Assembly: GCA_947361615.1 (NCBI GenBank) | Contig: CANAJP010000003.1 | Location: 17,432-81,431 of the forward strand | Direction of reading: 5' to 3' | Origin: an uncultured Candidatus Melainabacteria bacterium | GTDB taxonomy: Bacteria > Cyanobacteriota > Vampirovibrionia > Gastranaerophilales > Gastranaerophilaceae | Length of the DNA: 64,000 bases | In this document: piece after piece, positions 1 to 64,000 of the stretch | Numbering within the stretch: position 1 is the stretch's first letter | Layout: every line of letters begins with the position of its first letter | The notes under the pieces: model-generated | Databases searched by the model: none | Told to the model about the DNA's origin: nothing | Seen by the model: the letters and a program-made list of their open reading frames with translations, nothing else | Translations under genes and position numbers: made by a program

Positions 1-132
1 TTCAACGTACTCTTCAGTATATTTTGCAGGGTATTTTTTGTTATAAACCGCAGACTTTTCGGCGGCTATTGCGGCCGTTGAAATCATACAGCCCATCAAT
101 GAAATACATAAAAGTTTCTTAATCTTCCTCAT
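1..132 (-). CDS. N-terminus of an exported protein, truncated by window edge (MRKIKKLLCISLMGCMISTAAIAAEKSAVYNKKYPAKYTEEYVE...)
   Basis: Open frame on minus strand from ATG at 132 to window edge; basic N-terminus plus hydrophobic core and AIAA like a signal peptide; overlaps the stop of the upstream TPR gene. Confidence 0.6.
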   Translation of the reverse strand, partial: MRKIKKLLCISLMGCMISTAAIAAEKSAVYNKKYPAKYTEEYVE

Positions 133-1702
133 AACTCTCACTTTCTATTACGCATATAGTAATAGTATAATGCATATATACCGCAGACGTACTATCAATG
201 GTTACAGCTTCATTAGCATATTCAAGCGCTGATTTTATATCTTCTTTTTCAAGGTAAACTCTTGCCATTTCAGCGTAATATTCCGGATTTGCTAAATCAT
301 ACATAATTGCACGTTTTAAGCATTCAACAGCCTCGTCATAATCATTTTTACTTTTGCGAACAAGCCCCAGATAGTAATAAGCTATAGAAAAATTAATATC
401 AACAGTCAACGCTTCCTGTGCAAAATCCTGTGCTTTCTCTAAATCTGCCAACCCGTATGCAGCTTTCATTGCAACAGAATACGCCGGCATGTAAAAACGG
501 TTATTTAAAATCAATTTTTCAACGAGTTCAAGCGCTTCGTTGAATTTTCCCTGTTCAGCGAAAAGATAAGCCAGAACACAAATCGATTCAGGATTTTCGG
601 CATTATAAAGAATTACTTTTTGAATAAGATTTTCCGCTTTTTCAAACAGTTTCAAATCCACAAGAACTTTAGCAAGTGATGTATTGGCAAAATCGTTATC
701 AGGAGTGACTGTAAGAACTTTTTCCAACTCTTCTTTAGCACCAAGATAATCTTTATTTTGATATTTTAACAGCGCATCAAGGACTTTCGTATCAAGATGT
801 TCGTCGTCAATATGCTTGATATTCGCGACTTCAAGGCGTGCTTTTGCAAAATCTTTTGCTTCATAATAAAGATTTGCAAGCGCAAAACGATAATCGACAT
901 TTGAAACATCAAGCGATACAGCTTTTCTATAAGCCTCCTCCGCTTCCTCAAGCCAGCCGTTATAAAAATAAGCGTTACCTAAGTTAAAATATAATTTCGG
1001 ATTTGCAGGCTCCAGCGCAACGGCTTTGGCAAAACACTTTATCGCCTCAATAAATTTCATTTCTTCAATATAGAAAAGGCCCTTGAGGTTCAAGACATCA
1101 ACGTTTTCAATATTCAAATCCATAACCAGACTTTTGGCGGTTTCAAGTTCGTTTTTGTTGAATGCAATAAGTGCAAGAACGGCTTTCTTATCATCAGAAT
1201 CTGGAATATTTTGAAGCAAAGCCTCAGCATCCGCAACAAACGCGTGATTTACATAAACACCTGCGATTTTCAGTCGAACATTTTCACTAAGTTCAGCGAC
1301 ACTAACAAGATCTCTAAGAGCTTTTATGTCGGCAAACTTATCCAGCACATCTACAAACAGAATATAAGTCTTATCAGATGGCATAATTTGAACCGCTTTA
1401 AGTGCATATTCAAGAGCGTCTTTGAATTTTCCTGCTGAAAAATTCTTGTTATACAAAGCACAAATCGCACAAAGATTATTTTCATCTACTTCAAGAATAT
1501 CTTTATAATAGCGAATAGAACGCTCAATATCATTCATAAGCGCATAAAGTTCGGCAAGCTGGGTAAGTACATCAATATTATCCGGCTCAACGTCAAGTGC
1601 CTTATATAAAGCTTCAACCGCAAGTTTGTATTCTCCGTTTTCACGGTGTTCACAAGCTCTGTCAAAATTCAATTTAAGCTCATCTACTTCTTTTCCGACC
1701 AT
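119..1702 (-). CDS. Tetratricopeptide repeat protein
   Basis: 527 aa with repeated TPR signatures (e.g. PKLYFNLGNAYFYNGWLEEAEEAYRKAVSLDP-like units). Confidence 0.9.
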   Translation of the reverse strand: MVGKEVDELKLNFDRACEHRENGEYKLAVEALYKALDVEPDNIDVLTQLAELYALMNDIERSIRYYKDILEVDENNLCAICALYNKNFSAGKFKDALEYALKAVQIMPSDKTYILFVDVLDKFADIKALRDLVSVAELSENVRLKIAGVYVNHAFVADAEALLQNIPDSDDKKAVLALIAFNKNELETAKSLVMDLNIENVDVLNLKGLFYIEEMKFIEAIKCFAKAVALEPANPKLYFNLGNAYFYNGWLEEAEEAYRKAVSLDVSNVDYRFALANLYYEAKDFAKARLEVANIKHIDDEHLDTKVLDALLKYQNKDYLGAKEELEKVLTVTPDNDFANTSLAKVLVDLKLFEKAENLIQKVILYNAENPESICVLAYLFAEQGKFNEALELVEKLILNNRFYMPAYSVAMKAAYGLADLEKAQDFAQEALTVDINFSIAYYYLGLVRKSKNDYDEAVECLKRAIMYDLANPEYYAEMARVYLEKEDIKSALEYANEAVTIDSTSAVYMHYTITICVIESESYEED

Positions 1703-1705
1703 AAA

Positions 1706-2086
1706 CTATTCCTGCTTGTTTCCCTGTAAATCTTCAGCCTGCTGCTCGTTAATCAGGATTAGAACCTCATCTTCGCTGGCCATTTTCAAAGAGTTCCGAG
1801 CGATTCCCTCAAGCTGTGATACCTGAGAATACGCCTTAATCTCATTTTTAAGCTGTTCGTTTCTGGCAGCGGAAATATTTTTCAAACGCTCTAAATCCGA
1901 AATTTTCCCGTTAAACGCCACAACTTTAGAGAAATTTATTAAAACACTCCATCCGACTTGAATAAGCGCAAAAAGTAAAAACAGCGTCAAACCGGAATAA
2001 TAAATTTTTTCGTGCGGTTTAGCCGAATCTTTTTTACCGATTTTTCTAATCTTTTCGAAAACTTTTGTACGCTTTTTTTTGTCCAC
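1706..2086 (-). CDS. Septum formation initiator (FtsB/DivIC-like) protein
   Basis: Single TM followed by short coiled coil, small size; ORF listed to 2179 but GTG at 2086 with an AAGAGG RBS is the likelier start. Confidence 0.65.
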   Translation of the reverse strand: MDKKKRTKVFEKIRKIGKKDSAKPHEKIYYSGLTLFLLFALIQVGWSVLINFSKVVAFNGKISDLERLKNISAARNEQLKNEIKAYSQVSQLEGIARNSLKMASEDEVLILINEQQAEDLQGNKQE

Positions 2087-2150
2087 AAAACACCTCTTAA
2101 TATCAATTATAAACAAAAGATATTCAATGTACAAAATTGTTTTAATAAAT

Positions 2151-2984
2151 TTACAATTCCAGTTTGGTTGAAAACTCAAATTTTGTTCTCATTAGAGAAT
2201 TTGTATCATCATAAGTCTGTCCGGCGCCAAGTTCCACGTTAAACCTGTCATTCCCTTGATATGCAAAAGGCGTTAAAAGCAATATTAACTGTGCAGTTTT
2301 ACGTTGACGTGTCAAATCAGCTTTCAAAACATTTTTTATCGCAAGCGCCTTATTTAAACGCAATTCCGGTGCAATAGAAACATTATTGGTCGTAAGTCCG
2401 TATGTTGCAACCTGCTCTTTATAAACTTGAGTTTTTAGAGAAAAGTTTTTCTTGTTATACTTTGAAAACAGTCCGGAAGAATACTCAAGGCTCGATAGCG
2501 ATGAAACTTCCGAAGAAAAATTTGTACCAAAAGAAAAATCACCGTATTTTTCTTCAATGCCTTTATAATCACCTGCAATCCAGCTTTCCTCATCGCCCCG
2601 ATATGAAGCCTGAACAACTTTATTAGAAACTCTTGCCGCCTTGTTTGCTTCAAGTTTTTTATTATAATCTTTCAAACTCGTAGCCGAAATCTTCTGAGGT
2701 TGAGAAATATTTATTTTTTTGGAATTTGTCGTTTTATCCAGACTTACAACATCCAAATTATCAAAGTATTGGATTTCCGTTTTCAAAACTGGCGTTTTAA
2801 CAGCCGTGTTAGTTTTTAAATCAGTGTTACCGATTTCTTGAACCACAGGATGTTCCTCTTCTTCTTCATCCGGAATTTCATAAATAAAAACATTAGGGAT
2901 ATAACCGTCCGGATTTTTATTCTTGGCATGTACCGACGGGGTAAATAATAATAACGTTAAAATTATTAAAATAATCTCTCTCAT
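2151..2984 (-). CDS. Hypothetical exported protein
   Basis: 277 aa with N-terminal signal peptide (MREIILIILTLLLFTPSVHA), acidic stretch, beta-rich C-terminus. Confidence 0.65.
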   Translation of the reverse strand: MREIILIILTLLLFTPSVHAKNKNPDGYIPNVFIYEIPDEEEEEHPVVQEIGNTDLKTNTAVKTPVLKTEIQYFDNLDVVSLDKTTNSKKINISQPQKISATSLKDYNKKLEANKAARVSNKVVQASYRGDEESWIAGDYKGIEEKYGDFSFGTNFSSEVSSLSSLEYSSGLFSKYNKKNFSLKTQVYKEQVATYGLTTNNVSIAPELRLNKALAIKNVLKADLTRQRKTAQLILLLTPFAYQGNDRFNVELGAGQTYDDTNSLMRTKFEFSTKLEL

Positions 2985-3110
2985 AATAAAATATTTTACT
3001 ATTTTTTTGCATTTTATTCAACTATTTTTATTAATTTATTGTTAAAAATTTGCCCGCTGACACGCAAACAAATATAATTAATAAGGATAGTTGTATTAGG
3101 AGATAGAGAA

Positions 3111-4247
3111 TTGGAAAACGAATACCAGTTAGTGAAACACGATTTATTTGAAATTAATGAATGCCTTGAAGAAATGGTTAAATTTGGTGTATCCGATATA
3201 CACCTGCTAGCCGATTCCTATCCAATTTATCGCAAAAATGGTAAAATCCAGCAGGCAGATAATTACCCGATTCTTACAGAAGATGTTATTCTTACCTCAA
3301 TAAAACAAATTTTACCTGTACAAACTATTCCAAACCACATTGCAATGAAGATGGAAACATCTAACGACTTTGACTTTTGCTATGAAATCAACGGACTTTC
3401 AAGATTTCGTGTAAATGTCTGCAGCAGAATGTACAAAAAAGGTATGGTAATAAGGGTTATTCCGTTTGAACCAGTAGCACTTGACGACTTACATCTTCCA
3501 CCTGCCGTATCAAATATTACCGGGTATAACAACGGTCTTGTACTTGTCACAGGTCCAACCGGTTCAGGGAAATCCACCACACTTGCCTCAATGATTGAAC
3601 ACATCAACAAAACCCAGCAAAAACATATAATCTCAATAGAAGACCCTGTTGAATTTGTTTTCACGAATAAAAAATGTGTAATCTCGCAACGTCAGGTAGA
3701 ATTCGATACAGAAAGTTTTTCAAGCGGTGTAAAATATGCACTCCGTCAAGACCCTGATATCATTTTCATCGGTGAAATCCGTGATATGGAAACTCTCAAT
3801 GCTGCACTTAAAGCCGCAGAAACAGGGCACCTTGTGTTCTCAACTCTTCACACAAACGACGCAGTCCAAACAATTAACCGTATCGTTAACATGTTTGAAC
3901 CGGAACAACGCCAATTTCTTCGTCAGCAGCTAGCCTCAACTCTTAGAGCTACCTTAGCACAAAAACTTGTTCCAACAATCGATGGAAACTCAAGAAGACC
4001 TGCATGCGAACTTTTAGTCGTAACCTCAACCATTAAAGATATGATTTTAAAAGATGAAATAGACGGTATTTATTCTCTTGTCAAAGCCGGTTCTTTTAAC
4101 CAGATGATTACAATGAATACATCACTATTCCAGCTATATAAAGCAGGAATAATTTCTGCTGAAACTGCCGTTGAATACTCCGACAATAGAAATGAATTAC
4201 AACAAATGCTAAGAGGCATGTACCACGGAGTTTCACGTGACAACTAG
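3111..4247 (+). CDS. pilT: Type IV pilus twitching motility ATPase PilT
   Basis: Walker A GPTGSGKSTT, ISIEDPVEF, RQDPDIIFIGEIRD, STLHTNDA motifs; TTG start. Confidence 0.93.
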   Translation: MENEYQLVKHDLFEINECLEEMVKFGVSDIHLLADSYPIYRKNGKIQQADNYPILTEDVILTSIKQILPVQTIPNHIAMKMETSNDFDFCYEINGLSRFRVNVCSRMYKKGMVIRVIPFEPVALDDLHLPPAVSNITGYNNGLVLVTGPTGSGKSTTLASMIEHINKTQQKHIISIEDPVEFVFTNKKCVISQRQVEFDTESFSSGVKYALRQDPDIIFIGEIRDMETLNAALKAAETGHLVFSTLHTNDAVQTINRIVNMFEPEQRQFLRQQLASTLRATLAQKLVPTIDGNSRRPACELLVVTSTIKDMILKDEIDGIYSLVKAGSFNQMITMNTSLFQLYKAGIISAETAVEYSDNRNELQQMLRGMYHGVSRDN

Positions 4248-5001
4248 ACAGACCTACACAACTAACGCGATTAACCTCAAATCTTATCCACTTAAAGAAT
4301 CCGATAAGATTGTCGTGATGTACTCACGCGACAAAGGTATAATCCGTGCAGTTGCAAAGGGAATTAAAAAGCCGAAAAGTTCCTTAGGCGCAAGAATGGA
4401 AGCGTTTATTGCAAACAACCTTCTTCTTGCCAAAGGGCGTAATATGGATGTTGTGTCACAGGCAGAAACCCTTAATTCTTTTGGAGGAACCCGAAAAGAT
4501 TTAGACAAAATTTTTTACTCTATGTATCTTACAGAAGTAGTGAATAATTTTGGCGTCGAAAACGATCCCTGTTCCGCTGAAACCTATGATACTCTTTACA
4601 ATGCATTAAAAACAATTGCTGACGCTCCTGAGAAAAAAGATATTCTCCTAACAGTATTAAAATTTCAACTAAAAATAATGAACATCTCCGGTTTCTCACC
4701 AGAATTTAATACTTGCTTGAAATGCGGCTGCAAAGTCGATACTAACGCATATTTTCTTATCAACGAGGGCGGGATTATATGCGAAGAATGCATAAACGAT
4801 TCTCGCGGCAAACTTATCATTCACAGCAAAATAAGAGAGTTTTTAAACTACCTTACAAATGCTGATTACACAGCTGTAACCGATTACGAAACAAAAGCAA
4901 CCGAAAAAGTTTGTGAAGTTTGTTTTAATCTGTTAAAAAAATGTATTGAACAGCACAGCACAAGAAAAATCAGAACAACCGAAATCCTCGCCGCAATTTA
5001 G
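4237..5001 (+). CDS. recO: DNA repair protein RecO
   Basis: RecO N-terminal OB-fold sequence (YPLKESDKIVVMYSRDKGIIRAVAKGIKKPKSSLGARMEAF) and CxxC zinc motif. Confidence 0.9.
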   Translation: MTTRQTYTTNAINLKSYPLKESDKIVVMYSRDKGIIRAVAKGIKKPKSSLGARMEAFIANNLLLAKGRNMDVVSQAETLNSFGGTRKDLDKIFYSMYLTEVVNNFGVENDPCSAETYDTLYNALKTIADAPEKKDILLTVLKFQLKIMNISGFSPEFNTCLKCGCKVDTNAYFLINEGGIICEECINDSRGKLIIHSKIREFLNYLTNADYTAVTDYETKATEKVCEVCFNLLKKCIEQHSTRKIRTTEILAAI

Positions 5002-5687
5002 TTATTGTTCATATATTTTTCGTAAAGATCCGGACGCTTTTCTTTTGTACGCTTTAAGCTTTCCTGTAAACGAAATTCGTCGATAAGTTTGTGATTCCCG
5101 TTCAAAAGAACTTCAGGAACTTCTAATCCTCGATAAAGGCGCGGTTTTGTATAGTGCGGATATTCAATCAAACCGTTAGAAAATGTATCGTAATCCGCAG
5201 ATTCAATCTTGCCTAAAGTTCCCTCAATCTTACGGCTTACAGCGTCAATAAGGCAAAGTGCAGGAAGTTCTCCGCCTGTCAAAACAAAATCACCAACCGA
5301 AATCTCAACAGGTTTGATAATTTCTCTTATACGCTCATCAAATCCCTCATAATGCCCGCATAACATAACAATCTGGTCATATTTAGCTAAATCATTCACA
5401 ACGCTGTCGGTCAACGGTTTTCCCTGCGGTGTCAGCATTACTGTCACAGAATTCTCAACACGTTCAAGGCTTTCGTACGCATCAACATAAGGTTGAGGCA
5501 TCAAAACCATTCCTGCACCGCCACCATAAGGTGTATCATCGACTTTTTTATGTTTATCCAGCGTAAAATCACGCGGATTTACAGTGTTGACCGAAAAAAC
5601 TTCACTCTCACGCGCACGTTTCATAATACTGACATTACAATATGCCTCGATAATTTCAGGAAACAGTGTCAAAACATCAAAACGCAT
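4998..5687 (-). CDS. trmD: tRNA (guanine-N1)-methyltransferase
   Basis: MRFDVLTLFPEI, PYGGGAGMVLMPQP, GHYEGFDERI, SVGDFVLTGGELPA. Confidence 0.95.
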   Translation of the reverse strand: MRFDVLTLFPEIIEAYCNVSIMKRARESEVFSVNTVNPRDFTLDKHKKVDDTPYGGGAGMVLMPQPYVDAYESLERVENSVTVMLTPQGKPLTDSVVNDLAKYDQIVMLCGHYEGFDERIREIIKPVEISVGDFVLTGGELPALCLIDAVSRKIEGTLGKIESADYDTFSNGLIEYPHYTKPRLYRGLEVPEVLLNGNHKLIDEFRLQESLKRTKEKRPDLYEKYMNNN

Positions 5688-6199
5688 TATTCTAAAAGCC
5701 CTTCAATATTATTGACAACAACTTTTTTCGTTTTAATATCGACAGACGGAACAATCGCTTTTACAAACGGAATAAGTGAAACTTTGCTGCTTTTTGTTTT
5801 AACTGAAAGCAAATCCGTTGCACCGTTGTTAGAAACTCCGACAACAAATCCAAGACTTTTGCCCTCGGCATCAAAAACGCCAAGCCCAACAAGTTCATCG
5901 ATTAAGAACTCATCTTCATCAAGAGTCTCACGAATAATTTCTTCCTCAACAAAAAGCAAGCAACCTTTATATTCAAGAAGCTCGTTGATTGAAGTAATAT
6001 TCTTAAATTTTACCAGTGCAAAAGTTTTATTCAAACGAATTGACTCAATCTCAAAGGGTAAATATTCACTGTCTTTTTTAATAAAAACAGATTTTAAGCC
6101 AAGAAAAAATTCTTCTTGATTCTTAGAAAAGCCAACCTTAGCTTCTCCCTTAATCCCATGAAAATTAAGAATTTTTCCGACAGAAACGAACTTACTCAT
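5687..6199 (-). CDS. rimM: Ribosome maturation factor RimM
   Basis: Start VGKILNFHGIKGEAKV and position next to trmD. Confidence 0.9.
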   Translation of the reverse strand: MSKFVSVGKILNFHGIKGEAKVGFSKNQEEFFLGLKSVFIKKDSEYLPFEIESIRLNKTFALVKFKNITSINELLEYKGCLLFVEEEIIRETLDEDEFLIDELVGLGVFDAEGKSLGFVVGVSNNGATDLLSVKTKSSKVSLIPFVKAIVPSVDIKTKKVVVNNIEGLLE

Positions 6200-7259
6200 G
6201 AGCTTTAGGTTTTCTGCCTCTTTTTGGTTTTTCTTTTACTTCTTCAACAGGCGCTTCTGCGACAGGCACAGCCTCCGCTACCGGTTCCTCAACTTTTTCT
6301 GCAGCAGCTTTAGCAAGTTTTTCGGCTTCTTTTTGAGCTTTTGCCGCATTAGATTGTTTAGTTTTTTCAATTAAAACTTCAGGAACATCGGTTCTTTCTT
6401 CGTTCCAGCGCGGAAGTCCCATTTGCGCACGTATCAAACCAATACCAACGTGTACACGCCATTCATCCATTTTCAATTGTGCAGCAATAATTTTGTGGCA
6501 ACCAATTGGAGGTAATGGCAATAATAAACCGTAAAGGTTTTTGATTGCAAACAACTGATCCGGAGAAATCGCGAGTTTACGTTTCGGGAACGGAAGTTTC
6601 GGCAACATCATTTTTTGTCTGACCAAATTTATGCCAAAAAATACTTTTCTAGGTTCCAACCCGATTTTTTCAGCAATAACTTCATGTGCATCAGGGTTTG
6701 GAAGCGGCATCATCATTTTGTATAACAATTCAATTTGAGCTAGTTGTTCTTTGCTAACAAGTAATTGTTTAGGTGCCCTGTTACGATTTTGCATAGGGCG
6801 TCTATTATTTTGGAAACGGTTTCCGCCCTGTGGACGATTATTGTTATAACCACCGCGGTTGTTATTATTTTGATAACGGTTGTTATTTTGTGGTCTTTGG
6901 CCATATCCGCCACGATTATTGCTTTGATAGCGGTTATTATTTTGCGGACGATTGTTGTTATATCCGCCACGGTTGTAGTTATTTCTATCTCTATTGTCGT
7001 AAGATGGACGTTGAGGTCTTGAATATCTTTGCTGCTGTTCATCGTTACCGCCGGCGCTGTAAAATCTAGGAACATCTTCGTTAGGTCTATTATCGTTACC
7101 ACCTGCGGAATAAGATTGTTGCGGTGCAGGATTAGATGCAGAAGCATCGTTATTCAACATCATACTTTTGTCAGGGTATAAACATTCAGGACAAATCACT
7201 CTCTTAGGGTTTTTGGTCTCGAACTCACGACCACATTTAATACATTTGTTTACATACAT
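6192..7259 (-). CDS. Zinc-ribbon protein with Asn/Arg/Gly-rich low-complexity region
   Basis: N-terminal CxxC...CxxC ribbon (CIKCGREF...VICPECLYP), RGGYNNNRPQNNNRYQ repeats, C-terminal Lys/Arg-rich tail. Confidence 0.75.
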   Translation of the reverse strand: MYVNKCIKCGREFETKNPKRVICPECLYPDKSMMLNNDASASNPAPQQSYSAGGNDNRPNEDVPRFYSAGGNDEQQQRYSRPQRPSYDNRDRNNYNRGGYNNNRPQNNNRYQSNNRGGYGQRPQNNNRYQNNNNRGGYNNNRPQGGNRFQNNRRPMQNRNRAPKQLLVSKEQLAQIELLYKMMMPLPNPDAHEVIAEKIGLEPRKVFFGINLVRQKMMLPKLPFPKRKLAISPDQLFAIKNLYGLLLPLPPIGCHKIIAAQLKMDEWRVHVGIGLIRAQMGLPRWNEERTDVPEVLIEKTKQSNAAKAQKEAEKLAKAAAEKVEEPVAEAVPVAEAPVEEVKEKPKRGRKPKAHE

Positions 7260-7426
7260 AACAATAAATAGCCTCTTAATTAATAAAATACTTCTCTAAA
7301 ATACGTATTTGAATAAAAAAATTTAATATTTCTCCTCGTAAATGATAAATATATAAAAAATTTCACTTCTAGTAGAAATTATAACACAAAGTGTAAAATT
7401 TTGCAAGCCCCGTAAGGAGCGCAGGG

Positions 7427-8314
7427 CTAAATCGCTCTGATATCATTTTTTATCTGCGAAACCAATTCATCCGCTGATGAAAATTTCTTTTCTGCACGTA
7501 AAAAATCCAAAACCTCAATCTGCAAGGTTTCGCCATAAATATCTTTATCAAAATTAAGGATATGAACTTCCAATAACGGAGTCGCGGTAAGGTTTTCAAA
7601 GGTAGGTTTTACGCCAAAGTTTGCAATCCCCTTCATACCATTTGCCCGAACAGCATAAACTCCAAACGGCAGCTTACAAATCTTCTCAGGATAAGAAACA
7701 TTCGCCGTTTTAAACCCTATTTTAGAAGCCAACCCCGCTCCTTTTTGAACAATGCCGGAAATAGAAAACGGCCGTCCAAGAAGTTCACAAACCTGTTTCA
7801 CTTCACCAGCGGCAAGCTTTTTTCTAATCAAAGAACTACTTACAACTTCGCCATCAATTTCAACGGGTGCAATTTTAAAATATTTATAACCGTATTTTTC
7901 CCCTAAATCGGCAAGTAATTCAGGAGTTCCGCTTTTTTTTGCACCAAAATTGTGATTAAAACCTGTTGAAATCGATATCGGGGCGAAATTTTTCACAAGA
8001 ATTTCGCGGACATATTCTTCACCATCCATGCCGGAAATCGCTGAAAAATCGAGTTCATAACAAAAATCCACACCAAGTTTTTCCAAATTTCTGCGACGCT
8101 CTTCTTCTGTTGAGATATATTCAGGTGCGCAACCGCGCAAAACCACCTGAGGATGTTCTTTAAATGTTATCACGGCCGACTTTGTTTCATTTTGACGGGC
8201 AAAATCAACTGCAGATTTTATTACCGCTTGATGCCCTGCGTGAACTCCATCAAAAAATCCGAGCGCGAGTGCTATATTCTTATTTTCATTATTTAATTCT
8301 GTATAAAACTTCAT
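7427..8314 (-). CDS. ribF: Bifunctional riboflavin kinase/FAD synthetase
   Basis: ALGFFDGVHAGHQAVI, GFNHNFGAKKSGTPELL, KIGFKTANV, GVYAVRA. Confidence 0.93.
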   Translation of the reverse strand: MKFYTELNNENKNIALALGFFDGVHAGHQAVIKSAVDFARQNETKSAVITFKEHPQVVLRGCAPEYISTEEERRRNLEKLGVDFCYELDFSAISGMDGEEYVREILVKNFAPISISTGFNHNFGAKKSGTPELLADLGEKYGYKYFKIAPVEIDGEVVSSSLIRKKLAAGEVKQVCELLGRPFSISGIVQKGAGLASKIGFKTANVSYPEKICKLPFGVYAVRANGMKGIANFGVKPTFENLTATPLLEVHILNFDKDIYGETLQIEVLDFLRAEKKFSSADELVSQIKNDIRAI

Positions 8315-9213
8315 AGTGTAGACTTAATCAAATTTCTTGCCGTATCAATCGGATTATCCGTATTTTTTACTATTTTACGTGCAAAAGAACCGATTGCAAT
8401 GCCGTTGTAGTTAATTCCACACATTTTAGCGAGTTCTGCGGTTTTGAAATTCGTCCCACCTGAAAGCATTAAATAAACAGGAAGCTTAGCGTTCTGAACG
8501 ATTTCCGCAGCGGCAACGGCTTGAAGTGTAGTTTTGTAATCATCCTGACCGCCGCTCATAGGGAATCCGTCCGCCTGAATTATCGTTGTATAAGGCGCTC
8601 TGCCCTCTATCATTCTTTTAATCCGCGCAACCATCTGCTCATCGCCGAGTTTTCCGCGGCCTGTACAAATACTCAGCATGCCGGAATATACAGAACAAAT
8701 ATACGCCCATTTTTCATTAATTTCGTTCTCATCAAGCCCCATTGCGTGAAACTCGATACAATCAACGCCAAGCGCCAAAATCGGCGGTAAAACTTCTTTC
8801 AAATCCTTTTCTTTTGAATAAAAAGAAATCGCGCCCTTATGGCAAACTTTTGCACAACGACCGCAGCCAATACAGTCGCGCTCTTTAACTTTGCAATAAT
8901 TTATCGCCCGTTGCGGACAAATTTCCTGACATTTGCCACACTGAACGCATTTTCCACTGTCTATTTGCGCTTTAGAAACATGCGGATCATTTTTTATCCC
9001 AACACTAACGCAAATATAAGCGTCTGCAATACCACAATCCTTCAACGCGCACTTTGCGGCCAAGACGATTTCCTCTTTTGCACACAGATCGAAAAACTTA
9101 CACCCTGCCTGCGCATAAAGTTTAACGAGATTATAAACCTCTTCCTCATTTTCATTACCTGCGCCACAAACAAGTTTAAAACATTTTTTCGCTTCCAATA
9201 AATCTTTTAACAT
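8311..9213 (-). CDS. LdpA-like iron-sulfur protein (two 4Fe-4S ferredoxin motifs)
   Basis: Two CxxCxxCxxxCP-type clusters (CVQCGKCQEICP, CIGCGRCAKVC) followed by QADGFPMSGG and LSGGTN, resembling cyanobacterial LdpA from memory. Confidence 0.7.
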   Translation of the reverse strand: MLKDLLEAKKCFKLVCGAGNENEEEVYNLVKLYAQAGCKFFDLCAKEEIVLAAKCALKDCGIADAYICVSVGIKNDPHVSKAQIDSGKCVQCGKCQEICPQRAINYCKVKERDCIGCGRCAKVCHKGAISFYSKEKDLKEVLPPILALGVDCIEFHAMGLDENEINEKWAYICSVYSGMLSICTGRGKLGDEQMVARIKRMIEGRAPYTTIIQADGFPMSGGQDDYKTTLQAVAAAEIVQNAKLPVYLMLSGGTNFKTAELAKMCGINYNGIAIGSFARKIVKNTDNPIDTARNLIKSTL

Positions 9214-10406
9214 TAGCTTTTAACCAGATATTTATAAATCATATCAGACGCCTCAACAATAAACTCTTTTCCTTTAACAGAGTTATACGGACGGTTTGCA
9301 AGAATTACGACAATATAGCGCTGGCCGTTCGGAGCGTGAACAATTCCCGCATCCCCGAGCATTTTGCCAATATCACCGGTTTTGTGCATAAAATCTGCAC
9401 CTGCCCCGAGCCCCGCAGGAATAAGTCTGTCATTTTTAACATGTGACATATAAGAAATAATTTTTTCACGCGAAGAAACACTCAAGAACTTAGGGTTTTC
9501 GATATTATATAGCAGTCTTCCCATATCACGGGCCGTAATGTAATTCGTACCTTCCATATCAGGAAGCCAGTTATTAACATGCGTTCTAGCAAGTCCCCAG
9601 TCCTTTATTTGCCTGTTAACTGCAGGCATGCCGCCGATTTTGGTCATAAGCATGTTTGTTGCAGAGTTATCGGAGTTTGTAATCATCACCCGCGCAAGAT
9701 TATCAATAGAATATTTAGAATTCTCCGCTTTGTATTGCAAAGCCCCAGAACCCTCTGCACGGAACAAATCTGTCAAAACCATTTCATCATAAATAGATGT
9801 CTGACCGTTTTCGATATTTTTAAACAACGCAACAAGCACCGGAAGTTTAATAATACTTGCAGCCGAAAAAATCTCATCAGCATTAATATCAACATAATTA
9901 TTGTCGTTATAATCCCAGACATAAATTGATGAATGTATAGTCGGATATTCTTGCTGAAGTGCCATCAGACGATTTTTCAAAACATTCATCTGCTGATTTT
10001 CTTTAACAGGTAGCATCTTAGGATTTTTCTTATTAGCACCCTGAATAGTTCTTACACCGAGTGACCAATCATTTGCAAGATATGTTTCGAGCGGGTGAAC
10101 AAGTTTTTCGTAATCGGTAGTTATATGCGAATATCTTGAACCGGATGGAATAGCCTTAATATATTTATTAAACATCGCAGGAATAATAAACATAGCAACA
10201 AGCGAGAAAAACACAAGTGAAATAACCTTATGAATAAGCATATTGCGCTTAACTTTTTTCTTGTTAGGCTTAATCATAACGCGAGGACGATAATTTTCGG
10301 AACGCACATAATAAGGTCTGTCACCACGATAATAACGTTCCCTTGCCTCATAACTCGTTAAATTATTATTATAAAAACTACTATCCCTATAAGCCGGTTG
10401 CGGCAT
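9213..10406 (-). CDS. Membrane-anchored class A beta-lactamase-fold serine hydrolase
   Basis: SIIK (SxxK), NSDN (SDN), HKTGD (KTG) motifs; N-terminal TM segment. Confidence 0.85.
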   Translation of the reverse strand: MPQPAYRDSSFYNNNLTSYEARERYYRGDRPYYVRSENYRPRVMIKPNKKKVKRNMLIHKVISLVFFSLVAMFIIPAMFNKYIKAIPSGSRYSHITTDYEKLVHPLETYLANDWSLGVRTIQGANKKNPKMLPVKENQQMNVLKNRLMALQQEYPTIHSSIYVWDYNDNNYVDINADEIFSAASIIKLPVLVALFKNIENGQTSIYDEMVLTDLFRAEGSGALQYKAENSKYSIDNLARVMITNSDNSATNMLMTKIGGMPAVNRQIKDWGLARTHVNNWLPDMEGTNYITARDMGRLLYNIENPKFLSVSSREKIISYMSHVKNDRLIPAGLGAGADFMHKTGDIGKMLGDAGIVHAPNGQRYIVVILANRPYNSVKGKEFIVEASDMIYKYLVKS

Positions 10407-10471
10407 ATCTCCTCCAAGTACTCCCTAATTATATTATTAAAAAAATCATTTGGCAAACGTCTTAATAAATA

Positions 10472-11371
10472 TTAATTTTCATCATTTCCTGCCCGCAAGC
10501 TATCAATTTGCGCCTGAATTTCAGACGCTTTTTTCTCTAGCTGATTATAAACCTGTGAGTTAATTTCGCCACCAATGAGAATAAGCAGAGATGTATAATA
10601 AAGCCATACCATCAATACCGCAAAAGCCCCGATAGTACCGTAAACCATATTATAAGTGTTCAGATTATTAACGTAGATTGAAAAACCCCACGAACCGAGC
10701 AGCCAGAATGTGCAGAAAAACCAGGTACCTGGCAGTGCGCTGCGCATTTTAAATCTTTCGTTACCTTTGAGGTTCGGTAAAACATAATAGCTTAAAAATG
10801 CCATAAGGAACAACGCCGAAAACGCAATCGGCCAACGTAAAACAAGGATTAAACCGGCTGTTGGAATAGATATGTGCAAAGAGTCCACAAGCGTTGTGAT
10901 AATCAGTTTACCAAAGACAATCAAGTTTATACTCAAAAACAACACCATTGTGTCCACAAACACCATTATCAATGACAACAATCTGGTATAAAAAAAGTTC
11001 CTGGTTTCATCAACTTTATAGGCACGGTTCAGACCTTTTAATACAACAGCGATACTGTTTGTTGAAAGAAAAAGCGTTACGCAAAAACCAATAACAGCCA
11101 TAATATCCGCGTTTGAAAATATCATAACTTCATTCAACACCGATTTAATAAGGTTAATTGCCTGCGCCGGCATGACATTGTTAAGAAATAACAGTATAGG
11201 CGCCATCATAGACTTATGCCCCATCCAGCCAAAAACAGCCATCAAAAAAAGCATAAACGGAAAAATTCCGATGACCATCATGAACCCCATTTCCGCGGCC
11301 ATACCACAAAAATCGTTACGAATAACAGATTTAATTAATTTTCTTAACCCAATAATAAAATGTCTTTTCAT
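10472..11371 (-). CDS. YihY/BrkB family inner membrane protein
   Basis: Multi-TM, C-terminal NMVYGTIGAFAVLMVWLYYTSLLILIGGEINSQV. Confidence 0.9.
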   Translation of the reverse strand: MKRHFIIGLRKLIKSVIRNDFCGMAAEMGFMMVIGIFPFMLFLMAVFGWMGHKSMMAPILLFLNNVMPAQAINLIKSVLNEVMIFSNADIMAVIGFCVTLFLSTNSIAVVLKGLNRAYKVDETRNFFYTRLLSLIMVFVDTMVLFLSINLIVFGKLIITTLVDSLHISIPTAGLILVLRWPIAFSALFLMAFLSYYVLPNLKGNERFKMRSALPGTWFFCTFWLLGSWGFSIYVNNLNTYNMVYGTIGAFAVLMVWLYYTSLLILIGGEINSQVYNQLEKKASEIQAQIDSLRAGNDEN

Positions 11372-12366
11372 AATCCCAATTTTTCGATTTTTCCTAAAAC
11401 CTTTTCTACAGCACTCTTAACCGGCGCTTTTACAACACAACCTGCAGCAAGTTTATGCCCGCCTCCGCCGAATTCTGCACAAATCGCAGAAACATCAGCG
11501 GTTTTACTACGCATAGAAAATTTTGTTAAGCCGGAACCAATTTCCTTTGCAATAAACGCAATTTCTGTTGATGAAATAGCACGTAATTTTTCGGTCAACC
11601 CTTCCGTGCAATCAGGGCCAACGCCAAATTTTTCGACATCTTTTTTATAAACTTCAGTATAAGCGACTTTATCATCATGCAAAAACACAGCTTTATTCAG
11701 ACAATAATTCTGAAACAAAAAGAAATTTTTCGGATAAGATTCAAAACACTGCTTGTAAACATCATGCGGTTTTACGCCGTATTCAAGTAATCTGGCCGCT
11801 GTTTCAAAGGTTTTTACCGAGGTATTGCTAAACTTAAACGCGCCGGTATCCGTCAAAATAGCGGTGTATAACGCGAGTGCCGAGTCATAATTCAATCTCC
11901 ACCCCAATTTTTGAGCAAGCGAAACAATAACTTCACCCGTCGAACTTGCATCTGGTTCAACGATATTATATTGTGCGTAAGAAATATTCGTTGCATGGTG
12001 GTCTATATTCAACGTCACCGCAGCCTTATCAAAGAAAATTTTAGCCTCATTCATTCTATCAATTGCCGCAACATCAACCGTTATAACCAAATCATAAACA
12101 AGCGATTTATCGATAGTTGCGAAGTATTTTGCGTTCTTAATCGCCGGAAGAAATTCATAAACTGCTGGCAAATTATCAAGCAGCATGTCACATTCTTTTT
12201 TATATTTTTCTTTTATTAAAGAAAACAATCCGCTCATAGAGCCAAGCGTGTCACCGTCAGGATTTATATGTGAAATAATGAGTATTTTTTTTGCACTCTT
12301 TATGATATAATCAATATTATCGCAACTCATTCTCTGATGATAGCACAAAAGCAGAGAAGAAAACAA
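11368..12366 (-). CDS. DHH/DHHA1 phosphoesterase, NrnA-like
   Basis: SHINPDGDTLGS, NIDHHATN, GGGGHKLAAGC motifs. Confidence 0.9.
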   Translation of the reverse strand: MFSSLLLCYHQRMSCDNIDYIIKSAKKILIISHINPDGDTLGSMSGLFSLIKEKYKKECDMLLDNLPAVYEFLPAIKNAKYFATIDKSLVYDLVITVDVAAIDRMNEAKIFFDKAAVTLNIDHHATNISYAQYNIVEPDASSTGEVIVSLAQKLGWRLNYDSALALYTAILTDTGAFKFSNTSVKTFETAARLLEYGVKPHDVYKQCFESYPKNFFLFQNYCLNKAVFLHDDKVAYTEVYKKDVEKFGVGPDCTEGLTEKLRAISSTEIAFIAKEIGSGLTKFSMRSKTADVSAICAEFGGGGHKLAAGCVVKAPVKSAVEKVLGKIEKLGL

Positions 12367-12374
12367 GGGCTAGA

Positions 12375-12710
12375 ATGGAAAAAGTTTTATACACGGATTT
12401 TGTAGGCATAGACGAACTTGTTGGGGAACTTTTGAAACAAAAAGAGTTCAAGAAAGCCATGACGCGCTCAAACCTGTGTAAATTCTGGCAAAGCGTGGTT
12501 AATAAAAAATTTGCGGATAAGTCAAAACCATACTCAATGCTTCCGGGGAACGTTATGGTAATAGCCTGCGAAAACGCAATTGTTGCACAGGAACTTTTAT
12601 TAAATAAAACTCAATTGCTTGTAAAATTTCAGCCTTACGCAAAATCGCTGGACATAACAGTTAACGACTTAAAATTTGATGCTAAACGCTGGGTAAAAGA
12701 TACTGATTAA
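12375..12710 (+). CDS. DUF721 (DciA-like) protein
   Basis: 111 aa; LCKFWQSVVNKKFADKSKPYSML...VIACENAIVAQEL pattern. Confidence 0.65.
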   Translation: MEKVLYTDFVGIDELVGELLKQKEFKKAMTRSNLCKFWQSVVNKKFADKSKPYSMLPGNVMVIACENAIVAQELLLNKTQLLVKFQPYAKSLDITVNDLKFDAKRWVKDTD

Positions 12711-12761
12711 CATACCCGACAGAGTATGTATTAAAAACCTTTTTTATGCTATCCTTTGTGT

Positions 12762-14624
12762 ATGAAAAAAATGGGTTATGTTGTATTAGTTATAATTCTT
12801 GTGCTTCTTTTTGCAAAAGCCTGCATAAGACGCGATATGCCGGATGCAGAAATAATAAGCGGCGGAGGAACCGAAGAACAACTTTCGTTGAATATTTATC
12901 CTGTGGAACGAAAAAACGTTACAATTAACGGCGTTGACTACTTACAAACAAACGCTCCGATAGGAAAATTCGGCGGAACCTTAATAAATTCCACAATCGG
13001 CGAGGGGCCGAAAACTTTTAACCCATTTAACTCAAAAGACGCAACATCTTCTACATTTGCGGATTTAATGTACGACGGACTTGTGACAATCGACCCTGTA
13101 AGCGGTCAATATATCCCGAAACTTGCAAAATCATTTGAGGTAAAGGGCAACGACTATATTGTCCACCTGCGCCACGGGATAAAATGGTCAGACGGCAAAC
13201 CTATTACAGCAGATGATGTTTATTTTACCTGGAAAAATATAATTCTGGACGGTTTTGGAAATACTTCGACACGCGATTCAATTTCTGTTGACGGTAAACT
13301 TCCGACTGTCACAAAGATTGATGACTACACAGTAAAATTCACTACCCCAAAGCCGTTTGCACCGTTTCTGGCCTCACTTTCGACTGCGATTGCGCCGAAA
13401 CATATATTTGAGCCTGCGGTCAAAAAAGGAAAAGACTTTTTCGACACATTTCTTTCGACAAACGTTAACCTGAAAGACCTTGTAACTTCAGGCCCTTTCA
13501 AACTGGTGGAATATGTTCCTGCACAGCGTGCCGTCTACAAACGGAGTCCTGACTATTACGTAATAAATTCTAACGGCGAAAAACTACCGTATTTGGATAA
13601 AATAACTTACTTAATCGTAGGCGACGCGAATAACGAAGTTTTGAAATTTGAAGGCGGAGAACTTGATGTAATCGGAGTTAAAGGCTCAGATGTCCCGCGT
13701 TTCAAAGAACGTCAGGAAAAATCAGGCTTTTCACTCGTTAACCTGGGCCCTGACACGGGTACAATGTACCTTTCAATGAACCTAAATAACAGATTAAATA
13801 AAGAGGGAAAGCCTTATGTCAATCCGACTAAAAGCAAATGGTTCTGCAACAAAAACTTCCGTGAAGCAGTTGATTTAGCAATTGACCGCGAAAACATGGT
13901 TTATAACATTGCAAACGGATTTGCGAAACCGCTTTTCACGCCTGAAAGCCTTAACTCAATATTTTTGAATAAAGAATTGAAGCCTTACCCGCGCGACCTA
14001 GGAAAAGCACGCGATCTTCTTGAACAAGCAGGATTTAAACAGGACGCAAAAGGCAGACTTCGTGACGCTGACGGAAACCGAGTAGAATTTGATCTGCTTA
14101 CAAACGCAGGCAATGCAGAGCGTGAAGCAATTGGAGTTATGGTCAAAGAAGACCTCGAAAGCCTAGGAATGAAAGTTAACTTCAAACCTATTGAATTTAA
14201 TTCGTTAGTAAACAAACTACTTTCTACATACGACTGGGATATGGTTGTAATGGGACTTACAGGCTCACCGCTTGAACCTAACGGAGGCAAAAACGTATGG
14301 CTTTCTAACGGTGCGCTACACATGTTCAACATGAGAACGCCACAAGAGGCAGGCAAAAACCTCTTGCCGTGGGAAGAAGAACTTGATTACCTTTTTGAAA
14401 AAGGAGCAATCGCACTTTCTTTTAACGAGCGCAAAAAGTTTTATAACCGCTATCAGGAAATAATTTACAACGAAAAACCTATGATTTATCTTTATTCGCC
14501 AATCAGAATTACAGCGATAAGGAATAAATTTAAAAACATCTACCCTACAACACTGGGCGGCGTTATACACAATATAGAAGAAATTTATGTTGATGATACG
14601 GGGGCAGAAAATGGAAATAATTAA
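12762..14624 (+). CDS. ABC transporter peptide/solute-binding protein (family 5)
   Basis: GEGPKTFNPFNSKDA, LAKSFEVKGNDYIVHLRHGIKWSDGKPITADDVYFTW; first ATG at 12762. Confidence 0.93.
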   Translation: MKKMGYVVLVIILVLLFAKACIRRDMPDAEIISGGGTEEQLSLNIYPVERKNVTINGVDYLQTNAPIGKFGGTLINSTIGEGPKTFNPFNSKDATSSTFADLMYDGLVTIDPVSGQYIPKLAKSFEVKGNDYIVHLRHGIKWSDGKPITADDVYFTWKNIILDGFGNTSTRDSISVDGKLPTVTKIDDYTVKFTTPKPFAPFLASLSTAIAPKHIFEPAVKKGKDFFDTFLSTNVNLKDLVTSGPFKLVEYVPAQRAVYKRSPDYYVINSNGEKLPYLDKITYLIVGDANNEVLKFEGGELDVIGVKGSDVPRFKERQEKSGFSLVNLGPDTGTMYLSMNLNNRLNKEGKPYVNPTKSKWFCNKNFREAVDLAIDRENMVYNIANGFAKPLFTPESLNSIFLNKELKPYPRDLGKARDLLEQAGFKQDAKGRLRDADGNRVEFDLLTNAGNAEREAIGVMVKEDLESLGMKVNFKPIEFNSLVNKLLSTYDWDMVVMGLTGSPLEPNGGKNVWLSNGALHMFNMRTPQEAGKNLLPWEEELDYLFEKGAIALSFNERKKFYNRYQEIIYNEKPMIYLYSPIRITAIRNKFKNIYPTTLGGVIHNIEEIYVDDTGAENGNN

Positions 14625-15588
14625 ATATATTCTAAAACGTATTTTACAGACAATTCCTCTGCTTTTTATCGTATCTATCGTAAGTTTTGCACTCATAAGA
14701 CTTTCTCCTGTCGACCCGCTTGCAGAACTCCGCTTGAATCCGTCGATTTCACAGGAAACACTTGAACGCGAACGCCAACGCCTCGGGTTGGATAAAAACA
14801 TTGCGGTTCAATACGGTTTATGGGCTAAATCGTTTGTAAAAGGGGATTTAGGCATAACCTCAAACGGCGAAAGCGTTGCTCAAAAGCTTAAAGAACGAAT
14901 TCCAAACACGCTGCTTTTGACTTCAATCGTAATCTTTTTGACGTGGCTTGTCGGTGTTCCGCTTGGCATAATCGCAGCCGTAAAATGGAAATCTCCACTC
15001 GATAGAATTCTTACCGTTCTGACCAGCATAGGAATGGCGATTCCGTCGTTCTTTTTTGCAGTGTTATTGCTTATTTTTGCGGTAAAAACGGGCTGGTTCC
15101 CGATTGGCGGTCTCACAAGTTCTAACTTTATAGAAATGAATTTAGGCCAAAAAATCTTAGACATAACAAAACACTTAATCCTACCGGTGACGGTTCTTTT
15201 CACTGTTTCACTTGCAGGATTACAACGCCAGATGAGAGCAAACCTACTAGACGTTCTCGATAGTGACTATGTTAAATTCGCACGAGCAAAAGGCGTTAGC
15301 GAATACAAAGTTATTATGAAACACGCGCTTAGAAACGCAGTTAACCCTATGATTACACTTCTTGGCTTTGAATTTGCGGGCTTGCTGAGTGGTGCGGCGC
15401 TTACGGAATATGTGTTTCAATACCCGGGCCTTGGCCGTTTAATCCTTGAAGCAGTCATGAAATCCGACATCAACCTTGTTATGGCGTCGTTAATGATGGG
15501 CGCTATTATGTTAATCCTCGGCAACCTTATCGCAGACCTATTGCTAATATTCACCGACCCTCGCATAAGAACCGGAGGGACTAACTAA
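14611..15588 (+). CDS. ABC transporter permease (OppB/DppB-like)
   Basis: MEIIKYILKRILQTIPLLFIVSIVSFALIRLSPVDP; EAA-loop region; ATG at 14611 with upstream GGGG RBS. Confidence 0.92.
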   Translation: MEIIKYILKRILQTIPLLFIVSIVSFALIRLSPVDPLAELRLNPSISQETLERERQRLGLDKNIAVQYGLWAKSFVKGDLGITSNGESVAQKLKERIPNTLLLTSIVIFLTWLVGVPLGIIAAVKWKSPLDRILTVLTSIGMAIPSFFFAVLLLIFAVKTGWFPIGGLTSSNFIEMNLGQKILDITKHLILPVTVLFTVSLAGLQRQMRANLLDVLDSDYVKFARAKGVSEYKVIMKHALRNAVNPMITLLGFEFAGLLSGAALTEYVFQYPGLGRLILEAVMKSDINLVMASLMMGAIMLILGNLIADLLLIFTDPRIRTGGTN

Positions 15589-16628
15589 TGTTTAAAGAAA
15601 TTCTAAACGGTTTAATGAAAGATAAGTTCGCAAAAATTGCGCTCTGGGTGCTGTTTATAATCTATTTTGCACTGGCGTTTGCAAACTTTATCGCACCTTA
15701 CAGCAAAGATTTTTCGGACAGAAGTCTTGCCTACGCGCCACCATCAAAAATCTTCACAATAGACCAAAACGGCAAGTTCTCAAAGCCTTACACATATAAC
15801 TACAAGCGCTCGTTTGATGATAAAAACTTCAATATGTATCAACTCGACCGCTCGCAAAAATATTACCTGAAATTCTTTTCAAAAGGCACTGACGGCAAAC
15901 GCCATCTGGTAAGCGTTCCACAAGGGGGAAACTTATTTTTACTGGGAACAGACATTAACGGACGAGATGTCTTCTCACGCCTACTTTTCGGAGGCAGAAT
16001 TTCAATGACAATCGGATTTCTGGCGCTTTTCGTACTATTCCCGATAGGTATGATTTACGGCGGAATATCAGGCTATTTCGGCGGTAAAGTCGACACCATA
16101 ATGATGCGTATTGCAGAGGGAATTATGTCCATCCCGAGTTTCTATCTTCTCATAATTCTTGCCTCTATTCTTCCGGCAGGAATGACAAGCATTCAACGCT
16201 TCATTCTAATCGTTATAATCCTAGCATTCATAGGCTGGGCAGGCTTCGCGCGGGTCGTTAGAGGTATGGTTTTATCTATAAAAAATCAAGAATTTGTGCA
16301 AGCAGCAAAATCCATCGGAGCGTCAAACTTCCGTATAATCACAAAACATATCCTCCCGCAAACAACTAGCTTCATAATCGTGGCAATAACCCTATCAATC
16401 CCATCCTACATTCTATCTGAATCAGGTCTAAGCTTCCTCGGCCTTGGTATCCAACAACCAGACGCAAGCTGGGGCAATATGCTTAAAGAAGCGCAAGTAT
16501 TCTCAAACATAATATACCGTCCGTGGCTTCTAACCCCGGGGTTCCTAATCTTTATTGCAGTGCTTTCATTCAACCTTGTCGGCGACACTATCAGGGATAT
16601 CCTTGATCCTAAGTCGAAGATAAGGTAA
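15588..16628 (+). CDS. ABC transporter permease (OppC/DppC-like)
   Basis: GTDINGRDVFSRLLFGGRISM, SYILSESGLSFLGLGIQQPDASWGNML. Confidence 0.93.
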   Translation: MFKEILNGLMKDKFAKIALWVLFIIYFALAFANFIAPYSKDFSDRSLAYAPPSKIFTIDQNGKFSKPYTYNYKRSFDDKNFNMYQLDRSQKYYLKFFSKGTDGKRHLVSVPQGGNLFLLGTDINGRDVFSRLLFGGRISMTIGFLALFVLFPIGMIYGGISGYFGGKVDTIMMRIAEGIMSIPSFYLLIILASILPAGMTSIQRFILIVIILAFIGWAGFARVVRGMVLSIKNQEFVQAAKSIGASNFRIITKHILPQTTSFIIVAITLSIPSYILSESGLSFLGLGIQQPDASWGNMLKEAQVFSNIIYRPWLLTPGFLIFIAVLSFNLVGDTIRDILDPKSKIR

Positions 16629-16706
16629 TTTGTTCGCATCAATTCCGCCGTAATGTTTCGAGTCGAAGCCTTCCGCTCACGTTTGCTTTACATTTGCCGC
16701 TCCTGA

Positions 16707-16745
16707 CAAATTTTAAGCGGTTGTTATCAACAACCGCAAAATTTG
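16707..16745. repeat. Long hairpin (CAAATTTTAAGCGGTTGTT-atc-AACAACCGCAAAATTTG)
   Basis: Near-perfect inverted repeat read directly from sequence. Confidence 0.85.
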
Positions 16746-16973
16746 AAACGTCGCTATCGTAGTGCTTGCCTGCTTGTCTTGCTCACGCAAGCCATCACGC
16801 AAGCACCGGCTTACGCCCTCTGCTCGCGATAGACGGCACCGTTCGCGTTCGCGGCCGAAAGCGCGGTTTCGCCCGTCGCACGCTCAACTGTCCGCAAGGC
16901 TAGCCTTGCTCCCTGCCTCTGCTCGCAGAGGCAAAAAAAAGACCTTGGTATTCAAGGCCTATCCGTTTAAATA

Positions 16974-17012
16974 AGAAGAGAGAGCTTTATATGTATATAT
17001 AAAGTTCTCTCA
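16974..17012 (-). terminator. Putative terminator of the thioredoxin-like gene
   Basis: Hairpin GAGAGnnCTTTATAT/ATATAAAGnnCTCTC, followed on the minus strand by TTCTTATTT. Confidence 0.5.
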
Positions 17013-17053
17013 AAATCGAAATTTGCTAGTTTTGTCAAAAATATTACAAAATA

Positions 17054-17512
17054 TTAAGACACACCTTTTTTCAAAATTTCGCGCATTTGCAAATAACGGT
17101 TCAATTCGTCCTCAAAACGCGGCATATAATGATACATTATAGGATTTATGAACACTCTGTTTCTAAACGGCGCGTCTTCCAAATAAACCTGCGGAATAAC
17201 ATTTATCATAAATTCTATACACAAAGGTGCATTCATTTGATTATCCACATCTATTTCAATAAAATTAAATTTATCTTTGTATCTGCGTTTTAATACAAGC
17301 CAATTTGGTTTAAATTTTTGACAGGATGAACAATCTTTTGCAAAAAAGTATATCAATGCAGGCTTACCTATCTCCTTAACTTCACCGGTGTTTGTCGTCA
17401 CAACCTGTTTTTCCGCCTCTGCAACTTCTGATTTTCCACCAAGTAAAAATCCTGCTAAAAATCCCGCCAAAAGCATAACAACAGCTAATATAATCAATTT
17501 ATATTTACTCAT
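17054..17512 (-). CDS. Membrane-anchored thioredoxin-like protein
   Basis: N-terminal TM, FFAKDCSSCQKFKPNW (CxxC), EIDVDNQ, cis-Pro VIPQVYL. Confidence 0.8.
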   Translation of the reverse strand: MSKYKLIILAVVMLLAGFLAGFLLGGKSEVAEAEKQVVTTNTGEVKEIGKPALIYFFAKDCSSCQKFKPNWLVLKRRYKDKFNFIEIDVDNQMNAPLCIEFMINVIPQVYLEDAPFRNRVFINPIMYHYMPRFEDELNRYLQMREILKKGVS

Positions 17513-17686
17513 TTTTGCCCTCCAAATTCTATTCTACAACAAACCTAACTTCTTGCAAATTTTTCAACTATGTAACAGTTTCTTAACACAAACTTGATTT
17601 CATTATATATTTGAGTATATACTAAGTATATAAGTGTTTAGTTATTCCCGTTGTTATTACCTTTTAAAAAAGAGGAGCCTCGTGTT

Positions 17687-18595
17687 ATGCCAAAAGATAG
17701 CGTTATTAAGATGAAAAAATGTGAAAGTTTTTCAAACCCCGCAAGAGATGATGTATTCAGCTGTGAAGAAAACGATTTAATGAGTGAATATATCAAATCA
17801 ATTTCGCATTATACTGCCCTAACAGCTGAAGAAGAAAGAGATTTAGCACAAAAAATTCAAGCCGGAGACATTGTTGCCAAGCAAAAACTTATTGAAGCAA
17901 ACCTACGCCTTGTTGTTATGATTGCAAAGAAAACAATTCATATTTCTAAAATTCCGATGAGCGATTTAATCCAAGAGGGCAATATTGGTTTGATGATTGC
18001 AGTTGAAAAATTCGACCACAATTTAGGTTACAAATTCAGTACTTACGCAAACTGGTGGATTAAACAGGCTATGTTCAAGGCGATTTCTGAACAGGGCTAT
18101 TGTATGAAAATTCCTGTATATATTCAGGAAACCTTATCTAAATTTTCAAAAGTTAAACGCGAACTTGAGCGCGAAGAAAACAAAACTGTTTCAAACAGCG
18201 AAGTCGCAAAGAAAATGAATATTGAACCCGATAAAATCGACACGTTTTTGTCTGCTTATTCAAAAAGTTTGTCACTTGAAAGTTCTTTGAACAATGACGA
18301 GAACAAAGATATGACGCTTGCTGAAATCATCCGCGATGAAAACGCTTCTGTTGAAGAAGAAGTTGAATTTGAGGGTTTAAAAACAGATATTTACAGTATT
18401 GTTTCAAGCTTAAAAGACCGTGAACAAGAGGTTGTCAAAATGCGTTTTGGCCTAGGCGACACAGCGAAGAAAACCTTAGAAGAAATCGGTAATTTATACG
18501 GTGTTACAAAAGAATGTATTCGCCAGACAGAGATGCGCGCATTAAAGAAAATGAAAGCAAGCGGCGCCGAACTCCTTGCTTGCTACGTTTGTTAA
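17687..18595 (+). CDS. RNA polymerase sigma-70 family factor
   Basis: [47 protein letters not shown], region 4 [31 protein letters not shown] before ATG 17687. Confidence 0.93.
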
Positions 18596-18678
18596 GTTGT
18601 GGAGTATTAGCTCCACAACTGTCATTCCGAACTTGGTCGACTGAGTCGACAGCCATAATTGGTTAATTGATAAAATTC

Positions 18679-18714
18679 CCTGTTGTCATCCTGAACTTGT
18701 TTCAGGATGACAGG
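18679..18714. repeat. REP-like palindrome (TGTCATCCTGAACTTGTTTCAGGATGACA)
   Basis: Inverted repeat; related copies at 25965, 36718 and 59076. Confidence 0.85.
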
Positions 18715-18764
18715 CAAAAATTAAATGTAACAATTTCTTAACATTTACCCTTCGGTTAAGCAAT

Positions 18765-18778
18765 CCCCCCCCCCCCCC
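18765..18778. repeat. 14-nt poly-C tract
   Basis: Direct reading. Confidence 0.95.
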
Positions 18779-18821
18779 GCTGAACTTTATATAAGAGTAA
18801 GGAAATATAAAGGAGGAAAAT

Positions 18822-19097
18822 ATGGGATTAGGAATTAAAAAAATTATTGCGGCGGTAAAAACATTAAAAAGTAATCCTTTTAGTAAGGCTAAACTAAAAA
18901 ATTGTAAACACAAGATTGATGTTAACGCTGCTGATCTATTTTCAGAAGCAAAACCAAAGAAACCTACGGGGAATTACAGAGTGTTTCCAGATAAACCTGA
19001 ACCAACATCAATGACATTAACTTATCAAGATTACGACGCGGAAAAGATAAAAAACACAGTTGCTGCTTGGTCACAAACAATTAATACGAAAGTTTAG
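18822..19097 (+). CDS. Hypothetical small protein
   Basis: 91 aa, strong RBS AAGGAGG before ATG. Confidence 0.6.
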   Translation: MGLGIKKIIAAVKTLKSNPFSKAKLKNCKHKIDVNAADLFSEAKPKKPTGNYRVFPDKPEPTSMTLTYQDYDAEKIKNTVAAWSQTINTKV

Positions 19098-19274
19098 TTA
19101 TAACACAAGGGCGGGTTTAAACCCGTTCCTGATATAAATAATATATAACAAATATTGACAAAATTTATAAATATTTACATTCAATACAAATGAGTCAATT
19201 AAAGATTTAAAAAACTCTTTATAGAAGTATCAGGGGATACTTATTTATTAAAAGAAATCGAAAGGGGATATTCT

Positions 19275-19760
19275 ATGGGAAAAATAACCGCATTATCACG
19301 CTTATTTATTAAAGCAGGACAAAAAAATTATTTAAAACAATTTAAAGAAGCAGGCACAAAAACTTTTGCAGGAACAATTACATTACCCCATTTTGCGCAA
19401 TTTAACTTCCTCAAAAATAATACAAAATTAACAGGGAAAAAACTTGCATACGCTTATGGAGCAGCAACACTAGCAACACCTGTATTCATTGCTGCGACTA
19501 CCTCAGGCGAGGGCAGTCAAAAAGCAATCCGTAACAGCATTATTGGCGGTTCTATATTCGGTCCTGCGGGCAGCGCATTAGCAGGGATGGTCACACTGGA
19601 TAATGAAGCAAACAAACTGGAACAAAAGCGTCTTGAGCAGGAAGAAGAAGATAACTATTTTGAAAGAATGTATTATGAAGATGAAGAATTCCGAAATGAA
19701 TATGAAAAAGAACGACAAAAAGAACTGGAAGAAGACCAACAATATGACGAACTAGGATAA
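19275..19760 (+). CDS. Hypothetical protein with glycine-rich hydrophobic segment and highly charged C-terminus
   Basis: 161 aa, AAAGGGG upstream of ATG, followed by a terminator hairpin. Confidence 0.65.
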   Translation: MGKITALSRLFIKAGQKNYLKQFKEAGTKTFAGTITLPHFAQFNFLKNNTKLTGKKLAYAYGAATLATPVFIAATTSGEGSQKAIRNSIIGGSIFGPAGSALAGMVTLDNEANKLEQKRLEQEEEDNYFERMYYEDEEFRNEYEKERQKELEEDQQYDELG

Positions 19761-19768
19761 ATAAAAAA

Positions 19769-19796
19769 GGGGCGGTTTTAAAAACCGCCCGACTTT
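19769..19796 (+). terminator. Hairpin terminator GGGCGGTTTTAAAAACCGCCC
   Basis: GC stem just downstream of the 19275-19760 gene; only a weak T-run follows. Confidence 0.6.
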
Positions 19797-19854
19797 TGGA
19801 AAATATTGTAACCTCTAGCCAATAAGCCAGATATGAAGCCCGCTTGACCGCGGG

Positions 19855-21636
19855 TTAGTTATTAACTCTCGCAGTGCTTTTTAAGTGGAGTTCTCTTAAT
19901 TGTTGCAGAGAAGCTTCGCCCGGAGCGTCGCTCATCAGGTCTTTTGCACCTGAGTTTTTAGGGAACGCGATTACGTCACGGATTGAATCGGTTCTTGCAA
20001 GAAGTGCAACAAGTCTATCCAAACCGATAGCCAAACCTGCGTGAGGTGGTGTACCGTACTGAAGCGCATTAACCATAAATCCGAATTTTTCAACAGCTTC
20101 TTCTTCTGTCAAACCAAGAGCTTTAAATATTTTCTTTTGAACTTCGGATGAGTGAATTCTTACAGATCCGCCGCCGAGTTCCGTACCGTTATAAACGATA
20201 TCGTAAGCAATTGATTTAACGTTACCAAGATCACCGCTATCCAATTTGTCAAGATCTTCAAGACAAGGTGAAGTGAACGGGTGGTGCATTGCCATAAATC
20301 TGCCTTCTTCCTCGCTGTATTCAAACATAGGGAAGTCAACAACCCAGAGAAGCGCGTGTTTAGCTTCATCAATAAGGTTCAACTTTTTACCGAAGTGAAG
20401 TCTTAATCTTCCCATAATGTCGTAAACAAGTTTCGGTTTATCTGCAACAAAGAAGATAATATCGCCGGCAACGGCTTGCGCACGTTCTTGAATAGCTTTA
20501 GCCTGTTCTTCTGTCACAAATTTCATAACAGGAGATTTTGGAGTGCCGTCTTCTTGATAAATAATGTTTGCAAGAGCCTTTGCACCGAATGACATTGCAA
20601 GTTTTGTAATATCATCGATATCTTTTCTTGAGTAAGACGCGCCGCCCGGAATTTTGATACCACGAACGATACCGCCTTTTTCAAGAGTAGATTTAACGAT
20701 TTGGAATTCAGATTGCATAATGATATCGCCAAGGTCGAAAAGTTCTAAGCCGAAGCGGGTATCAGGTTTATCAGAACCAAATCTGTCCATAGCTTCTTGC
20801 CAAGGCATTTGAATAAACGGAGGTTTAACTTCAACGCCTGCAGCTTTGAAAGCGTCAACAATGATATCTTCAACAACTTTGATAACGTCTTTTTGTTCAA
20901 CGAAAGACATTTCAAGGTCAACCTGAGTGAATTCAGGTTGTCTGTCCGCACGCAAGTCTTCATCACGGAAGCATTTAGCGATTTGATAATATCTTTCAAT
21001 ACCGCCAACCATCAAAAGTTGTTTAAAGATTTGCGGAGATTGCGGAAGCGCGTAGAATTTACCCTCTTGTACACGAGAAGGAACGAGATAATCTCTTGCA
21101 CCCTCAGGAGTTGTTTTGATAAGAATTGGAGTTTCAACTTCTAAGAAATCCTTATTATTCAACGTGTTTCTGATAGCTTGAACAATCTTGTGACGAAGAA
21201 CAAGATTTCCAAGCATTTTTTCACGTCTGATATCTAAATATCTGTATTTCAAACGAACATCTTCTGAAACGTTATCGTCGTCAAGAACGAACGGTAAAAC
21301 TTTTGATTCAGAAAGAATTTCGACAGATTCAGGATACATTTCAACCTGACCTGTAGCATATTTTTCGTTATAAGTTTCCTCAGGACGGCGTGTAACTTTA
21401 CCTTTAACGGTAATAACGTATTCTGAGCGAACTTTTTCAAGCACACTGTGTACTTGCGGGTTAATCTGCGGGTTTGCAACGATTTGGAAGAATCCGCTTC
21501 TATCTCTTAATTCAACGAACAAAATACCGCCAAGGTCACGAACACACGCTACCCAGCCGGATAAAGTAACTTCCTGATTGATATTGTTCAAATTCAACTC
21601 GCCGCAATTGTGCGATTTCATCTTTGTAACTAACAT
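19855..21636 (-). CDS. aspS: Aspartyl-tRNA synthetase
   Basis: Class II motifs, FRDEDLRADRQPEFTQVDLEMSF, GLAIGLDRLVALL. Confidence 0.97.
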   Translation of the reverse strand: MLVTKMKSHNCGELNLNNINQEVTLSGWVACVRDLGGILFVELRDRSGFFQIVANPQINPQVHSVLEKVRSEYVITVKGKVTRRPEETYNEKYATGQVEMYPESVEILSESKVLPFVLDDDNVSEDVRLKYRYLDIRREKMLGNLVLRHKIVQAIRNTLNNKDFLEVETPILIKTTPEGARDYLVPSRVQEGKFYALPQSPQIFKQLLMVGGIERYYQIAKCFRDEDLRADRQPEFTQVDLEMSFVEQKDVIKVVEDIIVDAFKAAGVEVKPPFIQMPWQEAMDRFGSDKPDTRFGLELFDLGDIIMQSEFQIVKSTLEKGGIVRGIKIPGGASYSRKDIDDITKLAMSFGAKALANIIYQEDGTPKSPVMKFVTEEQAKAIQERAQAVAGDIIFFVADKPKLVYDIMGRLRLHFGKKLNLIDEAKHALLWVVDFPMFEYSEEEGRFMAMHHPFTSPCLEDLDKLDSGDLGNVKSIAYDIVYNGTELGGGSVRIHSSEVQKKIFKALGLTEEEAVEKFGFMVNALQYGTPPHAGLAIGLDRLVALLARTDSIRDVIAFPKNSGAKDLMSDAPGEASLQQLRELHLKSTARVNN

Positions 21637-21759
21637 ACTATATCTTCCTCTTTTCTAAACATTTATGAAACTATTTTATAACAAACATGTCAAAAATCAA
21701 TTTACAATTATCATGTTTATAATAATATAAGAAAAGGGATATTTTGTAAGGAGAAGAAC

Positions 21760-22074
21760 ATGAGTAATGATTGTATCTTTTGTAAGATAATCAACGGCGA
21801 TTTTAATACTGAATTTTTGCTGGAAAACGATTATCTTGTTGTTTTTAAAGACATTAACCCTAAAGCAAAACACCATTTGCTTGTTGTCCCAAAGGTTCAC
21901 GTTGAATCTTTGAACGAACTTGAGGACGAAAAACTTATGTCAGAACTCATCAAAGGTGTGAAAGAAGTTACAAAAAAACTCGGAATTAAGTCATATAGAG
22001 TTCAAATTAACACCGGAAAAGAAGAGGGACAGGAAGTTTTCCACCTGCATATACACGTATTATCAAATCATTAG
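21760..22074 (+). CDS. HIT family protein
   Basis: CIFCKIINGDF, HLHIHVLS histidine triad. Confidence 0.95.
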   Translation: MSNDCIFCKIINGDFNTEFLLENDYLVVFKDINPKAKHHLLVVPKVHVESLNELEDEKLMSELIKGVKEVTKKLGIKSYRVQINTGKEEGQEVFHLHIHVLSNH

Positions 22075-22088
22075 AAAGGAATATAAGA

Positions 22089-22928
22089 ATGAGCGAAAAA
22101 TTTTATCACGAAATAACACCGGCAGGCTTCGGTATTGCTATTAAGAAAAAAGACGTACTTTTTGAGGGGCAGTCAGATTTTCAAAAAGTTGAAGTTTTTG
22201 AAACAGACAGCGAACTCGGAAGAGTTTTAACGCTTGACGATTTGATGATGACAACCGAGGGTGATGAGTGGCACTATCACGAAATGATTGCACATATTCC
22301 GATGATGAACCACAAATGCCCTAAAACTGTTTTAGTTATCGGCGGCGGTGACGGCGGAACTGTCAGAGAAGTTCTCAAACACGACACTGTTGAAAAAGTT
22401 GTACTTTGCGAAATCGATGGTATGGTAATCGATGCTTGCAAAAAATTCTTACCTACAATCGCCTGCGAACTTGATAACCCTAAATGCGAAATCCTCGTTG
22501 AAGACGCTATCGAATACATCAAAGACAAGAAAAACATGTTTGATATCGTCCTTATCGACTCAACAGATCCGATGGGGCCTGGTGAAGGATTATTCACAGA
22601 AGAATTCTACACAAATGTTAAAGAATCTTTAAAAGAAGGCGGTATCGTTGCAGCACAATCAGAATCACCTGTTGTAAACAAAAAAGAAATCAAAAAAATG
22701 TATGATTTGTTGAAAAAAGTATTCCCGATTTGCTCAACATACACCTCAAACATTCCTACCTACCCGGGCGGTTACTGGGCATGGGCATATTGCTCAGAAA
22801 CAGTAAAACCTTTATCATACATTGATGAAGAACGCTGTGAAAAAATCACTAAAACTTGCAAAATCTATAACAAGGATTACCACCTTGCAAGATTTGCATT
22901 ACCAAACTATTTAAAAGAGTTATTATAA
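22089..22928 (+). CDS. speE: Spermidine synthase
   Basis: LTLDDLMMTTEGDEWHYHEMIAHIP, VLVIGGGDGGTVREVLKH, DSTDPMGPGEGLF. Confidence 0.95.
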   Translation: MSEKFYHEITPAGFGIAIKKKDVLFEGQSDFQKVEVFETDSELGRVLTLDDLMMTTEGDEWHYHEMIAHIPMMNHKCPKTVLVIGGGDGGTVREVLKHDTVEKVVLCEIDGMVIDACKKFLPTIACELDNPKCEILVEDAIEYIKDKKNMFDIVLIDSTDPMGPGEGLFTEEFYTNVKESLKEGGIVAAQSESPVVNKKEIKKMYDLLKKVFPICSTYTSNIPTYPGGYWAWAYCSETVKPLSYIDEERCEKITKTCKIYNKDYHLARFALPNYLKELL

Positions 22929-22940
22929 GGGAATAAATCT

Positions 22941-24971
22941 ATGTCATTTATCATTGCGATTATAGTTTTAAGCATATTAAAATTAACATTCACAATCGGG
23001 CGCTTTATCGCGGCCAAACGCCTTAAACTTCCGGTTGAAAAATTTGTCATCGGTATCGACTGGGGCAAACCAGTTTTCGCAAAGAAATTTAATGACACAG
23101 AACTTATAATCTATCCGCTGTTTTTCGGCGGGTACCTTGAATGTTCAGAAGAAAAATGCACAAAAGGTCAAAAAGCATTTTTAACATTTTCATCAGTCCT
23201 GATGATGATAATCTCAATGCTTATTATCGGACTAGTTGCAATAAATTACGTTCCGTCAGGAAAATATGACACAATAATCACAAACGCGCCTGAAACCTCA
23301 CAGTTTCAGGCTGGCGATAAAATTTTGAATGTCAACGGAACAAATATAACCGGCCCGAACACGGTCAAATCAATTATCAACAAAAAAAATACCGTACTTA
23401 AGGACTTAGGCTTTACTGATGAGCCTGAAAATTCTGTTGTTCAGGTTGAGAGAAACGGCGAAATAACTAATCTTAAATCCGCTTCTTTTGATAATATTCA
23501 GTATAGAGTAAGTACAATATACTCTCCAAAATCAGAAGTATTAAAAAGCCTTAAAAAGAATATGGCATTCAAATTTGAGAAGAAAAGTTTCACAAAAAAC
23601 TTAATCTCAATAATTGCTATGCTTGCATTAATCAGTATTCTCGTACTTGTTCACGAAGCCGGACATTTCTTAGCGGCAAAAATGTTCAAAATCAAAGTTG
23701 AACGTTTTGGATTCGGACTCCCATTCGGGCCTATACTGTGGCAAAAGCAGTGCGGCGAAACTCTGGTCGTTATTCACGCATTTTTGCTCGGGGGATATGT
23801 TTCATTCCCTGACGACGATAAAGATAATACGATGCCTAAAGATTCACCGGAAAGGTTTGCCAATAAACCGATTTATCAACGTTTAGTGGTTGTATCAGCA
23901 GGTGTTTTTGCAAACATCTTGTGCGCGATTTTCATCGTAATTCTGACGGCACTTATGTGGGGAAAACTTCCGACCGAAAACTACGACACATTTATTAAAG
24001 ACCTTAGTCCGAAAGACAACGCGGCTGTGACATCTTCCGGATTTAAAAAGGGCGATAAAGTCCTTGAAATCAACGGAAGCCCGATTAACAGCGCTTACGC
24101 ACTCCAACTTTACGCTATTAAAAGCAGAAAATTTGATGGAACAGTTTCGCTAGACGCAGTTAAAACAACACTTAAAAATCTGCAAAAACTCAACCCGAAA
24201 TTTACAGATGCAAAACTAATACCGGCAGGAACAATAATTAGACTTCCGAAAAGTTTATCAGAAGAAGAGGTTAAACTCACAGACGATATGCTTCGCGGTT
24301 ACGAACGTATAACCGACGACAAAATTTCTCTCAACGATCGTCAAAAAATGCTTCGTAACGCTGCACAAGGTAAAAATATTTATAAAACCGACGGGCTTAC
24401 AACTCTTGTGGACTTAGCGTTCGCCCTGAGTGATACTGCCAGCCCGATGAACATAAAAATAGAACGCAACGGCAAAACAATAGACCTAAAACCAATTTAT
24501 TCTAATGAAAAAGGCGTTATGGGGGTTGAACTTGACAAAAAACGCGTATTTGTTGAAACAAAAACATTCAAATCAGCTGTCACAGAAAGTTGGAATTACC
24601 TGTACAGCCAGACAAAAATGTTGTTAAAAGGCTTATGGCAACTATTCAGCGGCAAAGTTCCGCTAGACAATATGCACGGTGTTGTTGCTGTTGTAAAATA
24701 TGGCGGTGACGTAATCCAACAGGATGGATTCTGGCAAGGACTGCTTTTAACAGCATTAATTTCGCTCGATTTAGCAATCGTAAACTTCCTGCCGATACCA
24801 GCACTTGACGGTGGGCATGTCATGTTCCTTCTTATCGAAAAGCTTTACGGTAGACCGCTTGACGAAGAAATGGTAAACTCAATCGCAACCGCAGGGTTTA
24901 TGTTCCTGATATTGTTGATGGTAATAGTGCTTTATAACGACATAGTAGCACTGGCTTTACATAAAATTTAG
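22941..24971 (+). CDS. RseP-like site-2 protease (M50) with N-terminal degenerate duplicate
   Basis: HEAGH active site, LDGGH, PDZ segment; N-terminal ~200 aa resembles the same fold without HExxH. Confidence 0.85.
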   Translation: MSFIIAIIVLSILKLTFTIGRFIAAKRLKLPVEKFVIGIDWGKPVFAKKFNDTELIIYPLFFGGYLECSEEKCTKGQKAFLTFSSVLMMIISMLIIGLVAINYVPSGKYDTIITNAPETSQFQAGDKILNVNGTNITGPNTVKSIINKKNTVLKDLGFTDEPENSVVQVERNGEITNLKSASFDNIQYRVSTIYSPKSEVLKSLKKNMAFKFEKKSFTKNLISIIAMLALISILVLVHEAGHFLAAKMFKIKVERFGFGLPFGPILWQKQCGETLVVIHAFLLGGYVSFPDDDKDNTMPKDSPERFANKPIYQRLVVVSAGVFANILCAIFIVILTALMWGKLPTENYDTFIKDLSPKDNAAVTSSGFKKGDKVLEINGSPINSAYALQLYAIKSRKFDGTVSLDAVKTTLKNLQKLNPKFTDAKLIPAGTIIRLPKSLSEEEVKLTDDMLRGYERITDDKISLNDRQKMLRNAAQGKNIYKTDGLTTLVDLAFALSDTASPMNIKIERNGKTIDLKPIYSNEKGVMGVELDKKRVFVETKTFKSAVTESWNYLYSQTKMLLKGLWQLFSGKVPLDNMHGVVAVVKYGGDVIQQDGFWQGLLLTALISLDLAIVNFLPIPALDGGHVMFLLIEKLYGRPLDEEMVNSIATAGFMFLILLMVIVLYNDIVALALHKI

Positions 24972-24979
24972 GATTAAAT

Positions 24980-25948
24980 ATGGAAAAACTCGGAGCATTT
25001 ATAGTCCCAACAGGTGTAGGCGCAAGCATTGGAGGCTTTGCAGGTGATGCAAGTCCTTATGCACGCGAATTTTCCAAACACTGCAAACTCATCGTAAACC
25101 CGAATGTTGTCAACGCAGGCGGGTTTTCAGGAATTAACGAAAACATGTTTTACGTTGAGGGATATTCTCTTGACGAATTTTTTAAAGGCAATTTAAACCT
25201 TGTACCTTCACACGATAACAAAATCGGAATAATTTTTGACAAGGGAATTCCCGAACACATCCTGAATGTTCACCTGAACACAATGAACGCAGTAAAAGCC
25301 GTGTACGGACTTGATATTCCGTTTTATGAGTTAACAGAAGAAGCTGTAGGCGTAGAATTTTCAATGGAAGAAAGCGGAATTTCAACAGGCAGGGTAAATA
25401 ATCCAGAAACATTGCTAAAAACGGCGAAATCACTACTTGCGAAAGGCGCAGAGGCTCTGGCAATTGTTTGTATGTTTGAAAACCCAACAGAAGAGAACCC
25501 CGAATATCAAAACGGCGAGGGAACTGACCCCGTAGGCGGTGTTGAAGCAATAATTTCTCACTATATTTCAAAAGAGCTTCAAGTTCCATGCGCGCACTCA
25601 CCTGCATTTGATGATTTGGAAATAACAACAGACTTAATAGATGGCAAAGCAGCTTCTGAATACATAACCCCGACGTTTTTACCTTGTATTTTATTAGGTT
25701 TAAGCAACGCGCCTAAACTTAATACAACAGAGGGAATAAGTATAAACGACCTTGATTTTCTTCTAATGCCGCATAACTGTCTTGGCTCAACGCCCGTTTT
25801 TGAATGTTTAAAACGCAATATTCCAGTATATGCAATAGAAGAAAACACGACGGTTCTTGATGTTACAAAACAAAAAATATTCCCGACAACTGACGGAATA
25901 AAACTCGTCAAAAGCTATCGGGAAAGTTTAGAGAAGATGGCCCTTTAA
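24980..25948 (+). CDS. DUF3326 family protein
   Basis: GAFIVPTGVGASIGGFAGDASP, NPNVVNAGGFSG pattern. Confidence 0.75.
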   Translation: MEKLGAFIVPTGVGASIGGFAGDASPYAREFSKHCKLIVNPNVVNAGGFSGINENMFYVEGYSLDEFFKGNLNLVPSHDNKIGIIFDKGIPEHILNVHLNTMNAVKAVYGLDIPFYELTEEAVGVEFSMEESGISTGRVNNPETLLKTAKSLLAKGAEALAIVCMFENPTEENPEYQNGEGTDPVGGVEAIISHYISKELQVPCAHSPAFDDLEITTDLIDGKAASEYITPTFLPCILLGLSNAPKLNTTEGISINDLDFLLMPHNCLGSTPVFECLKRNIPVYAIEENTTVLDVTKQKIFPTTDGIKLVKSYRESLEKMAL

Positions 25949-25964
25949 CGGGCTTACTTAAAAT

Positions 25965-26117
25965 TGTCATGCTGAACTTGTTTCAGCATCTGTCACACGA
26001 TGAATTCTATCGGTGACGCTAGACAGATCCCGAAACCGTCTTGCTCGACTCGCAGAAAACGTGCCTCCGCGCGTCCCGCGCTTCGCACTCTGCTCGCTCG
26101 CGCAGTTCGGGATGACA
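25965..26117. repeat. REP-like element with nested GC-rich insertion
   Basis: TGTCATGCTGAACTTGTTTCAGCATCTG ... CAGATCCCGAAAC[insert]AGTTCGGGATGACA. Confidence 0.75.
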
Positions 26118-26125
26118 TAATACTT

Positions 26126-27001
26126 TTATTTCTTCTGGAAAATCATCACATATTCATGCTTAAAGATGTAGAAACCGCCTGCAAGCGCTCTGTAACGCCA
26201 TAGGTTCGCGTCTTTACCCTTGCAGCGTTCGTTGCCTTGAATATCTTTTACGATTACGGCTTTTGTTGTGAAACCGATTTCGTTCATTCTGCGCATACAT
26301 TCAAAACCTAATGGTATATATTGAGAATCCGCGTACTTGTCACCGATAATAAGTGCTGCGAAACGTCCTTTTTCAAGTAAATCGTAACCGTTTTTCGCAA
26401 CTTTTTCAAACAGGTCATAGAATTCTTCTGTTGAAGAACAGTTTGACAAATCTTCTTTGCGGTCTGAGAACTTAATAATATCATCATAAGGCGGATGGAG
26501 GATTAAAAGCTGAGCGCTTTCTTCACCCATAATATCAAGACGCGCTTTAATCTTTTCTTTTGCGAGTTCTGAGGCAGAATCCGCACAGATAATATTCACA
26601 TCTGTAACAAGTTGTTTAGGTGTAAATTTTTCAGAAACGCTTTCAGCAAGTTCATCTTTCAACTCAACGCCGATACAGCGTCTGCCCATATTGATTGCTT
26701 CAATACCTGAAGTTCCAGAGCCGAAAAACATATCAAGAACGATATCATTTTTCTTTGTAAATCTTTCGTATAACTGCTCAGCGATTTGCGGAATGTAGTT
26801 TCCGTGGTACTCGTTTGAGTGTCCGTTTTCACGCGAACGCGCAGGGAATTCCCACAAAGAATCCGTCATAACATGCCCGTAATCTTTCCAGTTATTCAAA
26901 TCAATGTCACTGTATTTTGTAGTCTTAACCGGTTTAACGACCTGCAAATCAGGTTTTGGTACCGGTTTTAATCTGGTATTGCCTCTTACTGCCATATCCA
27001 T
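26126..27001 (-). CDS. DNA methyltransferase (amino-MTase, orphan)
   Basis: DMFFGSGTSGIEA (SAM motif) and LILHPPYDD (catalytic xPPY). Confidence 0.85.
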   Translation of the reverse strand: MDMAVRGNTRLKPVPKPDLQVVKPVKTTKYSDIDLNNWKDYGHVMTDSLWEFPARSRENGHSNEYHGNYIPQIAEQLYERFTKKNDIVLDMFFGSGTSGIEAINMGRRCIGVELKDELAESVSEKFTPKQLVTDVNIICADSASELAKEKIKARLDIMGEESAQLLILHPPYDDIIKFSDRKEDLSNCSSTEEFYDLFEKVAKNGYDLLEKGRFAALIIGDKYADSQYIPLGFECMRRMNEIGFTTKAVIVKDIQGNERCKGKDANLWRYRALAGGFYIFKHEYVMIFQKK

Positions 27002-27114
27002 ATCTCCCTCTTCTCTAATGTTTTAATTCTATAAAATTGTTTCAAAATTGTAATCAAACGTATGGATGAGATTTTGTTTCTGCTAGAATTATAAAGGGAT
27101 TTAAGGGGATAAAA

Positions 27115-28893
27115 ATGGCAAGAATTCAGCAATTATCAAAGCATTTGATTAACCAGATTGCAGCGGGGGAAGTTATTGAGCGTCCGGCATCGGTTGTAAA
27201 AGAACTGGTTGAAAACTCAATTGACGCGGGTTCTGGCCGTATTAGCATTGAAATCACAAACGATTGCCGCGATATAAGAATTGCAGACAATGGCTGCGGA
27301 ATTCACCCTGACGATATTTATCTTGCGTTTTCCAAGCATGCCACAAGTAAAATTCGAGAAAGCGAAGACCTTTTTGATATCCATACTCTGGGTTTCCGCG
27401 GAGAAGCGCTTGCAAGTATTATTTCTATCGCCAAACTCACCTGCACAACCAGAACAAAGGATTACGATACAGGAACACGCGTAAAATGCGAGAATTCCGA
27501 AGTCGAAAAGATTGAAACAAGCTGCGCCGTCGGAACGATTATGGAGGTTAAAGACCTTTTCTACAACCTTCCTGCACGTTTAAAATTCCTCAAAAATTCA
27601 AACACCGAATTTTCTTATATTCAGGAGTTAATCCAGAACCTCGCGCTTTCACATCCGGAAGTCGCGTTTGAATTAAAGAAAAACGGCAAAACTGTTCTAA
27701 AAACCACAGGCCAAAACATGCCGCTTCTAACCATCAAAGAAATCTACGGCGAAGATGTATCTAAAAATTTAAAAGAAGTTTGCAGAACCGACGAACTTTC
27801 AGGCCTGAAAATCAGCGGTTACGTCAGCACACCTGATTTAACACGCTCAAGCAAAAAGTATTACCATATTTATATTAATTCAAGAACCGTAAAATGTCCT
27901 GTATTCTTAAAATCAATAGATATGGCATACAAAAGTCTTATCGCAATCGGCAAATATCCGATTGTAATTCTTAACCTTGAACTTCCTGCAAGCGATGTTG
28001 ATGTAAACGTTCACCCGACCAAAAAAGAAGTTCGCTACAAAAATCCGAACCAGATTTTCAATTTTATCATGAGCGCAATTCATGCCGGACTCGCCAATTA
28101 CGCAGAACGCCCGACAAACATCGTAGAAATAAACCAGCCGACGTCACGTCGTTTTGAAAACCCTAAGGTTCAGACTGACGCCCCGACTGTAATCAACTTG
28201 ATGTTTCCGCAATCTACACCAACCGAGGACGACACAATTTACTTCTCTGACAAACAGGTTGAAACAATTCAAGCGCACCGAGAAGCCGAAATCACACAAA
28301 CACAATTTTTCACGCCTGTCGAAACCGCACCGCCTGAACCCGAAGACAAAATCATCGGTCAATACAAAAATACTTATATTTTAATTGAAAAGGAAGACGG
28401 ACTTGAAATCGTCGACCAGCACATTGCAGAAGAACGATACATCTATGAAAAACTTATGAGCGAAAAAGAAATAATTTCTCAAATGCTTTTCATCTCTGAC
28501 GTTCAAACGATTTCTGCAACAGATGCGGCTATCATCAAAGAAAATATCGCAAAATTTGAACGCTTCGGCTACGGTATAGAATTTATTTCCGACACAGAAC
28601 TAATCTTCCGCAAAGTTCCGCAAATGCTTTCAAAAGTCAACCCGAAAGAAATTCTAACTGATATTCTCGAACACATCGAAGGCGATATCGACCACCTGGA
28701 AGAAAAAATTCTTATCACAACCTCCTGCAAAGCAGCCGTTAAAGCAGGCCAAAAGCTTTCAACGTGGCAAATGCAGGAAATAATCAAAAAATGGCGGACA
28801 ACCAAAATGCCTTACACCTGCCCGCACGGAAGACCAATTTGCAAATTCTTTGAACACAAAGATATTGCTAAATTCTTCCAGAGAAATAATTAA
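27115..28893 (+). CDS. mutL: DNA mismatch repair protein MutL
   Basis: IAAGEVIERPASVVKELVENSIDAG, GFRGEAL, C-terminal CHG-rich CPHGRP. Confidence 0.97.
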   Translation: MARIQQLSKHLINQIAAGEVIERPASVVKELVENSIDAGSGRISIEITNDCRDIRIADNGCGIHPDDIYLAFSKHATSKIRESEDLFDIHTLGFRGEALASIISIAKLTCTTRTKDYDTGTRVKCENSEVEKIETSCAVGTIMEVKDLFYNLPARLKFLKNSNTEFSYIQELIQNLALSHPEVAFELKKNGKTVLKTTGQNMPLLTIKEIYGEDVSKNLKEVCRTDELSGLKISGYVSTPDLTRSSKKYYHIYINSRTVKCPVFLKSIDMAYKSLIAIGKYPIVILNLELPASDVDVNVHPTKKEVRYKNPNQIFNFIMSAIHAGLANYAERPTNIVEINQPTSRRFENPKVQTDAPTVINLMFPQSTPTEDDTIYFSDKQVETIQAHREAEITQTQFFTPVETAPPEPEDKIIGQYKNTYILIEKEDGLEIVDQHIAEERYIYEKLMSEKEIISQMLFISDVQTISATDAAIIKENIAKFERFGYGIEFISDTELIFRKVPQMLSKVNPKEILTDILEHIEGDIDHLEEKILITTSCKAAVKAGQKLSTWQMQEIIKKWRTTKMPYTCPHGRPICKFFEHKDIAKFFQRNN

Positions 28894-28902
28894 GGAGATA
28901 TT

Positions 28903-30012
28903 ATGACAAAAGAAACGTACTTACACGACAAACACGTTGCACTCAACGCAAAAATGGTAGATTTTGCAGGCTGGCACATGCCTGTACAATACCAGACTTC
29001 AATCATCGAAGAACACAATACTGTCAGAAACGCCGTCGGGCTTTTTGATGTGTCGCACATGGGCGAAGTTTTTGTATCGGGTAAGGACGCGCTTAAATTT
29101 CTTAATTCAGTTGTACCGCAAGATATCTCCAAGCTTGCGTATGAAAAAGCTGTCTATTGCCAGCTTCCAAACAAAAACGGCGGGCTTATTGACGACCTCA
29201 TTATTTATAAATTAGGGATTACAGAATACTTAATCATCTGTAACGCCTCAAGACTTGATGAGGATTTGAACTGGCTCGTACGCAACAAACGCGGGCTTGA
29301 CGTTAAAATAGACAACCAGTCACACAACTTTTCACTTTTAGCTGTTCAAGGCCCTAAAGCCGCAGAATTGCTAGAAAAAATGGGCTTGAATACGAATCAG
29401 GACTCTTTCACCATTAAAACCGGCGAAGTTGCAGGGGTTAAAGTTCTGGCTTCACGCACCGGCTACACCGGTGAAGACGGATACGAAATCCTTGTTGAAA
29501 ACGAATTTTCAGAATTTCTCTGGGATAAAATCCTCGAAGTCGGCGCAGAATTCGGCATAAAACCAATCGGCCTCGGCGCACGTGACACGCTACGTCTTGA
29601 AGCCGCACTTCACCTGTATGGAAACGATCTGGACGAAAACACCACTCCAATCGAAGCTGGACTTTCCTGGTCTATCCCAAAAGATAAGAAAGAAGACTAC
29701 AACGGCAAAGCCGTTATTATGGAACAACTTGCAAACGGCGGTAATAAAAAATTAATCGCACTAAAAATGCTGGACAAATCTATCGCACGCCACGAATATG
29801 ATGTTTATTTCAACGGCGAAAAAGTCGGACATATTACAAGTGGCGCCCCATCACCAACTCTCGGCGCAAATATAGCACTCGCTTATGTTAAAAATCTTAA
29901 AGAAATTTGCACAGATTCAATTGTTCAAGTTATGATAAGAGAAAAATTACATGATGCACAGGTTGTCAAAAGACCTTTTGTCAACAAAAGAAACAAAGTA
30001 AAAGGAGAATAA
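28903..30012 (+). CDS. gcvT: Glycine cleavage system T protein
   Basis: MVDFAGWHMPVQY, GLFDVSHMGE, SRTGYTGEDGYEI. Confidence 0.97.
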   Translation: MTKETYLHDKHVALNAKMVDFAGWHMPVQYQTSIIEEHNTVRNAVGLFDVSHMGEVFVSGKDALKFLNSVVPQDISKLAYEKAVYCQLPNKNGGLIDDLIIYKLGITEYLIICNASRLDEDLNWLVRNKRGLDVKIDNQSHNFSLLAVQGPKAAELLEKMGLNTNQDSFTIKTGEVAGVKVLASRTGYTGEDGYEILVENEFSEFLWDKILEVGAEFGIKPIGLGARDTLRLEAALHLYGNDLDENTTPIEAGLSWSIPKDKKEDYNGKAVIMEQLANGGNKKLIALKMLDKSIARHEYDVYFNGEKVGHITSGAPSPTLGANIALAYVKNLKEICTDSIVQVMIREKLHDAQVVKRPFVNKRNKVKGE

Positions 30013-30013
30013 A

Positions 30014-30397
30014 ATGGGTATCACAGAGAAAATTTTATGTTCATCAACACACGAATACCTGTTGGACAACGAAGACGGCACTTTTACTATCGGTTTGACC
30101 GACTACGCCGTTGAACAATTAGGAGACATTGTATTCCTGGAACTTCCTGAATTAGGCTCAGAATTCAAAAAAGGCGAGTCTTTCGGCGCCATCGAATCAG
30201 TTAAAGCCGCATCAGAAATCTATATGCCAATCTCAGGAAAAGTTATTGAAGTTAACGAAACTCTTGTTGAAACACCTGAAGAATTAAATCAAGATGTTTA
30301 CGAAAACGGCTGGCTTATAAAAGTTGAAGCAACTGTAGACGCTTCTGAAATGAATGATTTAATGGAATACGAAGACTATAAAGAAAGCGTACACTAA
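30014..30397 (+). CDS. gcvH: Glycine cleavage system H protein
   Basis: FGAIESVKAASEIYMPISGKV lipoylation region. Confidence 0.97.
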   Translation: MGITEKILCSSTHEYLLDNEDGTFTIGLTDYAVEQLGDIVFLELPELGSEFKKGESFGAIESVKAASEIYMPISGKVIEVNETLVETPEELNQDVYENGWLIKVEATVDASEMNDLMEYEDYKESVH

Positions 30398-31638
30398 TGG
30401 AAAACTTCTTAGTACATAACGACGACACAAAAGCTCAAATGCTTGCCGAAATCGGCATGAATTCAATAGATGACCTTTTTGCGCAAATCCCCCAAATCGC
30501 TGTTCCAATTGATTTCGAGAAAGAACTTGGCAAAGCCAAAAGCGAACTGGAAACACAAAAAATCGTTAAAAAACTTGCCGCTAAAAACAATCTGCCTGAC
30601 GAAAGTTTTCTCGGCGCTGGTTGCTATAATAAATTCACTCCGGCATGCGTTCTTCAAACCGCACAACGCTGGGAATTTTTGACAGCCTACACCCCTTATC
30701 AGGCGGAAATTTCGCAAGGCACGCTTCAAGTTATGTACGAATTCCAGACAATGATGTGTCGCCTTACAGGCATGGATATTGCAAACGCTACGGTTTATGA
30801 CGGAGCAACCGCATGTGCAGAAGCGATTTTGATGGCTTCTCGCATTTCTAAAAAATCAAAAGCGCTGGTTCACAACAACATCAACCCTGAATACGAAAAA
30901 GTTATCAACACCTATGCGTGGGCAAAAAATATTGAAATAGAAAAGTTCACAGACGAACTTCCGACAAATCTCGCGGACTATGCGTGCGTTTTAGTCCAAA
31001 CGCCCGACTACTACGGTGAAATTCTAAAAACACCAACGGTAGACGGAACACTTTTAATCGTCTGCACAAACTTTAGTGCGCTCTCAATTCTTGAGCCTCC
31101 GAGAAATGCAGACATTGTCGTGGGCGATATTCAACCGCTCGGAATTCCGCAATCGTTTGGCGGCCCTTATGCAGGCGTTATCGCTTGTAAAGAAAAATAT
31201 ATGCGCCAGCTTCCGGGAAGACTTGCTGGCAGAACAGTCGACACAAACGGTAATACCGCTTACTGCCTCACTATCCAAACGCGCGAACAACACATTAAGC
31301 GCGAAAAAGCAACAAGCAATATCTGTTCAAATCAGGCTCTTATGGGGCTTTGTGCGGCGCTTTATCTGACAGTTATGGGCGAAAACGGCTTCAAACAGGC
31401 GGGATATCTAAGTGCGAAAAACGCTCACAAACTCGCAAGCAAACTAAATATTGAAAATAAAAACTTCTTCAATGAGTTTGTATTCAAAGTTAATAATGTG
31501 GATGAAACACTTAAAAAACTTAGAGAAAACGGTATTGCCGGCGGTATAAAGCTTTCTGAAACCCGAATATTAACAGCCGTCACAGAAATGAACAGCGACG
31601 AAGCAATCGAAAAATTTGCAAATATAGTCAACAGTTAG
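30397..31638 (+). CDS. gcvPA: Glycine dehydrogenase (decarboxylating) subunit 1
   Basis: SFLGAGCYNKFTPACV, TAYTPYQAEISQGTLQVMYEFQTMMCRLTGMDIANATVYDGATA. Confidence 0.95.
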   Translation: MENFLVHNDDTKAQMLAEIGMNSIDDLFAQIPQIAVPIDFEKELGKAKSELETQKIVKKLAAKNNLPDESFLGAGCYNKFTPACVLQTAQRWEFLTAYTPYQAEISQGTLQVMYEFQTMMCRLTGMDIANATVYDGATACAEAILMASRISKKSKALVHNNINPEYEKVINTYAWAKNIEIEKFTDELPTNLADYACVLVQTPDYYGEILKTPTVDGTLLIVCTNFSALSILEPPRNADIVVGDIQPLGIPQSFGGPYAGVIACKEKYMRQLPGRLAGRTVDTNGNTAYCLTIQTREQHIKREKATSNICSNQALMGLCAALYLTVMGENGFKQAGYLSAKNAHKLASKLNIENKNFFNEFVFKVNNVDETLKKLRENGIAGGIKLSETRILTAVTEMNSDEAIEKFANIVNS

Positions 31639-31644
31639 GATATT

Positions 31645-31676
31645 AAAAAAGGGAGCGATTGCTCCCTTTTTATTTT
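31645..31676. terminator. Bidirectional terminator
   Basis: AAAAAAGGGAGCgattGCTCCCTTTTT between convergent genes. Confidence 0.85.
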
Positions 31677-31684
31677 TTATTAAC

Positions 31685-31993
31685 TTAAGCATAATATTCA
31701 AGGTGCGGCATATTCGCTTGTGCCTCAGCCTTTTTATTTTGGATAATCTTGATAGCTTTTTGGATTTTATAAATTGGTGACAAGAAAATATTTGATTGAA
31801 CTGCGTCAGCTTCTCTAGTGACATTCCAATCTTTCTCAAAGCTTGTTCTTGCCCCTTCGCCTTGAATTGCAAGAGCTGCAACGTTTGGCATGTGGCTATC
31901 GTAGTGATTATTTACTGTATGATTATAATTATTATTAGTATTTCCGAAAGCTATCGGTGTTGTATTTACTTTAATTGGATTAACTGCGATCAT
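31685..31993 (-). CDS. Hypothetical protein
   Basis: 102 aa with AGGAGG RBS upstream; N-terminal MIAVNPIKVNTTPIAFGN. Confidence 0.7.
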   Translation of the reverse strand: MIAVNPIKVNTTPIAFGNTNNNYNHTVNNHYDSHMPNVAALAIQGEGARTSFEKDWNVTREADAVQSNIFLSPIYKIQKAIKIIQNKKAEAQANMPHLEYYA

Positions 31994-32130
31994 TTTGACC
32001 TCCTTCGGGATTGAGTAGAACCTCTTGCCCCTTTTATTAAGTGTTACTTAAACACTTCTTTCAACACTTTTACTATAACCTATATTAATATTTTTGTCAA
32101 CACTTTAAAAACAAAATAGCCCGATTGGTG

Positions 32131-32194
32131 TAAAAGCTTGTAATATAAAGAAAAGAGTATAAAGTGTCAAAAGCGCACTTATTACAAGCTTTTA
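32131..32194. repeat. 15-bp perfect inverted repeat TAAAAGCTTGTAATA / TATTACAAGCTTTTA
   Basis: Direct reading; arms 32131-32145 and 32180-32194. Confidence 0.9.
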
Positions 32195-32286
32195 AGTGTC
32201 ATTTTTACAATTGAAGCCCATTAAGAATTGTTAAGCACATTCAAAAATATTAGCAAGATTTTATGATACAATGACTTTAAATAAAT

Positions 32287-33696
32287 ATGACAGTGTGTGT
32301 AAATGGTATATCCGCGTATAATATTAATCAAACTTCCCGCTTAAACAATAATCGGGATAATTCCGTTGCAAATGTCCAACCCCCAATAAATAGCGCCAAA
32401 ACGACGGCATTCAGAGGAACAGAAGACAAAACAAAGGCGACATTCAGAACAAAATTGTCAACAAAAGAAGAGCATCAACAATTTAACGCCGTTTCAAAAG
32501 AATTGGCGTCGGATGAAAAAAAACTTCTTAACGGCCTTTTAAAAAGCGGAATTCTGTTAAAAGACAATTCAGACGATAAATCCACCGTGCTTGCGAACCT
32601 GCATTCCATAGCAACAACCCCTAGAGCCGAAGGATTAGATAAACAAGTTATTCTAAAAAATGTACTTCAAACCCTTGCATTCCCGTACTCAATCAATCAG
32701 AAACTTGGTGATATTCCGGAGAATTACAAGGCGCCCATTTTACAATCACTATTAGAAAACAAAGAATTCGACTTCAAAACAATGCAGGAAGCAGACTCTA
32801 AATTCAACGACCTGCATTCAAGCACATGCCCGACTGCTTGCGTAGAATTCAATCTTGCAAGCAAACATCAAGCAGAATTTGCCAGATTTGCAAAAGATTT
32901 AACCTCACCTAAGGTTGAAACCGACAAAATAGTAAACTTCAGAAATCTTTCTAAAAACACAGCAGAAGCTGTGTGGCTTTTAAACGCGTTCAAAGCACCT
33001 TATGAAGTAATTGACAGGGATAGAGTTAAAATCAAGCTTAAACCAGACAAGGACGCCCTTACACGCGCACAAATTCAAACCAAGCATCAAGACGGCATGG
33101 AACGCAACGCAACAGACGTATTAATCCAATCAACATTAATGAACTTAGGTTCCCAGCAGACGTATAATTCCTTAATCGATGAGCGCAAAGGCGATTTTGC
33201 AACAGAAAATACCGGCCTGATTGAATTTGAAAAAACATTTGTTGAATCTGTTATTGAGAACAAAAGTACAACCTCAATGCTCTATCAACAAGTGGATGAA
33301 AACCTCACAGTAACAGGCTATGAATGCGATTTTGCAACAACAAAACAACAAATTTTAGACACCCTCAAACGCGACCAGAACGTTATTATAGGTATAACAT
33401 ATTTCGAAAAAGACAAAGAACAGCCTGATTACACCAAACCTCAAGAGGCAATTGCAGGTGGTCACGAAATTACAATCATAGGTGCGAGAACCGACAAAAA
33501 CGGCGAAACAATTTTTATCTGTCAGGATTCAGACGATGAAGTCAACATGCCGATTGAATATCCTGAAAGCTGGTTATTACCTAGATTACACCACGCTGGA
33601 CTCCCTGAAGACATTGCAGAGCGAACAATAACTGATACAAAAGAAAACTGGCAGATAGCCTTAGATAATTACCAGCAACTCAAAAGCTCTCACTAA
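32287..33696 (+). CDS. Uncharacterised protein, possible papain-fold cysteine peptidase-like
   Basis: HSSTCPTACVEF candidate Cys and GGHEITIIGARTDKNGETIFICQDSDD candidate His/Asp segment. Confidence 0.6.
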   Translation: MTVCVNGISAYNINQTSRLNNNRDNSVANVQPPINSAKTTAFRGTEDKTKATFRTKLSTKEEHQQFNAVSKELASDEKKLLNGLLKSGILLKDNSDDKSTVLANLHSIATTPRAEGLDKQVILKNVLQTLAFPYSINQKLGDIPENYKAPILQSLLENKEFDFKTMQEADSKFNDLHSSTCPTACVEFNLASKHQAEFARFAKDLTSPKVETDKIVNFRNLSKNTAEAVWLLNAFKAPYEVIDRDRVKIKLKPDKDALTRAQIQTKHQDGMERNATDVLIQSTLMNLGSQQTYNSLIDERKGDFATENTGLIEFEKTFVESVIENKSTTSMLYQQVDENLTVTGYECDFATTKQQILDTLKRDQNVIIGITYFEKDKEQPDYTKPQEAIAGGHEITIIGARTDKNGETIFICQDSDDEVNMPIEYPESWLLPRLHHAGLPEDIAERTITDTKENWQIALDNYQQLKSSH

Positions 33697-33772
33697 AACG
33701 ATTTTTCTATATGCTTGCCTAATCTGACTTTTAATGATATTATAAAGTTAAAATATGTTTTGGGTTAATTGA

Positions 33773-35962
33773 ATGGTAGGAAAATCGAAAAAGTTATCAA
33801 TTGCATTCTACTGGCATATGCATCAGCCGGTGTATCAGCTTACGCCCGAAAGTGATTATATTATGCCCTGGACAAGGCTTCACGCAGTCAAGGATTACCT
33901 TGATATGCTTACCATTATTAAAAACCACAAAAATATAAAACTAAATTTTAACATTGTTCCAATACTTGTGGATTCATTTATCCGCTACGGTGAACAAGGT
34001 TTCCACGACCTGCATTCCAGAATAACTGTAAAACCGGTTGAAGAACTCACCGACGAGGATAAAAACTTTATTATAAACAATTTCTTTGACGCAAATTATC
34101 AATTTATGATATTACCGCTTAAAGAATATGACCGCTTAATCCACAAATATCAATTTACAAAAGATATTAACGACTTTTCGCCACAGGAATATTCAGACCT
34201 TATGGCGCTTTTCAACCTAGCATGGATTGATAATTCTCACATCAAAGACTATCCGGAATTAAAAGCGTTATACAAAAAAGGCTCCGGCTTTACACTTGAA
34301 GACAGAAAAAAAATCATTGAAATCCAACGCGATATAATCCGTAAGATTATTCCAACATTCAAAAAATATTTAAAATCTAAACGCATAGAAATTACAACAA
34401 GCCCGCATTACCATCCAATATTACCGGCGCTTGTTGATATTGCAGATGTTTCGACGAATTCCAACGGGGATTTACCACTTACGCTTGGCATGAAAAAAGA
34501 TGCAGAAAACCAGATAAAAGAAGCTATAGATATTATAGAAAAAGCATTCGGCGTAAAACCACAGGGGATTTGGCCATCTGAGCACTGTATCAGCAACAAA
34601 ACCCTTAAACTTTTTAGCGATTTAGGTCTAAAATGGACGATCTCTGATGAAGGTGTGCTTTCAAACTCAATAAAATTTGATTTTGTGAGGGATTTCAACG
34701 GAAACCTTGAAAATCCTTATCCGTTATTGAAAGTGTACGATTTTAAATCAAACCTAAAAGTTATTTTTAGAGAAGCCGTATTCCCTAATCTTATCAGTTT
34801 TGAATACCCAAACCACGACTCTGAACGTGCTGCAAACGATCTTTATGACAGAATTAAAACGATTCAAAACAAAATCCAGAATTCACCTGACGACACCCAT
34901 CTGCTAACAATTGCAATGGATGGCGAAAACTGCTGGGAAAACTATGCCAAAGACGGCGCTGTGTTCCTGAACACCCTTTATGGTTTAATCAACGACGATC
35001 CAACCCTTGAAACAGTCTTAATCAGTGATTACGTCGAAAATGAAAAACACTTAAAAGAACTCAATAGCATCAAAGCAGGTTCGTGGATTAATCAGGATTT
35101 CAAACTATGGATTGACGAACCATTGAAAAATTTGGCGTGGTCTTATCTAAAACAAGTTAAGGATGATTTAGAAAACTTTATTCTTTTAAACCCTAATCAT
35201 CCAAACATTGAATCCGCAAAAAAAGAATTGTTTGTTTGTCAGGGCAGCGACTGGTTCTGGTGGTTTGGTGAGCCGAACGACTCAGGCCACGACAATATCT
35301 TTGACTACCTGTTCCGTATGCACTTGAAAAATGTTTACGAATTTCTTGACATGCCTGTACCGGAACGCCTTAATGTTCCGCTTCTCGACTCGCTGGAAGA
35401 ACAATTCGATGCCGAACATCCACTTCCATCCGCAATAGACATGAAATTTCTTGAAATTTCCGACGGGCCTGTACTTCAAGAGAATAAACTGTTTGACAGG
35501 ATAGCCTATGGATGTGATTCAAACAATTTCCATTTAAAATTTTATCTCAATGAATATATGCAAAACAATCCGACCAAATATTATCAAACATTCCAAACAT
35601 ATATCTATATGAGAAATGCGAATAAAAAGCACTATTTATCGCATATTAGATTGATAAACAAGACCGAAAGCATACTGCCGGTCTGTAAAGAAAAATTTCA
35701 CAACGAATTTCAACTCACAGTCGACGACGGAGTGTTAAAATTTTCGCGTCTCACCTCAGCAATTCAAAACGGTCTGTGGGTATTGCAATCGAAAAAAGAT
35801 TTTGCTATCAGTCACGAAAAAACAATAGACGTAACAATTCCGCTAGATAATCTTGATATTGGCGTTGGCGAAGAAATGGAATTTATTATCGCACAATCAA
35901 AATTAGGTGTACTGGATTCAGTAACACCTAATGAAGTTCTATTAAAAGTTAAGAGAATTTAA
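33773..35962 (+). CDS. Glycoside hydrolase family 57 protein
   Basis: SIAFYWHMHQPVYQ, GIWPSEHCIS, MDGENCWENY motifs. Confidence 0.92.
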   Translation: MVGKSKKLSIAFYWHMHQPVYQLTPESDYIMPWTRLHAVKDYLDMLTIIKNHKNIKLNFNIVPILVDSFIRYGEQGFHDLHSRITVKPVEELTDEDKNFIINNFFDANYQFMILPLKEYDRLIHKYQFTKDINDFSPQEYSDLMALFNLAWIDNSHIKDYPELKALYKKGSGFTLEDRKKIIEIQRDIIRKIIPTFKKYLKSKRIEITTSPHYHPILPALVDIADVSTNSNGDLPLTLGMKKDAENQIKEAIDIIEKAFGVKPQGIWPSEHCISNKTLKLFSDLGLKWTISDEGVLSNSIKFDFVRDFNGNLENPYPLLKVYDFKSNLKVIFREAVFPNLISFEYPNHDSERAANDLYDRIKTIQNKIQNSPDDTHLLTIAMDGENCWENYAKDGAVFLNTLYGLINDDPTLETVLISDYVENEKHLKELNSIKAGSWINQDFKLWIDEPLKNLAWSYLKQVKDDLENFILLNPNHPNIESAKKELFVCQGSDWFWWFGEPNDSGHDNIFDYLFRMHLKNVYEFLDMPVPERLNVPLLDSLEEQFDAEHPLPSAIDMKFLEISDGPVLQENKLFDRIAYGCDSNNFHLKFYLNEYMQNNPTKYYQTFQTYIYMRNANKKHYLSHIRLINKTESILPVCKEKFHNEFQLTVDDGVLKFSRLTSAIQNGLWVLQSKKDFAISHEKTIDVTIPLDNLDIGVGEEMEFIIAQSKLGVLDSVTPNEVLLKVKRI

Positions 35963-36619
35963 TTACTCAGGTCGACAAGTTGCAACAGCTGATGCAGCAA
36001 GAGCTACAGCACCTGCAACCAAACCACCTATTATCATGCGTTCATTTTTAATGGTTTTCATTGCACGTTCAAGAACAGCATGACCATCTTGAGTGATAGT
36101 TGTCCCTGCTTTAACTAATTTTTTCTTGTTGAAACCGTCTTTAACCAATGCTTTTGCTTCTGCTTCAGTTGTATTGCTGTTCAATAAAATTTGTTTTCCA
36201 TCTTCTGAGAATTTAACTTCGCCATTTTCTGCAATTTTATTTTCAACAACTTCTTTAAGTTTATCGCGTAACCCTTTTCCTTTTAATGCATTGCCTTTGT
36301 CATCAACCATTTGCTCACGTTTAATTTCTAAGAAATCTCCGAAACGATTGAAAAACTTCTCTGTTTGAGCATTGTTAGCGTAAGTTTTATCAGTAGCATA
36401 AACTGTATCAAGATAATCTTTTGCGCTTGCCGCATTTAAAAGTTTATAAAGTTTATCAGAATTCATCTCTTTAACAACTTCCTTGACGAACCTGTCAGAA
36501 GTTGCCTGACTTTTAGCATTAACAAGCGGCATATAATTACCAGCTGCAACGCCAGCACCGATTCCTGCGACTGTACTTGCTGCGATAATACCTGTACGAT
36601 TTTGATTATTAACTTGCAT
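35963..36619 (-). CDS. Hypothetical protein with two hydrophobic glycine/alanine-rich segments
   Basis: 218 aa; terminal hydrophobic segments, charged middle. Confidence 0.65.
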   Translation of the reverse strand: MQVNNQNRTGIIAASTVAGIGAGVAAGNYMPLVNAKSQATSDRFVKEVVKEMNSDKLYKLLNAASAKDYLDTVYATDKTYANNAQTEKFFNRFGDFLEIKREQMVDDKGNALKGKGLRDKLKEVVENKIAENGEVKFSEDGKQILLNSNTTEAEAKALVKDGFNKKKLVKAGTTITQDGHAVLERAMKTIKNERMIIGGLVAGAVALAASAVATCRPE

Positions 36620-36717
36620 ACAATTTCTCCAATTTAAAGAAAACTACACACTTTATACAAAACTAAACATAAATTTATTTGCTAGTTAAAGCAAAAATTT
36701 TACATTTGTTAACCATT

Positions 36718-36804
36718 TGTCATCCTGAACTCGATTCAGAATCTATCCAGTGTGACGGGCTATCGGTTTCGCTTGCCAGATTCCGAAACAAGTTCGGAAT
36801 GACA
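36718..36804. repeat. REP-like composite palindrome
   Basis: TGTCATCCTGAACTCGATTCAGAATCT ... AGATTCCGAAACAAGTTCGGAATGACA. Confidence 0.8.
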
Positions 36805-36822
36805 GGAAAAGGGTTAGCCACC

Positions 36823-37260
36823 TTACTTTCCTGTAGAGCCGAAACCACCTTCGCCACGAACGGTGTCAGAAAGTTCCGTTACAACTTCGATTTTTGCTTG
36901 TTCGTACTTCGCAATAACCATTTGTGCAACACGTTCACACGGTTGAATAACGTAAGATTGGGTTGATAGGTTCACAAGCGCAATACAAACTTCTCCGCGG
37001 TAATCTTCATCAACTGTTCCAACACAGTTAATCAAAGAAATTCCGTGTTTGATTGACAAGCCGGAACGCGGTCTGATTTGCGCTTCGTAACCGTGTTCAA
37101 GTTCAATTTTTAATCCTGTAGGGATTAACTTGCGTTCTAACGGTTTCAAAACAATCGGTTCAGCGATTGCAGCGCATAAATCCATGCCTGCAGCGCCTTC
37201 TGTTTTGTATTCAGGAACATTCACGTTATGTGGTAAACGTTGAATTTTTAAAACTGTCAT
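36823..37260 (-). CDS. dut: dUTP diphosphatase
   Basis: GAAGMDLCAA, RPRSGLSIKHGI, VGTVDEDYRGE, RGEGGFGSTGK. Confidence 0.97.
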   Translation of the reverse strand: MTVLKIQRLPHNVNVPEYKTEGAAGMDLCAAIAEPIVLKPLERKLIPTGLKIELEHGYEAQIRPRSGLSIKHGISLINCVGTVDEDYRGEVCIALVNLSTQSYVIQPCERVAQMVIAKYEQAKIEVVTELSDTVRGEGGFGSTGK

Positions 37261-37270
37261 AATTTCTCCT

Positions 37271-39913
37271 CTATTTTAAAATTTGTGTTTCAATCGCTGC
37301 AAGAGCGTCGTCAAGTTTTGACGCATCTTTTACGCCGCCTTGTGCAAAGTTTGGACGACCACCGCCGTTAGCACCTGTTGCACGGGCAATTTCGCCAACA
37401 ATTTTGCCAGCATTGACACCTTTTTGGATAAAGCTGTCAGAAACTTTTGCCAATACCATCCTGTCATTAGCAAGAACAATTACACACTCGCCAAGTTTAT
37501 TTGCAAGAAGTTCCACACCAGCTTTAACGCCGTCTGCGTCAAAGTTTTCGATTTTAGATATGAACACTTTTCCGCCATCAACGTCTTTCGCGCGTGAAAT
37601 AAATGTTGAGAATTTATTTCTTGCTGCTTCTTCTTTTAGTTGTGCAAGTTGTTTTTGAAGCTCACGATTTTCTTCCGCAAGTTTTTCAACACGTTCAAGA
37701 ACTTCATCAGTGTGAACTTTAAATCTAGCTTCAAGTGCGTTTGTAACTTTAGCTTTTTCGTTCATATATTCAAGTGCAGCTTTAGCAACAACAAGTTCAA
37801 TACGTCTGGTACCTGCTGCGATTGCACTTTCAGAAACGATTTTAACTAATCTTAAATCGCCCGTGTTTTTCGCGTGCGTACCAGCACAGAATTCACGAGA
37901 AATAACAGCCGGTGCGTTTTCTTGACATTTGCAGCCCCCGCCACATTTACATTTCTTCGCTCCGCCTATAGATACAACACGAACAACATCTTCGTATTTT
38001 TCACCAAATAATGCAGTTGCACCTGTAAGTTTCGCTTCTTCTATATCCATAACATCTGTGCGAACCGTAAGTTTTTCGCTAATCCATTCGTTCATAAGGT
38101 TTTCAACCTTAACGACCTCATCAGGAGTCATTGCACGTGAGAAAGTAAAGTCAAATCTCATACGATTTTCTTCAACCTGTGAACCAGCCTGCTTAACCTC
38201 ATCGCCTAATGTTTTAACAAGCGCTGCTTGAAGTAAGTGAGCAGATGTATGGTGAACGCGGATTTCTGAACGTCTTGCCGCATCAATAGAAGCGCAAACA
38301 CTGTCACCGATAACAACTTCGCCGTTAAGAATTTGGCATCTATGAACAAATAAGTGATTAACTTTAAATGTTGTCAAAACTTCTGCTTTAAGGTTTTCAC
38401 TTTCGATTATACCGCTGTCGCCAACCTGTCCGCCGCATTCTGCGTAGAACGGAGTTTTGTCAAGAACGATGTCAACAAAGCCTTCACCTTCAACCTGAGC
38501 GAGAATTTTCGCATCGCACACGGTTTCATCGTAGCCTACAAACTCAGTTGAACCCACCTGTTCTTCTATTTTTGCATATTTAATATCGCCTGTAACTGAA
38601 ATTTTCGCAGTAGCAGCTTTTGCACGATCCTTCTGTTCTTGCATAGCCTTTTTGAAGCCATCTTCATCAACCTTGAGGCCGTTTTCCTCAGCGATTTCAC
38701 GTGTAAGTTCAAACGGGAAACCGAAAGTATCATAAAGTCTGAATGCGCTTTCACCGTCGATATCTTTTTTGTCAGCGATAAACTCTTCTAACAACTTGTA
38801 ACCACGGTCAAGTGTAACCTTGAAGCGTTCTTCTTCTTTCTTGATAACATCTTTGATTTTCGCCTGATTTTTAACAAGTTCTGGATAAGCTTCACCGTAG
38901 TGTTCAATAACAGTATCAACAAGTTTGTAGAGGAATGGTAAATCCATTCCGAGGATTTTTCCATGACGGAGCGCACGTCTTAAAATCATTCTCAAAACAT
39001 AGCTTCTGCCTTCATTTCCAGGGATTACACCGTCAGAAATCAAGAAAGTTACGCAACGCGCGTGGTCTGTAATTATACGCAATGAAATATCTGTTTTTTC
39101 AGATTTTTTGTAAGGAACGCCACTCATTTCACAGACCTTGTCCAGAATAGGTTTTAAAAGGTCAGTTTCAAAAGTTGATGCAACGCCCTGACACACCATT
39201 GTAATACGTTCTAAGCCCATGCCTGTATCAACGTTTTTCTTTTCAAGCGGGGATTGATTACCCTCTTCATCCTGATAAAGTTCGGTAAAAACGAGGTTCC
39301 AAATTTCAACCCAGCGGTCGCATTCACAAGTATCAATACCACAGTCGTCAGAACATTTGTATTGTTCACCTAAATCATAGTGAATTTCCGTGCAAGGACC
39401 GCAAGAACCAGACGCCCCGGGAGGCCCCCAGAAGTTATCCTTTTTACCTTTGCGTTTAATACGTTCAGCCGGAACACCGATACTTTGCCAGATTTCCGCG
39501 GCTTCGTCGTCAGTTTCAAAAATAGTAATCCATAATCTGTCTTTATCAAGTTTTAAAACTTCGGTTACAAATTCCCACGCCCAAGGAATAATTTCTCTTT
39601 TGTAATAGTCTCCAAAAGAGAAGTTACCAAGCATTTCAAAGAAAGTGTGGTGGCGCGGAGTACGACCAACATTTTCAATATCAGAATCTTTTCCGCCTGC
39701 TCTTGCGCATTTTTGGCAAGACGCAGCGCGCGCAGGGTCGTACGGCGGTTTTACAATACCTAAAAACATAGGTAAAAATTGAAGCATGCCTGCTGTAGTC
39801 AACAATACAGTTGGATTATCCGGCACAAGGCTTGAACTTTCAACGATAGTGTGCTGATGTTTATTTTTAAAGTAATCTAAGTATAACTGTCTAATCTGAT
39901 TTCCTGTTAACAT
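37271..39913 (-). CDS. alaS: Alanyl-tRNA synthetase
   Basis: GRTPRHHTFFEMLGNFSFGDYYK, DTGMGLERI, CAGTHAKNTGD. Confidence 0.97.
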   Translation of the reverse strand: MLTGNQIRQLYLDYFKNKHQHTIVESSSLVPDNPTVLLTTAGMLQFLPMFLGIVKPPYDPARAASCQKCARAGGKDSDIENVGRTPRHHTFFEMLGNFSFGDYYKREIIPWAWEFVTEVLKLDKDRLWITIFETDDEAAEIWQSIGVPAERIKRKGKKDNFWGPPGASGSCGPCTEIHYDLGEQYKCSDDCGIDTCECDRWVEIWNLVFTELYQDEEGNQSPLEKKNVDTGMGLERITMVCQGVASTFETDLLKPILDKVCEMSGVPYKKSEKTDISLRIITDHARCVTFLISDGVIPGNEGRSYVLRMILRRALRHGKILGMDLPFLYKLVDTVIEHYGEAYPELVKNQAKIKDVIKKEEERFKVTLDRGYKLLEEFIADKKDIDGESAFRLYDTFGFPFELTREIAEENGLKVDEDGFKKAMQEQKDRAKAATAKISVTGDIKYAKIEEQVGSTEFVGYDETVCDAKILAQVEGEGFVDIVLDKTPFYAECGGQVGDSGIIESENLKAEVLTTFKVNHLFVHRCQILNGEVVIGDSVCASIDAARRSEIRVHHTSAHLLQAALVKTLGDEVKQAGSQVEENRMRFDFTFSRAMTPDEVVKVENLMNEWISEKLTVRTDVMDIEEAKLTGATALFGEKYEDVVRVVSIGGAKKCKCGGGCKCQENAPAVISREFCAGTHAKNTGDLRLVKIVSESAIAAGTRRIELVVAKAALEYMNEKAKVTNALEARFKVHTDEVLERVEKLAEENRELQKQLAQLKEEAARNKFSTFISRAKDVDGGKVFISKIENFDADGVKAGVELLANKLGECVIVLANDRMVLAKVSDSFIQKGVNAGKIVGEIARATGANGGGRPNFAQGGVKDASKLDDALAAIETQILK

Positions 39914-40053
39914 AATATTCCTCTTCTAACTAATATATAGAAACATGGTATTACGAAAACAGTTGATTTTAAATAGAATTATAAGTTATTTAAAGATAAA
40001 ATTAAACACTTGAAAAAAATTTATGTTTGATATAATATAAAGGAGCACTTCAT

Positions 40054-40139
40054 GCCGGAGTGATGGAATTGGTAGACGTGCCAGACTCAAAATCTGGTGA
40101 GGATCACACCTCGTGTCGGTTCGACCCCGACCTTCGGCA
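40054..40139 (+). tRNA. tRNA-Leu (anticodon CAA)
   Basis: 7-bp acceptor GCCGGAG/CTTCGGC, anticodon stem-loop CCAGACTCAAAATCTGG, long variable arm, TTCGACCCC T-loop. Confidence 0.92.
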
Positions 40140-40181
40140 AATAATAAGCCCTTCGTTTTTACGAGGGGCTTATTATTTTTT
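40140..40181 (+). terminator. tRNA-Leu terminator
   Basis: AATAAGCCCTTCG ttttt ACGAGGGGCTTATT ATTTTTT. Confidence 0.85.
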
Positions 40182-40294
40182 GTGGGCGGGGGAGAACCGT
40201 GTCGGTTCGGAGAATTTTCGGTAGGGTGAAGCGGAGCGAAACCCGTAACTTGTCCAGAAGCGTGGTTCTGGACAAAGCCGAATAATCCGAAAGA

Positions 40295-40315
40295 ACCCCG
40301 ACCTTCGGCAAATAA
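40295..40315 (+). repeat. Second copy of the tRNA-Leu 3' end (ACCCCGACCTTCGGCAAATAA)
   Basis: 21-nt exact match to 40124-40144. Confidence 0.95.
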
Positions 40316-40355
40316 AAGAGGGATACCGATGGTATCCCTCTTTTATTTTTATTGA
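40313..40355. terminator. Terminator hairpin AAAAGAGGGATACCgatGGTATCCCTCTTTT
   Basis: Perfect stem with T-run. Confidence 0.85.
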
Positions 40356-40359
40356 AATA

Positions 40360-41145
40360 TTATTTCTTCGCCATTACTGGATTTAGGATTGTTGTTTTTA
40401 TATTATTTAATACCATTTGCAAATCTGTTTTGGTAATTTTTAAATCCTTGTCATAATCTAATGGCTTATTAGCTTCATATAATGTTTTAGTAATTGAATC
40501 TGTTGCACTTGTTAAAAATGGTTTATTTACTCGTGCGGGAGTATAAAAAAGTGCATAAAGCTCGCCGCCCGTAAGTTTCCCTTTGTGCTTCCTCATATAA
40601 GTATTTTTCATTGTCAATATATAATTTCTTACATATGGCATTTGCTCTGCACGCGATAACGATAGGAATTTTTCCATTGAAATTTCACTACTAAGCTTGA
40701 TTGCATCCTTGCCTAATTGCCCAAGACCAGCAAAACTTCCGTTTTTCACATCGGGTTCAAACTTTGACTCTTTGTATAAAAGAGCGGTTAAATCTTCAGC
40801 TTCACAGTTTACTTTTTCTGAGGTCTTAATAATTTCGCTGACAAATTCATCCTTTACGTCCGGGACTACATTTGCTACCATTTTTTTTATCCGTTGAAAT
40901 TCAACAGTTTCAATAATATCCCCAAAAATATTTTCCATAGACTTTACAGCCTGTTTTTGGATATTAGTCTCAACAGGCATTCTTTCGGGTGCATGACTTG
41001 CTATTGGCGCAGTTAAGGCGTGTGCTGCAATCATTATCGCAGGATATGTTTTTTTTATTATAGTTTTTGGCGTGGCGCAAATTCTCTTTAATGTTCCAAA
41101 CCTATTTACGCCTATATTAGAGTTGGTAATTCGTGGTAAATGCAT
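40360..41145 (-). CDS. Lytic-transglycosylase-like (SLT/lysozyme fold) protein
   Basis: ALLYKESKFEPDVKNGSFAGLGQLG resembles SLT ES...GLGQ motif. Confidence 0.6.
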   Translation of the reverse strand: MHLPRITNSNIGVNRFGTLKRICATPKTIIKKTYPAIMIAAHALTAPIASHAPERMPVETNIQKQAVKSMENIFGDIIETVEFQRIKKMVANVVPDVKDEFVSEIIKTSEKVNCEAEDLTALLYKESKFEPDVKNGSFAGLGQLGKDAIKLSSEISMEKFLSLSRAEQMPYVRNYILTMKNTYMRKHKGKLTGGELYALFYTPARVNKPFLTSATDSITKTLYEANKPLDYDKDLKITKTDLQMVLNNIKTTILNPVMAKK

Positions 41146-41241
41146 ATATTTCCCTAGTGTTTTACTTTAATAATTCTTGCTAAATATAAATCTTGCAATA
41201 TATTAAAACCGAAATATTTTATAAAGTCAATAATAAATTTG

Positions 41242-41835
41242 CTAGTCGGTAATTGCAATCTGCTTTTCATATATTAAAGTTTTAATTGTTTTTCCATTTA
41301 TAAAGGTTTCAACTTCTTTCTTTAAGATAAAATTATTCTTTTTATAATAATCATAATTGCAAGTCGTATCCGTCCACAGGCAAATTTTACTTATACCATT
41401 TTCAATACAAGCTTTCACAAGTTCCGTAAGAAGCATTCTCCCGCAGCCTTTTTGAGTGCTTACAAACAAGCCGAGAATTACATAATTCTCATCAATAATT
41501 TCCTTTAAGCTTTTACCGCAAGCTTCCAGATAATCAAACAGCTCAAGTACAATTTGTTGTTCCTGCTTAGATTCCAGCAACTGAACTTTATTTTTATACT
41601 CCACAAGCTTCTTGCTATTATCAGTTTTTGTAAACGCTAATAAATAAGCTTTCAGGTTATTCTCATCGACTATACTAAATGAATATTTACGATTCAAGTC
41701 ATAATATTCGACCATAAAACTATAAATCAAAGTTTGCAATTCCACACTTTGATTGGTATAAAAATCTCCCCACGTTAATTGTGATAAATTCGAAGCTTCT
41801 TTAATATCTGAATCTTGAAAGTTTCTGATTAACAT
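41242..41835 (-). CDS. GNAT family N-acetyltransferase
   Basis: MLIRNFQDSDIKEA, VILGLFVSTQKGCGRMLLTELVKACIENGISKICLWT. Confidence 0.8.
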   Translation of the reverse strand: MLIRNFQDSDIKEASNLSQLTWGDFYTNQSVELQTLIYSFMVEYYDLNRKYSFSIVDENNLKAYLLAFTKTDNSKKLVEYKNKVQLLESKQEQQIVLELFDYLEACGKSLKEIIDENYVILGLFVSTQKGCGRMLLTELVKACIENGISKICLWTDTTCNYDYYKKNNFILKKEVETFINGKTIKTLIYEKQIAITD

Positions 41836-41836
41836 A

Positions 41837-42529
41837 TTACCCCCCTTTCTTCATATCTTTCTGCCACGTAATAAGAAAATATATCCCGAGAAAAAAATAA
41901 ACTGTCCACATCATAAATGTAGCAAGCGTTCTTGAACCATGCAAAACGAGATTCAACCACATTAAGGCTGAAAGACCGTTTACAACTATCCAGATATACC
42001 ACTGTTCAATACACCGTTTCACTGTCAATAGTAAACCTGCAATTGAAAATACAGTCGTAACAGCATCGATTACAGGCGCTGTATCACCTGTAATTTTCAA
42101 CACATAAGCCAATACAACAGAACCGGCAAAAATCGACACAGCACAAACAATTCTATCCTTTAAACTTAATCTTGTTTTTTCTATTACATGCGTATCCGTG
42201 CGTAAATGCTTTCTCCATCTAAAAATTCCAAGGATTTGCATAGGGAAATAATACAGAGCATAAAGCGCCAGATTCCCCCACAATCCGTTGATTAATGACA
42301 AGTATGCATAACACATCGTCCCGCAAAGCCCAATATAATAACAGGAAATCTTTCCTTTGCCCGCAAGTATTGTATAACTTATTCCACAAACAGCCGAAAC
42401 CATTGCGACAGGAGTATCTCCCATATAAATAGAGGCCAGCAGAATAAACAGAATTATTGACGGAAAAACAATCCGCTCAAACTTTCCCCAGCCGTTTAAT
42501 TCTCGTTTGATAAAATTAATTAAGTCCAC
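41837..42529 (-). CDS. pnuC: Nicotinamide mononucleotide transporter PnuC
   Basis: Multi-TM, WYIWIVVNGLSALMWLN; ORF listed to 42661 but GTG at 42529 is the likelier start. Confidence 0.8.
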   Translation of the reverse strand: MDLINFIKRELNGWGKFERIVFPSIILFILLASIYMGDTPVAMVSAVCGISYTILAGKGKISCYYIGLCGTMCYAYLSLINGLWGNLALYALYYFPMQILGIFRWRKHLRTDTHVIEKTRLSLKDRIVCAVSIFAGSVVLAYVLKITGDTAPVIDAVTTVFSIAGLLLTVKRCIEQWYIWIVVNGLSALMWLNLVLHGSRTLATFMMWTVYFFLGIYFLITWQKDMKKGG

Positions 42530-42575
42530 ATGTATATTATATGCTAAAATTGGATTTTTGTGAAATACTATTAAA

Positions 42576-43565
42576 ATGCGAGTCCAAAATATAAATAGGG
42601 ATAATACAAATTTTAAGGGAATGTTAAACAACAAAACATTCCTTAAAGGACTGGAAACCATTTCTGATCACGGAACCTCTTTTGCTGCTGCGACATCTCT
42701 TGTAATGTCTTTGACTGTCAGACCACTTGCAATTCTTGCAACACCTGATACAGAAAAAGAAAACAAACAATATGCCTGCGCAAATTCCATAGGTTCCGGC
42801 CTAATAAAATTTGGGCTTGTAGAAGCCGTTGCGCTTCCTATAGAAAGTGCTGTCAAAAAAATTGATAAAAATCCAAACAAATTCCTTAAAAAGGATACAA
42901 TTAAAAACATTAAGCCGCCAACATCCAGAAGCTATAAATTAGGAACACAGATTATGAAGCTCGGAACAGGTATTATCACAGCCATTCCAAAATCAATGCT
43001 TACAATCGCCCTAATCCCTTTTATTATGGACAAACTTTTTAACGCACAAAAGGCGAAACCCGAAACACCCCAAAAGCCAAAAGGGCTTACATTCGGTGCT
43101 AAGCCTACAGAAAGTCTGGCAAAAGGTATCGGTAAAATCCTAGACAACACAAAAATTCAAAACTTCCTTAAGAAAAATGAACATAACGACAAAGATATCG
43201 CAAAACACTTAACCGCCGGCACAGATATTCTTTTGACCTCAAGTTTTGCATATATGACAGACAAAAGCCAAAATATTAAAGAAAACCGCAAAAAAGCACT
43301 TATTTATAATAATGTAATTTCTACAGCAATAACACTTGCCGGCGGGTATGGAATAGATAGCTTAATCCAAAATAAATCAGAGAACTTTGTAGAAAAATTC
43401 AAGCAGGCGAATAAAGGCAACCCTAACCTTCATAAACATATTGAAGGACTGCACATCCTACGTCCGGCATTAATTTTTGCAGCAATATATTATGGAATTC
43501 TACCTATATTCTCAACCTACATTGCAGAAAAAGTTGATAAGCATTTAATCAATAAATCTATTTAA
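42576..43565 (+). CDS. Hypothetical membrane-associated protein with N-terminal NFKG motif
   Basis: 329 aa, MRVQNINRDNTNFKGMLNN, several hydrophobic segments. Confidence 0.65.
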   Translation: MRVQNINRDNTNFKGMLNNKTFLKGLETISDHGTSFAAATSLVMSLTVRPLAILATPDTEKENKQYACANSIGSGLIKFGLVEAVALPIESAVKKIDKNPNKFLKKDTIKNIKPPTSRSYKLGTQIMKLGTGIITAIPKSMLTIALIPFIMDKLFNAQKAKPETPQKPKGLTFGAKPTESLAKGIGKILDNTKIQNFLKKNEHNDKDIAKHLTAGTDILLTSSFAYMTDKSQNIKENRKKALIYNNVISTAITLAGGYGIDSLIQNKSENFVEKFKQANKGNPNLHKHIEGLHILRPALIFAAIYYGILPIFSTYIAEKVDKHLINKSI

Positions 43566-43916
43566 AAAACGGTCTATTTCAAGTTGTTTGAGTAAAGTAT
43601 GAACATGCTCTTTTAATGGCGCAAAAATTTTCGAATCAGTTGCGACTAAAGTTGCAGATGGCTTACCAAAGGATGTATAAAGATCATTAACTTCATATTC
43701 TAAATAACATTTTTCATCAGCCTTAGGTGTACGCAAGCCTAACGGATCGCGCCATGTTGAGCGCGGTTTCGCAGTAACGATTATATCTTGCTCTTCTGCA
43801 ATTTTATTAAAAACCTTATTAGCTTTCATTATTTCTTGCATATCGGCAGGAATTTTATAAAACTTAGCTGCACCAAAATTCTGTTTTGCTTGCGGGGTAG
43901 ATGTATTAATTTGCAT
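43545..43916 (-). CDS. Hypothetical protein with N-terminal NFGA motif
   Basis: 123 aa, MQINTSTPQAKQNFGAAKF. Confidence 0.65.
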   Translation of the reverse strand: MQINTSTPQAKQNFGAAKFYKIPADMQEIMKANKVFNKIAEEQDIIVTAKPRSTWRDPLGLRTPKADEKCYLEYEVNDLYTSFGKPSATLVATDSKIFAPLKEHVHTLLKQLEIDRFLNRFID

Positions 43917-44104
43917 ATTTTCTCCTTAATAATTATAAGAATACCGCTGAAAAAATTTATTGCTCATTTGTAAAGAAAAATAAAGCTCTTTTCAAAAAGA
44001 AAAGAGCATAGACTGAGCAATCAGAAGAGTTGAGGATATTTTGTATATTTTGATAATAGCTTATTTATCAAATCGTATCCTTGACGCAAAGCACTAATTT
44101 TGCA

Positions 44105-44137
44105 CAAAAAAATAGCCCTCGAAAGGACTATTTTTTG
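44105..44137 (-). terminator. Putative terminator downstream of secY
   Basis: Hairpin AAAAAATAGnCC...GGnCTATTTTTT. Confidence 0.65.
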
Positions 44138-44157
44138 TTTATTATTAAACTATTTTT

Positions 44158-45495
44158 CTACTGTTTCAAGAAAGATTCATAATTTCTCGCGAGCAGGTGG
44201 CTCTTAACTTGATTAATCAAATCCAAAGCTACCCCAACCATGATGATAAGTGAAGTTGAACCAATACCCATTAGGGTTTGAATACCCGTCACGTAACTCA
44301 TCAAGGATGGAACCAATGCAATAATACCAAGAGCAATAGCACCGATAAATGTTGTTTTACTCAAGATTTTATCAAGCGCTTCCGCAGTTGGTCTGCCCGG
44401 TTTGATACCAGGAATTGATGAACCGTATTTTTTAAGGTTGTCAGCAATATCTTTTGGCTGCATATTCGGCATAATTGATGCGTAGAAGAAAGTCAAGATT
44501 ACAATCAAAGTGAAGTAAATTACATAATAAAGAACTCCATCCGGATTTAACCAGTGACTTAAATTCAAAATTGCAGCTTTCACCGCCGGATTTGAAATAT
44601 TTGCCTGTCCAACCAAACTCAAAATAGTTGAAGGGAAAAGCAAAATTGCAATCGCGAAGATGATAGGCATTACACCGCCCGGATTAAGTTTAAACGGAAT
44701 GAAAGAGTTCATACCGCCGTAAACTTTGTTTCCAACCTGACGCTTAGGGTTAACGATAACGACTTTTCTAACAGCTTCCTGCATAATTACGATAACAATC
44801 ATAGTTATAAAGAAGACTGCAAGAAGTAACATTAAGCCCATTTGTAAAGCGCCGTTGTTAGCAACCATTTGTGCTGTTCTTGATGCGTAAACAGGAATGC
44901 CGGATAAGATACCTACAAAGATTATCAAAGAGCCGCCGTTTCCGATACCTCTTTCGGTAATCAATTCGGAAATCCACATTACAAGCACAGCTCCTGCTGT
45001 CAATACCAGAACAGAACTCAAGAAGAACATTCCATGATTAACGTTCGGCATTATTGCAGTAGGCAGGTGCTTCATGTAAAGCATAAATACAAAAGATTGG
45101 AAAAACGCTAGAATACAAGTAAAATATCTTGTATATTGCGCTAATTTTCTTCTGCCTGCTTCGCCATCTTCTTTCTGTAATTTTTCCAGTTGCGGAATAA
45201 TTACAGACATTAATTGGATTATGATAGAAGCAGTAATGTATGGGCCGATACCTAACGCAAAGATAGACACGTTACCCAGCGCACCGCCTGAAAATAAATC
45301 CAAAAATCCGATAATATTGTTTCCCTGTGCAATTTGTCTGAATGCTTCGTTATTAACGCCGAAAAGCGGTAACTGAGCACCCAAACGAAACGCTGCTATC
45401 ATCAAAAAAGTAAAAATAATTTTTTGTTTCAAGCCAGATGCGTGCCACATTGAAACCAAATCATCAGTTGTAGGCATTCTCATTCCTTGTGCCAT
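44158..45495 (-). CDS. secY: Preprotein translocase subunit SecY
   Basis: 10-TM pattern, ALGIGPYITASIIIQL, ERGIGNGGSLIIF, GKPT-type PGRPTAEAL. Confidence 0.97.
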   Translation of the reverse strand: MAQGMRMPTTDDLVSMWHASGLKQKIIFTFLMIAAFRLGAQLPLFGVNNEAFRQIAQGNNIIGFLDLFSGGALGNVSIFALGIGPYITASIIIQLMSVIIPQLEKLQKEDGEAGRRKLAQYTRYFTCILAFFQSFVFMLYMKHLPTAIMPNVNHGMFFLSSVLVLTAGAVLVMWISELITERGIGNGGSLIIFVGILSGIPVYASRTAQMVANNGALQMGLMLLLAVFFITMIVIVIMQEAVRKVVIVNPKRQVGNKVYGGMNSFIPFKLNPGGVMPIIFAIAILLFPSTILSLVGQANISNPAVKAAILNLSHWLNPDGVLYYVIYFTLIVILTFFYASIMPNMQPKDIADNLKKYGSSIPGIKPGRPTAEALDKILSKTTFIGAIALGIIALVPSLMSYVTGIQTLMGIGSTSLIIMVGVALDLINQVKSHLLARNYESFLKQ

Positions 45496-45941
45496 TATAC
45501 TAACTCAACCTTTCCGCCTGCTGCTTCAATTTTTTCTTTTGCTGATGGAGTTACGTAGCTAGCTTTAACAATCATAGCTTCTTTAACTTCACCGTTGCCC
45601 AAAACTCTTAAACCAACAGTTGACGGATGAGCTTTTCTGATTTCTTTCAAAGCTTCAATAGAAACTTCTTTCAAGCCAAGAGCAGCCAATCTGCCAACAT
45701 TGATTTCTTCATATTGAAGTTGGTTAACGATTTTGAAACCTTTCAATTTAGGCATTTGTCTGTAACCAGGCATTTGACCACCTTCGAAACCTCTTTTAGA
45801 GCTTCTTCCTGATCTTTGTCCTTCACCATTGTGGCCACGGCAAGATGTTTTACCACGACCAGATGAACGGCCTCTGCCAACGCGTTTTGTTTTGTGAGTT
45901 GAACCTTCTGCAGGTCTTAAATCTTCTAATGTTATTGTCAT
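45495..45941 (-). CDS. rplO: 50S ribosomal protein L15
   Basis: TLEDLRPAEGSTHKTKRVGRGRSSGRGKTSCRGHNGEGQRSG. Confidence 0.97.
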   Translation of the reverse strand: MTITLEDLRPAEGSTHKTKRVGRGRSSGRGKTSCRGHNGEGQRSGRSSKRGFEGGQMPGYRQMPKLKGFKIVNQLQYEEINVGRLAALGLKEVSIEALKEIRKAHPSTVGLRVLGNGEVKEAMIVKASYVTPSAKEKIEAAGGKVELV

Positions 45942-45973
45942 AATTATAATTCCTCTAATTTTATTAAATAGTC

Positions 45974-46162
45974 TTATACAATCTCAAGCAAGTGAGAAAT
46001 TTTGTTAACCATACCCATGATTACAGGGGAATCGTAGTGTTCAACGATCTGGTCTTTTTTAGTGAAGCCTAATGCTTTAGCGATTTTGCATTGAGCATCA
46101 GAGCAACCGATTAAACTTTTAACAAGTTTGATTTTAATTTGTTTATTAGCTGTTTTTGTCAT
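45974..46162 (-). CDS. rpmD: 50S ribosomal protein L30
   Basis: IKIKLVKSLIGCSDAQCKIAKALGFTKKDQIVEH; ATG at 46162. Confidence 0.9.
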   Translation of the reverse strand: MTKTANKQIKIKLVKSLIGCSDAQCKIAKALGFTKKDQIVEHYDSPVIMGMVNKISHLLEIV

Positions 46163-46212
46163 CTTTTTATTTCCTTTATAAGTTAAATTATCATCTAAAA
46201 TCAATTAGCCAA

Positions 46213-46899
46213 CTAGTTGAGTAATTGTGCTAAAGTCAAACCGCGACGAGCAGCAACTTCAGAGAACGGAGTTAAGTTTTTCAACGCTTCGATAGTTGCG
46301 TAAGCTGCGTTAAGAGGTGATTTTGAACCTAAAGATTTAGATAAGATGTTTTCGATACCAGCGAGTTCAAGAACCAAACGAACAGAACCACCGGCGATAA
46401 TACCTGTACCTTGAGAAGCTGGTCTTAACATTACTTCACCTGAACCAGAACGGCCTGTGATAGGGTGAGGAATAGTTGTTTTGAAGATAGGTACTGTAAC
46501 AAGATTTTTTCTACCATCAGCGATAGCTTTTTGGATAGCAATGATAACTTCAGAAGCTTTAGCACAGCCAACGCCAACCTGGCCTTTTTTGTTACCAACG
46601 ATAACAACTGCACGGAAGCTTAATTTTTTACCACCTTTAACAACTTTAGTTACACGTCTGATTTGAACAACACGTTCAGTCCATTCAGATTGCGGCTTTT
46701 CTTCAGAAGTTTCGATTTTTTGTTTTCTGCCGCGACCTTTTCTTCTAGCTTGCCTGTCGTCTGTTGCGTTTTCTTCAACAGCAACTTCTTTTTCCATAAC
46801 TTCAACAACATCTGTTACTTCTGCAACTTCCGGTGTTTCTGTTCTTTCAACTGTTTCTGTAACTTCAGAAACCATTTCTTCTTTGTTTTCTAAATCCAT
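46213..46899 (-). CDS. rpsE: 30S ribosomal protein S5 with acidic/basic N-terminal extension
   Basis: [44 protein letters not shown] core; ~70 aa N-terminal extension. Confidence 0.96.
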
Positions 46900-47060
46900 T
46901 GATTTTACCTTTCGATTAATTAAATTTGTATCTAAAAAATTTTATTTAAGGAATACGCCAAAATAAAGTATTTATTGACTGATTAAAGTGTCTAGCCACA
47001 CATTTAATCTAAAAATAACATTTTGAATTCGTATTCGGGTTTTTCTGACATTTGAAAAAT

Positions 47061-47094
47061 ATCATAAACAAAACACCGCGTCAAGCGCGGTGTT
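47061..47094 (-). terminator. Terminator downstream of mutS
   Basis: AACACCGCgcttgacGCGGTGTTTTGTTT on minus strand. Confidence 0.8.
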
Positions 47095-47119
47095 AAGAAA
47101 TTATAAGTCCAATTATGCA

Positions 47120-49699
47120 TTATTTATAAAACAATGTCAATTGTGGAACTTCAAGTTCGCCGTTCGGTGATTTTTTACGGGTCGCAAGGTTGCTTGAAAA
47201 ATCTTTTTGAAGTTTCTGCATTAATTCTTCGGAACGCTTAATAACAGGCGCCGGAAGCCCTGCCATTTTCGCAACCTGAATACCGTAACTGCGGCTTGCC
47301 CCACCTTGAACAATTTTACGCAAAAATTGGATTTCACCGTTTTCTTCCGTAACTGTAATTCTATAGTTCTTAATTTGCGGATACATTTTTGTCATTACGT
47401 TAAGTTCGTGATAGTGAGTTGCGAAAATACAACGCGCTTTTACTTTTGAGGCAAGATATTCAGCGACAGACCATGCAATTGCAACACCGTCGTAGGTACT
47501 TGTTCCGCGGCCGATTTCGTCTACCAGCACTAAACTTTTTTGAGTTGCTGAGTTAAGAATATGTGATGTTTCAATCATTTCAACCATAAATGTAGACTGT
47601 CCGAGCGTCAAATCATCAGACGCGCCGACACGGGTGAAAATCTTATCCACAACGCCGAGTTTCAAGTAATCAGCCGGAACCCATGAACCGATTTGCGCTA
47701 ATATACAAATCAACGCATTTTGACGCATATATGTAGATTTACCGGCCATGTTCGGCCCTGTTAAAATCATAAACTGCGTTAAATCTTGAGAATTTGCGCG
47801 GAGTTCCAAGTCGTTTTCAACGTACTCACCAAGCGGAAGAATTTTTTCCAGCACAGCATGACGACCGTTTTTAACAATAAAATCTTCCGATTCATCAATA
47901 ATCGGTTTAGAATAATTATTTTCAACGGCGGTTACGGCAAGCCCCGTATAAACATCGGCTTTTGCAATACACAAAGCTATTTCGCGAAGTTTAGAAACAA
48001 ATTCCTGCGCATACTCACGCATATCACAGAAAAGTTTGTACTCAAGCTCAACCGATTTATATTTAGCCGAAAGAACATCGTCCTCGTGGTTTTTCAATTC
48101 TTCGGTGATAAATCTTTCACCGTTAGAAAGCGTTTGTTTTCTAATATAATGCGGCGGAACAAGATTTTTATAAGAGTTTGTAACCTCTAAAAAATAGCCA
48201 AAAACTCTGTTGTATCCGACTTTTAAATTTTTAATTCCAGTTGATTCACGTTCTTGTTCTTCAAAACTTTTCAACCATTCTTCACCACCGGTCAAAAGGT
48301 CGCGGAAATAGTCAAGTTCGCCGTTAACTCCGTTCTTAATAATTCCGCCCTCTTTAATTTGTGCAGGAGCGTTATCATCAATTGTACGCTCAATCATCAT
48401 TGCGAAATCAGAAATTTCGTTTGCATATTCCATGACTGATGCAAACGGATTATTTTCAAGATTTTGTGATGATTCCAGGAGTTCCGGAAGCATTAACAGC
48501 GACGTTTTTAACCCTAGAAAATCTTTAGGTGTTACAGAGCCGTTGCTAATTTTTGTTGCAAGGCGTTGAATATCGTAAATTTTTTCAAGTGCTGCAGACA
48601 TTTGAACGCGCAGTTCGGCCTTTTCGACGAGTTCTGAAACGTGATTTTGTCTTGTCACGATATCTTCACGCTTACGTAAAGGCTGACAGAGCCAGCTTTT
48701 CAAAAGTCTTGCGCCCATATTTGTTTTTGTATTGTCGATAGCCCAGAGAAGCGACCCAAATTTATTTTTTTCGCGTAGCGTTTCAACAAGTTCTAAGTTT
48801 TTACGTGTTCCGGCGTCAATTATCAAGAATTCAGAAAGTTCATAGCTTTCTATACGCTCAAACTTGGGAACATTTTCTTTTGTTGTTTCCCAGATATACG
48901 CAAGTAGTGCGCCTGCAGCACGAAATCCTATTTTAAAATTGTTATATCCAAAAGCTTCAAGACTGTTAGCATTAAAAACAGCTTTCAGGTTTGAGAACGA
49001 AAAATGTTCTTCAAAAACTGACGGCGGGATTTTAGAACAGTTGTAATTTTTAACGATTACATCCGGAAGATTAACGACTTCATCCGGAACTATCTGGAAT
49101 GGTTTAATCTCCGTACGCTGTGACGGAGCAACAATTTCAGCAGGTTTTACGCGTGCGAGTTCTGATAAAATAAGATTCAACGGGCCTTGAGTAACTTTGT
49201 ATTCACCGGTTGAAATATCTGCGTATGAAAAACCATAAAGGTCGCTTTTCTCGTCGTGGAAAAGCGCACAGATATAGTTATTGGAATTCTTTTCTAAAAA
49301 GTCGCTTTCTAAAATTGTACCTGAGGTGATAACCCTAGTAACCCCGCGTTTAACAAGTCCTTTTGCTTCTTTCGGGTCTTCAAGCTGGTCACAAATTGCA
49401 ACTTTAAAATTCTTCTGAATCAACTTTTCTATATAGGCGTTAGTAGATTTAATTGGAATTCCTGCGAGCGGAATTTTGCCCAGAACCTTACCTGCGTCGC
49501 GCGCAGTAAGTGTAATTTCCAGAACTTTTGACATCGTAACAGCGTCTTCAAAAAAGGTTTCAAAAAAGTCACCCAGCCTGTATAACAAAATACAATCAGG
49601 ATTCTCTCTCTTAGTTGCCAGATAGTGCTGCATCGATGGCGTCACCGTATCAATATCTACATCAGCCGAATTAATATAGTTGATTTCAGGTTTATTCAT
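47120..49699 (-). CDS. mutS: DNA mismatch repair protein MutS
   Basis: LTGPNMAGKSTYMRQ, DEIGRGTSTYDG, FATHYHEL. Confidence 0.97.
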   Translation of the reverse strand: MNKPEINYINSADVDIDTVTPSMQHYLATKRENPDCILLYRLGDFFETFFEDAVTMSKVLEITLTARDAGKVLGKIPLAGIPIKSTNAYIEKLIQKNFKVAICDQLEDPKEAKGLVKRGVTRVITSGTILESDFLEKNSNNYICALFHDEKSDLYGFSYADISTGEYKVTQGPLNLILSELARVKPAEIVAPSQRTEIKPFQIVPDEVVNLPDVIVKNYNCSKIPPSVFEEHFSFSNLKAVFNANSLEAFGYNNFKIGFRAAGALLAYIWETTKENVPKFERIESYELSEFLIIDAGTRKNLELVETLREKNKFGSLLWAIDNTKTNMGARLLKSWLCQPLRKREDIVTRQNHVSELVEKAELRVQMSAALEKIYDIQRLATKISNGSVTPKDFLGLKTSLLMLPELLESSQNLENNPFASVMEYANEISDFAMMIERTIDDNAPAQIKEGGIIKNGVNGELDYFRDLLTGGEEWLKSFEEQERESTGIKNLKVGYNRVFGYFLEVTNSYKNLVPPHYIRKQTLSNGERFITEELKNHEDDVLSAKYKSVELEYKLFCDMREYAQEFVSKLREIALCIAKADVYTGLAVTAVENNYSKPIIDESEDFIVKNGRHAVLEKILPLGEYVENDLELRANSQDLTQFMILTGPNMAGKSTYMRQNALICILAQIGSWVPADYLKLGVVDKIFTRVGASDDLTLGQSTFMVEMIETSHILNSATQKSLVLVDEIGRGTSTYDGVAIAWSVAEYLASKVKARCIFATHYHELNVMTKMYPQIKNYRITVTEENGEIQFLRKIVQGGASRSYGIQVAKMAGLPAPVIKRSEELMQKLQKDFSSNLATRKKSPNGELEVPQLTLFYK

Positions 49700-49735
49700 A
49701 GTAAAATTATTATAACATGAAAAAGGTTTAAGAGA

Positions 49736-50398
49736 ATGGGATGTTTAAGAAATATTATTAATCTTATAATAATAACGCTTGCGATTATTGGTTTTCTGTC
49801 TATTGGCGGAAGAGAATATCTGGAAAATGATTTAATGCCTGCCGTAAAAAAAGTTAACAATGCATTCCAGACAGAAATGCAAGAAAGCGGAAAAACCTTC
49901 ACCGAACTTTCTCTAAAAGAACTTGGCGGAATTCTCTGGAATTCGGTTAAATCAGTAATTTTCGTCAAAAAAGTTGCAAATGGCTACGAAATCACCGAAA
50001 TTAAAGGGCTTATGGGCTATGATACAAAAATCGCCGAAGACCTTACAAACGGGCAAAAAATGATTATTGCCGACACTAAGGACAAAGTTCTTCTTGACCT
50101 GAACAAAACTGATAAAGCCGAACTTAAAGCTGATATGCTAAAACTTGCCAAAAAACATAAAGCGCTTCCTGTAAAATTCGACGACATAGACATCGTGGAA
50201 CTTGGCAAATGGAAAGCTTTAAATAAAGATTTACGATACGCCAAAGTAAGTATAAAAGACAAAGCAACAAACAGCGAAATCGTCGCAATCGTTTCAACTT
50301 CACCGGATGAAACAAACTCCAAAATAATTGTAACGTTTGCTGAAAAATCAAAATTCTCACGCAAAATCGCTGAAAAATACTTCAAAAAAGCTCAGTAG
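49736..50398 (+). CDS. Hypothetical protein with N-terminal TM segment
   Basis: 220 aa ORF between divergent/convergent known genes. Confidence 0.7.
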   Translation: MGCLRNIINLIIITLAIIGFLSIGGREYLENDLMPAVKKVNNAFQTEMQESGKTFTELSLKELGGILWNSVKSVIFVKKVANGYEITEIKGLMGYDTKIAEDLTNGQKMIIADTKDKVLLDLNKTDKAELKADMLKLAKKHKALPVKFDDIDIVELGKWKALNKDLRYAKVSIKDKATNSEIVAIVSTSPDETNSKIIVTFAEKSKFSRKIAEKYFKKAQ

Positions 50399-50401
50399 AG
50401 A

Positions 50402-50839
50402 CTACTTTTCTACCATAAATGTTACAGGTCCATCGTTAATGAGTTCAACATTCATCATCGCTTGGAATTTGCCTGTTTCAACGTTTAAGCCAGAGGTACG
50501 CAGACATTCAACAAAATATTCATATAAAGGTACGGCTTTATCAGGTGCTGCTGCGCCATCGAAGCTCGGGCGCGTGCCTTTTTTACAATCTCCGCATAAC
50601 GTGAATTGCGAAACAACGAGAAACTCTAAGCCCTCATCGACAATAGAGCGGTTCATTTTGCCGTTTTCATCCTCAAAAATCCGCAAAGAAAGAAGTTTTT
50701 GGGCTAATTTTTCGGCATTTTCTTTTTCATCCTCTTTTGTAACCCCAACGAACACAAGCATGCCTGCCCCGATTGAGGAATAAAGTTCACCGCCAATGGT
50801 AACTGATGCGCGTTTTACACGCTGAATTAAAGCTTTCAC
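50402..50839 (-). CDS. dtd: D-aminoacyl-tRNA deacylase
   Basis: MKALIQRVKRASVTIGGE, LVVSQFTL, NDGPVTFMVE. Confidence 0.96.
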   Translation of the reverse strand: MKALIQRVKRASVTIGGELYSSIGAGMLVFVGVTKEDEKENAEKLAQKLLSLRIFEDENGKMNRSIVDEGLEFLVVSQFTLCGDCKKGTRPSFDGAAAPDKAVPLYEYFVECLRTSGLNVETGKFQAMMNVELINDGPVTFMVEK

Positions 50840-50854
50840 TTATTAATCTCCTCG

Positions 50855-51916
50855 TTACCGCAAGCCATCCAACGTATTATGAGAGGCGGTTGCCCCCGCC
50901 CGGCCATGGAGTTGACCGCAGGCCGCGTCAATATCCGCTCCGCGCTCCAATCGCACCGTAACCTTTTTACCTGTTTGCTCCATTAGCGCCTTGAAACGCA
51001 TAATAGAATTATTCGACGGCTTTTGATAATCATTTTTCGCGGTCGGATTATACGGAATTAAATTAATATTACATTTAATATCTTTTAAGTAATGCGCAAG
51101 CTCTTTGACACTTTCAAGCGTATCGTTGAGGTCTTTTATCAACAGATATTCGATAGTAATCCGACGTCCTGTTTTTTCGATATATTTTTTAAGCGCAGTG
51201 TGCAAATCATTAATATTATAACGGTTTTCAATCGGCATAAGTTTTGCACGGATTTCGTGGTTTGGCGCGTGAAGCGAAAGCGCCAGAGTTGATTGCATTT
51301 CAATATTTGCAAGTCTTTCAATTCCCGGGATTATACCGCTAGTTGAAACGGTGATTCTGCGCGCTCCAATCTGAAAACAATCGTTAAAAATTTGCATTGC
51401 TTTAAGAACATTATCAAGGTTTAACAATGGTTCACCCTGCCCCATAAACACAATGTTTGTAACTTTCAAGCCAGTATCGCGCTGGATTGTTAAAACCTGT
51501 TCCAAAATTTCTTTGTATGTAAGATTTCTGATAAACCCGCGTTTTCCGGTTGCACAGAACGAACAATTTACAGCGCAGCCGACCTGAGAACTTACGCAGG
51601 CTGTAAGGTTTGCGCGGTTGTCAAAACGCATTAAAACAGTTTCAACACACTCGCCATCAGGATACTCCAGAAGATATTTAAGCGTCCCGTCAGAACTCAC
51701 CTGTTTAACTTTAACCTTAACATTTGTGACTTCTGCGACTTTCTTAAGCTCCTCTCTGAACGAAAGCGATAAATCAGTCATTTCATCAATTGACGAAACA
51801 GATTTCAGATAAATCCAGTTATGAATTTGTCGCGCACGAAACTTAGACGCGTTTAAATTCTCAGTAATTTTTTCAATTTCGTTCAAATCCAGTCCGGAAA
51901 GTACAATCTTTTCCAC
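50855..51916 (-). CDS. rlmN: 23S rRNA (adenine2503-C2)-methyltransferase
   Basis: CVSSQVGCAVNCSFCATG, FMGQGEPLLN, INLIPYNP. Confidence 0.96.
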   Translation of the reverse strand: MEKIVLSGLDLNEIEKITENLNASKFRARQIHNWIYLKSVSSIDEMTDLSLSFREELKKVAEVTNVKVKVKQVSSDGTLKYLLEYPDGECVETVLMRFDNRANLTACVSSQVGCAVNCSFCATGKRGFIRNLTYKEILEQVLTIQRDTGLKVTNIVFMGQGEPLLNLDNVLKAMQIFNDCFQIGARRITVSTSGIIPGIERLANIEMQSTLALSLHAPNHEIRAKLMPIENRYNINDLHTALKKYIEKTGRRITIEYLLIKDLNDTLESVKELAHYLKDIKCNINLIPYNPTAKNDYQKPSNNSIMRFKALMEQTGKKVTVRLERGADIDAACGQLHGRAGATASHNTLDGLR

Positions 51917-51918
51917 GT

Positions 51919-52596
51919 TTATAATACCTCTTTTAATTTATCTTTATAAAAATCTATAATTTCCACCATTGAATGAAGCATCAGCGCAACAGGGTTAATC
52001 TCGTCTTTCCATGCTCTGTAGCCACATTTTTCGGGTAACACAGCAAGCGGATTGTCAGGGAAATCACGGCAAATTTGCGGTCTGTTTTCATAATCCGAAC
52101 AACGGTTATCCTCCGTCAGTTTCGGGCAGTGATAAAAATAAACATCACCCTCAACTTTTCCGCGCAAAAGCTCAATATACGCAGGATAAACTGCTTCCGC
52201 CTCCTCTATGGTTTCATACGGAATAAACACGCTTGTAAATTGTTGTGCAAATTTATCACCGTTTTTCGCTTTTTCTTTTAATTCTTCATAAGAAAACTCG
52301 CTGCAAGCCAGACGACAGCAGGTAGCACAGCCTTCACATTTAAACATATCGCGATACGCCAAAATCTCCTGCAACTTTCTGAAAACCTCCTGCGAGATTT
52401 CACCGTTAAGAAGATTTAATGCTTTTTCCTGCCAAATATACCCCTCAGATGCCGGCACATATTTATCTAAAAGTTCACCACTAAATCCTGCAGGTTTGAT
52501 TTCGTCAAGCCTTTTCTGAATTTCATCAACAGACTTGAGAAAAATCTCTCTATAAAGCGTCTTTTGGGCGTTTAATTGTTGTTCTACACTGTTCAT
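51919..52596 (-). CDS. YkgJ family cysteine cluster protein
   Basis: CEGCATCCRLAC ... CPKLTEDNRCSDYENRPQICRDFP. Confidence 0.85.
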   Translation of the reverse strand: MNSVEQQLNAQKTLYREIFLKSVDEIQKRLDEIKPAGFSGELLDKYVPASEGYIWQEKALNLLNGEISQEVFRKLQEILAYRDMFKCEGCATCCRLACSEFSYEELKEKAKNGDKFAQQFTSVFIPYETIEEAEAVYPAYIELLRGKVEGDVYFYHCPKLTEDNRCSDYENRPQICRDFPDNPLAVLPEKCGYRAWKDEINPVALMLHSMVEIIDFYKDKLKEVL

Positions 52597-52705
52597 ACAA
52601 ACATTCTATCACGAATATGTTAAATCTTGTAACAACATTCCTTAATAATTTGTATTTTTAGAATTAATAAATTACAATATTTAATGTGGAGAGGAATAGT
52701 AAAAC

Positions 52706-53212
52706 ATGCAAGAAACAATGTTAAAGGAAAAGAGCTTGTCACCTCAAGATGTCAGAAAAATTCTTGGAGTAGACAATCAAGAAATAGTTGATTTATGTAA
52801 AAGAGCATCTATAAGACCAAAGAAAAATAGTCAGGGACAAACATATTTTTCTTATGACGAAGTGAGAAACCTTAAAAAAGTTCATCAGGACACTAAAGGC
52901 CACACTTCACTTCCTGCAGTACGCGGCTCTGACAGAATGCCTCAACCTGCTTCAGTTAGAAATATCCTGACTTCCATTAAAGATATGGAAAAAAATATTT
53001 CTGAACAGATTTCTAAAGTTATCGACGAAAAGCTCGAAGGCATGGACGAGGTCGTTGTAGAACTTATTCGCTGCAAAACCGATAACGAAACACTCAGACA
53101 AAAAATTATTGACTTGAATAAAGAAATTTACCAGCTTAAAAACACACTTTCTTGCTATAAACCGGTAGCTCTCGGCTTATACAGAAAGATTGATAAACAT
53201 ACTTGGGAGTAA
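52706..53212 (+). CDS. MerR-like HTH DNA-binding protein with coiled coil
   Basis: SPQDVRKILGVDNQEIVDLCKRASIRPKKNSQGQTYFSYDEVRNLKKV; 3 nt upstream of recA. Confidence 0.7.
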   Translation: MQETMLKEKSLSPQDVRKILGVDNQEIVDLCKRASIRPKKNSQGQTYFSYDEVRNLKKVHQDTKGHTSLPAVRGSDRMPQPASVRNILTSIKDMEKNISEQISKVIDEKLEGMDEVVVELIRCKTDNETLRQKIIDLNKEIYQLKNTLSCYKPVALGLYRKIDKHTWE

Positions 53213-53215
53213 GAA

Positions 53216-54238
53216 ATGGCAACAAAAGAAGTTCAACCCGCAGCTATAAGCGAAGAAAGAAGCAAAGCGTTAAAACTTGCTATCGATAAAATCGAAAAAG
53301 ATTTCGGTAAAGGTTCAATCATGAAACTTGGCGACAAACCGTCAGTTAACGTTGAAGCAATCCCTACCGGCGCGCTTGCACTTGACCTCGCACTTGGTAT
53401 AGGTGGCGTTCCACGCGGAAGGATTATAGAAGTTTACGGGCCTGAAAGTTCAGGTAAAACAACACTGGCACAACATATCGTTGCTGAATGCCAAAAACGC
53501 GGCGGAATCGCAGCATACGTCGACGCAGAACACGCACTCGATCCTGAATACGCAAGAAACCTCGGCGTTGACATTGATAACCTGCTTATTTCACAACCTG
53601 ACACAGGTGAACAAGCGCTTGATATTACAGAAGAACTCGTTCGCTCAGGCGCGGTTGATGTCGTTGTTGTCGACTCTGTTGCAGCACTTGTTCCAAAAGC
53701 CGAAATCGACGGTTCAATGGAAGACCAACAAATGGGCTTGCAAGCACGTTTAATGAGCAAAGCACTCAGAAAATTAACCGGTGTAATCGGCAAAACCAAT
53801 ACAACCGTAATTTTCATCAACCAGCTTCGTATGAAAATCGGCGTTATGTACGGCAACCCTGAAACAACAACCGGTGGTAACGCGCTAAAATACTACGCGT
53901 CAGTTCGTATGGAAATCAGAAGAACAGAAGGCTTAAAAGGTGACGGTGAAGATATCGGTAACCACGTAAGAGTAAAAGTTCTTAAAAATAAAGTGGCACC
54001 GCCATTTAGAACCGCTGAATTTGATATCATCTTCGGCAAAGGTATCTGCAAAATCGGTAACATTCTTGACGTTGCTGTAAACTTAAACATTGTAAACAAA
54101 GCAGGCGCCTGGTTCAGCTATAACGATGAAAAACTCGGACAGGGCAGAGAAAAAGCAAAAGAATTCCTCGCTTCAAACCCTGACTTGCTCGCTGAAGTTG
54201 AGACAAAAGTCCGCGCAAAACTTGCAGAGGAAGCTTAA
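53216..54238 (+). CDS. recA: Recombinase RecA
   Basis: [58 protein letters not shown]. Confidence 0.98.
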
Positions 54239-54252
54239 ATAATATAACACAC

Positions 54253-54280
54253 AAAAAAGGAGCCGAATGGCTCCTTTTTT
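54253..54280. terminator. Bidirectional terminator recA / pilin-like gene
   Basis: AAAAAAGGAGCCgaatGGCTCCTTTTTT. Confidence 0.85.
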
Positions 54281-54281
54281 A

Positions 54282-55208
54282 TTAGCGTTTAACACATTGA
54301 ACATGATAGTTATCAGCTTTTGGCACAGAGTATTTCATCCCAGCATTAGGGCCAAAAACCCATGCATGAGTGCTATCTTCCACCGTTGAAGACCAACTGC
54401 TTAATGTAGTGTTCCAATCAAACAATGTATTACTATAAAACATTGACAATAATTCTTCAATATTCGGCAACCTGTATTCCGCATCAAGCTTAGAACATTC
54501 TTTAGACGCCTGTGAATACGAATATTGAGCATCAAGCATACGAACAGGTTGAGGCATTACAACATTTGAATCACTAGAGTAAATCGCCGAAATAACCCCT
54601 ATATCTTTACCTACAGTATTCGGTCCTTTTGAACCGTTTAAGTCAAACACAAAATGCGCACACATCTGTGATTTCATATAAAGCCCCGGCTTTCCAGAGT
54701 TGGAAGCGCCCTCAAAAAACATACTTGACGAAGTACAATTAGGATTGTAAAAAGTAAGTATAGATTCTCCGTTAATTGTTTCAAAAGCCGCAGCATTAGT
54801 GTTTGAAATCAAAAAAACATTTGCAGGGATTCCAGGATTTAAGTCTGACATTTTACGCGGCAAATTCATCTGGCTGCCCCCAAGAGTTGTTATTTTACTG
54901 GCTAGCCCGCAATCAAACACATGGTCTTTGTCGCAAATATTGTTAATTTTAAGCACTTTTGCTAATCCAGTCGTAATAAATGTTTCTGCGGCTGTATCGT
55001 TAATAGATGCCGAACTGCTTGTACTGACCGTTTCATAAGTTCCATAACCATTCAACGACGGCATAAGCGCGATTGCCTGACTGAAACGAGCGTATAAGGC
55101 TTTACGTTGAGTGTTCCATGTGCGTTCGTTAATGTTACCAGTAAGCGACGGTAACGTTATCGCTGCAACCACGCCGATGATTGTTAGGGATAAAAGAATC
55201 TCTGCCAT
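54282..55208 (-). CDS. Prepilin-like protein, DUF1566/lectin-like C-terminus (copy 1)
   Basis: Frame upstream of listed ATG encodes GGGGSLLTG/FTMAEILLSLTIIGVVAAITLP, a prepilin cleavage-like site; C-term YRLPNIEELLSMF ... HVQCVKR; leader ATG 55271 is interrupted by an in-frame TAA. Confidence 0.8.
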   Translation of the reverse strand: MAEILLSLTIIGVVAAITLPSLTGNINERTWNTQRKALYARFSQAIALMPSLNGYGTYETVSTSSSASINDTAAETFITTGLAKVLKINNICDKDHVFDCGLASKITTLGGSQMNLPRKMSDLNPGIPANVFLISNTNAAAFETINGESILTFYNPNCTSSSMFFEGASNSGKPGLYMKSQMCAHFVFDLNGSKGPNTVGKDIGVISAIYSSDSNVVMPQPVRMLDAQYSYSQASKECSKLDAEYRLPNIEELLSMFYSNTLFDWNTTLSSWSSTVEDSTHAWVFGPNAGMKYSVPKADNYHVQCVKR

Positions 55209-55229
55209 TGTAAATCCGGTTAAAAGGCT

Positions 55230-55241
55230 CCCCCCCCCCCC
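55230..55241. repeat. 12-nt poly-C tract (poly-G in pilin copy 1 leader)
   Basis: Direct reading. Confidence 0.95.
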
Positions 55242-55293
55242 TGCTTAATTCAAGACATTAAGTTTTTTCATAATTTACATCCTTTCTCTTGAT

Positions 55294-55322
55294 ATTTTGT
55301 AGCATGTTTTATAAATAGTCAA
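55294..55322 (-). promoter_or_regulatory. Putative promoter of pilin copy 1 (TTGACT-N17-CAAAAT)
   Basis: Matches arrangement upstream of copy 2; directly after the valS terminator. Confidence 0.6.
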
Positions 55323-55341
55323 GGGGGCAAATGCCCCCTTT
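55321..55341 (-). terminator. valS terminator
   Basis: AAGGGGGCatttGCCCCCTT. Confidence 0.7.
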
Positions 55342-55343
55342 GA

Positions 55344-57989
55344 TTAACTTTCGAGTTCCGCTATCAAATCGTTGATTGTTTTTTCTTGAATTGAAATTTC
55401 TTCAATACGCGCATTGGTTTGTTCAATCAACTCTTTCGGCGCATTCTGAACAAATTTTTCGTTCTTCATTCTACCCGCAAGCGAATTCTTTTCATTCACA
55501 AGTTTTTCTAATTTTTTCTTTTGACGTGCGATTTCTGCATTAAAATCAATCAGATTTTCAAGTCTAATTATAATTTTTGACGCTGAAACAACTGCTGTCG
55601 CAGATTTTTTCGGTGATGGAGCCTCTAGTTCACCATACGTAATATTTTCAACTTTCGCTAAGCGTTGAATTAGGGCTTCGATAGCTTCAAACACCGGTTT
55701 CTCTGATTTTTCAGCACGAATTTCTACGTCAAATTTAACTGACATAGGGATATTAAAGCTTTGGCGTACGTTTCTGACAGATTTAATTGTTTCAAAAACG
55801 AGTTCCATTTCTTCGCGTTCTGTAGGGAACACAAGTTCCTCTTTGAATTGAGGAAATTCAGAAACCATAATTGCTCTAACATCGGTATTTTTAGGAATCA
55901 ACTGCCAAACTTGTTCAGTGATATGCGGCATAATCGGGTGAAGCATTCTGAGTGACATATCAAGAACATATCTCAAAACGCGCTGTGTATTAAGTTTTAA
56001 ACTTTCATCAGCCAGTTGAATTTTCGCGATTTCAACGTACCAGTCACAGTATGAATTCCAGAAGAAATCATAAAGAATATGTGCATTTTCACCAATACGG
56101 AAGTTTTTAATATTTTCGTTAAATTCTTTAGCGACAGAATTTAATTTATCCAAAATCCATTTGTCAACGATTGTAAGTTTTGAGAAATCAATTTCCTTAT
56201 CGTCAACACCTTGAAGGTTCATCAAAACAAAACGTGAAGCATTCCAGATTTTGTTAGCAAAGTTTCTACCGTATTCAAAACGCTCGTCAGAAATTTTGAT
56301 ATCCTGACCGCCGTATGTGCAAAGCGATGTCATTGTAAATCTCAACGCGTCGCAACCGTATTTATCAATAATTTGAACAGGGTCGATTGTATTGCCTTTA
56401 GATTTAGACATTTTTTGACCTTTTTCGTCACGTATCAGACCGTGAATATAAACCGTTGAAAACGGTGCTTTACCTGTAAATTCCAGGCCCATCGTAATCA
56501 TTCTCGCAACCCAGAAGAAAATAATATCAAAACCTGTTACAAGAGTTGTTGTAGGATAGAATTTTTTGAAATCTTCACTGTCAAGGTTTGGCCAGCCCAT
56601 TGTTGAAAACGGCCAGAGGCCTGATGAGAACCAGGTATCAAGGCAATCGGTTTCCTGTACATAGTTTTCAGGATCTGGATTTTCTTTTGCAACGACCATT
56701 TCACCTGTAACTTTGTGATAATATGCAGGAATTTGGTGTCCCCACCAGATTTGACGCGAAATACACCAGTCGCGGATATTTTCCATCCAGCCAAGGTAGT
56801 TCTTTTCCCAGCGTTCGGGAACAAATTTAATTCTACCGTCTTTGACTGCTGCAATTGCTTCTTTTGCAAGCGGTTCCATTTTAACAAACCATTGTTCGGA
56901 AAGAAGCGGTTCAATAGTAGTATTACAACGTTGACATTTACCAACATTGTGTTCATGGTCGCGAATGCGCAAAAGTGCTTGTTTTTCTTGAAGCATTTCA
57001 ACGATTTTTTTACGTGCCTCGTATCTGTCCATACCGCGAATTTCCCAAGGAACTTCAGGACAATCTTTCATCGTGCCGTCTTCGTTCATAATCCAAATCG
57101 GCTGCAAGTTGTGGCGTTTACCAACTTCGTAATCGTTCGGGTCGTGTGCCGGAGTGATTTTAACTGCGCCTGTACCAAAAGATTTATCAACATACTCGTC
57201 AGCGATAATAGGAATTTCTCTGCCTGAAAGCGGAATAACAACCGTTTTGCCGATTAATTCAGAATATTTTTTATCTGACGGGTTAACAGCGATTGCGACA
57301 TCACCGAAAATCGTTTCAGGACGGGTAGTTGCAACGATAATTGCACCGACTTCACCTTTCAGATGGTAAGAAATTTCCCACATATGGCCTTGTTCTGTTT
57401 CGTACTCGGTTTCAACGTCAGAAATCGCGCTCATGCAACGCGGACACCAGTTTACGATATAAGCACCTTTATATATTAATCCTTTTTCGTAAAGTCTTAC
57501 GAAAACCTCTTTAACAGCGTCTGAACAGCCTTTATCAAACGTAAATCTTTCGCGGGAACGGTCAAAAGATGCGCCAAGGCGTTTCATCTGGTCTAAGATA
57601 GTGCTTCTATGTTCATTAGTCCATTGCCAAGTGCGTTCTAAGAATTTTTCACGTCCTAAGTCGTGGCGTGTAAGCCCTTCTTTTGCGATTTGTTTTTCAA
57701 CAACGTTTTGAGTGGCAAGTCCGGCGTGGTCTGTTCCCGGAAGCCATAAAGTTTCATAACCTGCCATTCTGTGATAACGTGTGAGAATATCCTGCAAAGT
57801 TTCGTCAAGCGCGTGGCCCATGTGCAAAACACCTGTAACGTTTGGTGGCGGGATTACAATTGAATAAGGTTCTTTTTGGCTCTTAGCGTCAGCCTTAAAA
57901 AGTTCGTTTTCTTCCCAGAATTTATAAATTTCGCGCTCAGTATTCTGCGCGTCATAAACAGTTGGTAAATCTTCAATTTTTATAGTCAT
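55344..57989 (-). CDS. valS: Valyl-tRNA synthetase
   Basis: PPPNVTGVLHMGHALDETLQDIL, KMSKSKGNTIDP. Confidence 0.98.
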   Translation of the reverse strand: MTIKIEDLPTVYDAQNTEREIYKFWEENELFKADAKSQKEPYSIVIPPPNVTGVLHMGHALDETLQDILTRYHRMAGYETLWLPGTDHAGLATQNVVEKQIAKEGLTRHDLGREKFLERTWQWTNEHRSTILDQMKRLGASFDRSRERFTFDKGCSDAVKEVFVRLYEKGLIYKGAYIVNWCPRCMSAISDVETEYETEQGHMWEISYHLKGEVGAIIVATTRPETIFGDVAIAVNPSDKKYSELIGKTVVIPLSGREIPIIADEYVDKSFGTGAVKITPAHDPNDYEVGKRHNLQPIWIMNEDGTMKDCPEVPWEIRGMDRYEARKKIVEMLQEKQALLRIRDHEHNVGKCQRCNTTIEPLLSEQWFVKMEPLAKEAIAAVKDGRIKFVPERWEKNYLGWMENIRDWCISRQIWWGHQIPAYYHKVTGEMVVAKENPDPENYVQETDCLDTWFSSGLWPFSTMGWPNLDSEDFKKFYPTTTLVTGFDIIFFWVARMITMGLEFTGKAPFSTVYIHGLIRDEKGQKMSKSKGNTIDPVQIIDKYGCDALRFTMTSLCTYGGQDIKISDERFEYGRNFANKIWNASRFVLMNLQGVDDKEIDFSKLTIVDKWILDKLNSVAKEFNENIKNFRIGENAHILYDFFWNSYCDWYVEIAKIQLADESLKLNTQRVLRYVLDMSLRMLHPIMPHITEQVWQLIPKNTDVRAIMVSEFPQFKEELVFPTEREEMELVFETIKSVRNVRQSFNIPMSVKFDVEIRAEKSEKPVFEAIEALIQRLAKVENITYGELEAPSPKKSATAVVSASKIIIRLENLIDFNAEIARQKKKLEKLVNEKNSLAGRMKNEKFVQNAPKELIEQTNARIEEISIQEKTINDLIAELES

Positions 57990-58031
57990 CTTAAATCCCT
58001 CAAATTATTAAATGCTGAGAAAATTTTACCA

Positions 58032-58067
58032 CAAAAAAACGGGATTACAAACCTATATTGCAATCCC
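58032..58067 (-). terminator. Terminator of pilin copy 2
   Basis: GGGATT...AATCCC followed by GTTTTTTTGT on minus strand. Confidence 0.65.
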
Positions 58068-58074
58068 ATTTCCA

Positions 58075-59163
58075 TTAACGTTTCACGCATCTTACATAAT
58101 TAGAAGGCACACTATACGAACTGGCTGTTCTCAAATATCTGTAATGTAAATACATACGCTTACCATCTGTCGGATAAAAAGTTGATGTCCAGTATCTATT
58201 ATCAGGTAAGGCTCCCATTAATTTTGAATTTATAGCGACAGAAGAAATTTCCTCCAGTGACGGTAATCTGTAATCAGGATCTTGCGCATTACAAGCCCCA
58301 CTTACATTAGACGCATCAATTGCCGTTGTAGAGGTATCATGCAAATTTGGCAATGGTGAAACAACCACACTATCAGTCGGGTAAAATACAGACATAACTC
58401 CGATATCTTTGCCCACAGTATTCGGGCCTTTTGAACCGTTCAGATCGTAAATCATATTAACGCACACTTTTTTCTGCATATAAATATAATATGTTTCGGC
58501 TAATAATGATTGACAATTAGGATTATAAAAAACTGCAATACTTTCACCATTTTGCGTTTCAAAGGCCGCAGCTTTTGAATTAGGTATAGAATAAGAAGCG
58601 CCGGCATCTCCATATGTACTGCCAACTTCATAGGAAACATTGGCAGAATTCAAATCCCCGAATTTTTCAGGGAAAGCAATTTTTACCCCATCTAGAGTGG
58701 TCAAACTTGTCGGAATTCCGCAGTCTGCTATATTACCGTTACCGCATATATTATTAATTTTCAATACTTTTGAAAGTGCAGAAGTGATAAAAGTTTCGGC
58801 TAAAGTATCTGTTGTAACACTGCCACTTGCATCTTCTGTAATCGTCCCATAGCCGTTAAGCGCAGGCATCAGGGCAACAGCCTGCGACATTCGAGAATAA
58901 AGTGCTTTGCGTTGAGTATTCCAGGTGCGCTCGTTAATATTGCCTGTTAATGATGGCAATGTTATCGCAGCTACTACTCCAATAATTGTTAGAGATAAGA
59001 GTATCTCTGCCATGGTGAAGGCTATTCGTTGACCGGCAGCCCGCAAGCCAATTATAGAACCCGCTTGACCGCGTGTGTCATGCTGAACTCGTTTCAGCAT
59101 CTGGCCAGCGTTGCACTCTACCGGTAGCGTTGGACAGATCCCGAAACAAGTTCGGGATGACAA
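58075..59163 (-). CDS. Prepilin-like protein, DUF1566/lectin-like C-terminus (copy 2); native start probably ATG 59248, out of frame in this assembly
   Basis: IAFTMAEILLSLTIIGVVAAITLPSLTGNINERTW, DLNGSKGPNTVGKDIG, YRLPSLEEI ... YVRCVKR. Confidence 0.8.
   Translation of the reverse strand: MSSRTCFGICPTLPVECNAGQMLKRVQHDTRGQAGSIIGLRAAGQRIAFTMAEILLSLTIIGVVAAITLPSLTGNINERTWNTQRKALYSRMSQAVALMPALNGYGTITEDASGSVTTDTLAETFITSALSKVLKINNICGNGNIADCGIPTSLTTLDGVKIAFPEKFGDLNSANVSYEVGSTYGDAGASYSIPNSKAAAFETQNGESIAVFYNPNCQSLLAETYYIYMQKKVCVNMIYDLNGSKGPNTVGKDIGVMSVFYPTDSVVVSPLPNLHDTSTTAIDASNVSGACNAQDPDYRLPSLEEISSVAINSKLMGALPDNRYWTSTFYPTDGKRMYLHYRYLRTASSYSVPSNYVRCVKR
59076..59162. repeat. REP-like composite palindrome inside pilin copy 2 leader
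   Basis: TGTCATGCTGAACTCGTTTCAGCATCTG ... CAGATCCCGAAACAAGTTCGGGATGACA. Confidence 0.85.
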
Positions 59164-59202
59164 GTTGGTGTGTAACGCCCCACTAGCTATACCTAAGAGA
59201 GG

Positions 59203-59215
59203 CCCCCCCCCCCCC
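59203..59215. repeat. 13-nt poly-C tract (poly-G in pilin copy 2 leader)
   Basis: Direct reading. Confidence 0.95.
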
Positions 59216-59273
59216 TGATAATGACGATACGTTTTTAATTAATTTCATTTATTTACCCTTCCTTTCTACATGC

Positions 59274-59302
59274 ATTATGTAACATGTTACATAATTAGTC
59301 AA
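59274..59302 (-). promoter_or_regulatory. Putative promoter/operator of pilin copy 2 (TTGACT-N17-CATAAT overlapping a 22-bp perfect palindrome ATTATGTAACATGTTACATAAT)
   Basis: Direct reading. Confidence 0.65.
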
Positions 59303-59305
59303 GTC

Positions 59306-59959
59306 TTATACAGTATTAAACATTCTATCGCCTGCATCACCCATGCCAGGTACGATATACCCCTTTTCGTTTAAATGGTCATCCAGCGTTGCAGTAATAA
59401 TTTCCAAATCTGGAAAATGTTTTTGCAGATTTTCAACGCCCTCAGGTGCCGCGATTATCGAAATAGCCTTAATGTTTTGAATTGGAACCCCTTTTTCTAA
59501 ATAAAGACGAACACTTTCAAGCAGAGAATTCCCCGTTGCAAGCATTGGATCGGTAATAAAAACATAAGTACGATTAGCATCTTTTAGGCTTTTAGGAAGT
59601 TTATTGTAATACCAGACAGGCTTCAATGTCGCTTCGTCACGGTACATACCGATATGTCGGATTACGGCTTGCGGCAAGATATCCACGGCCTCATCAGTAA
59701 AAATCAAACCTGCACGAAGAATAGGAGAAATAATTATTTCAACATCTTCATCCACAACTTTTGTGGTAAAAGTCGTGAGCGGGGTCGTAACCTCTTTATC
59801 TACCAATGGCAAGGATTTTGATGCTTCGTATAAAAGACAGCTCGTAATCTTACGCGCTGCGTATCTAACCTCGCTACTCTTTGTATCTTTATCGCGCATT
59901 ATGTATAAATTTGTTAAAATAACAGGGTTTTGAACAATATTCAGTTTATCTTTATTCAT
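59306..59959 (-). CDS. upp: Uracil phosphoribosyltransferase
   Basis: ISPILRAGLIFTDEAVDILPQAVIRHIGMYRDE, DPMLATGNSL, PGMGDAGDRMF. Confidence 0.95.
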   Translation of the reverse strand: MNKDKLNIVQNPVILTNLYIMRDKDTKSSEVRYAARKITSCLLYEASKSLPLVDKEVTTPLTTFTTKVVDEDVEIIISPILRAGLIFTDEAVDILPQAVIRHIGMYRDEATLKPVWYYNKLPKSLKDANRTYVFITDPMLATGNSLLESVRLYLEKGVPIQNIKAISIIAAPEGVENLQKHFPDLEIITATLDDHLNEKGYIVPGMGDAGDRMFNTV

Positions 59960-60561
59960 TTCTCAATTCCTTTTTTACTGCCATTGAACTTTTTCAAATG
60001 CTCGACTGTACGCTGCATGTGTCCCGTAAATTCGACATAATTATCGTACTGTCCGGCTTCAATATAGGGCGTCATCTGCTTCATAAAATAGTTAAACTTG
60101 CCACCGATTAAGGCCATTTTGCTGAACATATTGTCCAGCAAATCAACAGAATGTGCAAGCCTGAATGTATCTTTGATATTAATAATTTTCTCGGTTTTTA
60201 AATCCGGCGCCGTAGGCGGATAAAGCTCAAGAGATTTAGTTCCCCCCATTCCATTGAACTCAACGTTGGCAACAACGCCTTTAGGCAAAACAAAATCTTT
60301 ATCATTAAGCACGAATTTTACATACACCTCGTTTGAAATCAATTTTGCATAGCTGACATATCCGACCTGAACTCCCATATATTTAACAGGAGAGCCGACA
60401 ATCAAACCGTCAACATCTGAAAGAAAAATTTGATACTGTTTTATTGCCTTATGCTGTTTGTAGTGATACATTCTAATAGAAAACAAAACGATACACAACA
60501 GACTAAACCAGATAACAGCTTCAAGAATTAAAATTCTATTAATATCCAAACGTTTGTTCAT
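59956..60561 (-). CDS. MlaD/MCE family protein
   Basis: N-terminal TM then YQIFLSDVDGLIVGSPVKYMGVQVGYV; ATG at 60561 is the likelier start. Confidence 0.85.
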   Translation of the reverse strand: MNKRLDINRILILEAVIWFSLLCIVLFSIRMYHYKQHKAIKQYQIFLSDVDGLIVGSPVKYMGVQVGYVSYAKLISNEVYVKFVLNDKDFVLPKGVVANVEFNGMGGTKSLELYPPTAPDLKTEKIINIKDTFRLAHSVDLLDNMFSKMALIGGKFNYFMKQMTPYIEAGQYDNYVEFTGHMQRTVEHLKKFNGSKKGIEK

Positions 60562-60584
60562 AGATAAATTATACAACAAAAAAA

Positions 60585-61817
60585 CTAAGAGATATACTTC
60601 ACACCAACAAGCTCATCGGGCATAAATTGCTGTTCAAAATCCGGTGCTGCATGCGAATAAACATACCCTACGCCAAACCCGTATTTTGAAGCGTCTTTAT
60701 AATGAGCGTCACGCAAATGCATTGGCGGCGGAAAATCTTTACCGGAATCAATATCCGCAAGCGCCGCGTCTATTGCCATAATCGCTTTGTTAGATTTCTT
60801 AGCCTGTGCCACATAAATCACAGCTTCAGCAAGCGGAATTCTACCCTCTGGAAGTCCTAATAATTCAACCGCGCGGTATGCATTCACGGCAATATTTAAA
60901 GCATTAGGGTCAGCAAGTCCGACATCCTCTGCCGCGCAAACAATCAGACGTCTTGCGATAAATCTCGGGTCTTCACCTGCCGCAATCATTTTCGCAAGAT
61001 AATAAATCGCCGCGTTAGGGTCGCTTCCGCGCAAACTCTTTTGAAATGCTGACGCACAGTCATAGTGTTCTTGCTGGGAATATCTTGTGTTGCGTTTTTG
61101 ACAAATCTCTTCAATAATCGCAACCGTTAAATTACGTTTATTATCTTTCAAATCACTTGCAAAATAAGCATTTTCAACAATATTCAAGGCATATCTTGCG
61201 TCACCGCGTGCCAGATTTATGATAAAATCGAGAACCCCTGTTTCACAATCCATCGGCATATAGTTTTTCGCAAGATGTTCAAACCCGCGCATAATAATTC
61301 TTTTCATTGAATTATCATCAATAGAGTTCAACCTTATAACCTGAACCCGTGACAACAGTGCCGGAACAACCTGAAACGAAGGATTTTCAGTCGTAGAACC
61401 AATAAGGAAAATCGTTCCGTTTTCAAGGTGCGGCAAAAGCGCATCCTGTTGAGTTTTTGAATAACGGTGAATTTCATCGATGAACAAAATAGTTTTAACA
61501 CCAGAACGCAAAGACATCTTAGCCTTTTCAACCGCGTCTTTAATGTCTTTAATCCCAGACGTTACGGCAGAAAGCTCTATAAAATCAGCATTGGTTTTTG
61601 TGGCAATAAGACGCGCAAGTGTCGTCTTTCCACACCCCGGAGTTCCCCAGAAAATCAGCGAAAAAAGGCGTTTTGTCTGCAATAAATTCAATAGCGGACT
61701 TTTTTCGCTCACAATATTACTCTGGCCCATAAACTCCTCTAAAGTTTTGGGGCGCAAGGCTTCTGCTAGCGGAATTTGTTTATTCTGATTTTCCAGTTCC
61801 GTAAATAAATTGTTCAT
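60585..61817 (-). CDS. rarA: Replication-associated recombination protein RarA/MgsA AAA ATPase
   Basis: PLAEALRPKTLEEFMGQ, WGTPGCGKTTLARL, DEIHRYSKTQQDALLPHLE. Confidence 0.95.
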   Translation of the reverse strand: MNNLFTELENQNKQIPLAEALRPKTLEEFMGQSNIVSEKSPLLNLLQTKRLFSLIFWGTPGCGKTTLARLIATKTNADFIELSAVTSGIKDIKDAVEKAKMSLRSGVKTILFIDEIHRYSKTQQDALLPHLENGTIFLIGSTTENPSFQVVPALLSRVQVIRLNSIDDNSMKRIIMRGFEHLAKNYMPMDCETGVLDFIINLARGDARYALNIVENAYFASDLKDNKRNLTVAIIEEICQKRNTRYSQQEHYDCASAFQKSLRGSDPNAAIYYLAKMIAAGEDPRFIARRLIVCAAEDVGLADPNALNIAVNAYRAVELLGLPEGRIPLAEAVIYVAQAKKSNKAIMAIDAALADIDSGKDFPPPMHLRDAHYKDASKYGFGVGYVYSHAAPDFEQQFMPDELVGVKYIS

Positions 61818-61851
61818 AGTATAATTGTAGCATAAAGGGGATAAAAGTCTA

Positions 61852-63039
61852 ATGAGTAAGAATGTTTTTATTTGGGTATCGGTTATTTTCTTAGTGATTG
61901 TTGCGTTATTTTTACGTCCTCAGAAAAAATCCGATGAACTTGTTTTCTGGACGCTTCAAATGCGCGATTTTTCACCTTATATGGAAAAGGTCATCACGAA
62001 TTTTGAAAAAGAAAATCCCGAAATAAAAATCAAATGGGTAGACATTCCATTCTCCGAGGGTGAAAAACGAACTCTCGCCGCGATTTTGAGCGATACTCCA
62101 CCGGATTTAGTAAACCTTAACCCTGATTTCTCTGCGTTACTGGCGCAAAAAGGAACTCTCACTGAAATTGAGAACTCAGCGCTCACACAATTTCCGCAAG
62201 AAATCATTAACAATATGAAATACAACGGTAAAAACTATTTTATCCCGTGGTACGCAACATCAGCTCTGACTTTTTATAACAAAAAACTTTTACCTAACCC
62301 TCCGAAAAACTACAACGAAATTTTCGCGCGCTGCCATGCAGGTGTTACGAAACCGTTTTTAATGTTTAACTTTGCAGAAAATGATTCAATGCTAAAACTT
62401 CTGAACAAATACGGTATAAATTCAGCGGAAATGATAAATTCACAACTGGCCATCGATCTTTATAGCACAATTCAGGAAGCTTACACATCCGGATGTTTCC
62501 CGAAAGAAAGCCTTACTCAGACTCATAGAGAATCGCTAGAAAAATTCATGGCGGAAGAAATTTTAATGTTTGAGGGCGGTTCCAACTTTCTTAATCTTAT
62601 AAAAGAAAACGCACCGCGCACATTTAAAAATACGGCCCTGAGCGCACAACTTACAGGCGAAACTGGCAACTTCAACTTCTCAATGATGAATTTTATTATC
62701 CCGATAAAATCAAAAAAACAGCAAGAAGCTTTAAAATTTGCACTTTTCCTAACGAACGAAGAGAACCAGCTTGAACTGGCAAAACTTACAAACATTCTGG
62801 CGGTAAATAAAAATGCATTAAACAATGAATTTTATACAAAATCTGACGGGGATATTTTCACGCAAGCCCGCGTTTTCAGCGCAAAACAGCTAAAAAACAT
62901 TCAACCTCAGCCGTTTTACCCTCATAGAAAAGAGCTTATAACATTAATTAACAACGCGACCCAAAAAATAATACTTAAACAGGACGCTATAGAAAACGTC
63001 CTGAATAAGCTTAGAACTGATTGGAGCAGATTAAATTAG
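61852..63039 (+). CDS. ABC transporter sugar-type solute-binding protein (family 1)
   Basis: N-terminal TM/signal, FEKENPEIKIKWVDIPFSEGEKRTLAAILSDTPPDLVNL, YATSALTFYNKKLL. Confidence 0.88.
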   Translation: MSKNVFIWVSVIFLVIVALFLRPQKKSDELVFWTLQMRDFSPYMEKVITNFEKENPEIKIKWVDIPFSEGEKRTLAAILSDTPPDLVNLNPDFSALLAQKGTLTEIENSALTQFPQEIINNMKYNGKNYFIPWYATSALTFYNKKLLPNPPKNYNEIFARCHAGVTKPFLMFNFAENDSMLKLLNKYGINSAEMINSQLAIDLYSTIQEAYTSGCFPKESLTQTHRESLEKFMAEEILMFEGGSNFLNLIKENAPRTFKNTALSAQLTGETGNFNFSMMNFIIPIKSKKQQEALKFALFLTNEENQLELAKLTNILAVNKNALNNEFYTKSDGDIFTQARVFSAKQLKNIQPQPFYPHRKELITLINNATQKIILKQDAIENVLNKLRTDWSRLN

Positions 63040-64000
63040 CGTTGAACACACCTTACTTTGCAATAAGACGTTACAGGATAGTTGCATCGCTCACCATTAG
63101 TCAATAAAAGCGACCAGCCATGGTCTTTATCAATTTTAGTTCCGGACCAATATACATTATGTCCGGAAGTTTGACTTTCACCTGTCATAGCCCGCCAGTT
63201 ATAGAACATAGAACTTAATTCGTCAATATTAGGCATTCGCAATTCACTGCTCAAATCTTTACAATACCCTAAAGTTTGTTTTTGATTTTTATAAACACTG
63301 GATTCTTTATTATAAGGCATTGGAGCGACCACCACCGGATCTGACGGGTATAAAACTGAAATAAACCCGATATCTTTACCGACAGTGTTCGGCCCCTTTG
63401 AACCATTCAAGTCATACAGAAAATTCGCGCACATTAACGACTGAGAGAAATATCTGCCTTTACCGGTAATAGGCCCTTGACAGAAAGGATTATAGTGCAC
63501 CAGAACACTTTCTCCGTTAGCTGTTTCAAACGCAGCCGCCTTAGAAATTTTCTGACTATAAGTGCCGGAATATGATATAGTAGTTCCATCAGCCCCACCA
63601 CCATATGCCCCCGAATACGAGCCGTTAAACATGGCGTTATAGCCTGATAAATCAATAATATCCGAGAGTAAAAATGCAGAAGCCCCATTTAGAGGAATCA
63701 TCTTAGAAGCCAATCCACAATCAGCTAAATTTGTAGAATCACAAATATTATTTATTTTAAGGACTTTAGATAATCCTGCTGTGACAAAAGTTTCAGCGGC
63801 TGTATCTGTTGTGTCATCAAGAGTACCATAACCATTCAATGCAGGCATTAATGCTATTGCCTGTGAAAATCTTGCATAAAGTGCTTTTCGCTGAGTGTTC
63901 CAGGTGCGCTCATTAATGTTGCCGGTTAACGACGGCAACGTTATCGCAGCTACCACACCGATAATGGTGAGAGATAAAAGTATCTCTGCCATGGTAAAGG
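63036..64000 (-). CDS. Prepilin-like protein, DUF1566/lectin-like C-terminus (copy 3, leader truncated by window edge)
   Basis: ...FTMAEILLSLTIIGVVAAITLPSLTGNINERTW, DLNGSKGPNTVGKDIG, LRMPNIDELSSMF ... KVRCVQR. Confidence 0.82.
   Translation of the reverse strand, partial: FTMAEILLSLTIIGVVAAITLPSLTGNINERTWNTQRKALYARFSQAIALMPALNGYGTLDDTTDTAAETFVTAGLSKVLKINNICDSTNLADCGLASKMIPLNGASAFLLSDIIDLSGYNAMFNGSYSGAYGGGADGTTISYSGTYSQKISKAAAFETANGESVLVHYNPFCQGPITGKGRYFSQSLMCANFLYDLNGSKGPNTVGKDIGFISVLYPSDPVVVAPMPYNKESSVYKNQKQTLGYCKDLSSELRMPNIDELSSMFYNWRAMTGESQTSGHNVYWSGTKIDKDHGWSLLLTNGERCNYPVTSYCKVRCVQR

Follow-up and report, generated by a model that had tools for sequence, protein, structure and literature searches.

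Poly-G tracts in the leaders of a large pilin gene family suggest slipped-strand phase variation in uncultured Gastranaerophilales

Pilin copy 2 of the window (the whole 64,000-nucleotide stretch analysed, positions 17,432 to 81,431 of contig CANAJP010000003.1) carries a poly-G tract in its leader, and we propose that this tract acts as a slipped-strand translational phase-variation switch for what is one of roughly 90–100 pilin genes in the genome. We assign this reading a probability of about 0.83; switching itself was not shown, as there were no reads. The window comes from a Candidatus Gastranaerophilus-type MAG of 1.83 Mb in 108 contigs (G000). The initial annotation saw a single gene, and copy 2 belongs to a set of about 100.

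The switch region of copy 2 was read directly on the minus strand. A Shine-Dalgarno-like AAAGGAAGGG (59256–59265), assigned from the sequence, precedes an ATG at 59248 and a 33-nt leader (59216–59248, MKLIKNVSSLS, letters ATGAAATTAATTAAAAACGTATCGTCATTATCA). Then come 13 G (59203–59215), with CCTCTCTTAGG immediately 3′, a 183-nt spacer (59020–59202) that holds an inverted-repeat element, and the mature pilin (58075–59019, FTMAEILLSLT..., 314 aa plus stop), with a pilin N-helix and a C-terminus predicted to be C-type-lectin-like. No stop interrupts the pilin frame between the tract and 58075, the spacer included, where the gene's own stop lies. The ribosome-binding motif, start codon, tract length and loss of frame given by the initial annotation were all exact on re-reading, and the gene is OFF as assembled, as it had stated: the ATG frame reads MKLIKNVSSLSGGGGASLRYS and stops after 21 residues, the pilin frame being displaced from it by one base. 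Counting overlapping matches, the window held 21 runs of at least 7 G, whereas shuffled sequence gave 0.96 on average and never more than 5.

Two further copies lie on the same strand. Copy 1 (FTMAEILLSLT..., 54282–55214) has 12 G at 55230–55241, in register with a leader ATG at 55271, although a TAA at 55247–55245 interrupts the leader, and it looks locked off in the current assembly. Copy 3 (63036–63998) lacks its upstream part because the contig (G000:C3) ends at 81431.

Using residues 1–59 of the mature protein as the query, we found about 97 near-identical N-termini in G000 (104 matches once weaker ones were included) and at least 100–107 in each of five congeners. The family is shared by Candidatus Gastranaerophilus phascolarctosicola and other Gastranaerophilales MAGs. 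DNA identity between copies was mostly about 66–81%, and identity of the N-terminal protein mostly 92–100%. Almost all copies whose upstream region could be read had the same observed anatomy, namely a Shine-Dalgarno motif, an ATG, a short Lys-rich leader, G9–G14, a spacer and FTMAEILLSLT, with a AGAAAGGA-type motif before the leader ATG in most copies. The anatomy recurred in five congeners, and a second genus (G028) had an equivalent design, with a G10 tract and FTLAEVL pilins. In 53 extracted G000 copies a run of 7–14 G lay between leader and pilin; the remaining extracted copies had mostly lost their upstream region at contig ends. This recurrence weighed most in confirming the observation made on copy 2. 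Class A leaders (e.g. MKNKIVNICA) were 30 or 33 nt long in G000 and 27–33 nt in congeners, and class B leaders mostly 46–50 nt. The JAMPIJ records (G003), titled 'Fusobacterium sp.', contained the Gastranaerophilus pilin family throughout and were placed in the window's genus, so the title is probably wrong.

The usual minimal class A spacer was 15 nt and encoded PLLTG, SSLTG or a similar prepilin-like ending, and longer spacers reached several hundred nucleotides, with inverted-repeat elements inside. Spacer length turns over quickly between near-identical orthologs: in a G002/G004 pair with 99% identical mature pilins the spacers were 582 and 369 nt. The inverted-repeat elements (GTCATCCCGAACTTGTTTCGGGATCTG type) were interspersed and inserted in frame in leader spacers; the element in the copy 2 spacer, of which 59135–59161 is one arm motif, recurs in closely similar form at 36777–36803 of the window. 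These in-frame elements are reminiscent of Rickettsia palindromic elements. At the G028 loci L356–L371 the spacer after G10 often opened with TAGTCTCCTTTT, which is complementary to the upstream AAGGAGA ribosome-binding site, and the two might pair as a hairpin, a possibility that remains untested. Tractless pilin leaders (locus L277 of G004 and others) contained repeated AFTMA-like segments, e.g. MKHTAFTMAGAG...AAFTMAD..., a pattern that suggests leader growth through duplication of the cleavage region.

Evidence that these tracts are translated came from reading frames. Across 89 spacers of at least 45 nt, stops occupied 12 of 5,495 codons in the pilin frame (confined to 4 genes), compared with 329 and 297 in the other two frames. 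The spacers are stop-free only in the pilin frame, and therefore translation enters from upstream, via the tract. Among tract-bearing copies 36/149 were in frame, compared with 27/28 tractless copies, the latter found by pattern (Fisher p 2e-13); the lone exception had a G run interrupted by substitutions. In tractless paralogs the leader that follows the Shine-Dalgarno motif could be as short as 4 codons from the ATG (MKKA^FTMAE) and ran straight into the pilin frame. The initial annotation's logic, that a one-base slip would switch the gene, fits this pattern of paralogs nearly always in frame without a tract and mixed with one. Our own idea that indels in leader, tract and spacer compensate one another to hold the +1 phase was partly withdrawn: the 29-nt leaders with G14 look as if an A bordering the tract had been substituted by G, and two copies with a spacer length of 1 mod 3 had stops in the spacer.

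The encoded protein resembles a type IV pilin. F1 and E5 were invariant in 71 family sequences, and the sequences had the hallmarks of type IV pilins or pseudopilins, with K/R-rich leaders, G/A before F, Glu at +5 and a long hydrophobic N-helix. For mature copy 2, AlphaFold2 with 71 family sequences as input gave a model (pLDDT 89.6) with a pilin-like N-terminal helix (3–50) and a globular part. The best solved fold match was the Legionella Lcl C-terminal domain (PDB 8q4e; probability 1.00, E 0.01, TMt 0.58). Most of the next matches were C-type lectins, none with an E better than 0.01, and matches to the Lcl_C Pfam family scored 20–28 bits, below the cut-off of 34.9. On this model the best reading is a type-IV-pilin-like protein with a C-type-lectin-like head, for which filament assembly, surface display and adhesion are inferred. 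T2SSE-type assembly ATPases were found in G000. A prepilin peptidase (Peptidase_A24) was not found in the G000 assembly and was present in five congeners. That it was not found in G000 counts against the switch reading, as does the length of the leaders, since it is unusual for as many as about 150 residues to precede the cleavage site.

In the switch that we propose, replication slippage would alter the number of G, and a ribosome starting at the Shine-Dalgarno-preceded ATG would reach the pilin frame at only one G count modulo 3, the other two counts yielding short peptides of about 13–66 aa. The predicted prepilin-peptidase site (G/A^FTMAE) is downstream of both tract and spacer, so that an ON gene would give the same mature pilin whatever the length of its leader. 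Removal of the leader is inferred; if it occurs, the product would be insulated both from the switch and from the rapidly changing inserts, since both sit in the part expected to be cut off. Each cell would then display a small, shifting subset of the C-type-lectin-like pilins, and a few tractless pilins would be made constitutively.

The assembled phases were strongly biased. Counts (in frame : +1 : −1) were 7:40:3 in G000, 7:24:2 in G001, 2:10:0 in both G002 and G004, 6:10:1 in G005 (where some tracts contain N, and only N-free tracts were counted), 12:5:8 in G003 and 6:1:24 in G028. The +1 OFF phase prevailed in five genomes and the −1 phase in G028, and the one-phase bias in G000 held across different leader lengths (permutation p < 5e-5). 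This is unexpected under simple random slippage, as a free switch should fill both OFF frames. Our preferred guess, which is untested, is that selection for mostly-OFF repertoires acts together with direction-biased slippage set by a lineage-specific tract length. The same lean towards one OFF phase is what programmed recoding would have in its favour, with the out-of-frame state being the expressed one: constant, infrequent slippage of the ribosome or RNA polymerase on the G run would then yield a low level of every pilin. We consider this unlikely, although it is the best surviving alternative: all phases were occupied in G003 and the bias was reversed in G028, tractless paralogs are plainly in frame, and 24% of tract copies are in frame already. 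No more probable, in our judgement, is a mixed form in which the biased out-of-frame state is a deliberate default, ribosome or polymerase slippage on poly-G giving a basal output of about 100 pilins at once and genetic slippage lifting single genes to full expression.

Slightly less credible again is the explanation that the real tracts are in frame and that assembly or sequencing adds one G. These are short-read MAGs whose contigs break at tracts and end in junk poly-G or poly-C, and the modal tract length varies by assembly (13 in G000 and 12 in G003). However, 4/7 non-pilin coding tracts (G13–G14 or G11) in the same G000 assembly were in frame, against 7/51 pilin tracts (Fisher p 0.02); the seven were our own selection of tracts flanked on either side by long open frames. 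In G028, moreover, the deviation is −1 instead of +1. Because of this opposite sign and the in-frame non-pilin tracts, neither a uniform +1 error nor one shared recoding direction is sufficient. A G13 tract in G004 was also in frame, and the supposed error would have to spare tractless genes merely through their having no tract. Even with lengths off by one, hypermutable coding poly-G would remain in about 100 genes.

Copies that are OFF as assembled were intact, with a mature ORF of at least 280 aa in 126/126, and on this count a pseudogene reading was ruled out. Over the first 59 codons, the 43 OFF copies of G000 had a mean pN of 0.06 and a saturated pS of 0.74, with a pN of 0.52 in the C-terminal part, and these codon comparisons point to strong purifying selection on them. 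Orthologs in G003 and G000 had 12 vs 13 G in one case and 11 vs 12 G in another, at 84–85% identity, a comparison between species and not strains; G002/G004 orthologs also differed in phase. Intact OFF genes and one-G differences between orthologs match what a reversible switch would leave, and reversible slippage within the population is inferred from them, not observed. The initial annotation's proposal of homopolymer slippage as the mechanism thus gained support from spacer coding, from orthologs one G apart and from intact, selected OFF copies.

A large family with a conserved N-terminus, a variable C-terminus and many OFF copies would also be expected if those copies were recombination donor cassettes like Neisseria pilS, with the tract as a recombination landmark. 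That is very improbable, as the copies are dispersed, each has its own Shine-Dalgarno motif and ATG, and spacers hold their frame; moreover, the saturation of synonymous sites from copy to copy means that the conserved part has undergone no recent gene conversion. Least tenable is a downstream start producing pilin independently of the tract, which the initial annotation had named as a result that would refute the switch: a mechanical ORF listing does choose TTG 59163 in copy 2 or the ATG of MAEILL, but by inspection neither has a Shine-Dalgarno motif ahead of it, initiation at MAE would remove the cleavage site, and such a start was excluded for the family by pilin-frame spacers stop-free over hundreds of bases and by minimal 5-codon spacers without a start codon.

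Long G runs were not confined to pilin genes. Within the window's genus, six of seven genomes each had about 87–129 runs of at least G10 and the seventh, G006, had none; counts per genome were 30–90 in several other genera of the family and 0–3 outside the family. Poly-G or poly-C junk at contig ends inflates the G000 count; contigs ending in such runs at or near pilin tracts (C1:96923-96986, C2:82277-82343, C4:1-49) probably reflect assembly artefact. Long poly-G also occurred in non-pilin coding genes of G000 (L125, L337, L338, L343, L344, L348, L350), G004 (L214) and G005 (L167), some of them glycosyltransferase-like, some in frame and others not. A putative wider set of contingency loci beyond the pilins can be proposed on this basis. 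In the window, a C14 run on the plus strand (18765–18778) lies just upstream of a small ORF (18822–19097, plus strand); the same site has G16 in G003 (L185) and G14 in G004 (L217), and the run could be a promoter-located, transcriptional length switch. Loss of mismatch repair was considered as a cause of the tracts and rejected, MutS being present.

Most pilin genes have their own run of about 12 G, which appears to act as an on/off switch, and the set of surface fibre proteins that a cell makes could vary accordingly. Confirmation of switching by reads would make this an unusually large repertoire of homopolymer-switched surface genes from a single family: a tract was resolved in 50+ of the about 97 pilins in 1.8 Mb, and the bacteria are uncultured gut members of a non-photosynthetic cyanobacterial lineage. 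It would also be a natural experiment in which the switch and fast-changing inserts are confined to a leader expected to be cleaved. In the open-licence literature we found no earlier description of phase variation, homopolymer switching or pilins in Gastranaerophil* or Melainabacteria.

A close parallel is gonococcal pilC, in which a homo-guanine tract in the signal-peptide region switches expression (PMC5354566, citing Jonsson et al. 1991). Neisseria pilC1/pilC2 are pilus-related genes whose N-terminal signal region likewise holds a poly-G tract; one-base changes switch translation and the tract-encoded part is removed, as is inferred for the present genes, but there the genes number two and encode a tip/base protein that has a secretory signal peptide (PMC5354566). 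Here, there are about 100 pilin paralogs with prepilin-type leaders and spacers of up to several hundred nucleotides before the cleavage site. The simple-sequence-repeat phasomes of Neisseria and Campylobacter are similar in having genome-wide homopolymer contingency loci, mostly in surface genes (PMC5953494, PMC11868660), with about 15–19 poly-G tracts per Neisseria genome by that study's own cut-offs (PMC5953494). Unlike those phasomes, the runs of at least G10 in six genomes studied here number about 87–129 per genome, the G000 figure being inflated by contig-end junk, and are concentrated in one pilin family, and the lineage is not known as pathogenic. Neisseria pilE/pilS resembles the family in its pilin diversity, many copies, conserved N-terminus and variable C-terminus. 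In that system, recombination feeds silent cassettes into one expression locus, whereas here every copy comes with a start site and a proposed switch of its own. Legionella Lcl is a surface adhesin that ends in a C-type-lectin-like fold, comparable with the one predicted here; unlike in Lcl, the predicted fold is fused to a pilin N-terminus, scores under the Pfam cut-off and comes with no collagen-like repeats that we could see. The proposed mechanism is already known from pilC and the phasomes, and what differs is its scale within one pilin family, the lineage, and its location in a leader expected to be removed.
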